Positions 1 through 64,000 of a stretch of 64,000 nt of DNA are shown here, piece after piece. The notes below the pieces were generated by a model that saw only the letters and a list, made by a program, of their open reading frames with translations, made no database searches and was not told the DNA's origin. Positions within the stretch are counted from its first letter, which is position 1, and every line of letters begins with the position of its first letter. The DNA comes from an uncultured bacterium (GTDB lineage Bacteria > Verrucomicrobiota > Kiritimatiellia > CAIKKV01 > CAIJXV01): assembly GCA_903824675.1 (NCBI GenBank), contig CAIJXV010000055.1:1-64000 (forward strand). The letters are read 5' to 3'. Made by a program: the position numbers and the translations under genes.

Positions 1-166
1 AGGCTGGGCAGATCCGCAAGGCCCGATCCTGGACCTCTCCACAAGTCCGCAAACAACCGATGCGGATGGTGTCATGATTATGACGCATTACCCCTGGCGG
101 AGGCTCATGTCTTCGGTGTCATTTGTATTTGACGCAACGGGGGTAGGGGCATAGACGGTTAGTCTA

Positions 167-400
167 TTAGGTCGAATTCGAAAAGCCAACCACGGCCACC
201 ACGGATTACACGGATGGCACGGATGAAGAGGTTAATGCCTTTCAAACCGACCCCGTTCGCACGATTCCCCGTTGTTGTAGGCCGGGCCTCTGCGCCCGGC
301 GTCCGCGGATCCAGCCCGCGTCTTCTCCAGACGCCCGCCACCGAGGGCGGGCCGACATCGATTGAAAACGGTTGGTGTAACCACCCTTTAGGGGCGTAGG
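167..400 (+). repeat. Intergenic repeat with twin hairpins, copy 1
   Basis: This is the first of two tandem, nearly identical copies of a roughly 230-bp non-coding unit. It begins at TTAGGTCGAATTCG and ends at GGGGCGTAGG. Inside are two GC-rich hairpins: GCCGGGC facing GCCCGGC near 281-300, and GCCCGCC facing GGCGGGC near 337-352. The hairpin core recurs at 509-615, 25551-25650 and 39375-39477, and inverted at 10188-10309, so this is a dispersed REP/BIME-like family. Short reading frames cross it in several phases and none looks protein-like. Bases 1-166, to the left, show no gene or recognisable element. Confidence 0.85.
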
Positions 401-410
401 CGGAAGGCTG

Positions 411-635
411 TTAGGTCGAATTCGAAAAGCCAACCACGGATTATACGGATGGCGCGGATGAAGAGGTTGATGCCTTTCAAACCGACCCCGTTCGCACGAT
501 TCCCCGTTGTTGTAGGCCGGGCCTCAGCGCCCGGCGTCCGCGGATCCAGCCCGCTCCCCCTCTAGACGCCCGCCACCGAGGGCGGGCCGACATCAATTGA
601 AAACGGTTGGTGTAACCGCCCGTTAGGGGCGTAGG
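411..635 (+). repeat. Intergenic repeat with twin hairpins, copy 2
   Basis: This is the second tandem copy of the unit at 167-400, in the same orientation and separated from it by about 10 bases. It matches almost base for base. It lacks a short stretch after the opening block (copy 1 has an extra GCCACCACG-like insert) and differs in the variable segment between the two hairpins. Tandem near-identity suggests recent local duplication. Confidence 0.85.
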
Positions 636-680
636 GGTCTATCGGAGACTGGGCTTCCAATACGTCTCGCGCCTGATTAT

Positions 681-797
681 TTACCGATGGGCGTCGTAGA
701 TCTGCTTGCCTTCGCTATCGGACAACGCGCGATTGAACCCCATGACCTCATCCGCAACCCCTTCAAAGCTGTCACATTCCAATGCGATCCAGTTCGC
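681..797 (-). pseudogene. 3' remnant of a LamG-domain protein
   Basis: This is a 38-codon open stretch on the minus strand, closed upstream by a TGA and ending in TAA. It has no start codon of its own and overlaps the last 26 bases of the URO-D-like gene in another frame. Its translation contains ADEVMGFNRALSDSEGKQIY, which resembles the last strand and helix of LamG/concanavalin-like domains (pattern DEV-x-x-x-NRALS-x-x-E-x-x-x-x-Y). I read it as the tail of a LamG protein whose 5' part has been lost, or as a frameshifted C-terminal extension of the neighbour. The match is by eye only. Confidence 0.4.
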
Positions 798-1887
798 TCA
801 GGACATTTCCGGCGGCCGTCTCATCCGGACAGTAAACGCACAGGTAAATCCGGTCCCGGGCGAGTTTGTCCAGCAACGGCTTCACCTGCTGCGGCGAGCA
901 GTAGACGATCACCTTTTTGCCGCCGTTCTGGATTTTTCGGAAGAGGTCGATCCAGTTGAGGGGGTTAGTGAAGTCGGGGTTGCCCATCTTGGTACCGGCT
1001 ACCCACTGTATCAGGTCGAGTTTTTTAATTTTCAATAATTCATCCACGTGACGGATTGCATCGGGCCCGTCGAGATGGTAGATGCCATAGTCGAGATGGT
1101 TATAGAGATCGGTCAACTCAGGTACCACGAAATCCCGGAACATGTCGGGAGAGATCATGGCGCACATATCGCATTGGGACGACACCACGCGGCCCGGTGC
1201 CCACAGGCTCATCCAATCGATGGCGCCCTCCTGCCGGCCCTGAAATATCGCAAATCCAGCATCGAAGGTCTGCCGCGACCAAACCGACATTCGATCCCGT
1301 ACGGCGTGTATGATCTCCGGGTGTTCGATCATGGCTTCGAGCGTCGGCTCAATCCCCAGCACACCGGCAATGACATCCATCACGGCCATGATTTCGCCGT
1401 TCCATTGGGTCAGATATCGGCCCTGGGCGCGATCCAGGGAGAGTTGCGTCATGCGGAGGGTTGCCTGCCACCAGGGATGATCGGGGTCGAACCTCAGAGC
1501 TTGCAGATCCTCCAGATTCCGGCAACAGGGCTCGTACCACGTGGTCGCTTCTGTGAAAACCGGTGCCGCACCGAAATAGGCGGTGCAAAACAGGGGACCG
1601 AAATAGACGAAGTGCGAGGGAAACGCCTCTCCGCCCCAGTAGGTTCGTTCAAGGTTGTATTCCAAATTATTGAAGACCGTTTCCGGGTCGGTATACTTCT
1701 CCGGTGCCGTGTCAATATGCGCGGTCGCACGCGGATGGACCGGTTGGTGCGGCGCAAAAACGGAGGCGGGTACCCGATCGACTCGGCGGCCTTGCCACCA
1801 AGCCGTCATCCGATCCTGTGCCTCTTTCCAGTCCTTTTTAAAACCGCGCATCGGGTCTTGCATGCTCTTGCACAGCTCCTGATTCAT
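772..1887 (-). CDS. Uroporphyrinogen decarboxylase-like protein (URO-D family)
   Basis: The 371-residue protein resembles the URO-D-like family of PVC-group bacteria, related to corrinoid-dependent methyltransferase proteins such as MtaA rather than to the haem enzyme HemE. The C-terminal half has the expected pattern: a YHLDG segment around residue 270, then helices and strands ending in a short tail. No signal peptide is seen, so it is probably cytoplasmic. The start at 1887 has no clear ribosome site; an ATG eight codons in follows AGGAG at about 12 bases and could be the true start. It lies 54 bases downstream of the SGNH hydrolase on the same strand, probably in one operon. Substrate unknown. 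Just after its stop another frame encodes a LamG-like tail. Confidence 0.65.
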   Translation of the reverse strand: MNQELCKSMQDPMRGFKKDWKEAQDRMTAWWQGRRVDRVPASVFAPHQPVHPRATAHIDTAPEKYTDPETVFNNLEYNLERTYWGGEAFPSHFVYFGPLFCTAYFGAAPVFTEATTWYEPCCRNLEDLQALRFDPDHPWWQATLRMTQLSLDRAQGRYLTQWNGEIMAVMDVIAGVLGIEPTLEAMIEHPEIIHAVRDRMSVWSRQTFDAGFAIFQGRQEGAIDWMSLWAPGRVVSSQCDMCAMISPDMFRDFVVPELTDLYNHLDYGIYHLDGPDAIRHVDELLKIKKLDLIQWVAGTKMGNPDFTNPLNWIDLFRKIQNGGKKVIVYCSPQQVKPLLDKLARDRIYLCVYCPDETAAGNVLSELDRIGM

Positions 1888-1941
1888 GTGATCCGTGGCT
1901 TGGGGGTCATAAATCGTGTTCGGGTATCGCCTTTGGTGAGG

Positions 1942-2733
1942 TTAAGGGGTCGGCGGTCCCGCGGCCGGAGGGATCAGGTCCTGACGGGTTTCATACAGGC
2001 GATCCGCAATCGTTTTGGCGATGAGCCGCATGCCATCCTCGGTGGGATGAATGGTGTCGAAGAACAATTCAGGATGGTTGCGGAGGGCGGTGTGGAGATC
2101 GATGGTGTTGAGGTGTTCCTCTGCCGCAATTTTCTTGAGCGCGGGAATAACCGAGTTCTGAATGGTTTTTTCATTGATGCCGTATTTGTTACTGTACGCG
2201 GGCGGGGGCAGGCACAGGTAGATTTCGACGCCCGGGCTCAGCCTGCGCACTTCGCTGATAAGCCATTTCACATCGGCGGAATACTGTTCCGAAAACTTCG
2301 GCCAGGTTTTGTCATTGGAACAGTTGGTGCCAAAAGCGAGGGTCACCACGTTTGGCTTCCAAGTCTGAAAGTAGGCGATCCAGGCGGTTTTTTCAAAAGG
2401 GTGGTCCGCCTGGCGGAAATAGGTCGTCCCGCCTGCGCCATAGACCTTGACCACCGCCTGGGTGCCCAACAGGGCTCCGAGTTTAGCGGGATAGCCCAGC
2501 TTGTTCATCGCCTGTTTGCCCTCTGCGTCGACCAAACCAAAGCCTTGCGTGATGCTGTCACCGAGGCAGACGATACGGAGCGGGCCATTACGTGTTGCGG
2601 CAGGGGGTGGGGCGGACGCGGAGGATGCGAGGCCCGGGGATGCCGCCAAAGCGGCGAGCAACACCGCAATACCCATCCATTGGACGAATTCTTTTCCCCG
2701 ACCGGCTCCCTGCTTTATCCGATTCGACATCAT
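1942..2733 (-). CDS. Secreted SGNH/GDSL-family hydrolase
   Basis: This is a 263-residue serine esterase or deacetylase of the SGNH superfamily. Block I is LGDSITQGFG with the nucleophile serine, an FGTNCSND segment matches block III, and DTIHPTEDGM supplies the catalytic Asp and His of block V. The N-terminus has a charged stretch and a hydrophobic segment ending in ASSASA, typical of a signal peptide, so the enzyme is exported. The start at 2733 is chosen because AAGGA lies 7 bases upstream; a frame extension to 2796 has no such site. Likely role: removal of acetyl or other ester groups from polysaccharides, in keeping with the glycosidases nearby. It is transcribed divergently from the large gene at 2929. 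Confidence 0.8.
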   Translation of the reverse strand: MMSNRIKQGAGRGKEFVQWMGIAVLLAALAASPGLASSASAPPPAATRNGPLRIVCLGDSITQGFGLVDAEGKQAMNKLGYPAKLGALLGTQAVVKVYGAGGTTYFRQADHPFEKTAWIAYFQTWKPNVVTLAFGTNCSNDKTWPKFSEQYSADVKWLISEVRRLSPGVEIYLCLPPPAYSNKYGINEKTIQNSVIPALKKIAAEEHLNTIDLHTALRNHPELFFDTIHPTEDGMRLIAKTIADRLYETRQDLIPPAAGPPTP

Positions 2734-2928
2734 CGGCGTCTCCTTTAAATCCCGGACCTTTCGCAGCAGAATACGCTCCCGTGGGGTGGGGTGCAAGGTT
2801 GTTCCCGGTCGATTTTAAAATTATATTTGGTTTGAGGTGGAAAGGGTGGTAAAAACCCACGTTATTCAAATGACGGTGAGTTAACAGAAAACGGGTCTGA
2901 CACGCGGTACCCGGTCGGGAGACATTTT

Positions 2929-5900
2929 ATGAAATTTCGCCTGGGGTGGGGAGTGGCTATCCTGTTGGGTTTGAGTGGGACGTTGTGTTCCGGAACAAAA
3001 ACCCCGGACGGGTGGTGGACCCCGACGGAATCGGCGGCGTTTCCCGGGGGCGCGGCCTTGGGCCCGGTACTGGGCGCCGAATGGGAAAAGGCCTGGTCCC
3101 CGCTTTCGGGCGTGGTGTCCGGGCTGACCGACAAGGCCTTGAGTGGGCCCGGTGCGGTGATTTTGGGTCCTCAGAGTCTGATTTTGCAGGGACGGACTTT
3201 GTGGCCCAGCAACATGAGCTTCCAACTGACCGTCCGCTACCGAACCGATGTGTTTGCCAAACCCGCCCTGTCGCTGGGCTTTGGATCCGGCGATCCCAAG
3301 GCGCCGGGCTTCCGATTTTCCGTGGGTGCGTCGCGTGGGTCAGAGACCCTGAATGCCGCTGCCACCTTGAACGGGCAGGGCTGGTCCGATTCCATCGTGT
3401 ACGGAACCAACCGGTATTGGACGCCGGATGCGGCCTCGCGGCTGGCTTACCAGGTCAAGTCCTATCTCCAGGTGATGCCGGGCTGGCCTGAAAATTATAG
3501 GGTCCAGATTGAAAAAGACATGGTTGAACTGGACGGGGTTTCGGCCAAATGGGTGGATGTGCGGATTGACAATCTGGCCGATGAAATTCGATTCTGGGTG
3601 GATGACCGCCTGGTGGGGCGCAAGTCAAAGTCGGATGAGGGCGTTCCGCGGGAGGGATTCCTGCGGATCGAGATGACGCCGGGGATGGAATGGTCCGGAT
3701 TGACCGTGCGGGTGGTCCAGCCCACACCCGGATTTATTCCATTACAACTGAAGGGTTATGCCAATGCGCGCGGACTGACCGGGGGGCGTGGGGTACAGGC
3801 TGAGACCTTGCCACCCGCCGGACAGGCCGTCCGCGTGGCGGGAATTCCATTCATTTTTACCGGAATGAATTCGGAAGGATGGGATCATCTCGATCTCGGG
3901 CGCAGTTTTCTGCGGCAGGGGAATGAACGCGGTTACCTACCGGCTAATGGCCCGCGCTGGATCGGGGCCGCCCTGCGGGATCCGGCCCGCATCCAGATGC
4001 GCATTCCCAACGGCGATTACAAAGCCTTTCATATCATCGCCGCTTCCGACGGCGATAAAGACAGCCTGCCGGTTTTTAGCGTGATGTTTTACCGGCCCCA
4101 GGCGGGGTTCGCCGAAACCTTCAAATCGGGAGAGGTTCCCTTGCTGACCGCACGGCCGCAGGAGGTCAAGCCGTTGGGGGTCCGACTGGAAAATGGGCGG
4201 TCCGTAAATCTCTGGCGGGTGACGGTTCCCTTGGATCCGGGCCGGCTGTCGGCGTTTGGCGACCTGGACATCGTCGAAGTGGAACTGACCAAAGAGGTCT
4301 ATCTTTATCGATCGTATCCGGATCCGATTTCCTACGGCTGGCATCCCGGCGGCCTGCCTTCGGGAGTGCATATTTACGCTGCGACCCTGGAGGAAACCCC
4401 GGTGCGATTGGCGGTGACACCCGATCAATTCGGTTTTGTCTGGACCGCGCCGGAAGTGCCCTCCTGCACCGTGCGGGTGACCAACCGGACCGGTTCCAAT
4501 CTAACGGGGCGGGTGGTGACCGTGACCCGGAGTTATGATGGAACGGAGACCAACCGGGTGGTGAGTCCTGTCCAAATTCAAGTGGCGCGGGGTTTGTCGG
4601 TGGCGTTGCCCGTTAGACTGCCGGTGAAATTGAACGGCTATCACGATCTAACGGTAACCTTTGAAGGGGCGGGAATAACGTGGGTCGAAAAGCGATCATT
4701 GGTGCGTCTGGCGCCCGACACGCGGCCGGCGAAGTGGACCGAGGGGAATGGACCCTTGTTCGGGTATTGGAGTTACGGGGGCGGCCATTACACGCCCTCT
4801 GGGGATCTGATTGCTGAAGTCATGATCAAGGCCGGGGGACGGGCCAGCATGGGCCCGATGAATTCGACGAATTCCCTCGTGCGCAAGCATTGGTCAAGCA
4901 ACCAGGCGGGAGCCTGGGAGATCACGCCTCAAAAATGGGCCGCATCCGAACCCGTCGATCCAGCCCAGTATGCCGCCTATCAAACCCAGGCGGTTGCGCA
5001 GATTTCCAAATCCCGGGCTAAATATCCAGCCGACCAACTGCCCGACCATGTCTATTTCTTCCCAGAGCCGTCGATCAGTCACCGGCTGACAGACGGCAAT
5101 CCGCCGGAATACGCGAACGACCAGCCGTACGTGCTGACATCGGAAGAAGAACAACGACTCCGCATGTTCAAGGTGACGACCGAATGCGCGGCCGAAGGCG
5201 TTCGGAAGAATTGGCCGGGGCTGAAAATCCTGGTGCCCTGGGGCGATCCCTTGTTCGTGGTGCCATTGTTGCGGTCGGGGCTGGGCAAGGATTCTGTGGC
5301 CGGCAGTGGGCTGGATATTTGCGGCTTCGAGCGTCTGCCCGAACAGCAATTGACCCAGATTAGTTTAAATCGCCTCTATGTGTTGAAAAAAGAGTTTGCC
5401 AAAGCCGGGATTCCCAACCCCCGCCTGCAATTTTGCGAGGGGATTTTCGTGCCGACCGAACCCGGAGCGGTTTCCTGGCGGGAACAGATGGATATCTACA
5501 ACCGGTGGTCGCTGATCAGTTTGGCCTACGGAGTGGATCGATTTTATTCCGGTTGGTTCGCTTTCGATTGCGGGAGTTATTATGGGGCAGAGCATTACGG
5601 GGGGTGCGGTATACAGCGACGGATTCCCTATTGTGATCCCAAGCCCGGATATGCCGCGTTTGCCACCCTGACCGAAAAACTGGCGGGTGCCCGGTTTGTC
5701 GACTGGTTGCCGACCGGCTCTCTGAACACCTACTGCCTGCACTTCCAAGGACCCCAGGGCCATATCTATACCTTGTGGACTCTGCGCGGGCGTCGACCGG
5801 CGACCCTGAATCTGTCCGCCGACGGTCCCCTGGGGGTGACCGATGCGATGAACAACACCCGGATGGTCAAGAGTGCCGGGAAATCGGCCACCGTCACCTT

Positions 5901-7041
5901 GGATTCATCCGTGCTCTATGTGACGTCGACCGAGCCGCTGTCGGGAGTGCGTGCCGGTCCGGCGACGCAGGGCGATGCCGCCCCGGCGCCCACCGCCCAA
6001 TTCGTGGCGGATCTGTCGGATGGAAGTTGGAACTATGCCCACCAGGCGTTACCCACCTATGAATCGAATACCTTGGGAATCGTCCGGTATCACGGACAAT
6101 TATCGGCCTCCTTTACCAACGATCCAGACCAGGGCAAGGCATTGGTCTCGACGTTGGACTCGAATAATATCGACCGGGCTTTGATGCCCCTATACGACAC
6201 CCTGGTTCCGGCGCATCCCCTTCCTCTGGGGGGGGCGCCCTCGGCCCTCGGGTTATGGGTGCGGGGCGCGGGGGATTGGGGCCGGGTGGTATACGTGTTG
6301 CGCGATGCCAAGGGTGAACGCTGGATCAGCATCGGTTCGCCGAACGATTACAATTGCGACGACATTCATTCGTGGAGCGCCTTCAATTTCGACGGCTGGC
6401 GTTATCTCCGATTCGAACTTCCGGGCCATCTCGGTTACGATTCCTTTCGGCGACACGGCACCACCTGGTGGCGGTCCGATGGCGGGGATGACATTGTGGA
6501 TCTGCCGTTGCACCTCGAGTCGATCCTGGTTGAACAACGCCAGCGGATCCTCTACGTGAATGATATTCAGCCGGTGACCGATCCCACCGTGGCGTTCGGC
6601 AAGCTCTATGTTGAATATGAACAGCCCGAGGATGCGACGGAAGAAGCGGTTCGGCGCAGTGCCCTGCGCATGCCGACTCCCACCGAGCCGCCTCCATTGC
6701 CCAATCCGATAGCGAATCGAGCCCAACTCGGCGCGCTGGAGCCTTCCGAAATCCTGAAATTGACCCCACCGGAATATCAGAATGATGGGACGCGGACCTT
6801 GGTGACCTTTAAAACCATACCCCAGGCAGTCAAATACCAGATTTGGGTGGCTGCCTATCCGGATGGCCGCGGAGCGGTGAATATGACCCCCGCGGGGGCG
6901 ATCAGCGGTCAGTTATTGACCGGCCTGCGGCCGGGGATTCCCTTCTATTTCTGGGTGGTCTGGGAGGATGCGGTCGGAAAATTGTCGAAGTTATCCAAGG
7001 TTCAAAAAGAAATTCTGGTCGATCGCTTCAAGGAAAAGTAA
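2929..7041 (+). CDS. Large secreted glycoside-hydrolase-like protein
   Basis: The 1,370-residue protein has an N-terminal signal peptide (about residues 1-22). Residues 40-270 look like a jelly-roll or LamG-type domain, followed by further beta-rich segments. Residues about 600-960 resemble a TIM-barrel glycosidase: FGYWSYGGGHYTPSGD near 603, YFFPEPS near 708 and QFCEGIFVP near 833, giving two candidate carboxylates. A beta-sandwich follows (about 1,020-1,270), then a fibronectin III-like C-terminus (about 1,280-1,370). I do not recognise the exact family, and catalytic activity is inference. It overlaps the next gene by one base (TAATG), so the two are probably co-transcribed. A role in extracellular polysaccharide degradation fits the neighbouring SGNH hydrolase and fucosidase. 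Confidence 0.65.
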   Translation: MKFRLGWGVAILLGLSGTLCSGTKTPDGWWTPTESAAFPGGAALGPVLGAEWEKAWSPLSGVVSGLTDKALSGPGAVILGPQSLILQGRTLWPSNMSFQLTVRYRTDVFAKPALSLGFGSGDPKAPGFRFSVGASRGSETLNAAATLNGQGWSDSIVYGTNRYWTPDAASRLAYQVKSYLQVMPGWPENYRVQIEKDMVELDGVSAKWVDVRIDNLADEIRFWVDDRLVGRKSKSDEGVPREGFLRIEMTPGMEWSGLTVRVVQPTPGFIPLQLKGYANARGLTGGRGVQAETLPPAGQAVRVAGIPFIFTGMNSEGWDHLDLGRSFLRQGNERGYLPANGPRWIGAALRDPARIQMRIPNGDYKAFHIIAASDGDKDSLPVFSVMFYRPQAGFAETFKSGEVPLLTARPQEVKPLGVRLENGRSVNLWRVTVPLDPGRLSAFGDLDIVEVELTKEVYLYRSYPDPISYGWHPGGLPSGVHIYAATLEETPVRLAVTPDQFGFVWTAPEVPSCTVRVTNRTGSNLTGRVVTVTRSYDGTETNRVVSPVQIQVARGLSVALPVRLPVKLNGYHDLTVTFEGAGITWVEKRSLVRLAPDTRPAKWTEGNGPLFGYWSYGGGHYTPSGDLIAEVMIKAGGRASMGPMNSTNSLVRKHWSSNQAGAWEITPQKWAASEPVDPAQYAAYQTQAVAQISKSRAKYPADQLPDHVYFFPEPSISHRLTDGNPPEYANDQPYVLTSEEEQRLRMFKVTTECAAEGVRKNWPGLKILVPWGDPLFVVPLLRSGLGKDSVAGSGLDICGFERLPEQQLTQISLNRLYVLKKEFAKAGIPNPRLQFCEGIFVPTEPGAVSWREQMDIYNRWSLISLAYGVDRFYSGWFAFDCGSYYGAEHYGGCGIQRRIPYCDPKPGYAAFATLTEKLAGARFVDWLPTGSLNTYCLHFQGPQGHIYTLWTLRGRRPATLNLSADGPLGVTDAMNNTRMVKSAGKSATVTLDSSVLYVTSTEPLSGVRAGPATQGDAAPAPTAQFVADLSDGSWNYAHQALPTYESNTLGIVRYHGQLSASFTNDPDQGKALVSTLDSNNIDRALMPLYDTLVPAHPLPLGGAPSALGLWVRGAGDWGRVVYVLRDAKGERWISIGSPNDYNCDDIHSWSAFNFDGWRYLRFELPGHLGYDSFRRHGTTWWRSDGGDDIVDLPLHLESILVEQRQRILYVNDIQPVTDPTVAFGKLYVEYEQPEDATEEAVRRSALRMPTPTEPPPLPNPIANRAQLGALEPSEILKLTPPEYQNDGTRTLVTFKTIPQAVKYQIWVAAYPDGRGAVNMTPAGAISGQLLTGLRPGIPFYFWVVWEDAVGKLSKLSKVQKEILVDRFKEK

Positions 7042-8021
7042 TGAAATCGATACGTCATTTATCCCGCGAGGATTGGGTTCGGGAGGGTGAGCGCTTTCGC
7101 CGTCCCTACCAGTCTGCCTATTATGCGATGTATTCCAGTCTTTGGGAGGGGATCGTGACCGATCCGCTTCTAATGATGGTCCCGGCGGATGATCATGTGG
7201 TTCACCGGGGCGACGGGGTGTTTGAGGCGGTCAAGTGCACCGGCGGGGCGCTCTACAACCTCACGGCCCATCTGGATCGACTCCAGGCGTCGTCAGATCG
7301 GTTGAGCCTGGTCTGGCCCTGGTCTCGCGGCGAGATGACCGACCGAATCCTCGCGACCCTGAGCGCCGGCGACCACCCCGAGGCGATGGTCCGGATCTTC
7401 GTCACCCGGGGTCCCGGTGGGTTTGCGGTGAATCCCTATGAATGTCCGTGCCCCCAGATGTATTGCGTGGTGACCTCTCTGTCCCAGCCGTTCATGGTCA
7501 ACCACCCCGCGGGAGCGCGGGTCCGCACGAGCGGGTTACCGGCCAAGGCGGCCTTCATGGCGACCGTTAAGAATTGCAACTACGTGCCCAATATGTTGAT
7601 GAAAAAAGAGGCGGTCGATGCCGGGGTGGATTTTGTGGCCGGCTATGATGAACATGGGTTTTTGACCGAAGGGGCCACCGAAAACCTGGGGTTGGTGACG
7701 ACCGATCGGCGGCTTATTTTTCCGCAGTTGGGCGGGATCTTGCCGGGAACCACCATGTTGCGCGTCATGGAATTAGCCCGGGGGTTGATCGGCAAGGGGC
7801 TCCTGAACGCCGTCGAAACCGCCAACCTGACCCGGGATGACGTGATGGCGTCAGCGGAACTGTTAATCACCGGAACCACGGTTAATGTGACGGCCGGTAT
7901 CGAATATGACGGGCGGCCCATCGGGGCGGGTGTTCCCGGTCCGGTCCAACAGGCGTTGGATGCCCAGTTGAAGGTCGATATGCGGACCAATCCGGCGGTG
8001 CGGACCGTGGTTTTTATCTGA
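7041..8021 (+). CDS. Class IV PLP-dependent aminotransferase
   Basis: The 326-residue enzyme belongs to fold-type IV PLP enzymes (branched-chain aminotransferase, D-amino-acid aminotransferase, aminodeoxychorismate lyase). The cofactor lysine is probably K177 in TVKNCNYVPN, and EGATENLG is the family's phosphate-binding segment. The N-terminal half carries the HRGDGVFEAVKC motif. The start at 7041 overlaps the upstream stop by one base (TAATG) and follows AAGGA; a longer frame from 6843 is only read-through of the upstream gene's antiphase. Length suits the family. Which of the three reactions it catalyses cannot be decided by eye. Coupling to a secreted glycosidase-like gene is unexpected. 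Confidence 0.85.
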   Translation: MKSIRHLSREDWVREGERFRRPYQSAYYAMYSSLWEGIVTDPLLMMVPADDHVVHRGDGVFEAVKCTGGALYNLTAHLDRLQASSDRLSLVWPWSRGEMTDRILATLSAGDHPEAMVRIFVTRGPGGFAVNPYECPCPQMYCVVTSLSQPFMVNHPAGARVRTSGLPAKAAFMATVKNCNYVPNMLMKKEAVDAGVDFVAGYDEHGFLTEGATENLGLVTTDRRLIFPQLGGILPGTTMLRVMELARGLIGKGLLNAVETANLTRDDVMASAELLITGTTVNVTAGIEYDGRPIGAGVPGPVQQALDAQLKVDMRTNPAVRTVVFI

Positions 8022-8103
8022 TCTTGTTGCGAACACAACAGGGGTCAGCGCATGAGATTGCGGGCCTACGCATCCCGCTATTAGTACGTATGACAATGCT
8101 GTG

Positions 8104-8590
8104 TAGGTCGGGCATTCTTGCCCGACTCTGAGAAGAGCGGGGGAGTGTCAGGCAGTTCGGTTGTTACCGGGTTCTCCGACTGTTGCCTGGCAGAGGTCCT
8201 GACCGGCGCTGACGGCGCAGCGCCCTCCAGCGGAATCCTCTCGCTTGTCTCGATGTCGTCTTTTGGAGGGCGGCGCGCTGTCGCCGCCGTGTCCATGCGG
8301 CGGCCATTGACCTGTCCGCGGAAGGTCCGGAGGCTTAGGTGAGGATTTGGGTCGCGCCCCAAATCCTCGCCTAAGAGTGCATCTGCGAATGGCTACCACA
8401 AGTGTCACCCCTTGCCCTCGCGGCTCGCCAGAGTCTCGCCCTCCAGGGGAGAGCTATCCATCGTATATAGATTGATGTTTGGAGGGCGAGAGTCCCCGCG
8501 AGCCGTCTGCCTGCGGCCCGAACCTGTCGTAGACTGCCGCTACGCGGAGTTTACGCGAGGATCGGGCTCGCGCCATCGGCTTTCTCCATT
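8104..8590. repeat. Cluster of intergenic inverted repeats
   Basis: The 676-base gap before the fucosidase holds at least four successive palindromes and no convincing gene. At 8107-8126 GTCGGGCA faces TGCCCGAC. At 8217-8280 CAGCGCCCTCCA faces TGGAGGGCGGCGCGCTG. At 8334-8375 an 18-base arm starting CTTAGG faces its complement across TCGCG. At 8420-8505 CGGCTCGC and TCGCCCTCCA recur as complements about 35 bases apart, and at 8529-8556 a GTAGACTGCCGC/GCGGAGTTTAC pair follows. The GGAGGGCG block is shared between two of them. Such clusters can act as REP-like elements or transcript-end structures. Confidence 0.7.
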
Positions 8591-8697
8591 GAATCTTTAA
8601 GCGAATGCATACTCAGCATGAAAATGTGGACAAAATCGTAAAACCAAGCATACTTTGAGAGTTCAGTGTGAAACTCACAATGCTTAAGGGATTTCTT

Positions 8698-10038
8698 ATG
8701 GCGACAAAAAACAAATCCGTTCCGTTCGATGTCGGGAAACTGCCGAAGGGTAACACCGAGTGGTTTAAGCACGATCGGTTCGGGATGTTCATTCACTGGG
8801 GATTGTACTCTCAGGCGGCTCGTCACGAATGGGTCATGAATAACGAGAATATCCCCGTTGAGGAGTATGAGCGCCGGTATTTCAAGCGGTTCGACCCCGA
8901 CCTGTATGATCCCGAGATTTGGGCCGCCGCCGCCGCGAATGCGGGCATGAAATATTTCGTTATCACCTCCAAACACCATGAGGGGTTTTGCCTGTGGGAT
9001 TCCAAGCATACCGATTATAAAGCGACGAATACGGCGGCCCGCCGGGATTTGATCAAGCCCATGGTTCAGGCGTTTCGGAGCCAGGGGATCCGCGCCGGTT
9101 TATATTATTCGCTGATCGACTGGCATCATCCCCATTTCGTACTCGACAGCCAGATCGGACCCTATCGCGGGTTGTCGGACGCCGAGCGCGCCGCGAAAAA
9201 CAAGGGGCGCCGGATGGACCTGTATGCCGAATACATGCGCAAGCAGGTCACGGAATTATTGACCCAGTATGGCGATATCGATGTTCTCTGGTTCGATTTC
9301 TCCTATCCCGCCGCCGATGCGACCCAAGCCGGCGATTTCACCCAAGGCAAGGGCCGGTTAGCCTGGGAATCGGAGAAGCTTTACAAGCTGGTCCGCAAAC
9401 TCCGGCCCGACATCATTGTGGACGATCGTCTGGATCTGCCGGGCGCGTGGGATATCAAGACGCCCGAACAATGTCAGCCTCGCGAATGGGTGACCTTTGA
9501 GGGGCAGAAAGTCACCTGGGAAGCCTGCCAGACCTTCAGCGGGTCCTGGGGCTATCACCGGGATGAGTCGAGCTGGCGCAGTGTCGATGAATTGGTTCGC
9601 ACCCTGATCGATTGCGTGAGCAAGGGGGGGAACCTGTTGATGAACGTCGGGCCGACCGGTCGTGGGGAATTCGATGCCCGTGCCTTGGATCGGTTGCAGG
9701 GGATCGGCACTTGGATGAAGCGGCACAGTCGATCGATCTATGGTTGCACCGCGGCTCCGGCCGATATCCCGACGCCGGAGCATTGTCGGCTGACCTGGAA
9801 TCCCCAGACGAAACGCCTCTACGTGCATATTTTTGCGTGGCCATTTTCCTATCTGCACCTGGATAACCTGGCGGATAAGGTGGAATACATCCAACTTCTC
9901 AATGATGCATCAGAAATCCGACCGATGGGCGGGTGGCATGCGAAACAAATCCTCAACAAGGCCAATACGCTATCGCTCAATTTGCCGGCGCAAAAGCCCG
10001 ATGTGGCCGTGCCGGTCCTTGAGTTATTTATGAAATAG
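8698..10038 (+). CDS. Alpha-L-fucosidase, GH29
   Basis: The 446-residue protein is a GH29 alpha-L-fucosidase that releases L-fucose with retention of configuration. The hallmark N-terminal block WFKHDRFGMFIHWG is present, followed by KYFVITSKHHEGFCLWDS. The nucleophile is the Asp of VLWFDF (about residue 200), and GNLLMNVGPTGRG is the usual late motif. The start at 8698 is preferred because AAGGG lies 7 bases upstream; ATGs at 8668 and 8680 would add residues without support. No signal peptide is seen, so it probably acts inside the cell on imported oligosaccharides. It stands alone between two repeat-rich gaps, so operon membership is unclear. Confidence 0.93.
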   Translation: MATKNKSVPFDVGKLPKGNTEWFKHDRFGMFIHWGLYSQAARHEWVMNNENIPVEEYERRYFKRFDPDLYDPEIWAAAAANAGMKYFVITSKHHEGFCLWDSKHTDYKATNTAARRDLIKPMVQAFRSQGIRAGLYYSLIDWHHPHFVLDSQIGPYRGLSDAERAAKNKGRRMDLYAEYMRKQVTELLTQYGDIDVLWFDFSYPAADATQAGDFTQGKGRLAWESEKLYKLVRKLRPDIIVDDRLDLPGAWDIKTPEQCQPREWVTFEGQKVTWEACQTFSGSWGYHRDESSWRSVDELVRTLIDCVSKGGNLLMNVGPTGRGEFDARALDRLQGIGTWMKRHSRSIYGCTAAPADIPTPEHCRLTWNPQTKRLYVHIFAWPFSYLHLDNLADKVEYIQLLNDASEIRPMGGWHAKQILNKANTLSLNLPAQKPDVAVPVLELFMK

Positions 10039-10138
10039 GCGACTCGTTTCCAGACCCGGACACGAATCCTTTGATGGCAAAATAGACCGGGGCCGGTGCG
10101 GGATTTGGGCTTCATCATTTTTAACACGGCTTTGTGAG

Positions 10139-10309
10139 GGTGCATCTGCGATTCGATGCATAGAAACACTCACTAAAGGCGCTACTAGAAAAGTTTTCAA
10201 TCGATGTCGGCCCGCCCTTCTCAGTGGCGGGCACCTGATGATGGAGGGGGGCGATCCGCGGACGCCGGGCGCAGAGGCCCGGCCCACAACAACGGGGAAT
10301 TGGGTTGTG
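10139..10309 (-). repeat. Intergenic twin-hairpin repeat, inverted copy
   Basis: This copy lies in reverse orientation relative to those at 167-635. Read on the minus strand it gives GTAGGCCGGGCCTCTG-like sequence, the two GC-rich hairpins, and CATCGATTGAAAAC. It then continues through a segment carrying GCATCTGCGATTCG, which also follows the copy at 25551, so the family has a longer form with this extra module. The rest of the 416-base gap (10039-10454) contains no gene that I can see. The regulator's promoter should lie in its AT-rich end near 10385-10450. Confidence 0.75.
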
Positions 10310-10454
10310 GGCGAAGCACCACCTTGGGCGGTGTATCAAGCAAATAGGCGAATTTGCACTGAATCGCCGATGCGCTCTTTTTGTGGTTTGTGGTTTACAT
10401 CCCATTCTTCATCTGCTAATTTAAGGCTATCGAATTAGTGGAGATTAACGTCGT

Positions 10455-10898
10455 ATGAAAATGTCAACTAAGGGACGGTATGGAATCCGATTCATGCTTG
10501 ATTTGGTAGAGCATTATAGCCAAGGGCCGATTCCACTCAAGGATGTCGCCGAGCGACAGGATATCTCGGAAAAGTATCTCTGGCAGGTCATCAATCCGCT
10601 CAAGGCGGCAGGGTTGATCATTCCCATCCGGGGGGCGCATGGCGGCTATGTTCTGGCGCGAAAGCCTCGGGAGATTTCGGTTCGCGATATCATCATCGTT
10701 TTGGAAGGACCGTTGGCCCTGGTTGAGTGTATGGAAAAGAAAAGTCGGTGCCGACGCATTCCCGACTGTATGGCCCACGACATGTGGGTGGAAATCGGCG
10801 AAAAACTGGATCAGACCCTCCGCGAAATCACCCTTGCGGATATCGTCGAACGGTTCCATGCGCGGCGACTTTCCGATCCGGTCAATTATTCGATTTAA
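10455..10898 (+). CDS. Rrf2-family transcriptional regulator, Fe-S type
   Basis: The 147-residue DNA-binding protein belongs to the Rrf2 family (IscR, CymR, NsrR, RirA). The N-terminal MSTKGRYGIRFMLDL and the winged-helix region with ISEKYLWQVINPLKAAGLI are typical. Three cysteines occur as C-x6-C-x5-C around residues 91-104, close to the spacing that binds a [2Fe-2S] cluster in IscR, so a redox- or iron-sensing role is likely; CymR-type members lack them. The start fits family alignments and has GGAG upstream. It is the first gene of a run with a ThiS-like carrier, a ThiF-like activator and MetY, so it probably controls sulfur-amino-acid synthesis in response to Fe-S or cysteine status. That link is inference from position. 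Confidence 0.85.
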   Translation: MKMSTKGRYGIRFMLDLVEHYSQGPIPLKDVAERQDISEKYLWQVINPLKAAGLIIPIRGAHGGYVLARKPREISVRDIIIVLEGPLALVECMEKKSRCRRIPDCMAHDMWVEIGEKLDQTLREITLADIVERFHARRLSDPVNYSI

Positions 10899-10916
10899 TC
10901 CTCAGCTTTTAATAAC

Positions 10917-11117
10917 ATGAAAATTTACCTGAATGGCGAAAAATTCGAAGGGTCGGAAAACCTGACGTTGGCTGATTTGGTTGCCCGGCAGGCCCCATCG
11001 GATCGGCGGGTGGCGGTATTACACAATGGGCAAGTGATCACGGCTGATCGGCTGGATTCGGTTCACCTGGCGCCGGATGACCGGGTTGAACTGGTGACGT
11101 TGGCGCCGGGAGGGTGA
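10917..11117 (+). CDS. thiS: ThiS/HcyS-like sulfur-carrier protein
   Basis: This 66-residue ubiquitin-like protein starts MKIYLNGEKF and ends exactly in APGG, the di-glycine tail that is adenylated and converted to a thiocarboxylate. Family members serve thiamine synthesis (ThiS) or, as known in Wolinella succinogenes, homocysteine synthesis (HcyS with HcyF and MetY). The latter is favoured because metY follows two genes on and no thiG or thiH is nearby. Wolinella HcyS needs a protease to expose its GG end; here GG is already terminal, so none would be needed. The next gene's ATG lies 2 bases beyond the stop, with a GGAGG ribosome site inside this gene's end, implying coupled translation. Confidence 0.85.
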   Translation: MKIYLNGEKFEGSENLTLADLVARQAPSDRRVAVLHNGQVITADRLDSVHLAPDDRVELVTLAPGG

Positions 11118-11119
11118 AG

Positions 11120-11866
11120 ATGCGCGACGATTTTCAGGAGCGCTTTGCCCGGCAAATTTCCCTGCCGGATATCGGTGAAGACGGGCAACGCCGCTTGGGC
11201 CGCGCGACGGTCGCAGTGGTGGGACTGGGTGGCCTGGGTTCGCCGGTCGCGCTTTACCTGGCCGCCGCGGGAGTCGGGACGCTGGTCTTGATCGATGGCG
11301 ATCGGCTTGAAGTCAGCAACCTGCAACGGCAGGTTTTATATGTCGCAGATGAAGTCGGCCAGTTCAAGGCCGAGTGTGCGGACCGCCGGTTACACGCCTT
11401 ATGGCCGGGATTGAAAACGCGCGTCGAACCCCAGCCTCTCGCAGTGGATACTGCGTCGGGATCCTTGGCGGGGGTGGACGTGATCGTGGAGGCTACGGAT
11501 CGGGTGGCGGCGAAACTGATGACGGCCCGGGTGGCCCATCAGTTGGGAAAACCCTGTGTCCATGGCGGGATCATCGGGTTCGAAGGTCAGATTCTGACGG
11601 TACAGCCGGGCCGGACGGCCTGTTACGGATGCCTTTGGAGCGGCTTGGAAAATGAACCGGCCCGCACGCCACGGGGACCTTTGGGGGCGGTTCCGGGCGT
11701 CATTGGAAGCTTGCAGGCGGCAGAGGCGATCAAGGTGATTTTGGGAATCGGGCGGTCTTTGACGGATCGCCTGTTGATTTGCAATCTGTTGACGATGGAC
11801 TGGCGGACGGTGGATGTCCGGCAAAACGCCGGATGTGCCATTTGTGGAACTTTGCACAAGATATAA
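11120..11866 (+). CDS. ThiF/MoeB/HesA-family adenylyltransferase
   Basis: This is a 248-residue E1-like enzyme that adenylates the C-terminal glycine of a sulfur-carrier protein. The nucleotide-binding loop VVGLGGLGSPVALYLAAAGVG is intact and is followed by LIDGD and NLQRQ. Paired cysteines CYGC (about residue 172) and CAIC near the C-terminus form the structural zinc site. The ATG at 11120 is preferred over a GTG at 11114 because GGAGG sits 6 bases upstream. Its natural partner is the ThiS-like protein directly upstream, and the product would feed the MetY enzyme downstream; HcyF is the matching role. MoeB or ThiF function elsewhere in metabolism cannot be excluded. Confidence 0.85.
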   Translation: MRDDFQERFARQISLPDIGEDGQRRLGRATVAVVGLGGLGSPVALYLAAAGVGTLVLIDGDRLEVSNLQRQVLYVADEVGQFKAECADRRLHALWPGLKTRVEPQPLAVDTASGSLAGVDVIVEATDRVAAKLMTARVAHQLGKPCVHGGIIGFEGQILTVQPGRTACYGCLWSGLENEPARTPRGPLGAVPGVIGSLQAAEAIKVILGIGRSLTDRLLICNLLTMDWRTVDVRQNAGCAICGTLHKI

Positions 11867-11881
11867 ACCAGGAGAACAACG

Positions 11882-13174
11882 ATGACGAAACAAGGGTTGG
11901 CGACGATCACCTTACATGCCGGGCAGAAACCCGATCCGACCACCGGTGCACGGGCGGTGCCGATTTACCAGACGACCTCCTATGTTTTTAAAAGCACCGA
12001 GCATGCCGCGAATTTATTCGGGCTGAAGGAATTCGGCAATATTTACACCCGCCTGATGAATCCGACAACGGATGTGTTTGAACAACGGATGGCGGCGATC
12101 GAAGGGGGAACCGGAGGACTTGCCGTGGCCTCGGGGCAGGCGGCCATCACGAATTCCTTACTGGCGATAACCCGGGTGGGCGATGAAATCGTGGCCGCTA
12201 ATAATCTGTATGGCGGGACCTACCAGCTTTTGCATTACACGTTCCCCAAGTTGGGGCGGACGGTGAAATTCGTCAATTCACAGGATATCGAAGCCTTTCG
12301 TCGGGCGATCACGCCCAAAACGCGGGCGATCTATGCCGAGACCGTCGGCAATCCCAAGCTGGATGTGCCGGATTTTGAGGCGATCGCCAAGATCGCCCAT
12401 GAAAACGGACTGCCGTTGGTGGTCGACAATACGGTGGGCGTCGGCCTGGTGCGGCCGATCGAGTATGGTGCGGATATTATTGCCAGTTCCGCCACGAAAT
12501 ACATCGGCGGACATGGAACGTCTCTGGGCGGCATCATTGTCGATTCGGGGAACTTTAAATGGAATAATGGTAAATTCCCCGAATTCACCGAGCCCGATCC
12601 CAGCTATCACGGCCTGGTCTATTGGGATGCCCTCAGCAATGTGCCCGGCATGGGCAATGTCGCTTTTATTCTTAAAGTCCGGCTGACCCTGTTGCGGGAT
12701 CTGGGGGCGACGTTGAGTCCCTTCAACTCCTTCCAATTTTTGCAGGGATTGGAAACGTTGACCTTGCGCCAGGCGAAACATTCGCAAAATGCCTTGGAGA
12801 TCGCGCACTATTTGAAGAAGCACCCCCGCGTAGCCTGGGTGAATTATCCGGGTTTGGCGGAACATCCCAGTCACGCCAACGCCAGCAAATATCTGAAAAA
12901 TGGATTTGGCGGCCTGCTGGGATTCGGAGTCAAAGGCGGCTTGGAGGCTGGGAAAAAATTCATTAATTCCGTGCAACTGATCTCGCATCTGGCCAACATC
13001 GGGGATGCCAAGACGCTGGTGATTCATCCGGCGTCCACGACGCATCAACAGTTGACCGAAGCGGAGCAGGCGGCGACCGGAGTGACGGCTGACTACATCC
13101 GGTTATCCGTGGGATTGGAAGATGTCGCCGACATCCAGGCGGACATGGACCAGGCCTTGGCCAAAACCTGTTGA
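11882..13174 (+). CDS. metY: O-acetylhomoserine sulfhydrylase family enzyme (MetY)
   Basis: The 430-residue PLP enzyme belongs to the Cys/Met metabolism family and matches MetY, which makes homocysteine from O-acetylhomoserine and a sulfur donor. Seen motifs: [20 protein letters not shown] at the start, [14 protein letters not shown], and the PLP lysine (about K206) in [16 protein letters not shown]. The insertions after that lysine and the overall length fit MetY rather than the shorter MetB or MetC. AGGAG lies 7 bases before the ATG. It is the last gene of the Rrf2-ThiS-ThiF-MetY run, only 15 bases after the ThiF-like gene, so the thiocarboxylated carrier is a likely sulfur donor in place of free sulfide. 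Confidence 0.9.
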
Positions 13175-13204
13175 GCGGGATGGCCGAGAATAGAGAACGG
13201 GTGC

Positions 13205-13242
13205 CCGATTTTGACGTTGGAACAAAATCGGACGCCTTCTTT
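13205..13242 (+). terminator. Putative terminator after metY
   Basis: CCGATTTTG (13205-13213) is exactly complementary to CAAAATCGG (13223-13231), with a 9-base loop, and a T-rich stretch (TTCTTTTT) follows about 6 bases later. It sits 30 bases after the MetY stop in a convergent gap, which is where a terminator is expected. The stem is AT-rich, and the gap before the T-tract makes it a weak candidate. Confidence 0.45.
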
Positions 13243-13368
13243 TTGCTTCTGAATTCAGTTGCCGGTGTTGTGGGTGCCGGGTGGGGTGGGAATTGCTGTT
13301 TCAGGTTCAACCCCCCCATGACCTAATGCGGCAGGGTCATCCGGACCCGGGCGGAGGAGTTGAGCCGA

Positions 13369-14097
13369 TCAGATTTTCAAGCTGATGCCGGCGATAAACG
13401 AAAGGTCATTGCTTTCCAGATCTTGGCCGGGGTCGCTGTCGTATTTATCCTGGAGCACCAGTCGCAGGCTGAGCCGATTATTAACAGCGGCTTCGATGCC
13501 GAGTTCCGCATTGAGCAAATAACGGGTGACGTCATCGACTTGCGGGAGATACTCGACCGATTCCCAGATTTTGGATTTGTTTGTGAACCGCATTTCGCCA
13601 TTTTCCCCGATTCGTAATGCCAGATATTCATCCTGAACATCGGCCTTGTCCTCGGACACAAAGGTCGGACCGGTTTCAAACGAGAGTTTGTTGTCATCGG
13701 TCTTAACCAGGAACAACCCGACACCGGGGCCGGCGGTCAGCCGGTAATTCAGATCGGCGATCTCATCGTGGTCCAGTGTGAGGTCGAAGTAGGCGAATGT
13801 TTTCTCGGAGAGGGTTTTTTTGACGTTGGCGAATCCTTTGGCATTATTGACCGTGGTATCCTTAACGTTATCCTTTTCGCTTTGGCCGTATTTTGCATCG
13901 GCGCCAACCTTGAAGGACCCGAGTTTGTCGCGTTCGCCTTCCGTAACGAGGCGGATATTGCCCTGCTGAGTTTTAGTGTTGCCGTCGGTTAGGCTGGCAC
14001 CGGCGGATAGGGAGGTTTCAAGGCGATTCGTGCTGGCGGAGGCGGTCAGGCCCAAACTTAAGCCGGCTAAAATAAGCAGGGATTTTGAAATATTCAT
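13369..14097 (-). CDS. DUF481 family outer-membrane protein (YdiY-like)
   Basis: The 242-residue protein has a signal peptide (MNISKSLLILAGLSLGLTASAS) and then alternating polar/hydrophobic strands. The early SAGASLTDGNTKTQQGNI block is the hallmark of DUF481/YdiY proteins, and the chain ends in a strand, SFIAGISLKI. Family members are outer-membrane barrels sometimes linked to salt stress; their function is not firmly known. AAAGGA lies about 9 bases before the ATG. It is followed, 58 bases after it on the opposite side of its start, by mscL reading the same way, so both genes may be part of one osmotic-stress transcription unit, which is an inference. Confidence 0.8.
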   Translation of the reverse strand: MNISKSLLILAGLSLGLTASASTNRLETSLSAGASLTDGNTKTQQGNIRLVTEGERDKLGSFKVGADAKYGQSEKDNVKDTTVNNAKGFANVKKTLSEKTFAYFDLTLDHDEIADLNYRLTAGPGVGLFLVKTDDNKLSFETGPTFVSEDKADVQDEYLALRIGENGEMRFTNKSKIWESVEYLPQVDDVTRYLLNAELGIEAAVNNRLSLRLVLQDKYDSDPGQDLESNDLSFIAGISLKI

Positions 14098-14155
14098 CGG
14101 AGTGTTTCCTTTGAGATAGAATTGAGTCGGACAGGATTGGCAGGTCTTGAATCGG

Positions 14156-14491
14156 TCAAGCTTTGGGTGCGGATTTATCGCGTCGCAGGTAATTCATGCC
14201 CTTGATCAGCATGAAAATTGCCCAAGCCACGATTAGAAAATCCACAAAAGATTGAATGAACAGGCCGTATTTGAGCAAAACGGCGGGTGCTTCACCAACG
14301 GCCGGCTTAAGGGTGAGGGCCAACTCTGAGAAATTCATGCCCCCGATCAGCAAACCGATGGGCGGCATCAGCACATCATTGACCAGCGAAGTGACAATTT
14401 TACCGAATGCGCCGCCGATGATGATTCCAACGGCCATATCGACCACATTACCCTTGCTGGCGAACTCCTGAAATTCCTTGGCGATGCTCAT
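14156..14491 (-). CDS. mscL: Large-conductance mechanosensitive channel MscL
   Basis: The 111-residue inner-membrane channel opens under membrane tension and releases solutes in osmotic downshock. The first transmembrane segment has the conserved pattern [20 protein letters not shown], followed by [10 protein letters not shown], a periplasmic loop and a second helix [15 protein letters not shown]. The start at 14491 is set by AGGAG 9 bases upstream; an in-frame ATG 57 bases earlier has no ribosome site and would add a non-conserved leader. The C-terminus is shorter than in E. coli and lacks a clear amphipathic bundle. It reads into the DUF481 gene after 58 bases. Confidence 0.95.
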
Positions 14492-14728
14492 GACTGTTTC
14501 TCCTGTTAATGACTTTATTTTATACGTTGTTGGAGCGATGATATGCAAGATTTTAAAAATATGATTTTTTTAACCACCCGGCTCATCCGGCGTAAGGACG
14601 GTGACTGACGCGCCTCTCGCGGCGCAACTACAAGCTGGAGAGCGCGGTTGGTAGTAGGCGCGCGTGAGCGCTGTTCGGGAATCCGGCAATAACGCCAGAC
14701 CGATGGGCTGGCTCGGAGGGCGATTGCC

Positions 14729-15625
14729 TTAAACCGCGAAGACGATGATCAGAACTCCGGCCAAAATAATCGCCAGTCCGACGGCTTTTCGGGCTTGGTT
14801 TTTCTCCTGAAATAACAGGCCGCCCACGCCGAAGGAGATCAGGACATTGCTTCGGCGGACGGCGGAGAGGATGGAGATCAGGGCGGCCGGGTCGCGCAAG
14901 GCTTGAAAATAGAGGAAATCAGCGATTCCCAGGCTCAAGCCGATCAGGGGCAGGGTCGGTCGCCAAACGAAGGGTGTGGTGTTGCGTCGATTCGGCCACC
15001 AGGCGAACAGGACGACGGGGAACAGGATCAGGACCAGGTAAAACGAGAACCAGGGCTGAACCATACCGGTCGGATAACGGTGGAGCAGAAATTTGTCATA
15101 CAAGGCACTGATGGCGCCGAGCAGGGTGCCGATGGCCATTGCGCCGACCCAACGGTCGCGGTGAAAAAAAATTCCTTCACGCTGACCGGCCAGTGACAGG
15201 ATGAAATAGCCGCCCAGCGTCAGGGCCAGTCCCGCCCATTGGGGGAGGGACGGCATTTCCCCCATCAGCGTGACGGCACCCAGCAAGGTCCAGAGCGGCG
15301 CCGAGGCGCGGATGGGGGAGGCGATGGAAATCGGCAGATGTTTCATCCCGAAATAGACGAATACCCAGGAGAGTGAGACGATCAGGGATTTGAGAAAAAT
15401 CAAACCATGCTCGATCGGCGACATCGGGGGCGAAAAGAACGGGGTGGCGGCCAGCCATTCCGGTTGAATCCGGGAAATAAGCACCAGGGGAATCCAGGGC
15501 AAGGCTCCGAAAAGGGTGGAAATCAGCAGGACGGGAAACACGGCATTGCGATTGAGCGCCGCCTTTTTACTGATGTCGTAAATGCCTAGAAAGAGAGCTG
15601 AAATGATGCCGTACAAAATCCACAT
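14729..15625 (-). CDS. EamA/DMT-superfamily transporter
   Basis: The 298-residue protein has ten hydrophobic segments in two related halves, as in EamA (drug/metabolite) transporters of the inner membrane. The N-terminus, MWILYGIISALFLGIYDISK, is typical, and the end of the first half, TLMGEMPSLPQWAGLALTLGG, and of the second half, LLFQEKNQARKAVGLAIIL, show the repeated E-plus-G pattern. Substrate cannot be read from sequence. It starts 6 bases after the YfhO-like gene ends on the same strand, so they share a transcript. The 180-base gap before mscL holds some inverted GC-rich sequence but no gene. Confidence 0.85.
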   Translation of the reverse strand: MWILYGIISALFLGIYDISKKAALNRNAVFPVLLISTLFGALPWIPLVLISRIQPEWLAATPFFSPPMSPIEHGLIFLKSLIVSLSWVFVYFGMKHLPISIASPIRASAPLWTLLGAVTLMGEMPSLPQWAGLALTLGGYFILSLAGQREGIFFHRDRWVGAMAIGTLLGAISALYDKFLLHRYPTGMVQPWFSFYLVLILFPVVLFAWWPNRRNTTPFVWRPTLPLIGLSLGIADFLYFQALRDPAALISILSAVRRSNVLISFGVGGLLFQEKNQARKAVGLAIILAGVLIIVFAV

Positions 15626-15631
15626 ATCAGG

Positions 15632-17908
15632 TCAGGCTTTCGCGTTGGGCGGGCGAGGGTGATGGGGGTGGGTGCGGAGGGTGGTCGCCCCGGCCCATCC
15701 GGCCGCCAGGAAACACCCCAGTGCACACAGGCCCAGTCCGGCATCCCAGCCCGGGGGGTGGTAGGTCAGGTCGATTGCGCGGGCTCCGGGCGAAACGAGA
15801 ATTTTTGTCCAAGGCCCTTCCCCCGCGCACACGGTTTGTGGTCGGCCGCGGTCATCGAGGGCTGACCAGCCGCGGATGAAAGTCTGGCGGATCAGCAGGC
15901 TTTCGACTCCGTCCGGAACCCGGATGAAAGCCCGGTGGGGGTTGATTTTACAGAAGGAGACGGAGGTCGTGAATCCCGGAGGATTGGCTTCACAGAGGGG
16001 GCGCGGGTGCAGGCGGAGCAGTGTGAGTTCTCCATCGGCGCCCCAATTTCGGGCGATTTCCGGGTTCAGTCCTGCCTGCGTGAAAAGTTCGACGCGTATT
16101 TTTTCGGTCAGGAGCCACTCGACCGCGGCTTCGCGGCAAAAAGCGGGGAGCGATCGTTCAGAGGAAAGAGGGATGGTGCGCGGCGAGTTTTTAAATTTTT
16201 CAAAAGAAGCGACGGCCAATGGCGAGAATCCACCGGCGGTGGGGATATTCCAAAGACGGGGGGCATTGAATCCCAGCAGTTCGCGATAGAGAACGGCATC
16301 CTTTTCGCTGGGACGTAAACTTTGGAAGAAGGAGGGGAGGGGCGCTTTGATCAGGTCGGGATCCGTGAGATAGCGGGCTTCAGGCGTTTTCAAGGCTTGG
16401 AGCGTTTGGGCGACGAGGGGGGGATCGAGGGGGCGAAACGCGGTGGTCAGCGGTTTTTCGATGAACCAGGCCAGTGCCAATTCGGTGGCGAGGAGGATGA
16501 CGAGGGCGGCGGAGGAACTGGCTGGACGTTTGCGAAATAGGAAAAGAATGGCGGCCAACCCGATCCAGGGAATTAGGGACATGAGGGCACGGAGTGACAC
16601 GAAGTGAAATGATGCGGGGGGGAAATAGCGGGCGACCGTTCCGGCGAGAATGAGCAGGATTGCGATTTCGGCGGCCAGGAGGAGGACGGTCAGGCGGATC
16701 TGGAAAGGGTTGAAACGAGCCCGGAAGACGGGTGCCCGTCCTGCCGCCCAACGCCGCTGGGCGCCGAATCCGGCGAGGATGACACCAAAGAAGAGGACCC
16801 AGAGCAGATGCTTTTCGGGGTATCGAAAACTGCCGATTAGGGGAAGGCGGGTGAGATATTCGAGGCCGGGGCAATGGCGCCCCAAGCTCAGGATGAGAAA
16901 TCCAACGGCGAACGCGAACGGTGCGCCCGCCCGGAAATCATTTCGGCGGCGCAGTGTGTTCCAGCCGGCCCACCAAAGGGCGATCAGGCCGAAGTGGAGC
17001 GAGGCCGTCCACGGTTGCTCAAAAGGCGCCTGGGATCCGTTCAGGAGATGGCCCCACCATAGATCGCGTCCACCGAAAGCGTGGGGGATGAAGAATTCGA
17101 GCAGGCGTCCGGGATGAAGCGAACGGGTCAGCGCATCGCCCAATCCCGAAGCCCGTAGGCTTTCAGGGAAATAACAGAGAGTGGTGAGCCATTGGGGGGC
17201 CGTCCAGAGGAGGCAGAATACGGCGGCGATGGCCAGGATGGAGAGTCGGAGGCGGCGGTCGGGCCGGGTGGCGGCCCAGAGCGCGGCGACGGGCCACCAG
17301 ATCAGGGCGGTCTGGATGTCGCCGCCCAGAATGAGGAGGGAGACAGCGAGGGCGGTGAGGAGGGCGGGAGGAAGCCAGGAGCGTTGTGCGGAGGAGAAGA
17401 GCGCGGCGAAGGCGAGTGGGATCCAGGGGAGGGCTATAAAATTATGGGTATCCCACATGCTATGCGCATAGCCTCCGAAGGCGTAGGCGAGGGCTCCGAC
17501 GAGTGCGGCGGCCGGGTGGACCCGGAAGACGCGTAGACAGAGGAAGAGGCCGACGCCGGCGAATAGAACGTGAAACACGAGGAAGAGTTGATAGCCCCAA
17601 GGGAAGGGGAGTAAATGGATCAGCAGAGCCGGGGGGTAAAGGACGCCGGCATTGGGATTGGCCAGCAGGGGAACACCGCATTGGAAGGCGTCGGACCAGA
17701 AAGGGATATGGCCCGCCAACCATTGACCCCGGATCTCGAGGGCCATGGGCCAGTTGTAGACAAGGGTGTCCCAGCGAAAGAGGAAATGACCGGGAAGGAG
17801 GGCCGGCAGGCAGAGAAGCGCGGTGAAGGCCAGGAGCGCAACAGCCCAGAGGAAGCGTGGCCCGAGGTAGGTGGATTTCCAAGACATGCGGTACTTTAAG
17901 AGCCGCAT
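15632..17908 (-). CDS. YfhO-like polytopic membrane protein
   Basis: The 758-residue protein has about a dozen hydrophobic segments followed by a soluble C-terminal domain and a final membrane helix. The N-terminal pattern, a first helix and then a loop with FRWDTLVYNWPMALE and a segment PFWSDAFQCGVPLLANPNAG, matches YfhO-type proteins (GT-C-like fold), which are thought to take part in glycosylation of cell-surface polymers. A signature near residue 350 (SFRYPEKHLLW) also fits. An ATG seven codons in could be the true start. It lies 28 bases after vapC and 6 bases before the DMT transporter, which could flip or move the lipid-linked sugar. That pairing is inference. Confidence 0.7.
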   Translation of the reverse strand: MRLLKYRMSWKSTYLGPRFLWAVALLAFTALLCLPALLPGHFLFRWDTLVYNWPMALEIRGQWLAGHIPFWSDAFQCGVPLLANPNAGVLYPPALLIHLLPFPWGYQLFLVFHVLFAGVGLFLCLRVFRVHPAAALVGALAYAFGGYAHSMWDTHNFIALPWIPLAFAALFSSAQRSWLPPALLTALAVSLLILGGDIQTALIWWPVAALWAATRPDRRLRLSILAIAAVFCLLWTAPQWLTTLCYFPESLRASGLGDALTRSLHPGRLLEFFIPHAFGGRDLWWGHLLNGSQAPFEQPWTASLHFGLIALWWAGWNTLRRRNDFRAGAPFAFAVGFLILSLGRHCPGLEYLTRLPLIGSFRYPEKHLLWVLFFGVILAGFGAQRRWAAGRAPVFRARFNPFQIRLTVLLLAAEIAILLILAGTVARYFPPASFHFVSLRALMSLIPWIGLAAILFLFRKRPASSSAALVILLATELALAWFIEKPLTTAFRPLDPPLVAQTLQALKTPEARYLTDPDLIKAPLPSFFQSLRPSEKDAVLYRELLGFNAPRLWNIPTAGGFSPLAVASFEKFKNSPRTIPLSSERSLPAFCREAAVEWLLTEKIRVELFTQAGLNPEIARNWGADGELTLLRLHPRPLCEANPPGFTTSVSFCKINPHRAFIRVPDGVESLLIRQTFIRGWSALDDRGRPQTVCAGEGPWTKILVSPGARAIDLTYHPPGWDAGLGLCALGCFLAAGWAGATTLRTHPHHPRPPNAKA

Positions 17909-17936
17909 AGCGGTCCGTCCAGCGTGAAAGGGGGCG

Positions 17937-18362
17937 TCATCCGGCTTCCCACGGATTCAGGAACAGGACACCCGTCGAGTGGATGTCGGCCGTGTTGCGC
18001 GTGACGACCGTCATGCCGTGCATCAGGGCTGTGGCGGCAATCAGTCCGTCGAGAACAGGGATGCTCACCCCGCGCTTGGCGGCATTCCCCGTCACCAGCC
18101 CCCAGCGTTCGGCGACGTCTTCGTTCACGGTCAGCCATCGTCCCGCAAACCGCAACTTAAGATCACGGTCCAGCCAATTTTCGAGGCTGACTTGCTTATG
18201 CCCATCGGGCAGGCGTTGAATTCCTTTCCGCAATTCACCCAGTGTCAGCACGCTCAGGAAAAGGTGTTCTTCCTGCTGGGCTTGCACCCAGGAGACCACA
18301 GATGGATCCGGTTTGGGGCGGACAAGTTCTGAAACAACACAGGTATCCAGCAGGTACTTCAC
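17937..18362 (-). CDS. vapC: VapC-family PIN-domain toxin
   Basis: The 141-residue protein is a PIN-domain ribonuclease. The first acidic residue is in MKYLLDTCVVSEL, a second is in LGELRKGIQRLP, and a third and fourth are in VLDGLIAATAL and VVTRNTADI, giving the metal-binding acidic quartet. It resembles the FitB branch, with the N-terminal LDTCVVSE. The start is GTG at 18362, overlapping the antitoxin stop by 4 bases (GTGA), so translation is coupled. As in other VapBC systems it should be neutralised by the upstream Phd-like protein and cleave RNA when freed. All catalytic residues appear intact, so it is probably functional. Confidence 0.92.
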   Translation of the reverse strand: MKYLLDTCVVSELVRPKPDPSVVSWVQAQQEEHLFLSVLTLGELRKGIQRLPDGHKQVSLENWLDRDLKLRFAGRWLTVNEDVAERWGLVTGNAAKRGVSIPVLDGLIAATALMHGMTVVTRNTADIHSTGVLFLNPWEAG

Positions 18363-18616
18363 AAGGCCACCTCACGCCCTTTGTCGCGGTCCCGCGTCAG
18401 CCATTCGGGTTTCAGTTCGGCCAGGGGTGAGTGGGCAAAGAAACCCACCAAGTCATCCGCCCCGCCGCGCCGTGTCAGTTGCCGAAACTGTTCGGCGGAC
18501 ACGATCACGACGGCCTCCTCCCCATGACGGGTCACAATTTGTGGACCGTCCCGCCGTGCGCGCTCGACCACCTCACTGAAATGTCCTTTTGCATCCTGCA
18601 GTGCCCAACTTGCCAT
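18359..18616 (-). CDS. Phd/YefM-family antitoxin
   Basis: The 85-residue protein opens with MASWALQDAKGHFSEVVERA and has RHGEEAVVIVSAEQFRQL, the DNA-binding N-terminal signature of Phd/YefM antitoxins. The C-terminal 30 residues should wrap the toxin. It overlaps vapC by 4 bases and precedes it, the usual antitoxin-first order. AAAGGG sits 7 bases before the ATG. Autoregulation through the palindrome just upstream (18632-18646) is likely. Confidence 0.92.
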   Translation of the reverse strand: MASWALQDAKGHFSEVVERARRDGPQIVTRHGEEAVVIVSAEQFRQLTRRGGADDLVGFFAHSPLAELKPEWLTRDRDKGREVAL

Positions 18617-18631
18617 AGTATTTCCCTTTAA

Positions 18632-18646
18632 ACTAGTCAGTCTAGT
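18632..18646 (-). promoter_or_regulatory. Likely operator of the phd-vapC operon
   Basis: ACTAG and CTAGT form an inverted repeat around TCAGT, with a further overlapping TAGTC/TAGTC direct repeat, 15-30 bases upstream of the antitoxin ATG. Phd-type antitoxins bind short palindromes at this position to repress their own promoter. No clear -10/-35 pair could be fixed. Confidence 0.5.
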
Positions 18647-18770
18647 CTGATATCTATGGTGGGCAATGTCAAGTTCCTATCCAGCAACTTGGGTGAAAAG
18701 TTGTTTGTGTCATAATGCATTTATGAGTAACCTCTTGCGGTTTGCCACTAGTTTGATTCACAAGCGGGTG

Positions 18771-18791
18771 GACTTTGGCCTCGCCAAAGTC
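18771..18791 (+). other. Hairpin in the secA leader
   Basis: GACTTTGGC and GCCAAAGTC form a perfect 9-bp stem with a 3-base loop, 57 bases upstream of the secA ATG. No T-tract follows, so it is not a simple terminator. It lies inside a short frame (18723-18863) that overlaps the start of secA. A regulatory leader is possible but unproven. Confidence 0.35.
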
Positions 18792-18847
18792 AGCCCGGTT
18801 GTTAAGATGGTTGGATTGGCTGGGAACGGCCAAGGGAGTTTACGATT

Positions 18848-20830
18848 ATGCAATGGCTGTTGAATAAAATATTCGGTTCTAAAAACGAACGTGACATCAA
18901 GGTGATCCGTCCGTTCGTCGCAAAAATCAACGAAGCCGAACGTTCGTTGCAGGCGCTTTCCGAGGAGCAGTTGAAGGCCAAAACCGGCGAATTCCGGGCG
19001 CGACTGAAACAGGGCGAGACCTTGGACGACCTGATGGTGGAGGCCTTTGCCGTGGTGAAGAATGCCTGCCGTCGCCTGCAGGGAACGAAAGCCCAGGTTT
19101 GCGGCCATGAACTGTCCTGGGAAATGGTGCCGTTCGATGTCCAATTGATGGGCGGAATGGTTTTGCACCAGGGCAAGATCGCGGAGATGGCGACCGGCGA
19201 AGGCAAGACGTTGGTGGCAACGCTGCCGCTCTATTTGAATGCGTTGAGCGGTGAAAATGTCCACCTCGTCACCGTCAATGACTACCTGGCCCGTCGTGAT
19301 GCCCAGTGGATGGGTCACTTACTGACGTATCTCGGGTTGACCGTGGGGTGTATCCAGAACTCAATGGGGTCGACCGAACGGCGGCAGCAGTATGCCTGCG
19401 ATATTACCTATGGGACCAACAGCGAATTCGGTTTCGATTATTTGCGCGACAACGGCATGGCCTGGCGGTCTGAAGAACAGGTCCAACGCGGGCATTATTT
19501 TGCCATCGTCGATGAAATCGACAGCATTCTGATCGACGAGGCTCGGACTCCGCTGATCATTTCCGGCCCGGTTCCGATATCGACCCACCAGTATGCCGGG
19601 CTGAAGGCCCCGGTGGAGCGCTTGGTCCGTCGCCAGATGGAGCAGTGCAACGGGTTGATTACCGACGTCAAAAATCTATTGGAAAAAGGCAATGAGGAGG
19701 AGGCGATGTACCGCCTCTACCAGGTGCGGCACGGGATGCCGAAGAACAAGCAGTTGATGCACCTGATGGAGGATCCGGTGGTCCGCAAACTGATCGAGAA
19801 GGTCGATAACATCATGCTGACGGACATGCGCAAGGAACAGGCGCGTGAGTTGCGGGAAGAGCTGTTCTTTAATATCGACGAAAAGGGACACGACGCCAAC
19901 CTGACGGAGAAGGGGTGCGCCGAATTGAATCCCGACGATCCCGAGATGTTTGTTTTGCCGGATCTGGTATCGATGATCGGCGACTTGGAGGCGACACCGG
20001 GTTTGAGCGATGCCGAGCGGGTGGTGAAGCGTCAGGAGTTGCAGGATAAGTTTTTCGAGCGGAGCGAACGCATTCACAATGTCGACCAATTAATCCGCGC
20101 CTACTGCATTTACGAGCGGGACGTAGAGTATGTGGTCCAGGATAATCAGGTTTTGATTGTCGACGAATACACCGGGCGCATTCTGCCCGGCCGGCGCTGG
20201 AGCGATGGGTTGCACCAGGCCGTTGAGGCCAAGGAAGGCGTCAAGATCGAGCAGGAAACACAGACCCTGGCGACGATCACGATTCAGAACTACTTCCGGA
20301 TGTATAAGAAACTGGCCGGGATGACCGGTACGGCGGAGACCGAGGCGGACGAATTCCACCAGATCTACAAGCTGGATGTGGTGGTCATGCCCACCAATCG
20401 CCCGGTGCGCCGGGTGGATTGCAACGACCTGGTCTACAAGACGCACCGGGAGAAATTCAAGGCCATCATCGATGAGATTATGGATTGTCATACTCGTGGC
20501 CAGCCGGTCCTGGTCGGCACCATTTCGGTGGAAACCTCGGAATTGTTAAGCCGCATGTTGAATCGGGTCAAGATTCCACACAACGTCCTGAACGCCAAGC
20601 ACCATGAGCGGGAGGCGGATATTGTCGCCCGCGCGGGACAGGCAGGGGCCGTGACGATTGCCACCAACATGGCCGGGCGCGGTACCGATATCAAACTGGG
20701 GGAAGGCGTCATCCACCTCCCGCGCGAGATGATTCTTTCGGGAACCCGCCTGGATGACAAAGTGGACGGAAAAACCGTGCGCCAGACGCTTTTGGATAAG
20801 CCTTGCGGTTTACATGTGATCGGCACCTAA
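18848..20830 (+). CDS. secA: SecA preprotein translocase ATPase, N-terminal part up to an in-frame TAA
   Basis: This is the motor portion of SecA, the cytoplasmic ATPase that drives proteins through SecYEG. Walker A (MATGEGKT, near residue 118), the DEAD-like [20 protein letters not shown], the preprotein-binding region, and the second nucleotide-binding fold ([28 protein letters not shown]) are all intact. The start has AAGGGAG 9 bases upstream. The frame stops at TAA (20828-20830), at codon 661, exactly where the family has the Glu of GTERHESRR. The same frame continues with RHESRRIDRQLRGR and runs to 21892. One base change (GAA to TAA) explains everything. SecA is essential, so a sequence error or very recent mutation is likelier than true loss. 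Confidence 0.9.
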
Positions 20831-21892
20831 CGACACGAGTCGCGCCGGATCGACCGCCAGTTGCGCGGGCGTTGCGCCCGGCAGGGCGACCCGGGTTCCT
20901 CCCGGTTCTATGTGTCGCTCGAAGACGACCTGATGCGGTTGTTCGGGTCGGATCGGATTGCCCGGGTGATGGAGCGGTTCGGGTTGGAGGAGGGTGAGGT
21001 GTTGGAACACCGGTTTTTGAACCGGTCGATCGAAACCGCCCAGCGCCGGGTGGAACAACAGAATTTTTCAATCCGGAAGCGCACCCTTGAATACGACGAT
21101 GTGATGAATAAACAGCGGGAAATTGTTTATGGATTACGCGGCGACATCGTGCGGGCTGAGCGGGTGCGGGAAAAGGTGTACGACATTTTATTCGAGACGA
21201 TTAACGGGCGGGCCGAGGAGATGCTGGCCGACGGGAAGCCTGACGGGATTCTGGCCTTCACGGATTGGATCCGGTCCTCCTTCCCGATTGGGTTGAAAGA
21301 GCAGGATATCCAGATCGAGAAGCACAATTATGCGCCGGTGGTGGATCGGGTCTTCCAGAGCGTCAAGGACGCCTATGAGCTGAAATTGCAGCTTGAAAAT
21401 CCAGGCACCGTGGATTCGATGGAACGGTTCGTGATTTTGCAATGCATCGATTCGCAATGGCAGGAGTATTTGCGGAGCATGGATGGTTTGCGCCAGGGGG
21501 TGGGTTTGCGCGCTTACGGTCAGCGGGATCCGCTCGTTGAATACAAACGCGAGGCGTTCGAAATGTTCGGAACCCTGATGGGGACCATTTACCAGGAGAT
21601 CGCCAGCCGCCTGTTCCGATCCTCGACCACGGCGGCGTCCGCCGAACGGTATGTCCGACCGGTTCAACAACGGCTGGTGCATGACGAGGTGGCGTTGTTT
21701 GGACGGGGTGCAGCGCCGGTTGCGGATGCGTCGGCTCCGCCGCCCGATCCCGCCCAAGCGGCCGTGGCCGATGCCTTGAAGGCCGCTGCCCGCCCTATTC
21801 AACGGGAGACGGCCAAGGTCGGACGCAATGATGTCTGCCCCTGCAGGAGTGGCAAGAAGTATAAAAAATGCTGTGGTGCTGGAGTGATTTGA
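20831..21892 (+). CDS. secA: SecA, C-terminal part after the in-frame TAA
   Basis: This segment continues the secA frame without any further stop: RHESRRIDRQLRGRCARQGD, SSRFYVSLEDDLMRLFGSDR, the helical wing and scaffold domains (RKRTLEYDDVMNKQREIVYG) and a C-terminal zinc-binding SEC-C motif. That motif reads NDVCPCRSGKKYKKCCG, with Arg where Gly is usual after the second Cys. A TTG at 20861 could start a fragment, but no ribosome site supports it. Together with the upstream part it makes a protein of about 1,014 residues, a normal SecA length. It ends in a TGATG junction with lnt, so the two are translationally coupled. Confidence 0.88.
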   Translation, partial: RHESRRIDRQLRGRCARQGDPGSSRFYVSLEDDLMRLFGSDRIARVMERFGLEEGEVLEHRFLNRSIETAQRRVEQQNFSIRKRTLEYDDVMNKQREIVYGLRGDIVRAERVREKVYDILFETINGRAEEMLADGKPDGILAFTDWIRSSFPIGLKEQDIQIEKHNYAPVVDRVFQSVKDAYELKLQLENPGTVDSMERFVILQCIDSQWQEYLRSMDGLRQGVGLRAYGQRDPLVEYKREAFEMFGTLMGTIYQEIASRLFRSSTTAASAERYVRPVQQRLVHDEVALFGRGAAPVADASAPPPDPAQAAVADALKAAARPIQRETAKVGRNDVCPCRSGKKYKKCCGAGVI

Positions 21893-23538
21893 TGCGTTGG
21901 GACCTCATGAAATCCTGGTTGTTTTGGGTCGGTTGCCTGGCGGTGGTGGCCAGTGGTTTGTTATTGGTGGCGATCTTCCCGCCCTACGGACGGGTGAGTC
22001 TGGCCTGGATGGCGCTGGTTCCCTTGCTCCTGGTGGTTTTGCGGGTTTCGTCGGGCTGGGCCTTTCGGGCCGGTTGGTTGACCGGTTTCGTTTTTTGGCT
22101 GGGCACGCTCCGCTGGTTATTGAAATTGGGCGACACCTCGCCCGTTCCGCTTGTTTTGTATATCTTTGCTTGGGTTGCCTTGTCGGCCTGCCTGGCGCTG
22201 TATTTGGGCGGTTTTGCCTGGATGGTGCGACGCCTGGCCGGTTTGTTGGATAGGAAGCGGTTGTGGGCGTCGACGCTGTTGACCCTGTTGATCCCGCTGG
22301 TATGGGTGGGCTGGGAATACCTGCGCGCGATCCTGTTTTCAGGGTTCCCCTGGAATCCGCTGGGCGTCAGCCAATACCGCCAGCTGGGGGTGATTCAGAT
22401 CGCGGAATATGGCGGTGTGTATGCGATTTCGGCGCTGGTGGCCTTGATGAATGCAGGACTGGCTCTGACCCTCGATCGCTATCTCCCTCCGGGAAAAGAT
22501 CGGCGATACCGGCCGCATATCGAGTTGTTCCTGTCGGTGGCGCTGGTTCTGTTTTGTGTTTTTCAGGTCGGGCCCCGATTGATCCGCCAGCAGACCAGCC
22601 GCCAATTCCAGTTTCGGGTGGCCGTGATTCAACCCGCCATTCCCCAGTTGAAAAAATGGGAGCCGGCGGATGAAGAGAAGATTTTGGATCGGCTCGACCG
22701 CCTGACTCGGGACGTCGTGCCGCTCAGCCCTGACCTGGTGGTTTGGCCCGAAACCGCCATGCCTGAACCGTTGCAGAACTGGGCTCAAGATACCAATGCC
22801 ACGCCCGCCTGGCAACGGGTGGGGAAACTGTTGACCCCGGATAGCTCGCTACTGATCGGCGCGATGGTGTTGGAAGGGCGCGAACCCCGACCTCAACTCT
22901 ATAATGCCGCCGTGCTGGTCAATGCGACCGATGGTCTTCAGGCCGCCTATGCCAAGCAACACCTGGTACCTTTCGGTGAGTATATCCCCCTGGAACAGTG
23001 GTTCCCCAAGCTGGGCGATCTCTCGCCGCTGGGGTGGAGTTGTGCGCCGGGTCGCCGTCCCTTGGTTTTCGAAATGGATGGGGGGCGTACTTTTTCAACC
23101 ATGATCTGCTTTGAGGATGTATTTCCCCACCTGGTCCGGAAATTTGTCCGCAACGGCGCCCACCTGTTGATCAACCTGACGAATGACGCGTGGTTTGACG
23201 GGACCGCGGCATCGGTTCAGCACTTGAGCCATAGTGTCCTGCGGGCAGTGGAAAACCGGGTGCCGGTCGTGCGTGCGGCCAATACCGGCGTCAGTTGTTT
23301 CATCGACCGGTCGGGCCGGATTTATGCTCAGATTGCCGAGGGGTCGAATGGGGTGCCGGTGGAAGCAACCCTGGTTTCGGGCGTGGAATTTCCACCCCTC
23401 GACCAGCCTCAGACCTTGTATACCCGATGGGGGGATTGGGTGTTGGCCCTTCCCTGCGGGATAGCGGTGGGGGTGGGGGTACTTCTGGCCTTGATTGTGT
23501 GGCGCCGAAAAGGTACAACTTCGCCACTTGAAAAATAA
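21892..23538 (+). CDS. lnt: Apolipoprotein N-acyltransferase Lnt
   Basis: This 548-residue inner-membrane enzyme adds the third acyl chain to lipoproteins after Lgt and LspA. Several N-terminal transmembrane helices precede a periplasmic nitrilase-fold domain with the catalytic triad: Glu in VVWPETAMPE, Lys in YAKQHLVPFGEYIP and Cys in STMICFEDVFP. A final helix anchors the C-terminus. The start at 21892 overlaps the secA stop by one base and has GGAG 7 bases upstream; a frame eight codons longer reads back into secA. Its presence shows a Gram-negative envelope with triacylated lipoproteins, consistent with Pal in this window. Confidence 0.95.
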   Translation: MRWDLMKSWLFWVGCLAVVASGLLLVAIFPPYGRVSLAWMALVPLLLVVLRVSSGWAFRAGWLTGFVFWLGTLRWLLKLGDTSPVPLVLYIFAWVALSACLALYLGGFAWMVRRLAGLLDRKRLWASTLLTLLIPLVWVGWEYLRAILFSGFPWNPLGVSQYRQLGVIQIAEYGGVYAISALVALMNAGLALTLDRYLPPGKDRRYRPHIELFLSVALVLFCVFQVGPRLIRQQTSRQFQFRVAVIQPAIPQLKKWEPADEEKILDRLDRLTRDVVPLSPDLVVWPETAMPEPLQNWAQDTNATPAWQRVGKLLTPDSSLLIGAMVLEGREPRPQLYNAAVLVNATDGLQAAYAKQHLVPFGEYIPLEQWFPKLGDLSPLGWSCAPGRRPLVFEMDGGRTFSTMICFEDVFPHLVRKFVRNGAHLLINLTNDAWFDGTAASVQHLSHSVLRAVENRVPVVRAANTGVSCFIDRSGRIYAQIAEGSNGVPVEATLVSGVEFPPLDQPQTLYTRWGDWVLALPCGIAVGVGVLLALIVWRRKGTTSPLEK

Positions 23539-23612
23539 CCCCCGGCGGCAATATCCGGACGCCTTAACGGCCCCGGTAGCGAGGTCGCCGGATTCCGGAA
23601 TGGAAACACAGG

Positions 23613-24789
23613 ATGATTGAGGATTCAAAACGCCAGACCGACCGGCTCCTCGACCACCTCGCGGAAATGCGAGGTTATCTTTGACGTCGAAAACCGCCGC
23701 CGTAAATTAACCGATCTCGAACACCGCACCTCGGCTCCCGGATTCTGGAATGATCAAAATGCCGCCAAGGCGATTTTGGCCGAAGTCACCCAGCAGAAAC
23801 AGGTTTTGGAACCCTTTGACCAACTCCACGGGGTGATCGAGGATACCCAAGTCTTGCTGGAACTCGCGGAGGTTGAGGAAAACCCAACCATCCGGGCCCA
23901 GGTCGCCGCTGAAATCGAGCAGGATCTGACGAGGGCGCAAGCGCTTTTTGAAAAGCTCGAATTGCAATCCCTGCTCAGCGAGCGCTTCGATTTCAATAAC
24001 GCATTCGTGACGTTGCATGCCGGGGCGGGGGGGACGGAATCCTGTGATTGGGCGAGCATGTTGTTGCGCCTGTTCCGGCGGTATTGCGAACGACAGGGAT
24101 TTGAAGTGGAGATGCTTGACCTGCAGCCGGGCGACGAAGCAGGTGTGAAAAGCGCCCAGTTCCTCGTCACCGGTCCCTATGCTTACGGCCATTTGAAATC
24201 CGAGCGGGGTGTGCATCGTCTCGTTCGGATCAGCCCCTTTGATTCCAACAAACGCCGCCATACGTCATTTGCCTCGCTGGACTTGGTGGCCGAGTTGACG
24301 GAAGATGTTGAAGTGGAGATCGATGAAAAAGATTTACGGGTTGATACCTTCCGGTCGAGTGGGGCGGGGGGACAGCATGTCAATAAGACTGATTCGGCGA
24401 TCCGGCTCACCCATTTGCCAACGGGCATCGTGGTGTCCTGTCAGGCCGAGCGTTCCCAGCACAATAATCGGGCCAAGGCGATGAGGATGTTGACGTCGCG
24501 GCTCTACGAACTGCAACAAGACCAAAAGCGCCAGGAGATGGAGCGGTTTTACGGCAACAAGGGAGAAATCGCCTGGGGCAGTCAGATCCGGTCCTATGTT
24601 TTACAACCCTACACGATGGTCAAGGATCACCGGACGGGCGAGCAGACTTCGAATGTCCAGGCGGTTCTCGACGGGGAAATTGAGCCGTTTGTGCAAGCGT
24701 TCTTGAAAGACCGCAAGAAAGCCGGGGTTGCATCCGGTTCCGGTGGCGGATCGGCTTCCGCCGGACTGGATCTGCCGGACGATCTGTGA
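23613..24789 (+). CDS. prfB: Peptide chain release factor 2 with programmed +1 frameshift
   Basis: RF2 ends translation at UAA and UGA codons. A 23-codon first frame (MIEDSKRQTDRLLDHLAEMR, then GYL) runs to TGA at 23682-23684, inside the sequence TATCTTTGAC. Slipping one base forward at CTT gives GYL-DVENRRRKL and a second frame open to 24789, for about 391 residues in total. The second frame has SPFDSNKRRHTSFAS (the SPF stop-codon motif) and SSGAGGQHVNKTDSA with GGQ, which triggers peptide release. This matches the RF2 autoregulatory frameshift known from E. coli and most bacteria: when RF2 is scarce the ribosome pauses at UGA and shifts. It follows lnt by 74 bases. Confidence 0.95.
23671..23685 (+). 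promoter_or_regulatory. prfB: Programmed +1 frameshift site of prfB
   Basis: The site reads GAGGTTATCTTTGAC. CTT (23679-23681) is the slippery codon, TGA follows at once, and C is the base after the stop that weakens termination. GAGG (23671-23674) sits 4 bases before CTT and can pair with the 16S anti-Shine-Dalgarno, as AGGGGG does in E. coli. The stimulator is shorter than the E. coli one. Confidence 0.93.
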
Positions 24790-24850
24790 TCGGCAACAAA
24801 ACCCTTCGCCGCTAAGTCTCGCAGATGCCCCCGCAGCTCTGGACCTGTCC

Positions 24851-25498
24851 ATGAAAATTGACCTGCACGTTCACTCCCTGGAACGATCTCCGTGTGGTAA
24901 AGCCTCGGCGATAGCACAAATTAATGCGGCGATTGAGGTCGGCTTGGATGCCATTGTATTTACCGATCACCGTCGTTTATTTCCAGCTGAGATTCTGGCA
25001 CAACTGAATGACACGTATGCCCCTTTTTGCATCTTAGGCGGCATCGAAATCACGATCGAGGGCGAAGATCTCCTGGTGCTGGGCATTCAGGATCCGGCAC
25101 TTGAGGCATCTCTCTGGACGTATCCCGATTTGCATGCGTATGTCCGGGAGCGCGACGGGTTTCTCGCGCTCGCGCACCCCTTTCGGTATTGTCCGGAGAT
25201 CCAGTTGCCTTTGAAGCAATTCCCCCCGGACGCGCTGGAAGTCTATTCCTGTAATACCCCGCTTGCCGCCGCAGGTCGCATTATTGAGTTAGCCCAACTT
25301 TGGGATCTGCCTCCGCTGTGTAATTCGGATGCGCATGCGGTCCAGTCGTTGGGTAAACACTACAACCTTCTCGATCAGCGTCCGCGCGATGAGAAGGAAT
25401 TAATTCAAATGCTGACGGCGGGTATGTTTACCGCGGTCCGGCAGGGATCCGGCGATACCTGCACGGAACGGCTTCGGCGCAGTCATCCGCCGGCTTGA
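24851..25498 (+). CDS. PHP-domain metal-dependent phosphoesterase family protein
   Basis: The 215-residue protein starts MKIDLHVHSLERSPCG, the first PHP motif (HxH), followed by VFTDHR, GGIEITIEGEDLLVLG, LALAHPFRY and CNSDAHA, the other conserved metal-binding segments of the PHP fold. Members include histidinol phosphatases, polymerase-linked PHP domains and nucleotide-cleaving phosphoesterases. Length and short loops suggest a stand-alone TrpH-like enzyme, but the substrate cannot be told. The ribosome site before ATG 24851 is weak. It follows prfB by 61 bases, so it may be on the same transcript. A frame extending upstream to 24728 overlaps prfB in another phase and is rejected. Confidence 0.8.
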   Translation: MKIDLHVHSLERSPCGKASAIAQINAAIEVGLDAIVFTDHRRLFPAEILAQLNDTYAPFCILGGIEITIEGEDLLVLGIQDPALEASLWTYPDLHAYVRERDGFLALAHPFRYCPEIQLPLKQFPPDALEVYSCNTPLAAAGRIIELAQLWDLPPLCNSDAHAVQSLGKHYNLLDQRPRDEKELIQMLTAGMFTAVRQGSGDTCTERLRRSHPPA

Positions 25499-25550
25499 TG
25501 TTCCCGTTACCCCAATACCAGACCCGGAGAGGTTCGTCTCCTCCGGATGG

Positions 25551-25690
25551 GGCTGGGGTCCGCTGATCCAGCTCGCTCCATCTCCCGACGCCCGCCACAG
25601 AAGGGCGGGCCGACATCGATTGAAAACGGTTGGTGTAAACGACCTTTAGGCGGTTTCTGTGCACCGAATCGCAGATGCGTCGCTTTTGCA
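25551..25690 (+). repeat. Intergenic twin-hairpin repeat with extra module
   Basis: This is another copy of the family seen at 167-635. It lacks the first hairpin but keeps the second (GCCCGCC facing GGCGGGC near 25590-25608) and the tail GACATCGATTGAAAACGG. It goes on with a segment ending in GAATCGCAGATGC, shared with the inverted copy at 10139-10309. It lies between the PHP gene and the MFS transporter and pushes an open frame into the MFS gene, which is a chance extension. Confidence 0.75.
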
Positions 25691-25744
25691 GTGCCGGGTG
25701 AAAAGCAAATTGTTATTTCGGGTCATTTGGGGTTAAATGACCTG

Positions 25745-27133
25745 ATGAATTCATCTGCTCCGGCGCCGGTTATGCCACGCGGTGTGACCAATGCCTATCT
25801 GTTTCAGATTTTTAATTCGTCATCCTGGTCCTTCATCCTGGGCACTCCCATGCTCCTGTTTCTCAAGAGCATGGATGCCTCGGCGACAACCCTGGGCGTG
25901 ATGGTCGCCATGACCCCGCTGTTTGCGGCGCTCCAGATACCGGCGGCCAATTTTGTGGAAAAAGTCGGGTATAAGAACTTCGTCGTCCGGGGTTGGGCAT
26001 CCCGCAGTATCTTCATCCTCGGCATTGCCATTGTCGCCCTGCTGCCGGACCATGTATCTCCCACTCTCCGGATTTCACTGACCCTTTTGATGCTGGCCTG
26101 TTTTGCGGCGGCCCGGGGGGTTTCGGTTTGCGGGTTGATGCCGTGGATGACGCAACTCATTCCCGAGCCCCTCCGCGGCACCTTCATTTCCCGCGATGTC
26201 ATGTGCATGAACCTGGCCCTGACCGGCACCATGCTGGTATCCAGTGCCTGGGTTGGCATCTTTCCCACAACCCGCACGTTTGCCGCCCTCTTTCTGTTCA
26301 GTTACCTTTCCGCGCTGGTCAGCGTGGTGTTTTTACGCCGGATTCCCGATGTTCAGTGTGTCAAACCGCGCGAAAATCGACTCCGTCCGCCTTGGAAAGA
26401 GATGCTCCTCTTTCCGCCTTTTCGGAAATATGTCCTCTACACGGTGGGATTCAACTTTTTCGTTTCCTCACTGGGCGTCATCTGGGTGCCGTTCATGAAG
26501 GACGGTTTGCATGCGTCCGGAAGCCTGATCCTGGGGCTTTCGGCCTATGCCAGTATTATTTGCGCCCTGGTCTCGCGATTGATCGGTCCGGTCATTGACC
26601 GCACCGGCAGCCGCCCCCTCATGGCGTTCTCCAGCGCCTTGATCCTGATTTCCCAGACAGTCTGGATGCTGATCGCCGCAGGGCTGCTCCCCGGCGATAC
26701 CTGGGTCCTGTTACTGCTCGTTCCCATCGGTGCCGCCGGTTACACGATTCTCGGCCTCTCCAGCACCCGTTTGTTAATGGCGTTGACGCCCGTGATGGGA
26801 CGCAGCCATTTCTTTGCCATCTCCAGTGTGGCCGTCAGCCTCACGATGGGGTTGATGCCCATTGTCTGGGGTTTCACGCTGGACGGCCTGACCCGCCATC
26901 TCGGGGGTGGTTTTGCTTTTTTGCCCGGATGGACCTGGACACCCTACAGTCTCTTTTATGCGCTGGTGATCAGCGGCACGCTGGCCGCTCAATTTTTACG
27001 CCGCCGACTCGATGAACCCCGGGCCATGTCCACCGAAGAATTTCTGCGCATCCTTCTCATTCAGTCCCCGGCCCGCCTGACGACCTGGGTCTTATCTCCG
27101 TTGCGCAATTTTCAACTGCCCGGCGGGGGATGA
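25745..27133 (+). CDS. Major facilitator superfamily transporter
   Basis: The 462-residue protein has twelve hydrophobic segments in two six-helix halves with a central cytoplasmic loop (PRENRLRPPWKEML). It shows the loose MFS pattern of R/K-rich turns between helices 2-3 and 8-9 (VIDRTGSRPLMAFSS). Substrate is not evident. It resembles in general plan the MFS protein at 46157, which also sits in an operon with other envelope genes. The ATG at 25745 is chosen because earlier codons fall in the intergenic repeat. It ends in FQLPGGG, 7 bases or so before the mobile element that begins at 27137. Confidence 0.75.
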   Translation: MNSSAPAPVMPRGVTNAYLFQIFNSSSWSFILGTPMLLFLKSMDASATTLGVMVAMTPLFAALQIPAANFVEKVGYKNFVVRGWASRSIFILGIAIVALLPDHVSPTLRISLTLLMLACFAAARGVSVCGLMPWMTQLIPEPLRGTFISRDVMCMNLALTGTMLVSSAWVGIFPTTRTFAALFLFSYLSALVSVVFLRRIPDVQCVKPRENRLRPPWKEMLLFPPFRKYVLYTVGFNFFVSSLGVIWVPFMKDGLHASGSLILGLSAYASIICALVSRLIGPVIDRTGSRPLMAFSSALILISQTVWMLIAAGLLPGDTWVLLLLVPIGAAGYTILGLSSTRLLMALTPVMGRSHFFAISSVAVSLTMGLMPIVWGFTLDGLTRHLGGGFAFLPGWTWTPYSLFYALVISGTLAAQFLRRRLDEPRAMSTEEFLRILLIQSPARLTTWVLSPLRNFQLPGGG

Positions 27134-27136
27134 GGG

Positions 27137-27372
27137 GGGGTGTAAGACAAATTCCGGAGAAATAGGGAATCGTCTTCTGATGCGGCTTGCGCCTATATGC
27201 CAGAGAAGCCGTGCGATACGCCCGGCTGTACTGAGAGGCAGAGGCCCGTAGAGCCAGACCTATGGGATGGCTTCGGGGCGCATTGGGAGTGGGGCTTGGT
27301 TTATCGATATATCGTTCCGCGCAAACAAAAAACGAGCCTTTCTTTTATTTCTCCGAAATTTGTCTTATACCC
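27137..27372. mobile_element. Miniature inverted-repeat element, copy 1
   Basis: This is a non-coding unit of about 236 bp bounded by inverted repeats of about 27 bases: the left end is GGTGTAAGACAAATTCCGG, and the right end is its complement with a few mismatches (ending GTCTTATACC). The 8-base sequence GATGAGGG stands directly outside both ends (27129-27136 and 27373-27380), as expected for a target duplication. The interior is shared almost base for base with the copy at 30768-31003. It has no transposase; an open frame across it is not protein-like. This fits a MITE mobilised by a transposase encoded elsewhere. Its IS family is not known to me. Confidence 0.85.
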
Positions 27373-27454
27373 GATGAGGGACTGGCGCGAATAACGGGCT
27401 TGTGTTTAGGGCCCTGTTCAGGCAACATTTTCGCAAGGAATTGGAGACCGGCTT

Positions 27455-27946
27455 ATGAATGTTGACCCCTTGGCGCCCCGTAGCCCGCATGAAACCGCAT
27501 TAACCCTGACCCAACTGATGCAGCCTGAGCACTCCAACAGCCTGGGCAACGTGCATGGCGGTGTAGTCCTTAAACTCTGCGACGAATGTGGCGGGATCAT
27601 CGCGACCCGCCACGCCCGCCGTCCGGCGGTGACCGTCACCGTGGATAGCGTGAACTTTCTTCAGCCCGTATTGCTGGGGCGGTTGGTATTGGTGCATGGC
27701 CGCATCACCTGGGTCGGCAATACCAGCATTGAGGTCGAGTTGCAAGTGGAGACCGAACATCTGCTCACCGGCGAACGGGTGCTCACCAATCGCGCCTATT
27801 TTGTCTATGTGGCGCTGGATGAATTCCATCGACCGGTGCGCGTTCCACGCCTGTTGCTCGCCGACGAGGAGGCCCGGCGCCATTTTGCGGAGGGTGAGGT
27901 TCGCAAGCAGCGGCGCCTGGCCGCCGCGGTTCCCAAAGGCGCATGA
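27455..27946 (+). CDS. Acyl-CoA thioesterase, hotdog fold (YciA-like)
   Basis: The 163-residue hotdog-fold thioesterase hydrolyses acyl-CoA thioesters. The N-terminal LTQLMQPEHSNSLGNVHGGVVLKLCDE matches the YciA/BFIT branch, where HGG and the Asp/Glu two turns on build the active site; a long central strand TVDSVNFLQPVLLG follows. The start has TGGAG about 9 bases upstream. It overlaps the GNAT gene by 4 bases, so the two are coupled. The hydrophilic C-terminal extension (EARRHFAEGEVRKQRR) is common in this branch. Confidence 0.88.
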   Translation: MNVDPLAPRSPHETALTLTQLMQPEHSNSLGNVHGGVVLKLCDECGGIIATRHARRPAVTVTVDSVNFLQPVLLGRLVLVHGRITWVGNTSIEVELQVETEHLLTGERVLTNRAYFVYVALDEFHRPVRVPRLLLADEEARRHFAEGEVRKQRRLAAAVPKGA

Positions 27947-28638
27947 CGAACCCGATTACCATCCGTCCGTACCGATCGGCTGACCGCCCGGCGGTGCGCC
28001 ACATCGCCTGCGAAACGGCAGACCGGGGTCAGCCCGTCGAAAATCTCTATTCCGACCGCGAATTGATTGCCGATCTGGTCACTCGTTACTCTACCGATTT
28101 TGAGCCTGAAACCAGCTGGGTTGCGGAAGCCGACGGAACCGTCATCGGCTACCTTACAGCCGCGGTGAACTCGCATCGTCACCACCGCATCATGGTTTGG
28201 CGGGTTGCGCCGCCCGCGATTGGTCGGGCCCTCCTGCACGGCGCCCTGGGTCGGCGGGAGACGTGGCGGATGTTGGCGGTTCTTCGCCGTAATCTTCGGA
28301 AATATGCCCAGCGTCGGCACGTTTCTCTGGACGGTTATCCGGCCCATCTGCACATCAATCTTCTACCCGGGTTTCGCGGCCAGCAGATTGGCGAACGGCT
28401 CATGCAGGTTTTTGGGGCGCGAATGGAGGCCCGGCAGATCCCCGGCGTGCAGGCTGCGGTGCGGGCGGATAACCCGGCCGGCTGCGCGTTTTTTGAACGC
28501 ATGGGATTCCGGCCGGTCGCTGACTACGAGGCCATTCTGCCCACCCGCGGGGGCGTACAAAACGTAAGGACCCTTCTGTATGGCCGAAGCCGCAGTGCGA
28601 GCCCGTCTGCCGATCTCCCGCGAGGTCGCCATGCCTGA
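27943..28638 (+). CDS. GNAT-family N-acetyltransferase
   Basis: The 231-residue protein has the GNAT fold: TIRPYRSADRPAVRHIA at the N-terminus, then the acetyl-CoA site LLPGFRGQQIGERLMQVF (the R/Q-x-x-G-x-G/A loop), then VRADNPAGCAFFERMGFRPV, the usual late motif. A helical insert with many basic residues lies between about 85 and 125. The substrate is unknown. Translation is coupled to the thioesterase (ATGA overlap). The last 19 residues (RSRSASPSADLPRGRHA) overlap the start region of the next gene in another frame. Confidence 0.82.
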   Translation: MTNPITIRPYRSADRPAVRHIACETADRGQPVENLYSDRELIADLVTRYSTDFEPETSWVAEADGTVIGYLTAAVNSHRHHRIMVWRVAPPAIGRALLHGALGRRETWRMLAVLRRNLRKYAQRRHVSLDGYPAHLHINLLPGFRGQQIGERLMQVFGARMEARQIPGVQAAVRADNPAGCAFFERMGFRPVADYEAILPTRGGVQNVRTLLYGRSRSASPSADLPRGRHA

Positions 28639-29035
28639 TCGCTCGACCGTGATCAGCCTGCTGCAGACCTTGCGTCGCTATCTGACTGTGGGCGTCGGGA
28701 GCGCGATTACCGATCTGGGGCTCTACGCTCTTCTGACCCATGGGGCGGGGATGGATCCGGTGTTTGCCAACTTGATCAGCCGGCCTTGTGGGGGGCTTTT
28801 CAGTTTTACCGTAAACAAACTGTGGACGTTTAACCGGCGCGAATTGCGGGGAACCTCATCGGAGTTTCTCCGGTTTTGCCTGGTCTGGTTGGCCGCCTAT
28901 ACGCTATCCGAAAGCCTGATCTGGCTTTTTACCCGCCAGTGTCATTGGGGACCCTTGCACGCCAAGATCCCGGCCGAGGTCGTGACCGGTATTTTCAGCT
29001 TCATCTTCCTGCGCTTCTGGACCTTCCGCAAGTAA
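28631..29035 (+). CDS. GtrA-family membrane protein
   Basis: The 134-residue protein has four transmembrane helices: RRYLTVGVGSAITDLGLYALL, then FANLISRPCGGLFSFTVNKLWTF (the family signature SRxxxxxxSFxxNKxWTF), then two more, ending FIFLRFWTFRK. GtrA-like proteins are thought to flip lipid-linked glucose or related sugars across the inner membrane for surface polymer decoration. A start 17 codons earlier (28580), with AAGGA 9 bases upstream, is possible but would overlap GNAT by 59 bases; I prefer the ATG at 28631 (overlap 8 bases, GAGG 5 bases away). It is the last gene of this small operon. Confidence 0.85.
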   Translation: MPDRSTVISLLQTLRRYLTVGVGSAITDLGLYALLTHGAGMDPVFANLISRPCGGLFSFTVNKLWTFNRRELRGTSSEFLRFCLVWLAAYTLSESLIWLFTRQCHWGPLHAKIPAEVVTGIFSFIFLRFWTFRK

Positions 29036-29092
29036 TTCAGGAACTCTGCAACTACGGAATTCGCGAAATACCTGAAGGGACAGCGGGGGCCC

Positions 29093-30667
29093 TTATTTCT
29101 GTGTCGCGCAGAATTCAATCAGACAATCATAGACCAACCCGGCGTTCTTGGCTGCGCTTGAGGGGGTCTCACTACAGGCCAGCCAGTCGGCGTAGCGCCG
29201 CTTCAGATGTTGCGCCCAGGGAATCAGGGATGGATTGGCCTGGCCGTTGAAAATCAGGCCGGCCAACCACGCGTGTTGGACTTGGAAATAGCCCGCGGAT
29301 AGCCAGGGTTCGATGTATTCAAACCCCCGGGGAGCGGTTTGGAGGAATGCGGCGAGTTCGGCCAGAGCGGGAGGAAATGATCGGGCGATCTGACGGTGTT
29401 GCTCGCGCAGGTCGGCGAGCTCAGCCGGGTTCTCGTGTTCCAGGGTGGTGATTCGCTGGGCGATATAGTTCGGGGGCGCCGGGAGAGAGTCTTTCCCCCG
29501 CGACCACTGGATGCCCGTGGTGCCGGAGCCTGCGCCTGCGAATCCTTTGCCCAGCGCCAAAGTCGCCTGGATGAAAGGGGCTGGATCGATTCCGAAGAGG
29601 TCGGATCCGATTTCGGCTAGCAGGGTGGGGACCGGTTTTTCCGGATGGCGGAGGGCTTGGGGTGCCAGTCGCAGAATCAAGTCCTGGGTTTCCATCGGAT
29701 TCAGCCGGACAGCCCAACTGGTCACACACTGACCGAGCAACCCCGCCCGGGCCGTTTTACGCGCAACTCCCGCCACATTTTGATAATGAACTTCGAAATC
29801 GGGACAGAACACACTATCGCCATGCGAGCGGGCGGAGGAGCAGAGGATGACGTCGAATCCCGCGTTCTTGAGAAAATCGGCGGTATAGAAAGGAACGAGA
29901 TCACCGGCGGCGTCGACAATGGAGGGGTAGGCGGCCCGGATTTTTGGGGTGAGTTGATCCTTGTTGATGACCCCCTGGTTCCAGACTCGCGTTCGGGTAT
30001 TGGGCTGGTCGAAGCTCCAATAATTCCAGTCCCAGATAACGAAATCCTTTGGGATGTGATTCATTTCGGCGGGATAATGGAGCACCATATCGCACCAGAT
30101 ACCGGGGCGGACACCCCGGGCGAGAATGGGGCCGGCGAGATCCCGGATATGTTCGGCATAGAGCTGGTTGCGACTGTGCGCTTCGGCCTGGCGGACACAC
30201 TCTGGGCAGGTGGCAAAAGCATAGGCTTCGTCGCCGCCGAGATGGAAATAGCGGATGTTTCCAAAAAGATCCAGGTATTCCTCGATCCATTTCTTAAGGA
30301 AGGTCCGCACTTCAGGACGGGAAGTGCAGTAGCAAGTGTGTTCATCCGATCGTTCGCGGAAAGAATGGTATTTTTCCTGGAGAAGCACGTATTCCCCATG
30401 CCCGATGGTTTGGAGGAGAGGAATGGATTCCAGCCCCAGACTGGAGGCAAAATCTAGAATTTCCCGAAACTCCGATTTCGACAGGGCTTCCGGCCACACG
30501 CATTCCGGACAGGTCGACCAGCGGATCTTGTCTTCAAGTTCCCACAAGATGCCGGTATAACCCATTCCGGCAAGTTTCTTGAGCCACCCGCGGATATAGG
30601 GTGCGGGCAGGCAGGTGAAATTGAAATCCATGTGGAAGAGGGTCAGGGGAGAGGATTTGACGGGCAT
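29093..30667 (-). CDS. GH20-like beta-N-acetylhexosaminidase
   Basis: The 524-residue protein has the GH20 core. After LFHMDFN and a barrel opening (GWLKKLAGMGYTGILWELED), the catalytic Asp-Glu pair is in YFHLGGDEAYAF (about residue 150), with the Asp assisting the substrate acetamido group and Glu as acid. WDWNYW and CSSARSHGD follow in the C-terminal half, and a helical C-terminal region (about 370-524) is typical. No signal peptide is seen, so it is probably cytoplasmic. The start at 30667 follows AAGGAG 6 bases upstream; a longer frame to 30718 lacks support. Amino-sugar release would complement the fucosidase and NamZ-type enzymes in this window. Confidence 0.8.
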   Translation of the reverse strand: MPVKSSPLTLFHMDFNFTCLPAPYIRGWLKKLAGMGYTGILWELEDKIRWSTCPECVWPEALSKSEFREILDFASSLGLESIPLLQTIGHGEYVLLQEKYHSFRERSDEHTCYCTSRPEVRTFLKKWIEEYLDLFGNIRYFHLGGDEAYAFATCPECVRQAEAHSRNQLYAEHIRDLAGPILARGVRPGIWCDMVLHYPAEMNHIPKDFVIWDWNYWSFDQPNTRTRVWNQGVINKDQLTPKIRAAYPSIVDAAGDLVPFYTADFLKNAGFDVILCSSARSHGDSVFCPDFEVHYQNVAGVARKTARAGLLGQCVTSWAVRLNPMETQDLILRLAPQALRHPEKPVPTLLAEIGSDLFGIDPAPFIQATLALGKGFAGAGSGTTGIQWSRGKDSLPAPPNYIAQRITTLEHENPAELADLREQHRQIARSFPPALAELAAFLQTAPRGFEYIEPWLSAGYFQVQHAWLAGLIFNGQANPSLIPWAQHLKRRYADWLACSETPSSAAKNAGLVYDCLIEFCATQK

Positions 30668-30767
30668 TCGGGTCTCCTTGGAATAAACATAGTCATTGCG
30701 GTTACTGACGGCCAACAATGCATATTCTTAACCTATCAGGGGACGATACGCACGCGTTTTTGTTCGT

Positions 30768-31003
30768 GGGTGTAAGACAAATTTCGGAGAAATAGGGAAT
30801 TGTCTTCTGATGCGGCTTGCGCCTATATGCCAGAGAAGCCGTGCGATACGCCCGGCTGTACTGAGAGGCAGAGGCCCGTAGAGCCAGACCTATGGGATGG
30901 CTTCGGGGCGCATTGCGAGTGGGGCTTGGGTTATCGATATATCGTTCCGCGCAAACAAAAAACGAGGCTTTCTTTTATTTCTCCGAAATTTGTCTTACAC
31001 CCC
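30768..31003. mobile_element. Miniature inverted-repeat element, copy 2
   Basis: This is the second copy of the element at 27137-27372, in the same orientation and about 3.6 kb away. Its terminal inverted repeats are a perfect 27 bases (30768-30794 and 30977-31003, ends GGGTGTAAGACAAATTTCGG and its complement). Outside the ends lies a 15/16-base near-repeat, CGCGTTTTTGTTCGT (30753-30767) and the same with one extra T (31006-31021), suggesting an insertion-related duplication or an older target repeat. The interior is nearly identical to copy 1. It sits just upstream of the promoter of the giant gene at 31097. Confidence 0.87.
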
Positions 31004-31029
31004 TCCGCGTTTTTTGTTCGTTTTACACC

Positions 31030-31065
31030 TTGTTGAGCAGGCGTTTTGGGTGTATTATTACCCAA
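31030..31065 (+). promoter_or_regulatory. Promoter and palindrome upstream of the first giant gene
   Basis: TTGTTG (31030-31035), 17 bases, then TATTAT (31053-31058) make a good sigma-70-type promoter, giving a leader of about 30 bases before the ATG at 31097. TTGGGT (31046-31051) and ACCCAA (31060-31065) form an inverted repeat straddling the -10, a typical repressor-binding position. The -35 lies 27 bases after the end of mobile-element copy 2, so the insertion has not disrupted it. Confidence 0.45.
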
Positions 31066-31096
31066 ATTAGGCGGAAATCTAATAGGAAACATTACT

Positions 31097-34000
31097 ATGA
31101 ACTACTGTTCCCTTCGATCCTTCATCCGTGCCGGATGGTTCGTGTGGTTTTTCATCCTGTTCTCCCTATGTGCCACGGTTGCCACCGCACAGGAGAATTT
31201 TACGACTTGGAATAAGCGGATGTCGATCACCCTCTCGGGTTACACTCCCCCGGCGGTCGCTGAAACCCTGACTAATTTTCCCGTTCTGGTGGTCTTGAGC
31301 AATACTCCGGCCGGATCCGGTTTCAGCTATGCCGACTTTCTCACTCCGCCCTATGGGGATCTGCGTTTTTCCACCACGACCAATGGCACCCCATTGAATT
31401 ACGAGGTGGAGACGTGGAATACGAATGGCAATTCCTTCATCTGGGTCCAGGTGCCGGCGGTGACCGATGCGACCACCACGATTTGGGCCTTTTGGGGCAA
31501 AGGCGCAACTCTGCCGGTCTCGGCCACAAATGGCGCGACTTGGTCTAATGCCTACCTGGGCGTCTGGCACATGGCGACCAATACGTCGGCCATGACCGAT
31601 TCCAGTACGAATCGACGCGGCAGTGCCGTTTCCGGGACCATTGCGACGGTTCCAGGCATGGGGGGAAATGCCTGCGATTTTACGCCCACCGCCTATTTTT
31701 CGGCCTCCAATAATTTTCCGGCCTTGGCGACGTCTTACACGGTTAGCGCGTGGATCAATATGGATGCCAATGCGAGCAACTTCATGGGAATTGTCGGTGC
31801 TTACAATAACAACAATTTTATTTTAGCGCTAACGGGCACCGTTCGGTATCTCTCCTTTTTTGACACCGCCTGGCGAACCAGCAGTAACACCCTCCCGAGC
31901 GGCGCCTGGAAACACGTCGGTTATACCCGCAGTTCAACCACGGGTGTGTTTTATGTGAATGGCACCCGAGTCTTTGCCGTTACCAATGCCGTTGCAAGTG
32001 CCTTGGGCGGTTTATTGCAAATCGGGAACGCCGGATCAACGTGGATTAATCCGTTTGACGGACGAATCGATGAAGTGCAGGTGTCGAGTGTAGACCGAAG
32101 CTCGAACTGGATGTCCGCCGCCTATCTGAGTCTGGCAAACAGTGCCTTTGTGACTTATGGCAATTCGGATAATGGCGGCCGGCCGGTGGTTTCCAATGAC
32201 ACAGCGGTAAGCGATATGTCCGGTGTGGCAACCGTGAATGGTATATTGGCTTCGACCGGATCGGGGACCGACACCAAGGTATTCCTTCTCTGGGGGACGA
32301 CCGATGGCGGGCCGACCTTTGGCGCCTGGGCCAACACGAATCAATTGGCGGACGGCACGCCGGTGGGGCCGATCAGTTGCGGGGTGACCGGGGTGATCGG
32401 GGCCACCTATTACTATCGTTACTATGCCACCAATTCGATCGGCGATACATGGGCGACTCCGGCGCTGACCTTTTCGGTCGGCCTGTTGCCGGTGACTAAA
32501 ACCTGGAGCGCCACGGCTGGATCGGACAGCAATTGGTTTGTCGGGTCGAACTGGACGCCAGCAGGCGTGCCTACGACTGGCGACGTGGTCCTCATCGATT
32601 CCTCGATGTCCACCATTACCAATATTTCCCTGACCAATTCGACGGATATGCTGGGGGCGCTGATCATTTCGAATCGGTATCTGACCTGCTCTAACTGGAC
32701 GACAACGATCAATGCGACGAATATTATCATTCGCAGCGGGGGAGTCATGCGGCTTCCCGGTCCTTCCATCACGAATGCGATGACCAACATTATTCACCTC
32801 GTGTGTTCCAATTTAACGATCGACGCCGGTGGGTTTATCAATGCCGATTATGGCGGTTACTGGGCCAGCCAGGGGCCGGGCAAAGGGAATGGTGCCAATG
32901 GAACAGCATCCGGCGGTGGACATGGCGGCAAAGGGGTGGATACGGGGACAAGTGCCGGTGGCGTGACGAACGATGTGCCAGATGCGCCCACATTGCCGGG
33001 GAGTGGCGGAGCCAAATACCTCACCGAAACCAATGGGCATGGCGGAGGAGTGATTCGGATCGAGGCGACCAATATTGTCGTCAATGGAACCGTTTCTGCC
33101 GATGGTCAGGGAGGTGGACAATATTCGGGCGGTGGTGCGGGCGGATCCATCTTTATTACTTGCAAAACATTTGGTGGCGGAACGAGCGGGGTCATTCGGG
33201 CGCGCGGCGGATATGGAGGATATGGCAATCAAAATTCCGGCGGAGGCGGTGGTCGGATCGCCATTATCTACGCCGTGCCACCGGTGAATGTGGGAGTGCA
33301 ATACTTCGCCGCACCCGGAACGAAATATGCGGGGGGAGGATTTGGGACACTCTATCTTCCAGACACCACTCTGGTGCGTTCCCCATTAACTACCTTTCAA
33401 TCGGTGCGACTCGTGATTCCCAATTTCAATTCCTGGGTCTCCGATTCACTGGTCGTCAGCAACTGTATGGTGTCGTTCGGCGACGGTGATTTCACGCTCA
33501 CAGTTTCCAATAACCTGACGATCTGGAGCAATTCCTGTCTTGCCTTGGGTGGAGTGGCCTTGAGTGGAACGCAAGCCCTGGCCGGCGTTACAGCGACCGC
33601 CACCAACCCGATCATCAATATCGGAGGGAGTGCCTATTTGGCGGGCGGGATGACGGTCGGAGGAGCAGGCCAGATTAACCGTATGGAAATGTCCATTGAA
33701 TCAAACCTGACGATAGCGGGGGGTGCCTTGGTGATCGGCGGCAGTCTCCAGACCAAGGATTCCATCTTGAACGTCACGGGGAATTTGACTTTGACCAACG
33801 CAGGATATCTGACCGCCTGGAGCGGTCGAACGAATTTATTCCCGAGTTACGGCGGACGGGTTGGGGTTTCCGGGTTGACGTCGATCGCGACCAATTCCTG
33901 GATCATTTCTGGATCTCATCCTACCAATGGGGCGACGGTTTTGTTTGATTTAAAAGATCTGATCATTCAACCAGGGGGTGGCTTTGACGCCACCGCGAAG

Positions 34001-37000
34001 GGGTTTGCTTGGAATGGGGTTGTTTGCAACGGTCCGGGGAAGGGCAATACAACGGGCGGTGCTCGTGGCTCGGGTGGCGGTTATGGCGGGCTCGGCGGAT
34101 CGAATGGGGTTTCTGGCGGGATCACCTATGGAGTGTCGAATGCCCCGCTTACGCCGGGAAGTCCGGGAGGCTATGGTCATGTAACCGGCATCGCACAGCC
34201 AGGTGGAGGGGCAATCCGGATCAATGCGGGCATGCTGACTCTTAATGGTACGATTATGTCGACGGGCGGGTCGGGTGGGGGATATGGCGGGGGAGGATCG
34301 GGCGGCGGCATTTTCATTACCTGCACCAATATCAGCGGCGCAGGGGTTGTGACTGCCATTGGAGGAAGTAGTTTGGGACAAGGGGGCACCCCGGCGGGTG
34401 GAGGAGGTGGGGGTAGAATCTCAATTGGCGTAGGATTATCGGATGCCGCTATCTCCAACTTGATCGTTGGTTCAGCGGTCAGCGGATTGGTCAATTACCG
34501 GACGGATTCGCGATTTTTGGGGACACTCTCTGCCTCGAATGGGCTTCCAACCGTGAGTGGCTTTCCCGGCGCGACCGGGACCTTTCAGATTGTTGCAGTC
34601 AATTCCTCATCATTGACGATCAACGGGTTCCCCAGCCCCTTTGGCCATCCACACCCTGATGCCTATGGAACGGTATTCACCTATGGGCAGGACTCTTGGG
34701 TGACCAATACGGTTTACAGTCCGGATGATGAGGCTAACGGGATCCGTCACGCCTGCCTCGGTTGGGAACTCAGGACCATCGGTGGCGCGTTATCCAACAG
34801 CCTGGCCACGACCCAGGCGGTATTCAAGTTGACTGAAAATCTGATTCTGAATTGGTATTGGACCAATCAATACAGCCTGGCCATTGCAGCGGGACCCAAC
34901 GGCTCGGTCAACTCGGGCACGATTAATAACTGGTACACCAATGCCTTTGTCGTAACCGGCATCCTCGCCACCGCCGATTCGGGCTATAAGTTCGATCAAT
35001 GGACAGGCAGTGCGGTGCCCGCAGGGCAGGAGACCAATAATCCGCTGACGGTCACGATGGATCGGGTGCGAACCAATATCCTGGCCAACTTTGCCGTCCT
35101 TGGCGGTACTACAAAGACCTGGACTGGAGCTGGTGTTTGGGAAAGTCCGACGAATTGGACCCCTTCGGGCATGCCGGGCATTGACGACACGGTGATTATC
35201 CAATCGGGTACCAGCATTCTTTCCAGCGCCCGGCAGTTTGCTTACGTGACCGTGAGCAATGGCGCAACGCTGATGTTCACGAACTGGAACACGTCGCTGA
35301 CCGCCAGCAATATAACCGTACTGCCCACCGGTACAATCACCTTGCCGTTGGCGTTTTCAAACAACGTCATGTCAAATCGGGTCTATCTGATCTGCACCAA
35401 TTTTATTTTGGAGGCGGGCGGCCAGATTCTGGCGGATGGGCGCGGGTATGCGGCCGGACAGGGACCCAGTGCCGGTACGGCACCCGGTAGCCGCGGCAGT
35501 GGAGGCGGGCATGGGGGGCGCGGCGGCGACAGTTATGGTACGGGTGGAGTGACGAATGACTCGTCCATCGCGCCCGAGGCTCCTGGCAGTGGCGGCGGGT
35601 ATTTTGACGCTACGGGCGGCGCGGGTGGCGGCGCGGTGCGGATCAACGCATCCGGGAACGCCGTGATCAACGGTAATATCTTTGCCAGCGGGCAGGATTC
35701 TGTCAGCTATGGCGGCGGCGGTGCGGGTGGGGCGGTCTGGATCAGTTGCACCACGTTTTCCGGGACGACGGGAGTTATCCGGGTCAACGGGGGCAAGGGT
35801 GGGATCTATTCCCCATCGGCGGCGGGTGGGGGTGGCAGGATTTCGATTGTTTACGGCAGTCTCGCCGGGACAGTAGGTGTTCAATTCTCCGCTCTTGCGA
35901 GTTCTGAATACTATACGTCTGTTGCCCTGCCGGCCGGCATGGGCACCTTATATTTGCCGGACACTGCCCTCCTCGCGAACGGAGTGGGCTTGTTTAATGG
36001 ACTCCGGCTGAACATTCCGGGTTTCAATTCGTGGAATATGGATAGCCTGACGTTGAACAACCGTTCGCTTTCGTTTGCGGATGGGGATTTCCGGCTCACC
36101 ATAACGAATAATCTAACCCTTCAAAATAATGCATGGCTGGCCTTGGGCGGGATCGCTTTAAGCACCGGCTATTGTGATGCCGCCACCTCATCCCAGACGA
36201 CTTCGCTAGTCATCTCGGTGGGCGGAAATGTCGTACTCGACGGGAGCATGCTAACCATGGGAGGCAATGCGTCTACGTCGCTGTCGACGATGGCGGTTGG
36301 CAGCAATCTGACGCTGATGAATGGCGGGCAATTGTTTGTCTACAGCGGAACGACCAACAATACTCGCGATTACGGGGCGCTGGTCAACATTGCCGGCAGT
36401 CTGACCATGACACCCACAAACTCCTGGATTTTCCCCTTTGCCCAACCAACAAATGGCGGCGCGCCCCTGTTCAAGGCCCGCACCCTGGTGGTGTCCTCGA
36501 ATACGGGATTTAATGCCGATTTCATAGGCTTTAAGACTCATCGTGGCCCAGGAGTGGGCGGCGGGTCCGGCAGTGGCTCCGGCGGTGGAGGCGGGTATGG
36601 AGGGCAAGGAGGGCATGGTTCCGGATTGAATGGCGGACCTGCTAATGGCTCGACGAATATTCCGATTCGACCGGGTAGTGGGGGTGGCGGTACCTATGAT
36701 GAATTCGGCGGTAACGGAGGAGGGGCCATTCGTCTGGAACTGACCGATACCGTGACTTTGAATGGGACATTGACGGCGAACGGACAGAATGGCGGAACCT
36801 ATAACGGCGGCGGATCCGGCGGCGCCATTTTTATCATGTGTGGCGGCACTTTTGTGGGCGGCACCTCAGCGGTGCTGCGCGCCAATGGGGGGAACGGCGG
36901 CTCTGGGTATACCAACCTCGGAGGGGGTGGGGGTGGCCGGATTTCCATCGTGACGGGCGTACCCGAAGAGACCCGGATTGCATTTTCAACCGGTAGTAAT

Positions 37001-37159
37001 ACTCAATTGGTTGTCTCCCAGGCCCAAATCAAGACCTACCTGGGGTCCACCAACGTAGTGGGTGGCACGAATGTTCTCTTGGCCGCCTTTGGGCAGACCG
37101 GCACCATGGTGTTCTTCAAATACAATCCGTCTCCGGGCACGATTTTCATTTTGCAATAG
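31097..37159 (+). CDS. Giant secreted protein with DUF2341, LamG and glycine-rich modules
   Basis: The 2,020-residue protein starts at 31097 (AGGAAA upstream) with a signal peptide ending about TVATAQ. Residues 35-155 resemble DUF2341, a beta-sandwich found in adhesins, followed by a LamG-like domain to about 335 (FDGRIDEVQVSS). Then come glycine-rich modules at about 32.83-33.29, 33.96-34.44, 35.40-35.87 and 36.49-36.96 kb. Each has GPG-x-G, GGG-Y/H-GG, PGSGGG, a strand I-x-x-NG, GGGGSGG and GGGGGGRI-x-IVY. Between modules 2 and 3 sits an InlB-like repeat (ending WTGSAVPAGQETNN). The same order occurs in the gene at 52575. No autotransporter barrel, sortase or PEP-CTERM signal is seen. A surface or matrix role is likely. 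Confidence 0.75.
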   Translation: MNYCSLRSFIRAGWFVWFFILFSLCATVATAQENFTTWNKRMSITLSGYTPPAVAETLTNFPVLVVLSNTPAGSGFSYADFLTPPYGDLRFSTTTNGTPLNYEVETWNTNGNSFIWVQVPAVTDATTTIWAFWGKGATLPVSATNGATWSNAYLGVWHMATNTSAMTDSSTNRRGSAVSGTIATVPGMGGNACDFTPTAYFSASNNFPALATSYTVSAWINMDANASNFMGIVGAYNNNNFILALTGTVRYLSFFDTAWRTSSNTLPSGAWKHVGYTRSSTTGVFYVNGTRVFAVTNAVASALGGLLQIGNAGSTWINPFDGRIDEVQVSSVDRSSNWMSAAYLSLANSAFVTYGNSDNGGRPVVSNDTAVSDMSGVATVNGILASTGSGTDTKVFLLWGTTDGGPTFGAWANTNQLADGTPVGPISCGVTGVIGATYYYRYYATNSIGDTWATPALTFSVGLLPVTKTWSATAGSDSNWFVGSNWTPAGVPTTGDVVLIDSSMSTITNISLTNSTDMLGALIISNRYLTCSNWTTTINATNIIIRSGGVMRLPGPSITNAMTNIIHLVCSNLTIDAGGFINADYGGYWASQGPGKGNGANGTASGGGHGGKGVDTGTSAGGVTNDVPDAPTLPGSGGAKYLTETNGHGGGVIRIEATNIVVNGTVSADGQGGGQYSGGGAGGSIFITCKTFGGGTSGVIRARGGYGGYGNQNSGGGGGRIAIIYAVPPVNVGVQYFAAPGTKYAGGGFGTLYLPDTTLVRSPLTTFQSVRLVIPNFNSWVSDSLVVSNCMVSFGDGDFTLTVSNNLTIWSNSCLALGGVALSGTQALAGVTATATNPIINIGGSAYLAGGMTVGGAGQINRMEMSIESNLTIAGGALVIGGSLQTKDSILNVTGNLTLTNAGYLTAWSGRTNLFPSYGGRVGVSGLTSIATNSWIISGSHPTNGATVLFDLKDLIIQPGGGFDATAKGFAWNGVVCNGPGKGNTTGGARGSGGGYGGLGGSNGVSGGITYGVSNAPLTPGSPGGYGHVTGIAQPGGGAIRINAGMLTLNGTIMSTGGSGGGYGGGGSGGGIFITCTNISGAGVVTAIGGSSLGQGGTPAGGGGGGRISIGVGLSDAAISNLIVGSAVSGLVNYRTDSRFLGTLSASNGLPTVSGFPGATGTFQIVAVNSSSLTINGFPSPFGHPHPDAYGTVFTYGQDSWVTNTVYSPDDEANGIRHACLGWELRTIGGALSNSLATTQAVFKLTENLILNWYWTNQYSLAIAAGPNGSVNSGTINNWYTNAFVVTGILATADSGYKFDQWTGSAVPAGQETNNPLTVTMDRVRTNILANFAVLGGTTKTWTGAGVWESPTNWTPSGMPGIDDTVIIQSGTSILSSARQFAYVTVSNGATLMFTNWNTSLTASNITVLPTGTITLPLAFSNNVMSNRVYLICTNFILEAGGQILADGRGYAAGQGPSAGTAPGSRGSGGGHGGRGGDSYGTGGVTNDSSIAPEAPGSGGGYFDATGGAGGGAVRINASGNAVINGNIFASGQDSVSYGGGGAGGAVWISCTTFSGTTGVIRVNGGKGGIYSPSAAGGGGRISIVYGSLAGTVGVQFSALASSEYYTSVALPAGMGTLYLPDTALLANGVGLFNGLRLNIPGFNSWNMDSLTLNNRSLSFADGDFRLTITNNLTLQNNAWLALGGIALSTGYCDAATSSQTTSLVISVGGNVVLDGSMLTMGGNASTSLSTMAVGSNLTLMNGGQLFVYSGTTNNTRDYGALVNIAGSLTMTPTNSWIFPFAQPTNGGAPLFKARTLVVSSNTGFNADFIGFKTHRGPGVGGGSGSGSGGGGGYGGQGGHGSGLNGGPANGSTNIPIRPGSGGGGTYDEFGGNGGGAIRLELTDTVTLNGTLTANGQNGGTYNGGGSGGAIFIMCGGTFVGGTSAVLRANGGNGGSGYTNLGGGGGGRISIVTGVPEETRIAFSTGSNTQLVVSQAQIKTYLGSTNVVGGTNVLLAAFGQTGTMVFFKYNPSPGTIFILQ

Positions 37160-37344
37160 ACCGTGAGTCATCGTCGCTGGATGGGACCCGAGAGCCCGCA
37201 GAGGTTTGGGGCTGAGGATTCCGGGATACAGAATTCAAGTCGGAGTCCCCGGATCAGAATCCCCGGTATTGATTGGTATTCTTGCGACCGGTCATTTTTC
37301 GCCGGATGTCTTCTAAGGCTATGGGCTGCGGCGTCGGGAGCCCA

Positions 37345-37908
37345 TTAATGGAACCAAAGGTGTTCGATCAGGATTTTTAAGCCGATTCCGATGAGGGTTA
37401 GCCCACCGATGATTTCTATTTTCTTTTCGAAGAAGTGGCCGCAATAATCGCCGATATAGACGCCCAGGATGGAGAGCGCGAAGGTGACGGCGCCGATGAA
37501 GAGAACTGAGAAGACGATGGCGACTTTGAGCAGGGCGAAGGTAATCCCGACTGCCAGAGCGTCGATACTGGTGGCGATGGCCATGACCAATAAGACCAGG
37601 ACATTGAGGGGGTTATCAGGCTTCTCGGCCTTCTCGAACTTAAGCGCCTCGTAGATCATTTTTGCGCCGATGACGGTCAGGAGAACAAAGGCGACCCAGT
37701 GGTCGACCCCCTGAACAACAGAGCGGAAGGTCAGCCCGGCGAGCCAACCCAGCGTGGGCATGAGGGCCTGAAATCCGCCGAAGAAGGCCGCGATGAGCAG
37801 CGCATGGCCGACCTTGAGATTTTTAATGGCCAACCCGCTGGCCACGGCCACCGCGAAGGCATCCATCGACAAGCCGATGGCGATCAGGGTCAGATTAAGA
37901 AGGCTCAT
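37345..37908 (-). CDS. mntP: Manganese efflux pump MntP
   Basis: The 187-residue inner-membrane protein exports Mn(II). Six hydrophobic segments are arranged as two related halves, with the two acidic family motifs GLSMDAFAVAVASG and ATSIDALAVGITF (the D-x-x-A/V pair). Length is standard. It reads in the same direction as ilvC, about 100 bases downstream of it beyond a strong terminator, so it needs its own promoter. The 50 bases between that terminator and its ATG are too short for the yybP-ykoY Mn riboswitch often found before mntP; none was seen. The gap to the giant gene on the other side (37160-37344) holds no gene. Confidence 0.93.
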   Translation of the reverse strand: MSLLNLTLIAIGLSMDAFAVAVASGLAIKNLKVGHALLIAAFFGGFQALMPTLGWLAGLTFRSVVQGVDHWVAFVLLTVIGAKMIYEALKFEKAEKPDNPLNVLVLLVMAIATSIDALAVGITFALLKVAIVFSVLFIGAVTFALSILGVYIGDYCGHFFEKKIEIIGGLTLIGIGLKILIEHLWFH

Positions 37909-37950
37909 GGAGAGTACGCGACTGTAGGTTTTTAGACTTTAGGCTTTAAG

Positions 37951-37983
37951 AAAAAAAGGGCGGGATCGTTTAGGATCCCGCCC
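37951..37983 (-). terminator. Rho-independent terminator of ilvC
   Basis: On the minus strand GGGCGGGATC and GATCCCGCCC form a perfect 10-bp stem with a 6-base loop (37958-37983), followed directly by a run of seven T (37951-37957). It lies 24 bases after the ilvC stop, an ideal position. Confidence 0.93.
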
Positions 37984-38007
37984 GGATTGGCTTAGCTGTC
38001 GCCGTGA

Positions 38008-39111
38008 TCAATTAGCCGTGCGGCCGCCGACGCCCTTGGCGTTTTTGGCGATGACGCGTGTGCCGCTACCCGCGGGGCGGAGGGCGCGGACGGCTTTGCC
38101 CGCGCTCCACATCTCGGATTTGGCAATGGCGCCGAGCTCTTTTTCGAGCATGCTTTGGTAATTCTTGGCGCCGCAGACTTTGAGCACCCGGCGGGTTTCA
38201 GCACCGGACTTGACGGCCTTGTACAGGGTCTTGAAGACCGGGAGGGCCGCCTTCTTGAACCGGGGGCACCAGTCGAGGGCGCCGCGCTGGGCAGTGGCGG
38301 AGCAATTCCGGAACATCCAGTCCATGCCGTTTTCATCGACCAGGCGGATCAGGCTCTGGGTCAGTTCCTCGACGGTTTCATTGAAGGCTTCGCTGGGCGA
38401 ATGACCGTTGGCGCGGAGCACGTCGTACTGGGCTTCCATCACACCGGCCAGGCAACCCATCAGCACGCCGCGTTCGCCGGTCAGGTCGCTATACACTTCC
38501 TGCTTGAAGGTGGTGGGGAACAAATAGCCGGAGCCGATACCGATCCCGACGGCCATGCAACGTTCCGCGGCACGGCCAGTGGCGTCCTGCTCGACGGCGA
38601 AGCTGGAATTGATCCCGGCGCCGGTAAGGAAGTTGCGACGGACCGAGGTACCCGAGCCCTTGGGGGCGACCATGATGACATCGATATCGCGGGGGGGGAT
38701 GATGCCGGTTTGATCCCGATAGACGATCGAGAACCCGTGGGAGAAATAGATGGCATCGCCGGGCTTCAGGTTTTTCTTGATCCGGGGCCAGACCACGCGC
38801 TGTGCGGCGTCAGAGGTCAGGATCTGGATGATGGTTCCGCGTTGGACGGCTTCCTCGATGGGGAAGAGGGTTTTGCCGGGAATCCAGCCATCCTTGATGG
38901 CGCGATCCCAGTCGCGTTTGAACTCAGGAGCCTGGCCGATGATGACCTTGAAGCCATTGTCCTTGAGGTTCAGGGCCTGGGCAGGACCTTGAACGCCGTA
39001 CCCGATGACGGCGATAACTTCATTTTTCAAGACCTTCCGCGCCTTGGACATGGGGAATTCCTTGCGCGTGATCACGGTTTCTTTTGTACCACCAAAATCA
39101 ATCAAAGCCAT
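38008..39111 (-). CDS. ilvC: Ketol-acid reductoisomerase
   Basis: The 367-residue enzyme makes dihydroxy acids in valine, leucine and isoleucine synthesis. The N-terminal Rossmann domain has AVIGYGVQGPAQALNLKDNG (NADPH loop), followed by YFSHGFSIVYRDQTGIIPP and APKGSGTSVRR. The C-terminal knotted helical domain carries the metal-binding acidic residues in SDLTGERGVLMGCLAG and EAFNETVEELTQ. It is somewhat longer than typical class I enzymes (about 330), mainly through an N-terminal leader (MALIDFGGTKETVITRKEFP) and a basic C-terminal tail. The start at 39111 has AAGGAG 8 bases upstream. No ilvB/ilvN or leuABCD partner is nearby. Confidence 0.95.
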   Translation of the reverse strand: MALIDFGGTKETVITRKEFPMSKARKVLKNEVIAVIGYGVQGPAQALNLKDNGFKVIIGQAPEFKRDWDRAIKDGWIPGKTLFPIEEAVQRGTIIQILTSDAAQRVVWPRIKKNLKPGDAIYFSHGFSIVYRDQTGIIPPRDIDVIMVAPKGSGTSVRRNFLTGAGINSSFAVEQDATGRAAERCMAVGIGIGSGYLFPTTFKQEVYSDLTGERGVLMGCLAGVMEAQYDVLRANGHSPSEAFNETVEELTQSLIRLVDENGMDWMFRNCSATAQRGALDWCPRFKKAALPVFKTLYKAVKSGAETRRVLKVCGAKNYQSMLEKELGAIAKSEMWSAGKAVRALRPAGSGTRVIAKNAKGVGGRTAN

Positions 39112-39272
39112 AGCGACACTCCTTGCTGTTTGAACTGTGAAATGTAATAAAATACTCTTTTTCAGGGGCGGGTCAATCCAAAAAACCACGAGAATTGTAA
39201 TGTGAAATGCCGCTTTATAACTGCGAGCTGTGAGCCCTCTTATATTCAGCTCCGGCTCGCTCGGGCCTACTC

Positions 39273-39477
39273 CGTCACGCCAAGGCGTGACGACGAAGGC
39301 TGGAAGAGCTCGCCCTACCCATTATCATCCCGAGTCCTTCGGTCCTCAGGGCAGGCGAAGTCGAGGGATCTCATGTTGTTGTAGGCCGGGCCTCTGCGCC
39401 CGGCGTCCGCTGATCCAATCCCCTCCATCACCAGACGCCCGCCACCGAGGGCGGGCCGACATCGAGTGAAAACGGTC
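39273..39477 (+). repeat. Hairpin followed by intergenic twin-hairpin repeat
   Basis: In the 408-base gap before the tol genes, CGTCACGCC and GGCGTGACG form a perfect 9-bp stem with a 2-base loop (39273-39292). Beyond it, 39375-39477 is a copy of the dispersed family seen at 167-635, with both GC-rich hairpins and the GACATCGA tail. No gene is visible in the gap. The tol operon promoter probably lies in 39478-39600; a poor -35/-10 pair was not assigned. Confidence 0.75.
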
Positions 39478-39607
39478 GGAGATCAGGGAAAACTTGTGCG
39501 GCAGTTAACTTTACCATCCACCTGATCCAAAAAACCAGCGGAAAGCTTTTGACGGTTGGCTCGCGCGGGTATACTTTATCCCCCGACGGCAAGAAGGAGG
39601 AATGGCG

Positions 39608-40369
39608 ATGATTTTAAGTCCGATGTGTTTCCCGTTGGCGAGCGTGGCCACGACCGTGGTCTATGCCTTCACAACCTCGGATGGGTTTGGTAAGACGATT
39701 GTTCTCTTGTTGTTACTCGGCTCGGTATTAGCCTGGTCGGTCATGTTGACCAAGATGCGCGAATTCAATCAGGCGATGTCCGATGGACGGCGTTTCCTGT
39801 CCGCCTACCGGCGCGAGGCTAATCCCTTGATGCTGTTTTCGCAAAAACGGATTTACAATGGGCCGCTGGCACGGATTTACCAGCAGGCGTGCCAGGCGGT
39901 TGCCGGGGAACTGGTGGGCCCCAATGATGCCCCCGAGCTGTTTGCCGCTCGCCTGGCCGGGAACCGGCCCCTGCGGTTGACTTCGGTGGACTATACCAAT
40001 GCCTGCAAAGTGGCGGAACGGACGATGGTTGACCAGAGCGTTCAATTGGAAGCCAATATGAGTTTCCTGGCGACGACGGTCACGGCGGCGCCCTTCCTGG
40101 GGTTGCTCGGGACAGTGTGGGGCGTGATGGACGCCTTTCGGGCGATGGCGCAAACGGGGTCGGTACTCCTGTCCGAGGTGGCACCGGGGATTTCAGGCGC
40201 TTTGCTGACCACCGTTGTCGGTCTGTTGGTGGCCCTGCCCTCGCTGGTCGGCTACAACCTGTTGAACGGCCGGATGCAGCAACTCGGATTGGAGATGGAA
40301 AACTTTTCAGATGAGTTTACGCATGATCTGGCGCGTCATTTCCTCGATGCCCAACAGCAGGAGAAATGA
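39608..40369 (+). CDS. tolQ: TolQ/ExbB/MotA-family proton-channel protein
   Basis: The 253-residue inner-membrane protein is the pentameric motor subunit of the Tol system. Three transmembrane helices are seen: one near residue 25 (IVLLLLLGSVLAWSVML), and two near 160-215, with the MotA/TolQ signature FLGLLGTVWGVMDAFRAMA and the pore helix PGISGALLTTVVGLLVALP. A long cytoplasmic loop lies between helices 1 and 2. The start at 39608 has AAGGAGG 7 bases upstream; ATG at 39602 is too close to it. It overlaps tolR by 4 bases, and the whole tol-pal run follows, which supports TolQ over ExbB. Confidence 0.9.
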   Translation: MILSPMCFPLASVATTVVYAFTTSDGFGKTIVLLLLLGSVLAWSVMLTKMREFNQAMSDGRRFLSAYRREANPLMLFSQKRIYNGPLARIYQQACQAVAGELVGPNDAPELFAARLAGNRPLRLTSVDYTNACKVAERTMVDQSVQLEANMSFLATTVTAAPFLGLLGTVWGVMDAFRAMAQTGSVLLSEVAPGISGALLTTVVGLLVALPSLVGYNLLNGRMQQLGLEMENFSDEFTHDLARHFLDAQQQEK

Positions 40370-40782
40370 TCGTGGCTCGTCGTACTGTTTTCCGCCGGCA
40401 TCAGTCGATCAGTGAAATCAATCTGACCCCTCTGATTGATTTGACGTTTTTGCTGCTCATCACCTTTGTGATCACATTCCCCCTGGTTCAGCAGGGGATT
40501 CCCCTGAAACTGCCCAAAGGCGCGGCGGCGGAATTGCCTGCCAATCAGAAACAGACCATCAGTATTGACCGGGAGGGGCGCATTTATTTAAATGACCTGC
40601 TGGCGTCCTTCGCTGAAATGGAAACCCGCATGGTGGCCCTGGGCCGCAACCAGCCCGATACGGTGATTCTGGTTCGGGCGGATGAAGGGGTTTCGTACGG
40701 GCACGTGGCCCAAATTCTGCGAGTTCTCTACAAGGCCCGGTTGACCCGGATGGCATTGGTGACACAGGCTGACAGCCGTTAG
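40366..40782 (+). CDS. tolR: TolR/ExbD-family proton-channel protein
   Basis: The 138-residue protein has a short N-terminal cytoplasmic part, one transmembrane helix, and a periplasmic domain. The key proton-carrying Asp is in INLTPLIDLTFLLLITF, the signature of TolR/ExbD. The periplasmic part ends in VILVRADEGVSYGHVAQIL, typical of the family. It is coupled to tolQ by a 4-base ATGA overlap. With TolQ it converts proton-motive force into pulling on TolA. Confidence 0.92.
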   Translation: MIVARRTVFRRHQSISEINLTPLIDLTFLLLITFVITFPLVQQGIPLKLPKGAAAELPANQKQTISIDREGRIYLNDLLASFAEMETRMVALGRNQPDTVILVRADEGVSYGHVAQILRVLYKARLTRMALVTQADSR

Positions 40783-40837
40783 CACGCCGGCGCGTGCCGG
40801 GAGGCCGGAAGCGCGCGGAGTCCGAGGCAAACCGGAT

Positions 40838-41656
40838 ATGAAATCGAAATCGGGATTCACTTTAAACTTGGCGATCGTCGCCGTATTCCATGGCGTGCTG
40901 ATTGCCGCCCTGATATTCTTTCCGTCGATTCCAGGGTGCGAACAGGAACATGAGCGGCCGATCGTGCCGGTGGATTTGGTGGTCGAGGTTCCCCCCGGAG
41001 ATGAATCCGGGGAGGAGACGAGTCCTGATAAATGGATCCCTCCTGATCCTGAACCGGAAGCCCAATCCTCCGCTCCGGAACCTGAACCCGAGGAGATGCC
41101 GTTGACCTCCTCCAAGTTATCACCCAAGACCCCCCCAAAAAAACAGGTCCAGTCACAAAAAAAAACGACGACCGTTGCCGCCCCGCAAACGGGGGCAAAC
41201 GCATCGTCCAAAACCTCGAAAGGCAAGATTCAGGTCAGCCGCAAGAAGGTCAAGAATCCCTATGGGTCTTCGAAATCCACCCGCATGCCGACGAAACTAT
41301 TGTCCGCCGCCGAGATTCGGAAACGATTGGCTGCCGGTTCCCAGATCGGAGATCACACGTCGGAGGTGGATGATAACTATTTATATCTGGAGATTGTGCG
41401 CCGGACCTTTTACCAGGCCTGGACCCAGCCGTCATCAATCCCGATTGACGGGATGGCGGTTAAAGTGGATATTGAGCTGGGTCTGAATGGGGCGGTTCTC
41501 GATAGCCGGCTCGCATCGAGTTCCGGTAATTCGGTGATGGATGAATCGGTTCTGCGGGCGGTGAAGGCGGTCCGGCGCATTCCGGGACTTTCCGCTGAAT
41601 TCATCCGTCAGCACCGACGGATGCCGGTGGTGTTTGAGTTGACCGGGGAACGCTGA
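40838..41656 (+). CDS. tolA: TolA/TonB-like envelope-spanning protein
   Basis: The 272-residue protein has a single N-terminal membrane anchor (LNLAIVAVFHGVLIAALIFF), a long proline-, glutamate- and lysine-rich linker (about residues 40-170) that could span the periplasm, and a globular C-terminal domain from about 175. The latter reads EIVRRTFYQAWTQPSS, then VDIELGLNGAVLDSRL and SGNSVMDESVLRAVKAV, the TonB/TolA C-terminal fold. Its place between tolR and tolB favours TolA. The linker is unusually rich in PEPE/KK segments rather than the alanine-rich helix of E. coli TolA. The gap before it is 55 bases. Confidence 0.85.
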   Translation: MKSKSGFTLNLAIVAVFHGVLIAALIFFPSIPGCEQEHERPIVPVDLVVEVPPGDESGEETSPDKWIPPDPEPEAQSSAPEPEPEEMPLTSSKLSPKTPPKKQVQSQKKTTTVAAPQTGANASSKTSKGKIQVSRKKVKNPYGSSKSTRMPTKLLSAAEIRKRLAAGSQIGDHTSEVDDNYLYLEIVRRTFYQAWTQPSSIPIDGMAVKVDIELGLNGAVLDSRLASSSGNSVMDESVLRAVKAVRRIPGLSAEFIRQHRRMPVVFELTGER

Positions 41657-41675
41657 TTTTTGAGGAGTGGTTGTG

Positions 41676-42881
41676 ATGATGAAATGGATGACGGCGGGAT
41701 GTCTGGCGGCGGTCTGTCTCTGGAGTTTTTCCGGGATGGCCCAGGATGTGATTATCCGTAAAACCACGGCGTCGAAACTGACCGTCGATCTGACGGAGTT
41801 GCGCGCCGGTGGATCGGGCGGGACGGTTTTTTTGCGGACGGTGGATGAGGATTTACGGCGGTCCGGTTGGGTTGTTCCGGTTCGGACCGGGGCCGGTTAT
41901 AGTGCAGGGGGAACCTTGGCGGCGGCAGGCAATGGTTTGCGGGTGCCCTTGGTGATCCAAAACAGCGAAACGCGCCAGACCCTCTTCAATCAGAATGTGG
42001 GCATTGACAATGCCGATCCCAAGCGGATGGGGCATCGCGTGTCGGATGCGATCTTAAAGGCGGTCACCGGACGGCGGGGGATGTCCGGCTGCCGGCTGGT
42101 GTTGATCGGCGCCTCCGCCCGGGGCAAGGAACTCTTTGTCTGCGATGCGGATGGGGGCAACTTGTCGCCCCTGACCTCGGATGGGTCGATTGTACTGGCG
42201 CCGACTTGGGGGCCCCGCGGCGATCAGATTCTCTATACCTCTTTTCGGCGGGGCTTTGCCGATTGTTATTTGCTGGATCTCCGGAGTGGTAAGACGCATC
42301 AGGTGGCCCAGTATTCCGGGATGAATATGGCGGGTGACATTTCGCCGAACGGGCAGGATGCGGCGCTGGTGCTGTCCAAGGATGGGAACCCCGAACTCTA
42401 CATCAAGAGTCTGTCTTCCGGCGCCCTGACGCGGATGACCCAAACCCGGAGTGTGGGCGAGGCGAGTCCCTCCTGGTCGCCCGATGGATCCCAGATCGTT
42501 TACGTGTCGGATGCGGCCGGGGTGTCTTCGCCGCAATTATATCTGATTAGTCGGGGGGGTGGTTCCCGGCGGCTGACCACCCGTGGCAGTCAAAACGTAA
42601 ACCCGGATTGGGGGGCGAATAATCTGATTGCCTATTCAAGCCGGCAGGGGGGGCGATTTGCGCTGATGGTATACGACCCGGCGCTTCAGGAGCACCGGGT
42701 GATTGCGCAGGACGGAGCAGATTATGAAGATCCCTCCTGGGCCCCGGATGGCCGGCATATTTTTTGCACCCGGTCTGAAGGATACCGGAGTACCATCTAC
42801 CTGCTTGACATTATGGGCGATCCTCCCCTAAAGTTGGCGCTACCCGTGGGTAATTGGCGTTCACCGACCTGTTCCCCGTAA
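41676..42881 (+). CDS. tolB: TolB, periplasmic beta-propeller
   Basis: The 401-residue periplasmic protein starts with a signal peptide (TAGCLAAVCLWSFSGMAQ). The N-terminal domain (about 25-165) holds the family segments, and the C-terminal six-bladed propeller shows repeated ASPSWSPDGSQIVYVSD, DPSWAPDGRHIFCTR and related blade ends. TolB binds Pal and links the inner-membrane Tol motor to the outer membrane. The start at 41676 has GAGGAG 8 bases upstream; GTG codons earlier are less likely. It lies 19 bases after tolA and 38 bases before pal. Confidence 0.93.
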   Translation: MMKWMTAGCLAAVCLWSFSGMAQDVIIRKTTASKLTVDLTELRAGGSGGTVFLRTVDEDLRRSGWVVPVRTGAGYSAGGTLAAAGNGLRVPLVIQNSETRQTLFNQNVGIDNADPKRMGHRVSDAILKAVTGRRGMSGCRLVLIGASARGKELFVCDADGGNLSPLTSDGSIVLAPTWGPRGDQILYTSFRRGFADCYLLDLRSGKTHQVAQYSGMNMAGDISPNGQDAALVLSKDGNPELYIKSLSSGALTRMTQTRSVGEASPSWSPDGSQIVYVSDAAGVSSPQLYLISRGGGSRRLTTRGSQNVNPDWGANNLIAYSSRQGGRFALMVYDPALQEHRVIAQDGADYEDPSWAPDGRHIFCTRSEGYRSTIYLLDIMGDPPLKLALPVGNWRSPTCSP

Positions 42882-42919
42882 TTTGTTTTGTTTATGGACT
42901 GAAACACAAGGAGTCGACG

Positions 42920-43480
42920 ATGATGATGAATAAACGGTTGATGGTTTCCATGCTTATGATTTGCGCCGTGGCGATGGTTTTCCCTGGATGCCGCCGGAAA
43001 CGCGCGCCTGGAGCCATCAGTCTCGATTCCAACCAACCCTCGATCGTTCAGCCGCTGGATGGCATGGGTACCGAGGGGAGTGGGGCTGCTGGGAGTGGAT
43101 CGCTCGCGCCGCGCGCCGATGTGTTTACCAGCGGTCAGGCGGTCAGTGCCAATCTGACGGCCATTCTCTTTGATTTCGACAGCGCCCAGGTGGCTGATCC
43201 GGAACGGTCCAAAGCCGAGGCGGTTGCCCAATACCTGAAGAGCAACGCGGATTGCGTGGCGGTGCTGGAAGGGAATTGTGACGAACGCGGGAGCGCTGAA
43301 TACAACATGTCGTTGGGTGAACGCCGCGCGTTGGCCGTTCGCGCCTACCTGGTGACCTTGGGCGTCGAGCCGGCCCGCCTGCAGACCCGCAGTTTCGGCG
43401 CCGAAAAGCCCATCCAGATGGGGCATGACGAAGAAGCCTGGCGCATGAATCGCCGGGTTGAATTTGCCGTGATGAAGTAA
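42920..43480 (+). CDS. pal: Pal peptidoglycan-associated lipoprotein
   Basis: The 186-residue outer-membrane lipoprotein has a signal with lipobox FPGC (cysteine near residue 24), then a short disordered linker, then an OmpA-type domain. ILFDFDSAQV, EGNCDERGSAEYNMSLGERRA and SFGAEKPIQMGHDEEAWRMNRRVEF are the peptidoglycan-binding signatures. The Asp and Arg that bind diaminopimelate are present, implying DAP-type peptidoglycan. AAGGAG sits 6 bases before the ATG at 42920. It closes the tol operon; a strong terminator follows. Confidence 0.95.
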   Translation: MMMNKRLMVSMLMICAVAMVFPGCRRKRAPGAISLDSNQPSIVQPLDGMGTEGSGAAGSGSLAPRADVFTSGQAVSANLTAILFDFDSAQVADPERSKAEAVAQYLKSNADCVAVLEGNCDERGSAEYNMSLGERRALAVRAYLVTLGVEPARLQTRSFGAEKPIQMGHDEEAWRMNRRVEFAVMK

Positions 43481-43508
43481 TCACCGCTGACGGCGGTAGG
43501 ATGATCGA

Positions 43509-43535
43509 CCCCGGCGGGAATCCGCCGGGGTTTTT
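43509..43535 (+). terminator. Rho-independent terminator of the tol-pal operon
   Basis: CCCCGGCGG and CCGCCGGGG form a perfect 9-bp stem with loop GAAT (43509-43530), followed by five T. It sits 28 bases after pal and just before the tatA ribosome site, so Tat expression needs its own promoter or read-through. Confidence 0.95.
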
Positions 43536-43549
43536 GTTTGGAGGGCGGG

Positions 43550-43825
43550 ATGATCGAGATCGCTTTCCTGGGGGGCACTATCGGCCCGATGGAACTGATG
43601 GTGGTATTGACCGCCGTCCTTTTGCTTTTTGGATCCGACCGCCTGCCCGACCTCGCGCGGCGCATCGGTCGTTTCATGAGCCAGCTTCATGAAGCCTCGG
43701 ATGAAGTTCGGCGTCAGGTTTTGAACCCGCCGGAAAACCATCTGCCGGGCCCCACTTCGAAATTGCCCGCTCAACCCGGGCCGGCGGATACTACCCCGGA
43801 GGCGCCCCATGATCGGGTGGGATAA
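43550..43825 (+). CDS. tatA: TatA/TatB-family translocase subunit
   Basis: The 91-residue protein has one N-terminal transmembrane helix, a turn and an amphipathic helix: IGPMELMVVLTAVLLLFG, then SDRLPDLARRIGRFMSQL, then a charged proline-rich tail. The LFGSDRLPDLAR hinge matches the TatA/B signature. The start at 43550 is fixed by GGAGG 5 bases upstream. It overlaps tatC by 17 bases. One TatA-type protein may serve both TatA and TatB roles; a second copy is not in the window. Together with TatC it exports folded proteins. Confidence 0.88.
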   Translation: MIEIAFLGGTIGPMELMVVLTAVLLLFGSDRLPDLARRIGRFMSQLHEASDEVRRQVLNPPENHLPGPTSKLPAQPGPADTTPEAPHDRVG

Positions 43826-44582
43826 AGACGGGGGACCGGTCAAGACCTTCCTGGCCCATCTGGATGATCTCCGCCGTTTATTGCTGGGGTGCTTGGTGGC
43901 CTGGGCCGTGGGGATGGCGGTGGCCGCGCATGAGGCGCCGCGGATTATGAAAGTCCTGGTGTTGCCGCTTGAAAAGGCGGGTCGATCGCCGGCCGACTTT
44001 CTGCAGACGTTCGAAGTGATGGGGGGAATGAATCTGGCGATGACGATCGCCATCTGGGGCGGCCTCCTGCTGGCCTTGCCGATCATGGTGGGATTGATCG
44101 GCAACTTCATTCTTCCAGCCCTGACGATCCGCGAACGGCGGACGGTGCTGGCGGGGGGAGGGCTGGCGGTGATTCTTTTTGTAATGGGGGCATCGATTGC
44201 CTACTTCGGCATGTTGACGCCGGCTTTGCGCGTCATGCTTTGGTTTAACGAATGGATGGGCATTCGCGTTGAATTTTTCCGGGTGACCGACTATGTGCGG
44301 TTTGTATTGATCATGATGGCGGCCTTTGGAATTTGTTTTGAATTGCCCGTGGTCCTCCTGGGGCTGGGACGGCTGGGCATTATCACATCCGATCAATTGC
44401 GGCGGAGTCGCCGGGTGGCCGTGGTGGTGTTGTTGATCGTGGCGATGATCGTGACCCCGACGACGGATCCCTTTTCACAACTGGTCTTGGCCGTCCCCTT
44501 GGTGCTGTTATATGAAGCCTGTATCTGGGCAATTTGGCTGATGGAACGCCGGAGGCGGGAAGAGGGGTTGAAAGGGAGTTGA
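43809..44582 (+). CDS. tatC: Sec-independent translocase TatC
   Basis: The 257-residue inner-membrane protein binds twin-arginine signal peptides. Six hydrophobic segments are seen. The family patterns include FLAHLDDLRRLLLGCLVAW at the start, YFGMLTPALRVMLWF, and AFGICFELPVVLLGLGRLGIIT, followed by RRSRRVAVVV. The conserved glutamate after the first loop lies in the expected region. The C-terminus is basic (ERRRREEGLKGS). It overlaps tatA by 17 bases and follows in the same unit. The 149-base gap after it has a short repeat-like GGGGTCGAGGAATC but no gene. Confidence 0.92.
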   Translation: MIGWDKDGGPVKTFLAHLDDLRRLLLGCLVAWAVGMAVAAHEAPRIMKVLVLPLEKAGRSPADFLQTFEVMGGMNLAMTIAIWGGLLLALPIMVGLIGNFILPALTIRERRTVLAGGGLAVILFVMGASIAYFGMLTPALRVMLWFNEWMGIRVEFFRVTDYVRFVLIMMAAFGICFELPVVLLGLGRLGIITSDQLRRSRRVAVVVLLIVAMIVTPTTDPFSQLVLAVPLVLLYEACIWAIWLMERRRREEGLKGS

Positions 44583-44731
44583 TATCCAACCCGTTCGTTC
44601 GGGAGGATTCCTTTTTCTGTCATTCCGAGTGGAGCAGGGACGGGGTCGAGGAATCTGGTGTTTCAGTTGATACGTTGGTGAACGTATGACGGGAGTACTT
44701 AGGGCTAATGACTCACGGATAAGGACGTTTC

Positions 44732-46117
44732 ATGAATAAACAGAAGCTGCTTATGGCCGGTGCGGCCGAGATTGACATTACACCTGCCTTGGGCACCCAG
44801 ATCGCCGGCAACATTGGGGTGCGCCGTCCCGCCAAAATCATCGAACAGCGTTTGTTTGCGAAGGCTTTGGTCCTCCAACAGGGGGATTCCCGGGTGTGCT
44901 ATTTTTCCTCGGATATCCTGGCCATCCGCACCGATTTCGCCCTGGCCATTCGGCAAGGAGCCCTGCTTCGATTCCAATTGGCCGCCGAGGAATTAATCGT
45001 CAATTGTACCCAGAATCACTCGTCTCCGTCGGTTGGCCACTGTTTCTGTCTGGACGAATCCTTCTGGCGGCAGTGGATCAAGACGCCGGATCTCGAATGG
45101 GTTCTCGGCGGAGATCCCCAATATACCGATAGTTTCGTGGAAAAAGCGTTGACGGTGATTGGTCAGGCCCTGGGACGCCTGGAACCGGTCACTGCCCAGG
45201 TCGGGCGGGGAATCGAAGGTCGCATCGCGTTCAACCGCCGAACCATCATGCGGGATGGAACGGCGCAAATGCATGCGGCCGCCGGGGACTCGAATGTATT
45301 GCAAATCGAAGGACCCGCCGATCCCGAGGTGGGCGTGCTGGTGCTCAAGGGCAAGAGGGGGAACACCGTTGCCGCGCTGTTGCATTTCACTTCCCATCCC
45401 TGTCATGGCGTCGATTCCCTGACGATCGCCGGGGGCTGGTCAGGGGCTTGGTGTGAGGGCGTTAAACCGCTTCTCGGAGGCGGAGTGCCCCTGGTGGTCA
45501 ATGGATGTTGCGGCAATGTGCATCCCCGGAATCCCCTGGTTCCGGCGGAGACGAAGACCTATCAGGAGATGGGGGCAATCCTGGCGGCCGACACGGAAAA
45601 AATCATGAGCCGGTTGGTTCCGGTTGACGGTCCTTTATTACACCAGGTCCGGCGGATACCCATTCCCTTGCGCGATCTGGATGTGCTGAAAGTGCGTAAC
45701 GCCGAACGCCTGCTGGAAGCCCATCCCGAGCCGATATGGGTCGGGCGGGGTAACGATCAGATCGATTGGCAATGGATTTATGCCATCAGCATTCTGGATT
45801 TGGCCCGTTACAAGGAGACGCATTCCCATTTCGATTACGAAGTTCAGGGTGTGCGGTTGGGGGATGTGCAGTTGCTGGCGTTGACCGGCGAACCCTTTGT
45901 CGAAGCCCAATTAAAAATCAAATTACAGTCTCCATCGCCGTTTACCTGGATCGCCCACATGTCCAATGGCTATGTGGGATATATTCCGACGCCCGAGGCG
46001 ATCCGGCGAGGGGGGTATGAAACCGACACCTGTCATTGGTCCAAACTGGCACCCCACGCGTTAGACCTGATTACCACCACCTCGATCGAGGTGGTGCGCG
46101 AATTAGCCGATGCGTAA
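44732..46117 (+). CDS. Neutral/alkaline ceramidase-like hydrolase
   Basis: The 461-residue protein resembles the N-terminal catalytic part of neutral/alkaline non-lysosomal ceramidases and is common in PVC bacteria. AAEIDITPALGTQIAG at the start is typical, then VNCTQNHSSPSVG, HFTSHPCHG and VVNGCCGNVHPRNP supply the His and Cys/Asn metal-site and catalytic segments. MSNGYVGYIPT is the usual late block. It lacks a signal peptide and the C-terminal immunoglobulin-like domain of true ceramidases, so another amide or ester substrate is possible. AAGGA is 6 bases before the ATG. The MFS gene follows after 39 bases. Confidence 0.8.
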   Translation: MNKQKLLMAGAAEIDITPALGTQIAGNIGVRRPAKIIEQRLFAKALVLQQGDSRVCYFSSDILAIRTDFALAIRQGALLRFQLAAEELIVNCTQNHSSPSVGHCFCLDESFWRQWIKTPDLEWVLGGDPQYTDSFVEKALTVIGQALGRLEPVTAQVGRGIEGRIAFNRRTIMRDGTAQMHAAAGDSNVLQIEGPADPEVGVLVLKGKRGNTVAALLHFTSHPCHGVDSLTIAGGWSGAWCEGVKPLLGGGVPLVVNGCCGNVHPRNPLVPAETKTYQEMGAILAADTEKIMSRLVPVDGPLLHQVRRIPIPLRDLDVLKVRNAERLLEAHPEPIWVGRGNDQIDWQWIYAISILDLARYKETHSHFDYEVQGVRLGDVQLLALTGEPFVEAQLKIKLQSPSPFTWIAHMSNGYVGYIPTPEAIRRGGYETDTCHWSKLAPHALDLITTTSIEVVRELADA

Positions 46118-46156
46118 CGGTTCGAAAGACACCGTGTTTGTAAGAAAGTGTTGAGA

Positions 46157-47602
46157 ATGAACCCGTTATCGTATGCGAGCGGAAGCGAACCCACCCCGGT
46201 CGAAGTTGATCAGGCCGTTCGTCTGACCTATGTCCAGATGATGTTGACCGCCATTTTCGGCGCCAGCACCGGGGGGATGTTTTTGATCGGATTTGCCCTG
46301 GATCTGGGGGCAACGGATTTTCTGCTGGGGTTGATGGCCTCCGTTCCGATGTTTTTCGTGGTGTTTCAAGTGGTGGCGGCCTGGATTATTGAGCGGGGTT
46401 TCAGCCCTAAGCGGTTGGCCGTGTGGTTTGGATTCATCACACCCTTGTGCTGGTTATTCATTGCGACCCTTCCGTTTTTTTCCGCAGTTTTATCGCCGCC
46501 CAATCGTTTGGCCATTCTGGTGGCGGTGCTGGCATTGGTGACCATTGCCGGACAATTTTCGGGGAATGCCCGCGCGGTCTGGGTGGGCGATTTGATTCCC
46601 GCCAACCGACGGGGTGCGTTTTTCGGAGCGTGCGCACTGTTCAGTGGTATTGTAGGGACTTTTTTTGCGATCGGGGAGGGGCGATTCCTGGATTTCATAC
46701 GCATGAAGGGACTGCTGGCCTTCACGTCTCTCTTCCTCTTTGGGGCCATCTTTGGACTGATTGCCGCTGCCTTGAATATTCCCCAGGTCGCGGGGAAACG
46801 GCTGGCGCCTGAATCCCCGCCCACTTTGCAGGGATTGTTCAAGGCGACCTGGAAAAATCGCCCGTTGTTAATCCTGGCTGGTGTTCATGCGGTATTGGCG
46901 ATGGGGAGTATTGCCAATCCGTTCGTTAACGCCTATTGCCTTCGGGATTTAAAGATGAGTTTTTTCGGAGTTGGGTGCGTGAATGCCGTGGCGACCGTTT
47001 CCAGCCTGATCTTTGCTCCCATGTGGGGCAAGGCGGTGGATCGGTATGGGGGGCGCCCGGTATTGAATTTCAGCCTGTGGGTCTTGCTTCCCTGTGGATT
47101 TATTTGGTTTTTTATCCCGCCCGGGCGTGGGGATCTGGCTTATCGCTTCATGCCTTGGGTGAATTTTGTTTCGGGATTTGCAACCAGTGCGTTGGGGGTA
47201 TCCGTCGCTTCCCTGATGTATAAGATGACCTCCAGTAATGGGCGCTCCTTCCAATTCGCCTGTTATAATATTTTCGTATTGCTGGTGGCGGCGCCGATGC
47301 CGCTGATTGGGGGCTGGCTGGTTTCGTCGCTCCAGTCCCATGGATGGGCGATTGATTTGCGCGTGACCTTTTATCTGTGGATCGTGTTTACCTTCGCCGC
47401 CGCGATCTGTGCCCGCTGGGTGCGTGAACCGGATTCGTCCTCCACGCAGCGGATTGTTTTCGAATACCTACCGGAACGTTTTTTGGGGGCGCCGGGGTTG
47501 ATATGGTCGGGCCTGATCACCGGCTTGTCGTTTTTTAAGATTCGGGGGCCGGTATCGATAACCAAGCCGCGCTCTTCAGAAGATCCAGAGGATTCCCCAT
47601 GA
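46157..47602 (+). CDS. Major facilitator superfamily transporter
   Basis: The 481-residue protein has about twelve hydrophobic segments. The loop between helices 2 and 3 (ERGFSPKRLAVWF), and a later KAVDRYGGRPVLNF, fit the MFS turn signatures. GNARAVWVGDLIPANRRGAFFG resembles the R-x-x-x-x-x-G-D pattern of MFS efflux carriers. The ATG at 46157 is preferred to a GTG at 46148. It overlaps the MATE gene by 4 bases and lies 39 bases after the ceramidase-like gene, suggesting one operon of hydrolase plus exporters. Its substrate is not visible. The last 40 residues are a soluble tail. Confidence 0.75.
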   Translation: MNPLSYASGSEPTPVEVDQAVRLTYVQMMLTAIFGASTGGMFLIGFALDLGATDFLLGLMASVPMFFVVFQVVAAWIIERGFSPKRLAVWFGFITPLCWLFIATLPFFSAVLSPPNRLAILVAVLALVTIAGQFSGNARAVWVGDLIPANRRGAFFGACALFSGIVGTFFAIGEGRFLDFIRMKGLLAFTSLFLFGAIFGLIAAALNIPQVAGKRLAPESPPTLQGLFKATWKNRPLLILAGVHAVLAMGSIANPFVNAYCLRDLKMSFFGVGCVNAVATVSSLIFAPMWGKAVDRYGGRPVLNFSLWVLLPCGFIWFFIPPGRGDLAYRFMPWVNFVSGFATSALGVSVASLMYKMTSSNGRSFQFACYNIFVLLVAAPMPLIGGWLVSSLQSHGWAIDLRVTFYLWIVFTFAAAICARWVREPDSSSTQRIVFEYLPERFLGAPGLIWSGLITGLSFFKIRGPVSITKPRSSEDPEDSP

Positions 47603-48957
47603 GGCCCTTGCCAGATGCCTACGAGTTGACGTCCGGTTCCCTGATCAAGGGATTGATGCGGCTCAGCGGCCCCTTATTATTGAGCGCATTGCTTCAGAAT
47701 GCGCAAAGCCTGATCGATCTGTTCTGGGTGGGTCGTCTGGGTTCGATAGCGGTCGCCGGAGTGGCGTTGTCGGCCACGGTCTTTATGCTCTTATTTCCCA
47801 TGATCATGGGATTAACGGCGGGAACCGTGGCTATGGTCGCGCGCATGACGGGCGCAGGCGACGGGGAAGGCGCCAATCGGGCAGCCGGCCAATCCCTGAT
47901 GTTGTCCCTGATTTTAGGGGGAATTACCGGTATGGTTTGCAGTTTGTTTTCAGAACCGGTCCTTCGGCTCCTGGGCGCGGATGCCCAGGTGGTTCGTATG
48001 GGGGCGCCGTATTTGCGGATCCTGTTGTTGGGTTCTTTTTCCGTCTTCCTGTTGTTTACCGCCAATGCCGCGTTACAGGCGGTCGGCGATACTGTCCGGC
48101 CGATGTGGAGCATGATCCTGGCGAATGTCCTGAACCTGATTCTCGATCCCCTTCTGATTTTCGGGTTCGGTCCTTTTCCGGAAATGGGCATCGAGGGGGC
48201 GGCCTGGGCAACTGTGTTTTCGCAAGTCGTCGCCTGTGCGGTCTCCATCCACCTGATGAAAACCGGAAAGAGCCGCTTAAAAGTGCAGGCCCATCATTGG
48301 AAACTGGATTGGGCTCTATCGTGGCGTATCCTGCGGATCGGGGTGCCGGGATCCGGCCAGATGCTGTCGCGCGGTCTCATGGCGGCGGCTTTTATGCGAA
48401 TTGTGGCGCAATACGGGACCGTGGCACTGGCCGCGTATGGAATTGGAATGCGGTTTCACATGATTCTATTGATGCCTGCGTTTGCCTTTGGAAATGCGGC
48501 GGCCACCTTGGTCGGGCAAAACATGGGAGCCGGCCAACTCGACCGGGCCCGGGCGGCGGCCTGGCTGGCAACGGCAATCGACGCGGGCCTGATGATCCTC
48601 TGTTCAATTGCCGTGGCGATTTGGGCGGGACCGTTGGTCTCCTTTTTCAGTTCCGATCCCGCGGTCATTGCCGTCGGTGTGAAATTTTTGCGGATTGTCA
48701 CCCCTTTTGCCGTATTTGCCACCCTGGGAATTGTATTGGGGCGCGCCATGAACGGGGCGGGGGAAACCCTGATGCCGATGATCCTGACGGTGGTGAGCTT
48801 GTGGGGTTTGCAAGTTCCGCTGGGGTTATGGTTACCCCATCATTGGCATCCGGCCACGAGCGGAATCTGGTGGGCGAATGCGCTGGCCATGATGGCCCAC
48901 GGGATATTAATCATGCTTTGGTTTTTAAAGGGACACTGGCAACGTCAACGGGTGTGA
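47599..48957 (+). CDS. MATE-family multidrug/metabolite exporter
   Basis: The 452-residue protein shows twelve hydrophobic segments in two similar halves, with LSGPLLLSALLQNAQSLIDLFWVGRLGS at the start and RIGVPGSGQMLSRGLMAAAFMRI at the start of the second half, as in NorM/DinF-type antiporters. ALQAVGDTVRPMWSMILANVLNLILDPLLIF and GAGETLMPMILTVVSLWGLQVPLG are the paired family signatures. It is translationally coupled to the MFS gene (ATGA overlap). AGAGGA is 6 bases before the ATG. Substrates are typically cationic drugs or dyes exchanged with Na+ or H+. Confidence 0.92.
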   Translation: MRPLPDAYELTSGSLIKGLMRLSGPLLLSALLQNAQSLIDLFWVGRLGSIAVAGVALSATVFMLLFPMIMGLTAGTVAMVARMTGAGDGEGANRAAGQSLMLSLILGGITGMVCSLFSEPVLRLLGADAQVVRMGAPYLRILLLGSFSVFLLFTANAALQAVGDTVRPMWSMILANVLNLILDPLLIFGFGPFPEMGIEGAAWATVFSQVVACAVSIHLMKTGKSRLKVQAHHWKLDWALSWRILRIGVPGSGQMLSRGLMAAAFMRIVAQYGTVALAAYGIGMRFHMILLMPAFAFGNAAATLVGQNMGAGQLDRARAAAWLATAIDAGLMILCSIAVAIWAGPLVSFFSSDPAVIAVGVKFLRIVTPFAVFATLGIVLGRAMNGAGETLMPMILTVVSLWGLQVPLGLWLPHHWHPATSGIWWANALAMMAHGILIMLWFLKGHWQRQRV

Positions 48958-48978
48958 CGAGTCCCCGGGGGGCCTGTG

Positions 48979-49332
48979 TCAGGGCGTGGCGGTCGGTCCT
49001 CCCAGGGTTGCCACTGCCGATCCCGTGGCCACCAACGCGATGCCGCACCACTGGAGCAGGGTCAATCGCGAATGAAATAACCGGGCGAGCAGGAGTTGAC
49101 TACCGATGAATCCTCCGCTGCCGGCGAGGACGGCGGCCAGGTTGCTATTGGCCGGCATGAGTCCGTAGATTTTCATCAGGAAATAAATGCTGGGAGCCCC
49201 CACCGCATTCCCGACCACGAATCCCGTCCACCAGCGCCGCCGACTGCCGGTTCCGTCAGTGCCCCACTTGAAAGCCACATTGGCAAAAATCTGCATGGAC
49301 CAGAAAAGAATCAGCAACAGAATCAAGTTCAT
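48979..49332 (-). CDS. SMR-like small membrane protein, second of a pair
   Basis: The 117-residue protein has four predicted helices: LILLLILFWSMQIFANVAF, WWTGFVVGNAVGAPSIYFL, SNLAAVLAGSGGFIGSQL and LLQWCGIALVATGSAVATL. That is the size and plan of small multidrug resistance/DMT half-transporters. Its start overlaps the stop of the neighbouring gene by 4 bases (ATGA), and the two proteins are similar in plan (helix ends GNxxGxxS and GIALVATGSAVA versus GIAMVGIGTVLA). They probably work as a heterodimer, like EbrAB or YkkCD. No conserved Glu is seen in the first helix, so drug/proton exchange is doubtful. Confidence 0.65.
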   Translation of the reverse strand: MNLILLLILFWSMQIFANVAFKWGTDGTGSRRRWWTGFVVGNAVGAPSIYFLMKIYGLMPANSNLAAVLAGSGGFIGSQLLLARLFHSRLTLLQWCGIALVATGSAVATLGGPTATP

Positions 49333-49742
49333 AGCGCCGTCTCCCGGGGCACTGCCCCCTGGGGCGTTTCCCTTTCGATTTTCAAGGAGGCCAGAACGGT
49401 GCCAATCCCGACCATGGCAATGCCGGCGACCTGGAGACCGGTGAGCCGCGTGTGGTAGACCCACCAGAAGGTTCCTTGTTGGAGCAGGAAGGTTCCGCTC
49501 GTGGCCAGAACCATGGCCAGGTTGATATTCATCCGGGCATAGACACCCATGAGCAGAATCGTGCTGGTGATCCCGAAAATATTCCCGACGACAAAATAGA
49601 AAAGCCCGTGTGCGGTGTTTGTTCCGCCCTCTTTAAAACAAAAATTGGCAACCAGCCAAACGGCATAATTTCCGGCCAGTAATGCGGACGTAATGCCCAC
49701 CCGGCGTCGACGTGCGCTACGGTCTTGTTGGGTGATCTCCAT
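49329..49742 (-). CDS. SMR-like small membrane protein, first of a pair
   Basis: The 137-residue protein has a short charged N-terminus (MEITQQDRSARRRRVGIT) and four hydrophobic helices: ALLAGNYAVWLVANFCFK, HGLFYFVVGNIFGITSTILLM, NINLAMVLATSGTFLLQQ and GLQVAGIAMVGIGTVLAS. It matches the plan of the protein downstream, with which it shares a 4-base overlap. The two form a candidate heterodimeric small transporter. There is no recognisable substrate motif. The first helix has an N where SMR drug pumps have an essential Glu. Confidence 0.65.
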   Translation of the reverse strand: MEITQQDRSARRRRVGITSALLAGNYAVWLVANFCFKEGGTNTAHGLFYFVVGNIFGITSTILLMGVYARMNINLAMVLATSGTFLLQQGTFWWVYHTRLTGLQVAGIAMVGIGTVLASLKIERETPQGAVPRETAL

Positions 49743-49934
49743 TTGCCATCATTACCAGAACAGGGATACAGACACAAGCGGTTCTGTTTATCCGGCGGGT
49801 TGTTCCAGAGGACGATAATGCCGTTGACAAGAGTAAGCAGAGGGCCTAACTTTCGATCCGGATTATTAAAACGAGTTTCCTGCACGGACCGCCTTTTGTT
49901 CGTGAAGCTGAACACCCGCCGGGAATGAGTCATC

Positions 49935-50849
49935 ATGCGCGACCGACATCCTGATCAATACCATGCAATTCCTCTTTTGGGAGGGGTGATCGTGGCTCTC
50001 CTATCCGGTCTGATATGCGGCGCCGAACCCGGTCCGGTACCGGTCGAAAGGCCGGTGGTGGTCAGTGTGCAGGGCGTCTATTTGGGACCGGCCGATTTTA
50101 GCAGAGGGGGCCAGGTGTCTCTCTGGGAAGGCGATCTGGGGGTGGATCTGCCGTTGAGCCCGACGACCGGAACCATGGGGCGCTTGAGCTTCCATTCGGA
50201 TGTGATGGAGGTGGATACCCGTGGGGCCGTGGGGCGGATGGCTGATTTAGAGCTGGATCCCCTGTTGACCACGACGGTGGGATATTTGTTGGCGATACCG
50301 GGGACCGACGGCTGGTCCTCATTTTTCAGAGGGGGGATAAGCGACTCGGGCGAAAGCGGGGCGCCGGCAGAGGATTCCCTGCTTTACAATGGAATGGGCG
50401 GCGCGGAATATGCCATCAATCAAAAACTGAGTATTCAGATGAGCCTATTGGCTACGACCCGCCTGGAGGAGGATCCGCTGGTGTTGCCTTTGGTGGGATT
50501 CCGCTGGCGACCTGCGCCAGCCTGGCTGGTGGCGACTGAAGGGGCGGGCTTGAAAATCACGGGACCCCTTCAACGGGATCTGCAATTCACGGTCAATGCC
50601 GGCTGGATGACACGGGCCTGGCGGTTGGATGACGATGCCCCGACACCCCAGGGAATTTTGGCGATGGAAGCGATTCGATTCGAAACCGGGCTTCGCTGGA
50701 AATGCGGGAAGGCCTGGCAATTTGAGACCCGAATAGGATGGGAGCCATCCCGGACCTATCATTTGCTTGACGAGGAGGGGCAATCATCGGGGATTCGGAC
50801 ATCGGATGGCGCGCCCTTGGCGGTTTTGTCCGCGACGTATCCGTTTTAA
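49935..50849 (+). CDS. Predicted outer-membrane beta-barrel protein
   Basis: The 304-residue protein has an N-terminal signal segment (IPLLGGVIVALLSGLICGAEP), and then alternating strands with aromatic girdle residues, ending in PLAVLSATYPF. A final aromatic Phe is the usual recognition signal for the BAM complex. No family is recognised with certainty. It precedes the YadS-like gene by 33 bases and may share its transcript. Confidence 0.55.
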   Translation: MRDRHPDQYHAIPLLGGVIVALLSGLICGAEPGPVPVERPVVVSVQGVYLGPADFSRGGQVSLWEGDLGVDLPLSPTTGTMGRLSFHSDVMEVDTRGAVGRMADLELDPLLTTTVGYLLAIPGTDGWSSFFRGGISDSGESGAPAEDSLLYNGMGGAEYAINQKLSIQMSLLATTRLEEDPLVLPLVGFRWRPAPAWLVATEGAGLKITGPLQRDLQFTVNAGWMTRAWRLDDDAPTPQGILAMEAIRFETGLRWKCGKAWQFETRIGWEPSRTYHLLDEEGQSSGIRTSDGAPLAVLSATYPF

Positions 50850-50882
50850 GGTCAGGGAAAACAATGAGGGGGGAGACCCGGT

Positions 50883-51494
50883 GTGACGCTGTTGCCGATT
50901 ATTGAAAATATTGGACTGATGGCTTTTGCCATGTCAGGGATCATCGAAGCCCGGCGCAAGCGGTTTGACTTGGTCGGGGTCTATGCGGTGGCGCTGTGCA
51001 CCGCGTTTGGGGGCGGCACCTTGCGGGATTTGTTGCTGGATCGCAAGCCGATTTTATGGGTCAACGATCCGGTTTATGCCTTGGCCATCTTCGGGCTGGC
51101 CGTGGGCGCTATTTTTCTGCCCGCTTTTGCCCGGCTACGCGAGCGCTATCTGCAGTTGCCGGACGCGATCGGCTTGGGGTTGTTCAGCATTACGGGGACC
51201 GGCTATGCGTTGGAGGGCGGGATTTCCCTGTTTGTCGCGATTCTGATGGGTGTGATCACGGGGACCTTCGGGGGTGTTTTGCGCGATATCATTTGCAATG
51301 AATTGCCCTCTATTTTCCGCCGGACAGAGCTGTATGCGACCTGCTCGTTTTTAGGCAGCCTGGTTTATGCGGTGTTGTTGAAGACCGATTTCAATTCAGG
51401 AATTGCCGCCGGATCCGGGGTGGCCGTCGTGATTGTCGCCCGGCTGATAGCCATCCGCTATAGCATCAAGCTGCCGGACCGGGCCGGCGAATAG
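50883..51494 (+). CDS. YadS/TRIC-like trimeric membrane channel protein
   Basis: The 203-residue protein has six or seven hydrophobic segments in two repeats. The GGGTLRDLLLDRKPILWVNDP and TFGGVLRDIICNELPSIF blocks are the paired signature of the UPF0126/YadS family, which is related to eukaryotic TRIC cation channels. A GTG start at 50883 follows a GGGGGAG ribosome site. The end runs 29 bases past the end of the AraC gene coming from the other side, so the two are convergent and overlapping. Confidence 0.88.
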   Translation: MTLLPIIENIGLMAFAMSGIIEARRKRFDLVGVYAVALCTAFGGGTLRDLLLDRKPILWVNDPVYALAIFGLAVGAIFLPAFARLRERYLQLPDAIGLGLFSITGTGYALEGGISLFVAILMGVITGTFGGVLRDIICNELPSIFRRTELYATCSFLGSLVYAVLLKTDFNSGIAAGSGVAVVIVARLIAIRYSIKLPDRAGE

Positions 51495-52455
51495 CGCGTA
51501 CCTGCTTTGTTCGCGCGCGGCCAATTGGGGGTGGGGCGGATATTGGCGAGGTCGGAGTTGCCGGTCGCGGGTTGACTTTCTTCCGATATTGAGAGGGAGA
51601 TAAACCCTGTAACTTGCCGAACTGGCGAGTGAAATAGTTGCTGTCTGAGAATCCCGAAAGAAACGCCACTTCAGAAATAGTGAGATGTTTTTTAGACAGG
51701 AGTTCCGTGGCCTGGCGGACTCGTCGGTAAAGTAAATAATCGATAGGCGACCGGCCGGTAAGGGCTCGAAACCGCCGAGTCAGATTGCGTTTCGACATTC
51801 CGGCAACGTCGGCAATATGTTGAAGCGTGAGGGGGTCCCGGAGGTATTGATCGATATACGTCCGGGCTTTTTCGATCGATTCCGCAGACGGCAAATCGGA
51901 TTCGGTCAGGCGTGTCATCGACAGGGCCAGTAATTCCACAATCTTGAAAAAAAAGTCGACCGCCCGGTTTGAACCGGAGGCAGGGGCGGATGACACATTA
52001 TCATGGAGGCGGTATATCAGCTCTTTGATGCGCGGCAATTCATGCGCCTGTAATCGAAGGCGTTTGGTGAAAGGATGTTCGTCCGCCGGGGACGGTTCCG
52101 GGCCAAACAGTCTGTCAAAGCCGGTCAGTGCCCGCATTTTGGGGGGAACTGAGACCAGAATCGAAGGGTCATACACGACGATCATCAATTCCAAATCATT
52201 CGTTTCATGGATTTCGTGGCTCCGATCCCCTTCGATGACATAGGCATCTCCCCGGGTGATCCGCCATTTGTTTTTGCCGGTGATATGCAATCCCCGCCCG
52301 CTGGTCACGACGGCGAATTCTGAAAACTCATGCCCGTGCTGGGGACAATCCCATTGCACCATATGGGGAAAGACCTGAATGGGAATATCCTTGCGGGGAA
52401 GAAACTTAATTCGCTCGAGAATATTCATAGCGCGAAGCACCTGATTCGTGGCCAT
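51466..52455 (-). CDS. AraC-family transcriptional regulator
   Basis: The 329-residue protein has an N-terminal cupin-type sensing domain (GHEFSEFAVVTSGRGLHIT, then RGDAYVIEGDRSHEI, about residues 40-95) and a C-terminal AraC DNA-binding domain: TLQHIADVAGMSKRNLTRRFRALTG, then TISEVAFLSGFSDSNYFTRQFGKLQGLSPSQYRK. The cupin histidines suggest sugar or metal sensing as in RhaS/AraC-type proteins. Start 52455 has no clear ribosome site; ATG at 52428 with AGGTG upstream is an alternative. It is divergent from the giant gene at 52575 across 119 bases, so it may control that gene. It overlaps the YadS-like gene's end by 29 bases. Confidence 0.85.
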   Translation of the reverse strand: MATNQVLRAMNILERIKFLPRKDIPIQVFPHMVQWDCPQHGHEFSEFAVVTSGRGLHITGKNKWRITRGDAYVIEGDRSHEIHETNDLELMIVVYDPSILVSVPPKMRALTGFDRLFGPEPSPADEHPFTKRLRLQAHELPRIKELIYRLHDNVSSAPASGSNRAVDFFFKIVELLALSMTRLTESDLPSAESIEKARTYIDQYLRDPLTLQHIADVAGMSKRNLTRRFRALTGRSPIDYLLYRRVRQATELLSKKHLTISEVAFLSGFSDSNYFTRQFGKLQGLSPSQYRKKVNPRPATPTSPISAPPPIGRARTKQVRAIRRPGPAA

Positions 52456-52574
52456 ATAATGCTATATTTTGGCCTGATGATCAAGGCGAATTTGGTTAAT
52501 AATGAATATAATTAGAAGATGTAGATTTGTGATGCGGCATTTTATTGCGCCTAAAAATGGGGAGAGACGAAACC
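52456..52574. promoter_or_regulatory. Divergent intergenic region of the AraC regulator and second giant gene
   Basis: This AT-rich spacer carries TATAAT (52507-52512) on the plus strand and an imperfect palindrome GGCCATATAATGC...TATATTTTGGCC (52451-52474). The TATAAT suits a -10 for the giant gene, but no good -35 was found at 17 bases, as expected for an activator-dependent promoter. The palindrome overlaps the regulator's start and could be its own operator. Confidence 0.35.
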
Positions 52575-55500
52575 ATGAAACGATCCCTGTGGAAAACGGA
52601 ACGATTTGCCTTTGCGAGGAGGGCTTGGACCTTCGCGGTTTTGCTGGCGGCGTTGGGTGTGGGCGCGGACTTGGCTAAAGCGGCGTCTCGCGCGGCGAGT
52701 GTGTCCGGCGACTGGAATAATACCGCCACCTGGGGCGGGGCATCGGTGCCGGTAGCAGGGGATACGGTGACCAACAATGCGGGAGTGACGGTCACCATTC
52801 CGGCGGGGTACACAGCAGAGTGCAGCACGATCAATTTCACCACCGGGAATGGCGCGTCCACGATTTTACTGGCCGACGGCACATCCGCCTTGAATGTCAG
52901 TGGGGCGGTGACGATTCAGCGCAACGGAACCGCCGCCAACAAGATCGATGTGGGGGCCGGCACCTTCTCGGCCGCTTCAGTTGCCTTGCAAGGCCTAACG
53001 GGCGGCACCCGACTCAGCCAACTGCTGATCTCGACCGGAACCGCCACGATCAGCGGAACCATCACCTCGGCCGGCGTCGATTCCCAGATCATCTTTTCCG
53101 GTGCGGGCACCTTGAACGCCGGGGGTACGTTGCTGAGCGGAACGGCTGGAACCTTCACGCCCTCGACGGGCACGGTGAATTACAATGGCGTCGCGCAAAC
53201 GGTCGGCGCTTACACTTACAACCACCTGACCCTTTCCGGGAGTGGCGCCAAGACCTTGACCGGCGTGGCGACGGTCAACGGCAATCTGACCCTGAGCGGG
53301 ACGGCAACGGCGGCTTCGGGCGCGAATCTGGCCATCGGGGGCAACTTGGTGGTGGGGGCCGGGACGATGTTCACCGTCGGCGCGCACACGATTGCCGTGG
53401 CCGGAACGACGACCGTGTCCGGCTCCTTGTTGCACAACAGCGCGACCGGTTTGAAGACTTACACGGGCGATGTGACGATCAACAGCGGGGGCGGTTGGAC
53501 GGGGTCGGTGTTGACCATCGCGTATTCTTTCGGTGGGAGTTTTCAAAATAACGGAAACCTGACAGCCAACACGAACGGGGTGCATACCTTCACCGGTTCC
53601 GGCAAGACCTTTTCCGGGTCCAATCCAATCGCGATTTCTCGCCTGACGATCGACGGAACCTATCAGAATGACGGCGTGCTGATCGTGTCCAATGCGCTGG
53701 CCGGCACGGGGACGTTGACTCAAGGCGTGAATGCGCAGTTGATCGTTCTCGGCCCGACCAATGTCTCGATTTCGCTCACGACGCTGAACGCTTCGGCCAA
53801 TGTCAACTCGGTCCATTACAACGGCGCCGTCCAGACGGTGAAGCCGGTGGTCTATTCCCATTTAACCCTCTCCGGGAGTGGGGCGAAGAATCTGACGGAC
53901 GTCATGACGATTGGGGGCGATCTGACGGTATCCGGCAGTGCGACGTTGCTGAGTAATGCGGTGATGATGGTGGTCGGCACTTTTAATTATGCTTCCAGCG
54001 GAACGTCCACCTTGACGAACAATGTGACGGGCGGGGCTTTGACGCTGGCCAACGGCACACTGAATCTGGGCACGAATTTAACTCATGCCTTTGCGGGGAA
54101 CTGGACCCGGACGGCCGGCACGCTTTTGGCCAATTCGAGCACATTGAAAATTGGAGGGGACATCAGCGGTTCCGGCGGCGCCTTCACGGCCGGCACCTCG
54201 ATGGTGGAATGGAATGGGGCCGGGGCTCAAACGCTGGCCGCGCTAACGTATCACAACCTGACTCTCTCCGGGGGCGGCGCGAAGTTGATCGGAGTGGGAT
54301 CGGTTGTGACGGGCAATATGCAAATCGTGACTGGCTCCAAGGCCGATATTGAGGCCGGACAGGATATCACCGTCGGGTCGCTTTCGTTGGATGGGGTGGG
54401 CCAGGATCGTGGAACCTGGGGGGCCAGCGCATCGAGTGCGACCCACACCAATGACGTGTTCTTTTCTCCGACCACCGGCTATTTGACGGTTATCACCGAT
54501 ACCCGGGCGAACACGGTCACCTGGCGCGGTGTGGGCGACTGGGTTGCGAATCCGGGCAACTGGAGCAATGGCATCCCGGGGCCGGGCTCCAATGTCTGGA
54601 TCGCCGCGGGCACGGTGACGTTGGCGAGCGCATCAGATGCATTGGGAGAGTTCACGGTGGCCAATGGGGCGACTTTGCTCTTCACGAATTGGGCCACCTG
54701 CCTTACGGCGAGCAATGTGACGATTGCCAGCGGCGGTCTGATGACGTTACCGGCGGCATTCACCAATAACCAAATGTCGAACCGGGTCTGGGTGGTTTGC
54801 ACGAACTTCACGATCCATGCCGGTGGTCAGATCCTTACCGACGCGAAGGGATTTGCAACGGGACAAGGGGTGGGGAGTGGAATTGCCATGGCCGTCAATC
54901 AATGTGCCGGTGGTGGTGGCTATGGTGGAAAAGGCGGGACTGGCTTCTCAACCGCAGGCGGTCAGCCGTATGGTTCGACGAATACGCCGCTGGATCCCGG
55001 TAGTGGCGGGGGCACCCGGGTTGGAAGTACCGATGGCGGGCATGGCGGGGGCGCAGTGTTGATTGAAGCGGCGAATTCTGTGACGATTGACGGATTGGTG
55101 AGTGCCAATGGCGGCAATGGTACCGGAAGCGCCTCCACCTACGGCGGGGGCGGCTCAGGCGGCTCGATTTATATGACGTGTTCCACTTTTGGCGGGGGCA
55201 CGAACGGGATGTTGCAGGCCAACGGCGGCCACTGCGGCAATGCCGCCAGTACCGGCACCACGAAGGGTGGCGGCGGGGGCGGCGGTCGGATCGTCGTGCA
55301 GTATACCAGCTTGGCCGGCACTCCCGGTGTCAGATTTTCCGCCAATTGCGGGAAAAGTCTGTATCTGGTGGATAACAATGCCCCTGCGGACCGTTCGGCT
55401 GCCCAAGTCGGAACGCTCCGATTTTCGAATACGGATCTGCTGGAAGGTGTATTAAATGCCTGGTCCGGCATGATCTCCGAGTTGAACGGCTATCTGTATT

Positions 55501-58500
55501 TCGAATCCACCAACAGTTGGGCACCGACCCATCTGCTGGTCGTGAGCAATTCGACGCTGGGCATTCCGGAAGGTTCCTCTTGGCGGATCACGAACGATCT
55601 GACGGTGGTGACCGGCGGGGTGATGATTGCCGCTCAAGGCAGTTTGCAGTGCAAGGGAAACTTGACTTTGACCAATGTCGCAACCCTGGTGGTCTATGGC
55701 GGAGAAACGAATTCGGGCCCGCCGAATTATGGTGCCTGGGTGGGGGTGACGAACACCTTGACGGTGGCGACCAATTGCTGGATTTATCCCTTCTCGCACT
55801 CGACCAACGGTGGCTCGGTTCTCTTTCAAGTGGGGGGATTGGCGGTTCAGGGCGGCGGCGGAATCAATGCGAACGGACGGGGGTTGGCACGGGGAACCGG
55901 TCGGGGAAAAGGGGTTGATGGCGTGGTTAACCGCGGTACCGGAGGGGGCGGTTATGGCGGCAGGGGGGGGACGGGCTTGCACTTTGCAGGGGGAAATCCT
56001 TATGGAACAACGAATGTGCTCCTCGATCCCGGCAGTGGCGGAGGCACTACGGCAAACCTCGGCGGACATGGCGGGGGCGTGGTGCGGATTGAATCCGCGG
56101 GGAGTGTGACGATCGACGGGGCGGTGACCGCCAATGGCAGCAATGGACTCAGTAACGGGTCCACTTACTGCGGGGGCGGCTCAGGTGGCTCAATTTTTAT
56201 GACTTGCGCATCGTTTGGCGGAGCCGGGACTTTGGAAGCGAAAGGGGGCGATGCCTCTACCTCTGGCGGTGGGGGCGGTGGGGGGGGGCGGATCTCGATC
56301 GTGATTGGGTTCTCGGCTTCACAAAAGGCCGATCTCGTTGCGGGGGTTTCAATTCCCGGCTTGTTTAGCTATCTGGACGAACCCGCTTTCCCCACGCCGG
56401 TTTCGGTCGCCAATGGAAATGGATATGTGTCGGCTAACCCTGCCCAGCCCGGCTCAAGACAATACCTAAAAATCGTCTCGGCCAGCCAGCGAACCGTGAA
56501 AATCACCGGCGACACCGGGTTGTATGGCGCACCGGGGCCGCTCGGGTATGGCGATTCCTGGCTGATCGATGACAGCACGGCGTTGACCAATGCCGTGGCC
56601 ACGCCTGCCAACTCATCGAATGGAGTGCGCTGGGCTTGCACGGGCTGGCGGGTCAACGATACCGTTCAGGGCACTCTGATCACCAATGACGTGAGCACGC
56701 AGGCCGTGTTTACGGTGACGACCAACCTGACGCTGACCTGGCTCTGGACCAATCAATATTGGCTCGCCTTCTCCCCCAGTCCCAATGGATCAGTGAATTC
56801 GAACAGCCTGAATGGCTGGTACACCAACGGAACACAGGTGTTGGGAATTGAGGCGATACCCTATCCTGGTTATGTTTTCGTGATGTGGACTGGCTCGGAT
56901 GTGCCCGACGGGCTGGCCGGGAACAATCCATTGACCATGACGATGGATAGGTCCCGCACGAATATTATGGCCGTGTTTGCATCAACCATCGGCCAAACCA
57001 TGACCTGGAATGGGGTCGGATTGTGGACCAGTCCCACCAACTGGTCGCCGCAGGGCGTGCCGGGTTCGAATGACCAGGTCATCCTCCAATCGGGAACCAG
57101 CATCCTCAGCACGGCCTACGCCACGACGGGTTCGGTTCTCGTGAACACAGGGGCCACCCTGATCTTCTCGAATTGGACCACCTGTCTGACGGCGAGCGAT
57201 GTGACGATTCTGAGCAGCGGGGTGATCACTCTGCCGGCCGCGTTCGCCAATAACCAGATGTCGAACCGGGTCTGGGTGGTCTGCACGAATTTCACGCTCA
57301 ACTTCGGCGGACAGATTCTGGCCGACGCCCGCGGGTATGCGCAGTCCAGCGGGCCGGGGCAGGGGATTAGTGGAGGCGTCAACGATGGCACGGGCGGGGG
57401 CGGGTATGGGGGCAAAGGCGGAAGCGGCTCGTCGACTGTGGGCGGGAACGGGTATGGTGAGACATCTTTGCCGTTGGCCCCCGGCAGTGGCGGAGGTCTT
57501 GCTACGGCAACCGGTATTGGTGGATCGGGTGGGGGTGCGGTGCGGATTGAGGCGGCGGGAATAATGACGATCGATGGGACGATCAACGCCAATGGTGGAA
57601 ACGGGACCTACGGCAGTGGCGGCGGATCGGGAGGCGCGATACTTCTCACCTGTGCTTCGTTCGGTGGGAGCACGCAAGGAACTCTACGGGCGAACGGCGG
57701 CAATAGCGCGCTCAATACCTATAATAATAATTTCGGGGGGGGTGGCGGCGGGGGGCGCATTGCGGTGCTTTATGCCAGCCTGGTGGGCACGCCCGGGGTC
57801 CGATTCTCCGCGAACTGCGGTGCCGGCCTGTATGCGGTGGATGCCAATGCACCGGCGGACCTGAGGGCCGCCCAATTGGGGACGTTGTGTTTCACCAATC
57901 CGGCGCTGGTCGATACGGTTCTGACCGCCTGGTCTGGGATCGGTTCGGAACTGAACGGCTATCTGTTCTTTCAATCCACCAATGGCGGAATTCTGTCCAA
58001 TCTTTGGATGCTCAGCCAGTCAACCCTCGGTATTCCGGAAGGAACCTCCTTGCAACTCCCGAACGATTTGACGGTGATGACGGGCGGAGTGGTGATCGCC
58101 GCCCGGGGCAGTCTGCGCTGCGGGGGGAATTTGACGTTGACCAATGGCGCCAGCCTGGTTGTGTATGGCGGCGAAACGAATGTGATATTCCCGGATTATG
58201 GCGCCCTGGTGGGGGTGACGAATACGTTGACGGTGGCGGCCGATTGCCGGATTTATCCTTTCGCGCATTCGACGAATGGCGGGTCGGTTCTCCTGCGGGT
58301 AGGGGATTTGAAAATCCGAAGCGGCGGTGCCATCGATGCGACCGGCCGAGGATATGCGAATGCCAATGGTCCGGGGCGGGGAACCAATTATTTCAGTTAC
58401 CAAGGGGGGGCCGGAGGTGGGGGATATGGGGGAAAAGGTGGGAAGGGACGAAACGTCGCGGAGGGGCGCGCCTATGGTTCAACGAATGTGCCACAAGATC

Positions 58501-59018
58501 CCGGGAGTGGCGGGGGCAATGCTTATGCCGATCAAGGCTATCATAACGCCGGACATGGCGGTGGCGCGGTACGGATTGAGGCCAATGGGGCTGTGACGGT
58601 TGACGGGGCCGTGCGCGCCAATGGCGGAAGTAGCGGGAGTATGGGCGAAGGGGGGGGCTCGGGCGGCACGATTTACCTGACGTGCGCCGCATTTGACGGA
58701 AGTACAAATGGAGTTTTACAGGCGGATGGGGGCAGTGGTCGCGCCAATCCCAACTTTACCGGCCTCAGCGGCGGCGGTGGGGGCGGCGGACGGATCGCCG
58801 TGTGGATCAATGTGCCTCAAACACTGAAAGACCGCTACCTTGCCGGACTGGACGTTTCGGTGTTTCGTGACGGGACCAACCGATTCTTTTTGGGAACCCT
58901 GTCGGTCTCCAACGGGCCCGGCTACATCAATTCTCCTGATATCGGTGCGGCGGAGCCCGGCACGGCCTGGTTCTTTATCGCCCGGCCGAACCAGGGCACG
59001 ATTTTTCTGATTAAATAA
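52575..59018 (+). CDS. Giant secreted protein with beta-repeats and glycine-rich modules
   Basis: The 2,147-residue protein starts at 52575 (GGAG 10 bases upstream) with a signal peptide. Residues about 40-640 are repeated beta-strand units (LTLSGSGAKTLTGV, NGNLTLSG) resembling autotransporter-associated repeats. From about 54.5 kb it carries the same block as the gene at 31097: glycine-rich modules near 54.83-55.31, 55.85-56.31, 57.30-57.77 and 58.31-58.81 kb, with an InlB-like repeat (WTGSDVPDGLAGNN) between modules 2 and 3 at about 56.75-56.98 kb. The C-terminus TAWFFIARPNQGTIFLIK matches that of the other giant. No autotransporter barrel or sortase motif is seen. Likely surface or matrix protein; the AraC gene is divergent. 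Confidence 0.75.
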   Translation: MKRSLWKTERFAFARRAWTFAVLLAALGVGADLAKAASRAASVSGDWNNTATWGGASVPVAGDTVTNNAGVTVTIPAGYTAECSTINFTTGNGASTILLADGTSALNVSGAVTIQRNGTAANKIDVGAGTFSAASVALQGLTGGTRLSQLLISTGTATISGTITSAGVDSQIIFSGAGTLNAGGTLLSGTAGTFTPSTGTVNYNGVAQTVGAYTYNHLTLSGSGAKTLTGVATVNGNLTLSGTATAASGANLAIGGNLVVGAGTMFTVGAHTIAVAGTTTVSGSLLHNSATGLKTYTGDVTINSGGGWTGSVLTIAYSFGGSFQNNGNLTANTNGVHTFTGSGKTFSGSNPIAISRLTIDGTYQNDGVLIVSNALAGTGTLTQGVNAQLIVLGPTNVSISLTTLNASANVNSVHYNGAVQTVKPVVYSHLTLSGSGAKNLTDVMTIGGDLTVSGSATLLSNAVMMVVGTFNYASSGTSTLTNNVTGGALTLANGTLNLGTNLTHAFAGNWTRTAGTLLANSSTLKIGGDISGSGGAFTAGTSMVEWNGAGAQTLAALTYHNLTLSGGGAKLIGVGSVVTGNMQIVTGSKADIEAGQDITVGSLSLDGVGQDRGTWGASASSATHTNDVFFSPTTGYLTVITDTRANTVTWRGVGDWVANPGNWSNGIPGPGSNVWIAAGTVTLASASDALGEFTVANGATLLFTNWATCLTASNVTIASGGLMTLPAAFTNNQMSNRVWVVCTNFTIHAGGQILTDAKGFATGQGVGSGIAMAVNQCAGGGGYGGKGGTGFSTAGGQPYGSTNTPLDPGSGGGTRVGSTDGGHGGGAVLIEAANSVTIDGLVSANGGNGTGSASTYGGGGSGGSIYMTCSTFGGGTNGMLQANGGHCGNAASTGTTKGGGGGGGRIVVQYTSLAGTPGVRFSANCGKSLYLVDNNAPADRSAAQVGTLRFSNTDLLEGVLNAWSGMISELNGYLYFESTNSWAPTHLLVVSNSTLGIPEGSSWRITNDLTVVTGGVMIAAQGSLQCKGNLTLTNVATLVVYGGETNSGPPNYGAWVGVTNTLTVATNCWIYPFSHSTNGGSVLFQVGGLAVQGGGGINANGRGLARGTGRGKGVDGVVNRGTGGGGYGGRGGTGLHFAGGNPYGTTNVLLDPGSGGGTTANLGGHGGGVVRIESAGSVTIDGAVTANGSNGLSNGSTYCGGGSGGSIFMTCASFGGAGTLEAKGGDASTSGGGGGGGGRISIVIGFSASQKADLVAGVSIPGLFSYLDEPAFPTPVSVANGNGYVSANPAQPGSRQYLKIVSASQRTVKITGDTGLYGAPGPLGYGDSWLIDDSTALTNAVATPANSSNGVRWACTGWRVNDTVQGTLITNDVSTQAVFTVTTNLTLTWLWTNQYWLAFSPSPNGSVNSNSLNGWYTNGTQVLGIEAIPYPGYVFVMWTGSDVPDGLAGNNPLTMTMDRSRTNIMAVFASTIGQTMTWNGVGLWTSPTNWSPQGVPGSNDQVILQSGTSILSTAYATTGSVLVNTGATLIFSNWTTCLTASDVTILSSGVITLPAAFANNQMSNRVWVVCTNFTLNFGGQILADARGYAQSSGPGQGISGGVNDGTGGGGYGGKGGSGSSTVGGNGYGETSLPLAPGSGGGLATATGIGGSGGGAVRIEAAGIMTIDGTINANGGNGTYGSGGGSGGAILLTCASFGGSTQGTLRANGGNSALNTYNNNFGGGGGGGRIAVLYASLVGTPGVRFSANCGAGLYAVDANAPADLRAAQLGTLCFTNPALVDTVLTAWSGIGSELNGYLFFQSTNGGILSNLWMLSQSTLGIPEGTSLQLPNDLTVMTGGVVIAARGSLRCGGNLTLTNGASLVVYGGETNVIFPDYGALVGVTNTLTVAADCRIYPFAHSTNGGSVLLRVGDLKIRSGGAIDATGRGYANANGPGRGTNYFSYQGGAGGGGYGGKGGKGRNVAEGRAYGSTNVPQDPGSGGGNAYADQGYHNAGHGGGAVRIEANGAVTVDGAVRANGGSSGSMGEGGGSGGTIYLTCAAFDGSTNGVLQADGGSGRANPNFTGLSGGGGGGGRIAVWINVPQTLKDRYLAGLDVSVFRDGTNRFFLGTLSVSNGPGYINSPDIGAAEPGTAWFFIARPNQGTIFLIK

Positions 59019-59034
59019 CCCGCCGAATCTGCCG

Positions 59035-60945
59035 TCAGGGCGATCCCTGCTCCAGCAAGGCGCGGAGAGCCGGGAGACCGGAGAGATGAGCCAGGGCGCG
59101 TCGCATCTGGGCGAGGGCGGCAGGGATATGGCGGGCGAAATCAGCGGTGGCAGGCTCTGCTCCCAATTTGGCGTAGGCCCCGAGGGCCTGGGCCAGACGT
59201 TGGACGACGGCCAACCAAAAATCTTTCTCGGCCAGTTCATGGAACGGGCTCATATCCTGATAGAATTTAAGTAAGTCGAGCTGAATTTTTTCTTCCAGCC
59301 GGGCATACGGATCCGCCAGCAGTGAGGCTAGATCGTAATAGGGCGAACCCCACCGCATGCCTTGGAAATCAATGAAGACCGTTCTTCCCTTGTGAAACAG
59401 GATATTGGTCGATTGCAGATCCCGATGAATCAGCACCTGGGGATGGCGCAACAACCGGGTGGCGATGGATTGGAGATCACGTCGGATGCCGTCGATGGCC
59501 GCTGATTCGAGACGAAGCCGATGGGATAGAAAGTGTTCGGCGAAATAATCATGTTCCCATGTATACAGACGGCGGTTGAAGGGCGGCATCAGTTTGATCC
59601 GGGCTTGGGCGACGGCGCGCGGACCCTCAACATGGAGACGGAGGACATCAGGCAAAACCTGACGATAGAGTTTTAGGGCGGTTGCCGGAGAAGCCGTTTC
59701 GAGTCGGGTCAGGAGGGAGATATTCCCTAAATCTTCAAGCGCGGTGGCCTGAAGTTCGGGAAAATCGGCCAAAACCCGGGGGACGGGGACTCCGACTTGG
59801 GCGAGTTGGCGGGCATGATTTGCGTATAGGGTATTTTCATGCCGGATGGGGTCGTAAGCGATCAGGATGGCGCGTTGCCGTCCGTAGAAAGCACGGGTGA
59901 AATCACGGGCCGAGCCGCGAGCGCCGAGCGGGACCAGGGTGGTGCGATCCAGTGGCCAGCCGAGTTGGTTGAGCAGGGAATGTAAACGGGGCTGGGGCCA
60001 ATCGGAGGCGCGGACCAGGAGGGCCGATTGGACGGATTGATTAAAATAAACATCCGGGCCGATGAGGGTGTCGACGATCCGGGCCTGGGGTCCGATCCGT
60101 GCGCCCTCCAGTACGACCGAGTTGATCAGCTGGGCCCCGGGTTGGATCCGGGTGGTCGGGTGGATGCCGGCAAAGGTTGTTGCACGCGGGGAAAAATCAC
60201 CCGCCGGGGTGTAAAAACGTTGCCCGGGCTGTCGTGAGTGCCAGGCGGAGCGCGTATCGGCGTGCGCCTGAAGAAGGCTTGCCGGCGTGCCCAGGTCGGC
60301 CCAGAATCCACGATCGGAAGCGATCCCGAGGAGCGTGCGCCCTGCTTTTTGAGCGCGTTCGTAAGCGGCAATAAGCGTGTCAAAACCCACGGGTTGGATG
60401 AATTCGATGAGGGTTGGGTCAAAGAGTTGTAATCCGCAGAAGGTGGCGGTGCCCGGTGTTCCCGGGGAGGAACTCCGGAAGGTTCGGATCCGGTTCCGGT
60501 CGAGTTCGACGGTCCGGGGTCCAAGCGTGGGGTGCATCCAGAGGGCGGCCTGGGCGTGTTCCCGGGCGAAGGGGTACAGCAGGAGGCGCGGATCCAAATC
60601 GGCGGCGACATCGGCATTAAGGATCCAGATCGGTTCCTCGGGAAGGAACCAGGCGGCCTGGCGAAGCGCGCCACCGGTTCCGAGAATTTCGGGTTCGAAG
60701 GAAAACTGGATACGCAGGTCCGGGGGCGGTGTGAGGGTGCGGATGAAATTGACCATGGGGCCGGGTTCATGATGCAGATTAATCAGAACCTCGCGCACGC
60801 CCCATTGATGGAGCAGGTCGAGATTATGCAGGATGAGGGGGCGGCTCCAAAGGGGCAGGAGAGGTTTAGGGATGCGGAAGGTGAGGGGCTGCAACCGGGA
60901 CCCGAAGCCGGCGGCGAGGAGGATGGCGCGACGGGGGCGAATCAT
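59035..60945 (-). CDS. murU-amgK: Fused MurU-like nucleotidyltransferase and AmgK-like sugar kinase
   Basis: The 636-residue protein joins two enzymes. Residues 1-235 are a sugar-1-phosphate nucleotidyltransferase: LLAAGFGSRLQPLTF, then PKPLLPL, NADV, and SDRGFWADLGTP. Residues about 255-310 look like hexapeptide repeats (IHPTTRIQPGAQLINSVVLEG), followed by a kinase of the aminoglycoside-phosphotransferase fold (about 335-600) with HRDLQSTNILF (catalytic Asp) and IDFQGMRWGSPYYDLASLL. The kinase motif resembles AmgK, the MurNAc/GlcNAc anomeric kinase, and the first domain MurU, which then makes UDP-MurNAc; in Pseudomonas these are separate genes. It overlaps the NamZ-like gene by 4 bases. Specificity is inferred from motif and neighbour. 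Confidence 0.78.
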   Translation of the reverse strand: MIRPRRAILLAAGFGSRLQPLTFRIPKPLLPLWSRPLILHNLDLLHQWGVREVLINLHHEPGPMVNFIRTLTPPPDLRIQFSFEPEILGTGGALRQAAWFLPEEPIWILNADVAADLDPRLLLYPFAREHAQAALWMHPTLGPRTVELDRNRIRTFRSSSPGTPGTATFCGLQLFDPTLIEFIQPVGFDTLIAAYERAQKAGRTLLGIASDRGFWADLGTPASLLQAHADTRSAWHSRQPGQRFYTPAGDFSPRATTFAGIHPTTRIQPGAQLINSVVLEGARIGPQARIVDTLIGPDVYFNQSVQSALLVRASDWPQPRLHSLLNQLGWPLDRTTLVPLGARGSARDFTRAFYGRQRAILIAYDPIRHENTLYANHARQLAQVGVPVPRVLADFPELQATALEDLGNISLLTRLETASPATALKLYRQVLPDVLRLHVEGPRAVAQARIKLMPPFNRRLYTWEHDYFAEHFLSHRLRLESAAIDGIRRDLQSIATRLLRHPQVLIHRDLQSTNILFHKGRTVFIDFQGMRWGSPYYDLASLLADPYARLEEKIQLDLLKFYQDMSPFHELAEKDFWLAVVQRLAQALGAYAKLGAEPATADFARHIPAALAQMRRALAHLSGLPALRALLEQGSP

Positions 60946-62132
60946 GGGGCTGCCTCATAGAGGAGGGCTGTGGCGCGTTCGGAGGCGAAGGCGGCCAAGT
61001 CCGGCTGCCATCCGGTGACAATGTGGTCCGGCGAATGTCCGGTCTGTAAAGCCACCCGGACCGACGGGGTGCCATAGAGTTGATCGAAGAACGCCGGGCG
61101 ATTGGCGGAAAATGACCAGAGGGCGCCTGCGCCGCAGGCCGCCTGGAAGGCGGCGATCAGGTGGACCGACAGGGTGACCGGTTGGAAGCGTGCGGCGTCT
61201 GTGATTTGGATTCGGGCGCCCCCGATGGAGCGGGACGCCCAGGGGCCTTGGGTGGGGGTGAAGTTGCAGGGATTGAGGCGAACCCCGGGCAGACGGATGG
61301 CGGCCAGTGCCTGGTGGATTTCGCGGGGATCGGCGAGACCGGAGCCGACCACTTGAAAAACTTCTTCCAGGCCGGTTCCATTATCAATGGCGGCCAGTCC
61401 CTCAGAAAAGACCGTCGCCGTGAAACATTGGGCGGCCGCGAGGGACCGGATTCGGGGAGAGGGAGGAATCCATGACCAGTCCGGCGTACCCGAAAAAGTG
61501 GGTCGCCGATAATTTTCCATGGGCGCGACCGTGAGATCGAGATCGAGTTCGAGCCGGGTGACCAACCATCGGGCGGTTTCGCCGGGCGTCATTCCGTAGA
61601 GCAGAGGCGCCGGAATGGCTCCGACAAAGCTGGCACAGGCGGGATCGAGCAGGGGTCCGTCGAGGGTTTGGGGAAGCGGAATCGGCCGATCGGCAACCAT
61701 GACGGGACGATGGGTTTCGGCGGCGACTTCGAGGCAGGCGCGGAGAGTGGAGACGTAAGTATAAGGCCGCGCGCCCAAATCCTGAAGATCGATCAGAAGT
61801 AAATCGAGTTGTTGAAAAGATTCGGGGAGGGGACGACGGCGATGCCCATAGAGCGAGTGGATGGGGATTTTCCAGAGCGGATGAAGGCCATCGGGCGTGT
61901 GTTCTCCGGCGGCGGCCTGACCGGTGAAGCCATGCTCTGGACCAAAGAGGGCCGCCAGGTTTAAATCGGGATCGGCTTGAAGGCGGGCGGCCGTGGTTTG
62001 ACCGGTTTCATCGACGGCCGCGAGGTGGGAGACGAGTCCGATCCGGCGGCCGAGGAGGCAGACGCGACGGGAGGTGAGCAGATTCGAAATGCCCGGTCGC
62101 CAGGGAGGAGGATGGAAGGGCGCATTCATCAT
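60942..62132 (-). CDS. namZ: Exo-beta-N-acetylmuramidase, DUF1343/NamZ family (GH171)
   Basis: The 396-residue protein belongs to the DUF1343 family, now known as NamZ exo-N-acetylmuramidases that remove MurNAc from the non-reducing end of peptidoglycan fragments. Seen: GRRIGLVSHLAAVDETGQTT, LFGPEHGFTG, then DLLLIDLQDLGARPYTYVST, RPIPLPQTLDGPLLDP, and PLLYGMTPGETARWLV. Unlike B. subtilis NamZ it lacks a signal peptide and would act in the cytoplasm on imported muropeptides. The start at 62132 lies 17 bases after the signalling gene's stop; the ribosome site is poor. Its stop overlaps the MurU-AmgK start (ATGA), giving a MurNAc-release, phosphorylation and UDP-activation operon. Confidence 0.9.
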   Translation of the reverse strand: MMNAPFHPPPWRPGISNLLTSRRVCLLGRRIGLVSHLAAVDETGQTTAARLQADPDLNLAALFGPEHGFTGQAAAGEHTPDGLHPLWKIPIHSLYGHRRRPLPESFQQLDLLLIDLQDLGARPYTYVSTLRACLEVAAETHRPVMVADRPIPLPQTLDGPLLDPACASFVGAIPAPLLYGMTPGETARWLVTRLELDLDLTVAPMENYRRPTFSGTPDWSWIPPSPRIRSLAAAQCFTATVFSEGLAAIDNGTGLEEVFQVVGSGLADPREIHQALAAIRLPGVRLNPCNFTPTQGPWASRSIGGARIQITDAARFQPVTLSVHLIAAFQAACGAGALWSFSANRPAFFDQLYGTPSVRVALQTGHSPDHIVTGWQPDLAAFASERATALLYEAAP

Positions 62133-62149
62133 GGGGCATTTGAAAGGGA

Positions 62150-64000
62150 TCACTTTATGCGTTGGGCGAGCATGCGTTGGATGGTCGCGACCAGCGACTC
62201 GGGGTCGAATGGTTTCTGGATGAATTTCCAGGCGCCCGGCGGAAGGATGGAGCGGACATAGTCGCGGGAGAAGCCACAGGCCATGATAATGTTGGCGGCG
62301 GGGTCGCGCTCGAGAACGGCATTGAGTAGAAGTCGGCAATCGGAGCCCGGCATGATGACATCGACCAGGTGCAGGTCGAAGGACAGCGCAGGATCGCGGA
62401 TGAGGGCCAGGGCTTCTTCACTTCCCCCGGCGGTGAACACCTGGAAACCCGCCGCCTCCAAAAGGGACCGGACATCGGTGCGAACCTCCTCGTGGTCATC
62501 GACCACGAGGATTCGAGCGATGGCGGGAGCCGAAGTGGAGGAAGGCCTGGATTTGCGCTGGGTGGATTCCGGGAGAAAGAGCGTGAGCGTGTTGCCGCTC
62601 CAGCGTTTATTGGCGGCCTTGATCCATCCGCCGAATCGTTGGGCGGCCGCCTGGGCGACAGAGAGGCCCAGACCAATCCGAACGCCTTGGGCGCGGGCCA
62701 GGTAAAAGGGTTCAAAAAGGTGTTCCAGAACGTCGTTGGGCCAGCGATTATCGGCGTCGCGGATGCGCAGGGCGACATAGGGACCCGGCTTGGCGTGCGG
62801 ATTCAGGGTGGGATCGGGGGTTGAAATGGTGGTCCGGGAGGCATCGACATGCAGGATCCCCCCGTTGGACATGGCGTCGGCGGCGCACATGAAGAGGTCG
62901 GTCAGAATATCGAGGAGGCGGCTGGCATCAGCCATGACCACGGGGAGATCCTGGTTTTTATCGATTTGGATTTTAATGCGACGTTCGGTGAGGGGTTGTT
63001 CCAGGAGAATCTGGGCATTGAGGATCAGGCCGGACAAGGGCACCGGGCTGATGGAAATATCCGAATCCGAGGAGGTGGCTCGGGCGACGCCGAGGATGCG
63101 CCGGGTGAGAAGACCGGCATGACGGAGGGTGTCGAGGATGTTCAGCGTATCGGTGTGGGCATGGGTATTGGGCAGGAGATGATCGAGCATGGAGGTGGCA
63201 TAACTCCGGACCTGAGTTATGACGGAATCAAATTCATAGGCCAGCGTTCCGGCCATTTTGCCGATCGCCTCCATTTTCTGGGTGGTCAGCATGTGCTTTT
63301 CGATTTCGCGCCGGTGGGAAAGATCGGTGAGAACCAAGACGCGGCCTGCCGGTTGGTTCTGGGTGTCGCGAATCAGGGAGAGGCGATAGCTGACCGGTCG
63401 GTCGTCGCCCTGTCGGGAAGTGAGGAGGACTTCGGTGGGTTCTTCGGAGGCATCTTGGGGCAACTCGGCCAAGTCGGCCAGGTCGGGCAGGATGATTTCG
63501 GTATGGGTCGGTTCGGCGAGGAGTCGAATAATGGAGTTGAAGCTTCGGCCCAGGGCTTCCGCGCGGGGCCAGCCGGTAAAGGTTTCGGCGAGGGGGTTGA
63601 TGAAGTTGATGTGGTCGCTCTCGTCGGTGGTGATGACGGCATCGCCGATCCCCCGGAGAGTTGCCTCGAACCAGCGTTCCCGGGCCATGCGACGGTTTTC
63701 CGCCTGGTGCCGGTAGAGGGCCAGATCGATCATGACGAGGAGTTCCCGTTCTGCGAACGGTTTGATCAGGTAACCGAAAGGGTCCGTGAGTTTGACGCGA
63801 TCCAGAGTTTCCGCGTCGCTGAGGGCGGTAATAAAAACGATGGGAATATCGAGGCGTTCATGGATTTCACGGCCGGCGTCGATGCCATCGACCGCTCCGT
63901 CCAGAACGATATCCATGATGATCAGGTCGGGTTTGAGTCGGGCCGCTTCCCGCCGGGCGGCATCGCCCGAAGTCAGCAGGCCGACGATCGCATAGCCCTC
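62150..64000 (-). CDS. Receiver-PAS-degenerate histidine kinase-receiver protein (5' end outside window)
   Basis: The gene runs off the right edge; the visible part is 616 codons. Order: an N-terminal receiver domain (DLIIMDIVLD, FITALSD, IKPF), a PAS-like domain (GDAVITTDESDHINFINPLAE), a dimerisation helix, an ATP-binding domain, and a second receiver (ARILVVDDHEEVR, DLHLVDVIMPGSD, FIQKPFD). The phospho-accepting His of HisKA (normally AHDFNN) is Tyr at 63236-63238 (LAYEFDSV). The N-box reads MCAADAMSN instead of NA-rich, and the G1 box is DADNRW. GLGLSVAQAA remains. Thus it is probably a pseudokinase scaffold between two receivers. The NamZ gene follows after 17 bases, so muropeptide sensing is a guess. 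Confidence 0.75.
   Translation of the reverse strand, partial: EGYAIVGLLTSGDAARREAARLKPDLIIMDIVLDGAVDGIDAGREIHERLDIPIVFITALSDAETLDRVKLTDPFGYLIKPFAERELLVMIDLALYRHQAENRRMARERWFEATLRGIGDAVITTDESDHINFINPLAETFTGWPRAEALGRSFNSIIRLLAEPTHTEIILPDLADLAELPQDASEEPTEVLLTSRQGDDRPVSYRLSLIRDTQNQPAGRVLVLTDLSHRREIEKHMLTTQKMEAIGKMAGTLAYEFDSVITQVRSYATSMLDHLLPNTHAHTDTLNILDTLRHAGLLTRRILGVARATSSDSDISISPVPLSGLILNAQILLEQPLTERRIKIQIDKNQDLPVVMADASRLLDILTDLFMCAADAMSNGGILHVDASRTTISTPDPTLNPHAKPGPYVALRIRDADNRWPNDVLEHLFEPFYLARAQGVRIGLGLSVAQAAAQRFGGWIKAANKRWSGNTLTLFLPESTQRKSRPSSTSAPAIARILVVDDHEEVRTDVRSLLEAAGFQVFTAGGSEEALALIRDPALSFDLHLVDVIMPGSDCRLLLNAVLERDPAANIIMACGFSRDYVRSILPPGAWKFIQKPFDPESLVATIQRMLAQRIK

Follow-up and report, generated by a model that had tools for sequence, protein, structure and literature searches.

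An insertion between two open reading frames

The window, by which we mean the whole 64,000-nucleotide stretch of DNA analysed, carries a short element downstream of an open reading frame (ORF) at 25547-27133 that is transporter-like by eye. This ORF ends in a TGA stop at 27131-27133 and is followed on its strand by an ORF that begins at 27455. A sequence-only reading had described a 236-bp MITE at this place, with long inverted ends, no transposase and an 8-base target duplication. The features of the site, together with the second copy of the same family in the window, are:

27129-27137, no strand: left copy of the 9-bp target duplication, GATGAGGGG, from flank comparison
27138-27372, plus strand: MITE of family A, 235 bp, with no ORF of at least 80 aa inside
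27138-27164, plus strand: left terminal inverted repeat, GGGTGTAAGACAAATTCCGGAGAAATA, 27 nt
27346-27372, minus strand: right terminal inverted repeat, 27 nt
27373-27381, no strand: right copy of the 9-bp target duplication, GATGAGGGA, identical to the left copy at 8 of 9 positions
30768-31002, plus strand: second family A copy in the window, found by blastn, target duplication absent (2/9)

The inverted arms are 93% complementary over their 27 nt, and placing the ends symmetrically (GGGTGTAAGAC...GTCTTATACCC) gives an element of 235 bp, where the earlier reading had 236 bp. The 8-base repeat GATGAGGG, at 27129-27136 and 27373-27380, is real but is best read, in line with other copies and with relatives, as the identical part of two flanking 9-mers, a match at 8 or more positions having a probability of 1.1e-4 for a random 9-mer pair at equal base frequencies. 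The lack of a transposase was confirmed, no ORF reaching the limit set of 80 aa overlapping 27138-27372. Folded as RNA, the element strand reaches -101 kcal/mol (z = -5.5 against shuffles). As the stop codon of the upstream ORF sits within the left duplication copy, the insertion leaves the protein of that ORF unaltered, and its coding effect, between the stop of one ORF and the next ORF, looks mild. Scanning 26900-27500 for promoters and terminators gave nothing above chance, and a search of 26000-32000 against Rfam (E<=1) found no match in the element and one sub-threshold CRISPR-repeat match outside it. The second window copy has CGCGTTTTTGTTCGT to its left and CGCGTTTTTTGTTCGT to its right, imperfect direct repeats of ~15-16 bp (30751-31020) that may point to recombination or to an older event. 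Beyond it, at 31046-37159, is a 2037-aa ORF that has numerous glycine-rich stretches and is surface-protein-like by eye.

Copies in the genome and their target duplications

The genome of origin (hereafter the own genome, G000) is an assembly of 4.24 Mb in 124 contigs, 96% complete. The copy count called for earlier came to seven near-full-length copies at >=96% identity by blastn, the window element included. Pairwise identity among these ranges from 95.8 to 99.1% with a mean of 97.1%, and to judge by this identity family A would have spread recently. There is also an older copy (C67, 74%) along with partial relics. The family A end sequence occurs four times in the window at <=3 mismatches, where 100 shuffles gave 0.00 on average. 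Across the own genome, an 18-mer of the end matched 34 times at <=2 mismatches versus once for the reversed control, and a 17-mer at <=3 mismatches 42 times versus 10.

Other short families with the family A ends occur in the same genome. Family B, with an inferred length of ~393 bp, is known from pieces or copies on C57, C74, C58 (two), C1, C93, C104, C75, C44 and C111, most of which break at contig ends, and from a 140-bp deletion form at C104:9696-9835. Family C measures 292 bp (C95), and family D 228 bp at C61 and 246 bp at C19. Stricter or longer queries gave no match outside this genome: an exact 20-mer of the end had no match in the assembled genome contig collection, a 19-mer at one mismatch had none outside the own genome among 97 genomes, and the element itself had none by blastn against plasmids and phages.

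Target duplications in the own genome were scored on a set of 12 contiguous two-ended elements, namely the seven recent family A copies, C67, the 140-bp C104 form, C95, C19 and C61:69743. End-like sites form many chance pairs; pairs were kept where both ends fitted the known end sequence, and among those passed over was one alternative left end for C19. Nine of the 12 carry a duplication. Seven match in register at 7 or more of nine positions (the window element, C55:27138, 8; C108 9; C75 8; C43:7508 7; C104 8; C19 8; C61 7), and the other two do so after a one-base shift (C43:12843, 9/9; C32, 7/9). The duplication is missing at C55:30768, C67 and C95 (2/9 each in register). It should be considered that a random 9-mer pair reaches 7/9 with a probability of 0.0013, and that permitting shifts makes this several-fold higher. 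In relatives, six of nine two-ended MITEs have flanks that agree at 8/9 or 9/9 (two of three in G009, one of two in G016, three of four in G067). From the 9-mers at broken contig ends we also infer pairings within family B, C93 with C104 (9/9), C57 with C74 (8/9) and C58 with C1 (8 bases with one base lost). G009 holds, separately, elements of 432-754 bp whose ends read GGGTGTAAGACA[AG]AATTCTGA (L149 3295-4048, L155 3283-3890 and L153 3860-4291), two of the three having a duplication of 8 or 9 of 9.

These data bear directly on whether the element moved at all. The window could hold a long palindrome produced by local duplication or recombination, and the second window copy, lacking a target duplication, speaks for this; but the seven copies lie at different sites, six of them with 9-bp duplications (two after a one-base shift), and the end sequence is common to other genomes of the class. 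We regard an origin without transposition as hardly credible. Insertion by transposition, as first proposed, is supported by the seven recent copies, by the 9-bp duplications and by the transposase-bearing kin in other genomes described below. The features expected of a prokaryotic MITE are all present: short length, inverted ends, no transposase gene, and several copies with duplications.

ISKra4-family ends and transposase-bearing relatives

The sequence-only reading had assigned the ends to no IS family, and this question is now largely answered by a link to the ISKra4 family. An 18-mer of the end (<=2 mismatches) was sought in 345 genomes of the class and found in 19, own genome included. 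The search for the ISKra4 transposase model NF033572 covered 12 of these 19 end-bearing genomes and matched in six of the 12. At four loci the distance from the transposase match outward to a GGGTGTAAG[AT]CAAA end is 53, 53, 53 and 77 bp (G058, G047, G084 and G006, respectively), and the end in G058 equals the 17-nt consensus end with no mismatch. Across all 29 NF033572 matches, these four loci have the GGGTGTAAG[AT]CAAA end, 14 a variant, GGGTGTAGGACAAGAAAG, two a poor hit and nine none; the 14 loci with the variant overlap and all come from G027, the loci without such an end include three of the four G006 genes, and the G120 match, where its contig breaks off, has no such end sequence. Since the end is missing or variant at most ISKra4 loci, it is typical of one subgroup and not of all ISKra4 genes.

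Complete elements were recovered around some of these genes. In G027, which is nearly closed (two contigs), there are elements with the variant end, one of them a complete copy of 1765 bp with a 9/9 duplication. Searching the assembled genome contigs with the G084 protein gave four loci (L198, L199, L200 and L201). L199, on JAHJJH010000304.1 of a Verrucomicrobia MAG, is a complete 1765-bp element with the ends GGGTGTAAGCCAAGAAAG / GGGTGTAAGTCAGATCTG and a 9/9 duplication, GAGGACAAA. L198, the G084 contig, likewise has 1765 bp between two such ends, the left one reading GGGTGTAATTCAAGAAAGG, but its flanks are mismatched, so that this copy lacks the support of a duplication. No such end was found at L200, and at L201 just a 6-mismatch hit. 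L199 and L183 are both complete ISKra4 elements of 1765 bp, with similar ends and with duplications exact over 9 bp; in all, three elements of the family in different genomes have this length:

L199 111-1875: 1765-bp ISKra4-family element
L183 1420-3184: 1765-bp ISKra4-family element
L198 2486-4250: 1765-bp ISKra4-family element

By hmmscan against NF033572 the L170 protein scores 243 bits and the L183 protein 229 bits, the cut-off being 205. In all three 1765-bp elements the transposase lies in two frames, with a shift of -1 at a stretch of eight A residues; that of L183 changes frame once more and looks defective. The ISMich2 group is characterised by a transposase split over two ORFs that a -1 frameshift joins (PMC3942029), a feature seen in the partner elements and not in the MITE. 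For ISKra4 (p-MULT 4) the same source gives inverted repeats that are 18-39 bp long and share a conserved C at the terminus, and direct repeats of 8 or 9 bp (PMC3942029). The family A element has 27-nt arms with GGG...CCC ends and direct repeats matching at 8/9 in the window and 9/9 at C108. It also shares the outer 16-17 nt of its ends with the ISKra4 elements. Unlike these, it is 235 and not 1765 bp long, has no transposase and an unrelated interior, and no partner was found in the same genome.

How closely a given MITE derives from such an element differs between families. Three MITEs of G067 match L198 at the left end (38-39 nt at 82, 79 and 74%) and G058 at the right end (23 nt at 100, 100 and 96%); resembling both of the unequal ISKra4 ends, they are the likeliest direct derivatives of ISKra4 elements. 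Family A has the IS right-end sequence on both sides, and its homology to the IS stops after the terminal 16-18 nt, which leaves an origin of family A by internal deletion unsupported.

A transposase of this family was sought in the own genome too. The searches covered ISKra4 (NF033572 and a four-sequence ISKra4 profile, A1) and Y1 (PF01797) transposases; there was no match to NF033572 at E<=0.001 and none to A1 at E<=10. Both searches were also empty at these thresholds in the other MITE carriers G009, G016 and G067. Elsewhere profile A1 matched 39 positions in G017 at E 6.7e-5 and also gave a hit in G036 at E 0.08. The terminal inverted repeats checked at contig ends of the own genome (C57, C58, C93, C75, C1, C74 and C104) all belong to family B, and hence an ISKra4 IS is not hidden at any of them. 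The own-genome MITEs look orphaned, or dependent on a gene missing from the assembly; the transposase may have been lost or left unassembled. The full-length partner with matching ends that the earlier reading proposed to look for was therefore found in relatives, and was absent from the own-genome searches. The simple duplicated hairpin held in reserve there, for the case of neither relatives nor an end-matched transposase, is not what was found, both being in existence. With no ISKra4 transposase in the element or in the own genome, we file the element as a MITE with ISKra4-family ends and not as an IS.

Taken together, we read the element, with a probability of about 0.9, as a non-autonomous MITE with ISKra4-family ends (Mutator-like DDE type), moved in trans and carrying a REPIN-like passenger. 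An ISKra4-family transposase acting in trans would bind the GGGTGTAAGACAAATTTC ends, mobilise the element and insert it at a target whose strands are cut nine bases apart, and repair would then give the 9-bp duplication. A circular transposition intermediate would be expected, as in related families (PMC3942029). The own-genome copies, too, would have been moved by a transposase of this family. That another family of Mutator-like transposases, for example IS256 or ISLre2, moves the MITE, the match to ISKra4 ends being convergent, would fit the lack of an ISKra4 transposase in the own-genome searches, and related Mutator-like families also give 8- or 9-bp duplications (PMC3942029). However, matching ends lie beside ISKra4 transposase genes in four genomes, and the G067 MITEs resemble both unequal ISKra4 ends, which makes this alternative improbable.

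The REP-dimer-like core

Inside the MITE is a 66-bp REPIN-like core (27207-27272) that the sequence-only reading had missed: a pair of 21-nt hairpins inverted relative to each other, whose GTAC and GTAG tags face one another. Its parts, and the corresponding core of the second window copy, are:

27207-27227, plus strand: hairpin A (AGCC...GGCT), from layout search and alignment
27228-27251, plus strand: stretch between the hairpins, with GTAC at 27228-27231, a 16-nt spacer and GTAG at 27248-27251
27252-27272, plus strand: hairpin B (AGCCAGACCTATGGGATGGCT), from layout search and alignment
30837-30902, plus strand: core of the second window copy, a covariance-model match

The core layout was found as 31 distinct sequences among the own-genome loci examined, and a covariance model, R1, was built from an alignment of 22 of these 31; the core at 27207-27272 matches at 75.4 bits. 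In the own genome R1 gave at least 108 matches at E<=0.01 among the best 150 of 2074 candidates, the tail including partial units, and many of these matches lie in tandem arrays. In 16 other genomes of the order, none of the best 150 candidates in each reached E<=0.001. In the 22 aligned cores the tag at hairpin B is GTA[AG] (GTCA in one row) and that at hairpin A is GTAC or ATAC. The two inverted palindromes of ~20-40 nt in high copy that define a REPIN are thus seen here as two 21-nt hairpins, with weak support from covariation.

Covariation was considered as proof of hairpin function and rejected. Pairing is retained in 89.6% of cells, both sides changing in two of 17 pairs, and the covariation score of 0.069 exceeds all 500 shuffles; but slid controls score nearly the same (0.062 and 0.068), and two other measures were reached by 208 and 500 of the 500 shuffles. 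Conservation of the core fared similarly. The core is present and identical in all seven recent family A copies, where 18 of 236 alignment columns vary, 0 of 66 in the core versus 18 of 170 in the arms (P = 0.002, a post hoc test). In the old copy C67 the core is 81% and the arms 77 and 82% identical, with no contrast between them. With the P value post hoc and the C67 core kept no better than its arms, we do not take core conservation as strong proof of function.

Evidence on whether core and MITE belong together comes from loci that have one of them. The MITE arm occurs with no core match at C95, C42 and C116 (C42 and C116 being one-ended), array copies of the core match the element over the core part only (blastn, own genome), and seven of eight further core loci have no MITE end at <=5 mismatches within the 1-2.5 kb taken. 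With arm found lacking core and core lacking arm, MITE and core are separable modules. Within the preferred reading, the interior would be a passenger hairpin pair, either inserted into a MITE ancestor or captured, that then spread with the MITE.

The source of this passenger is less certain. Instead of a RAYT-type REPIN, the hairpin pair may be a piece of MITE origin that was multiplied afterwards in tandem minisatellite arrays. We give this origin of the core a substantial minority share of the probability: no hairpin-flanked RAYT gene was found, the core is contained in the seven recent and several old MITE copies, many other core copies lie head-to-tail with periods of ~52-80 bp, and one core locus with no MITE end found (L236, C55:72802) resembles by eye a decayed MITE. 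Against it, the inverted hairpins with facing GTAC and GTA[AG] tags have the layout of GTAG-type REP dimers (PMC3733652), and so do the separability data just given argue, that is, the core-only matches of array copies, the seven loci with no MITE end and the arms that lack a core. A further suggestion, which we offer tentatively and consider rather doubtful, is that REP dimers use the DDE-type MITE as a vehicle and so spread by a second route that needs no RAYT, with the core held constant through a function for element or host, such as a protein-binding or RNA-stabilising site.

The own genome has two RAYT-like genes, whose NF047646 scores of 65.6 and 60.8 bits fall short of the cut-off, 80. 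No core hairpins were found at either locus within the flanks examined, each locus being cut by a contig end. By eye, both genes (L106 793-1788, L107 1432-2469) have GGGACA.GTTAATAG-type motifs nearby, unrelated to the core hairpins. These sub-cut-off genes and the REP-like interior could suggest that the whole element is a terminal-inverted-repeat element of a tyrosine (RAYT/TIRYT) transposase, as for some REP-associated transposases. We consider this very unlikely, because the ends match those of DDE-transposase elements and the RAYT-like loci, in the flanks examined, have no core hairpins. Target duplications, moreover, are not known from Y1 transposases.

Compared with REPINs and GTAG REP dimers as described in PMC3733652, the core is alike in its inverted short hairpins, in its facing GTAC / GTA[AG] tags and in its many copies and clusters. 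It is unlike them in being enclosed in a DDE-type MITE in seven recent copies, in having GTAC and not GTAG as its first tag, and in that no core-bordered RAYT gene was found. The closest parallel is in Anabaena variabilis, where GTAG-15 REP dimers lie regularly inside longer palindromes, or inverted repeats (PMC3733652), so nesting as such has precedent. As far as the relevant part of that paper goes, the outer palindrome there was not found without the REP, and target duplication is not mentioned. The outer element here, unlike that of A. variabilis, is a MITE family with transposase-bearing relatives, its arm also occurring without the core. Among the open-licence papers listed by our literature searches, none describes the element in its title, and a passage search of the MITE review PMC10969869 found nothing on ISKra4, REPIN, RAYT, REP sequences or Verrucomicrob-. 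We conclude that the MITE is genuine, that its ends are of the ISKra4 family and its core is REP-dimer-like, and that it is of a known kind, in a combination absent from the literature searches made.

An end sequence that recurs in the class and is linked to a known transposase family allows short elements to be annotated in little-studied genomes. In addition, one unit here combines two kinds of miniature mobile DNA, the REP-like dimer lying within a DDE-type MITE, and this nesting opens to testing the question of how REP dimers spread when they lack a cognate RAYT. Elsewhere in the own genome, tandem arrays of hairpin pairs or single hairpins with periods of ~50-80 bp occur on C123, C14, C51, C89, C105, C20 and C67, several of them at contig ends, and another stretch of the window, 14667-14713, matches the hairpin-pair model weakly (31.7 bits, E = 0.0011).
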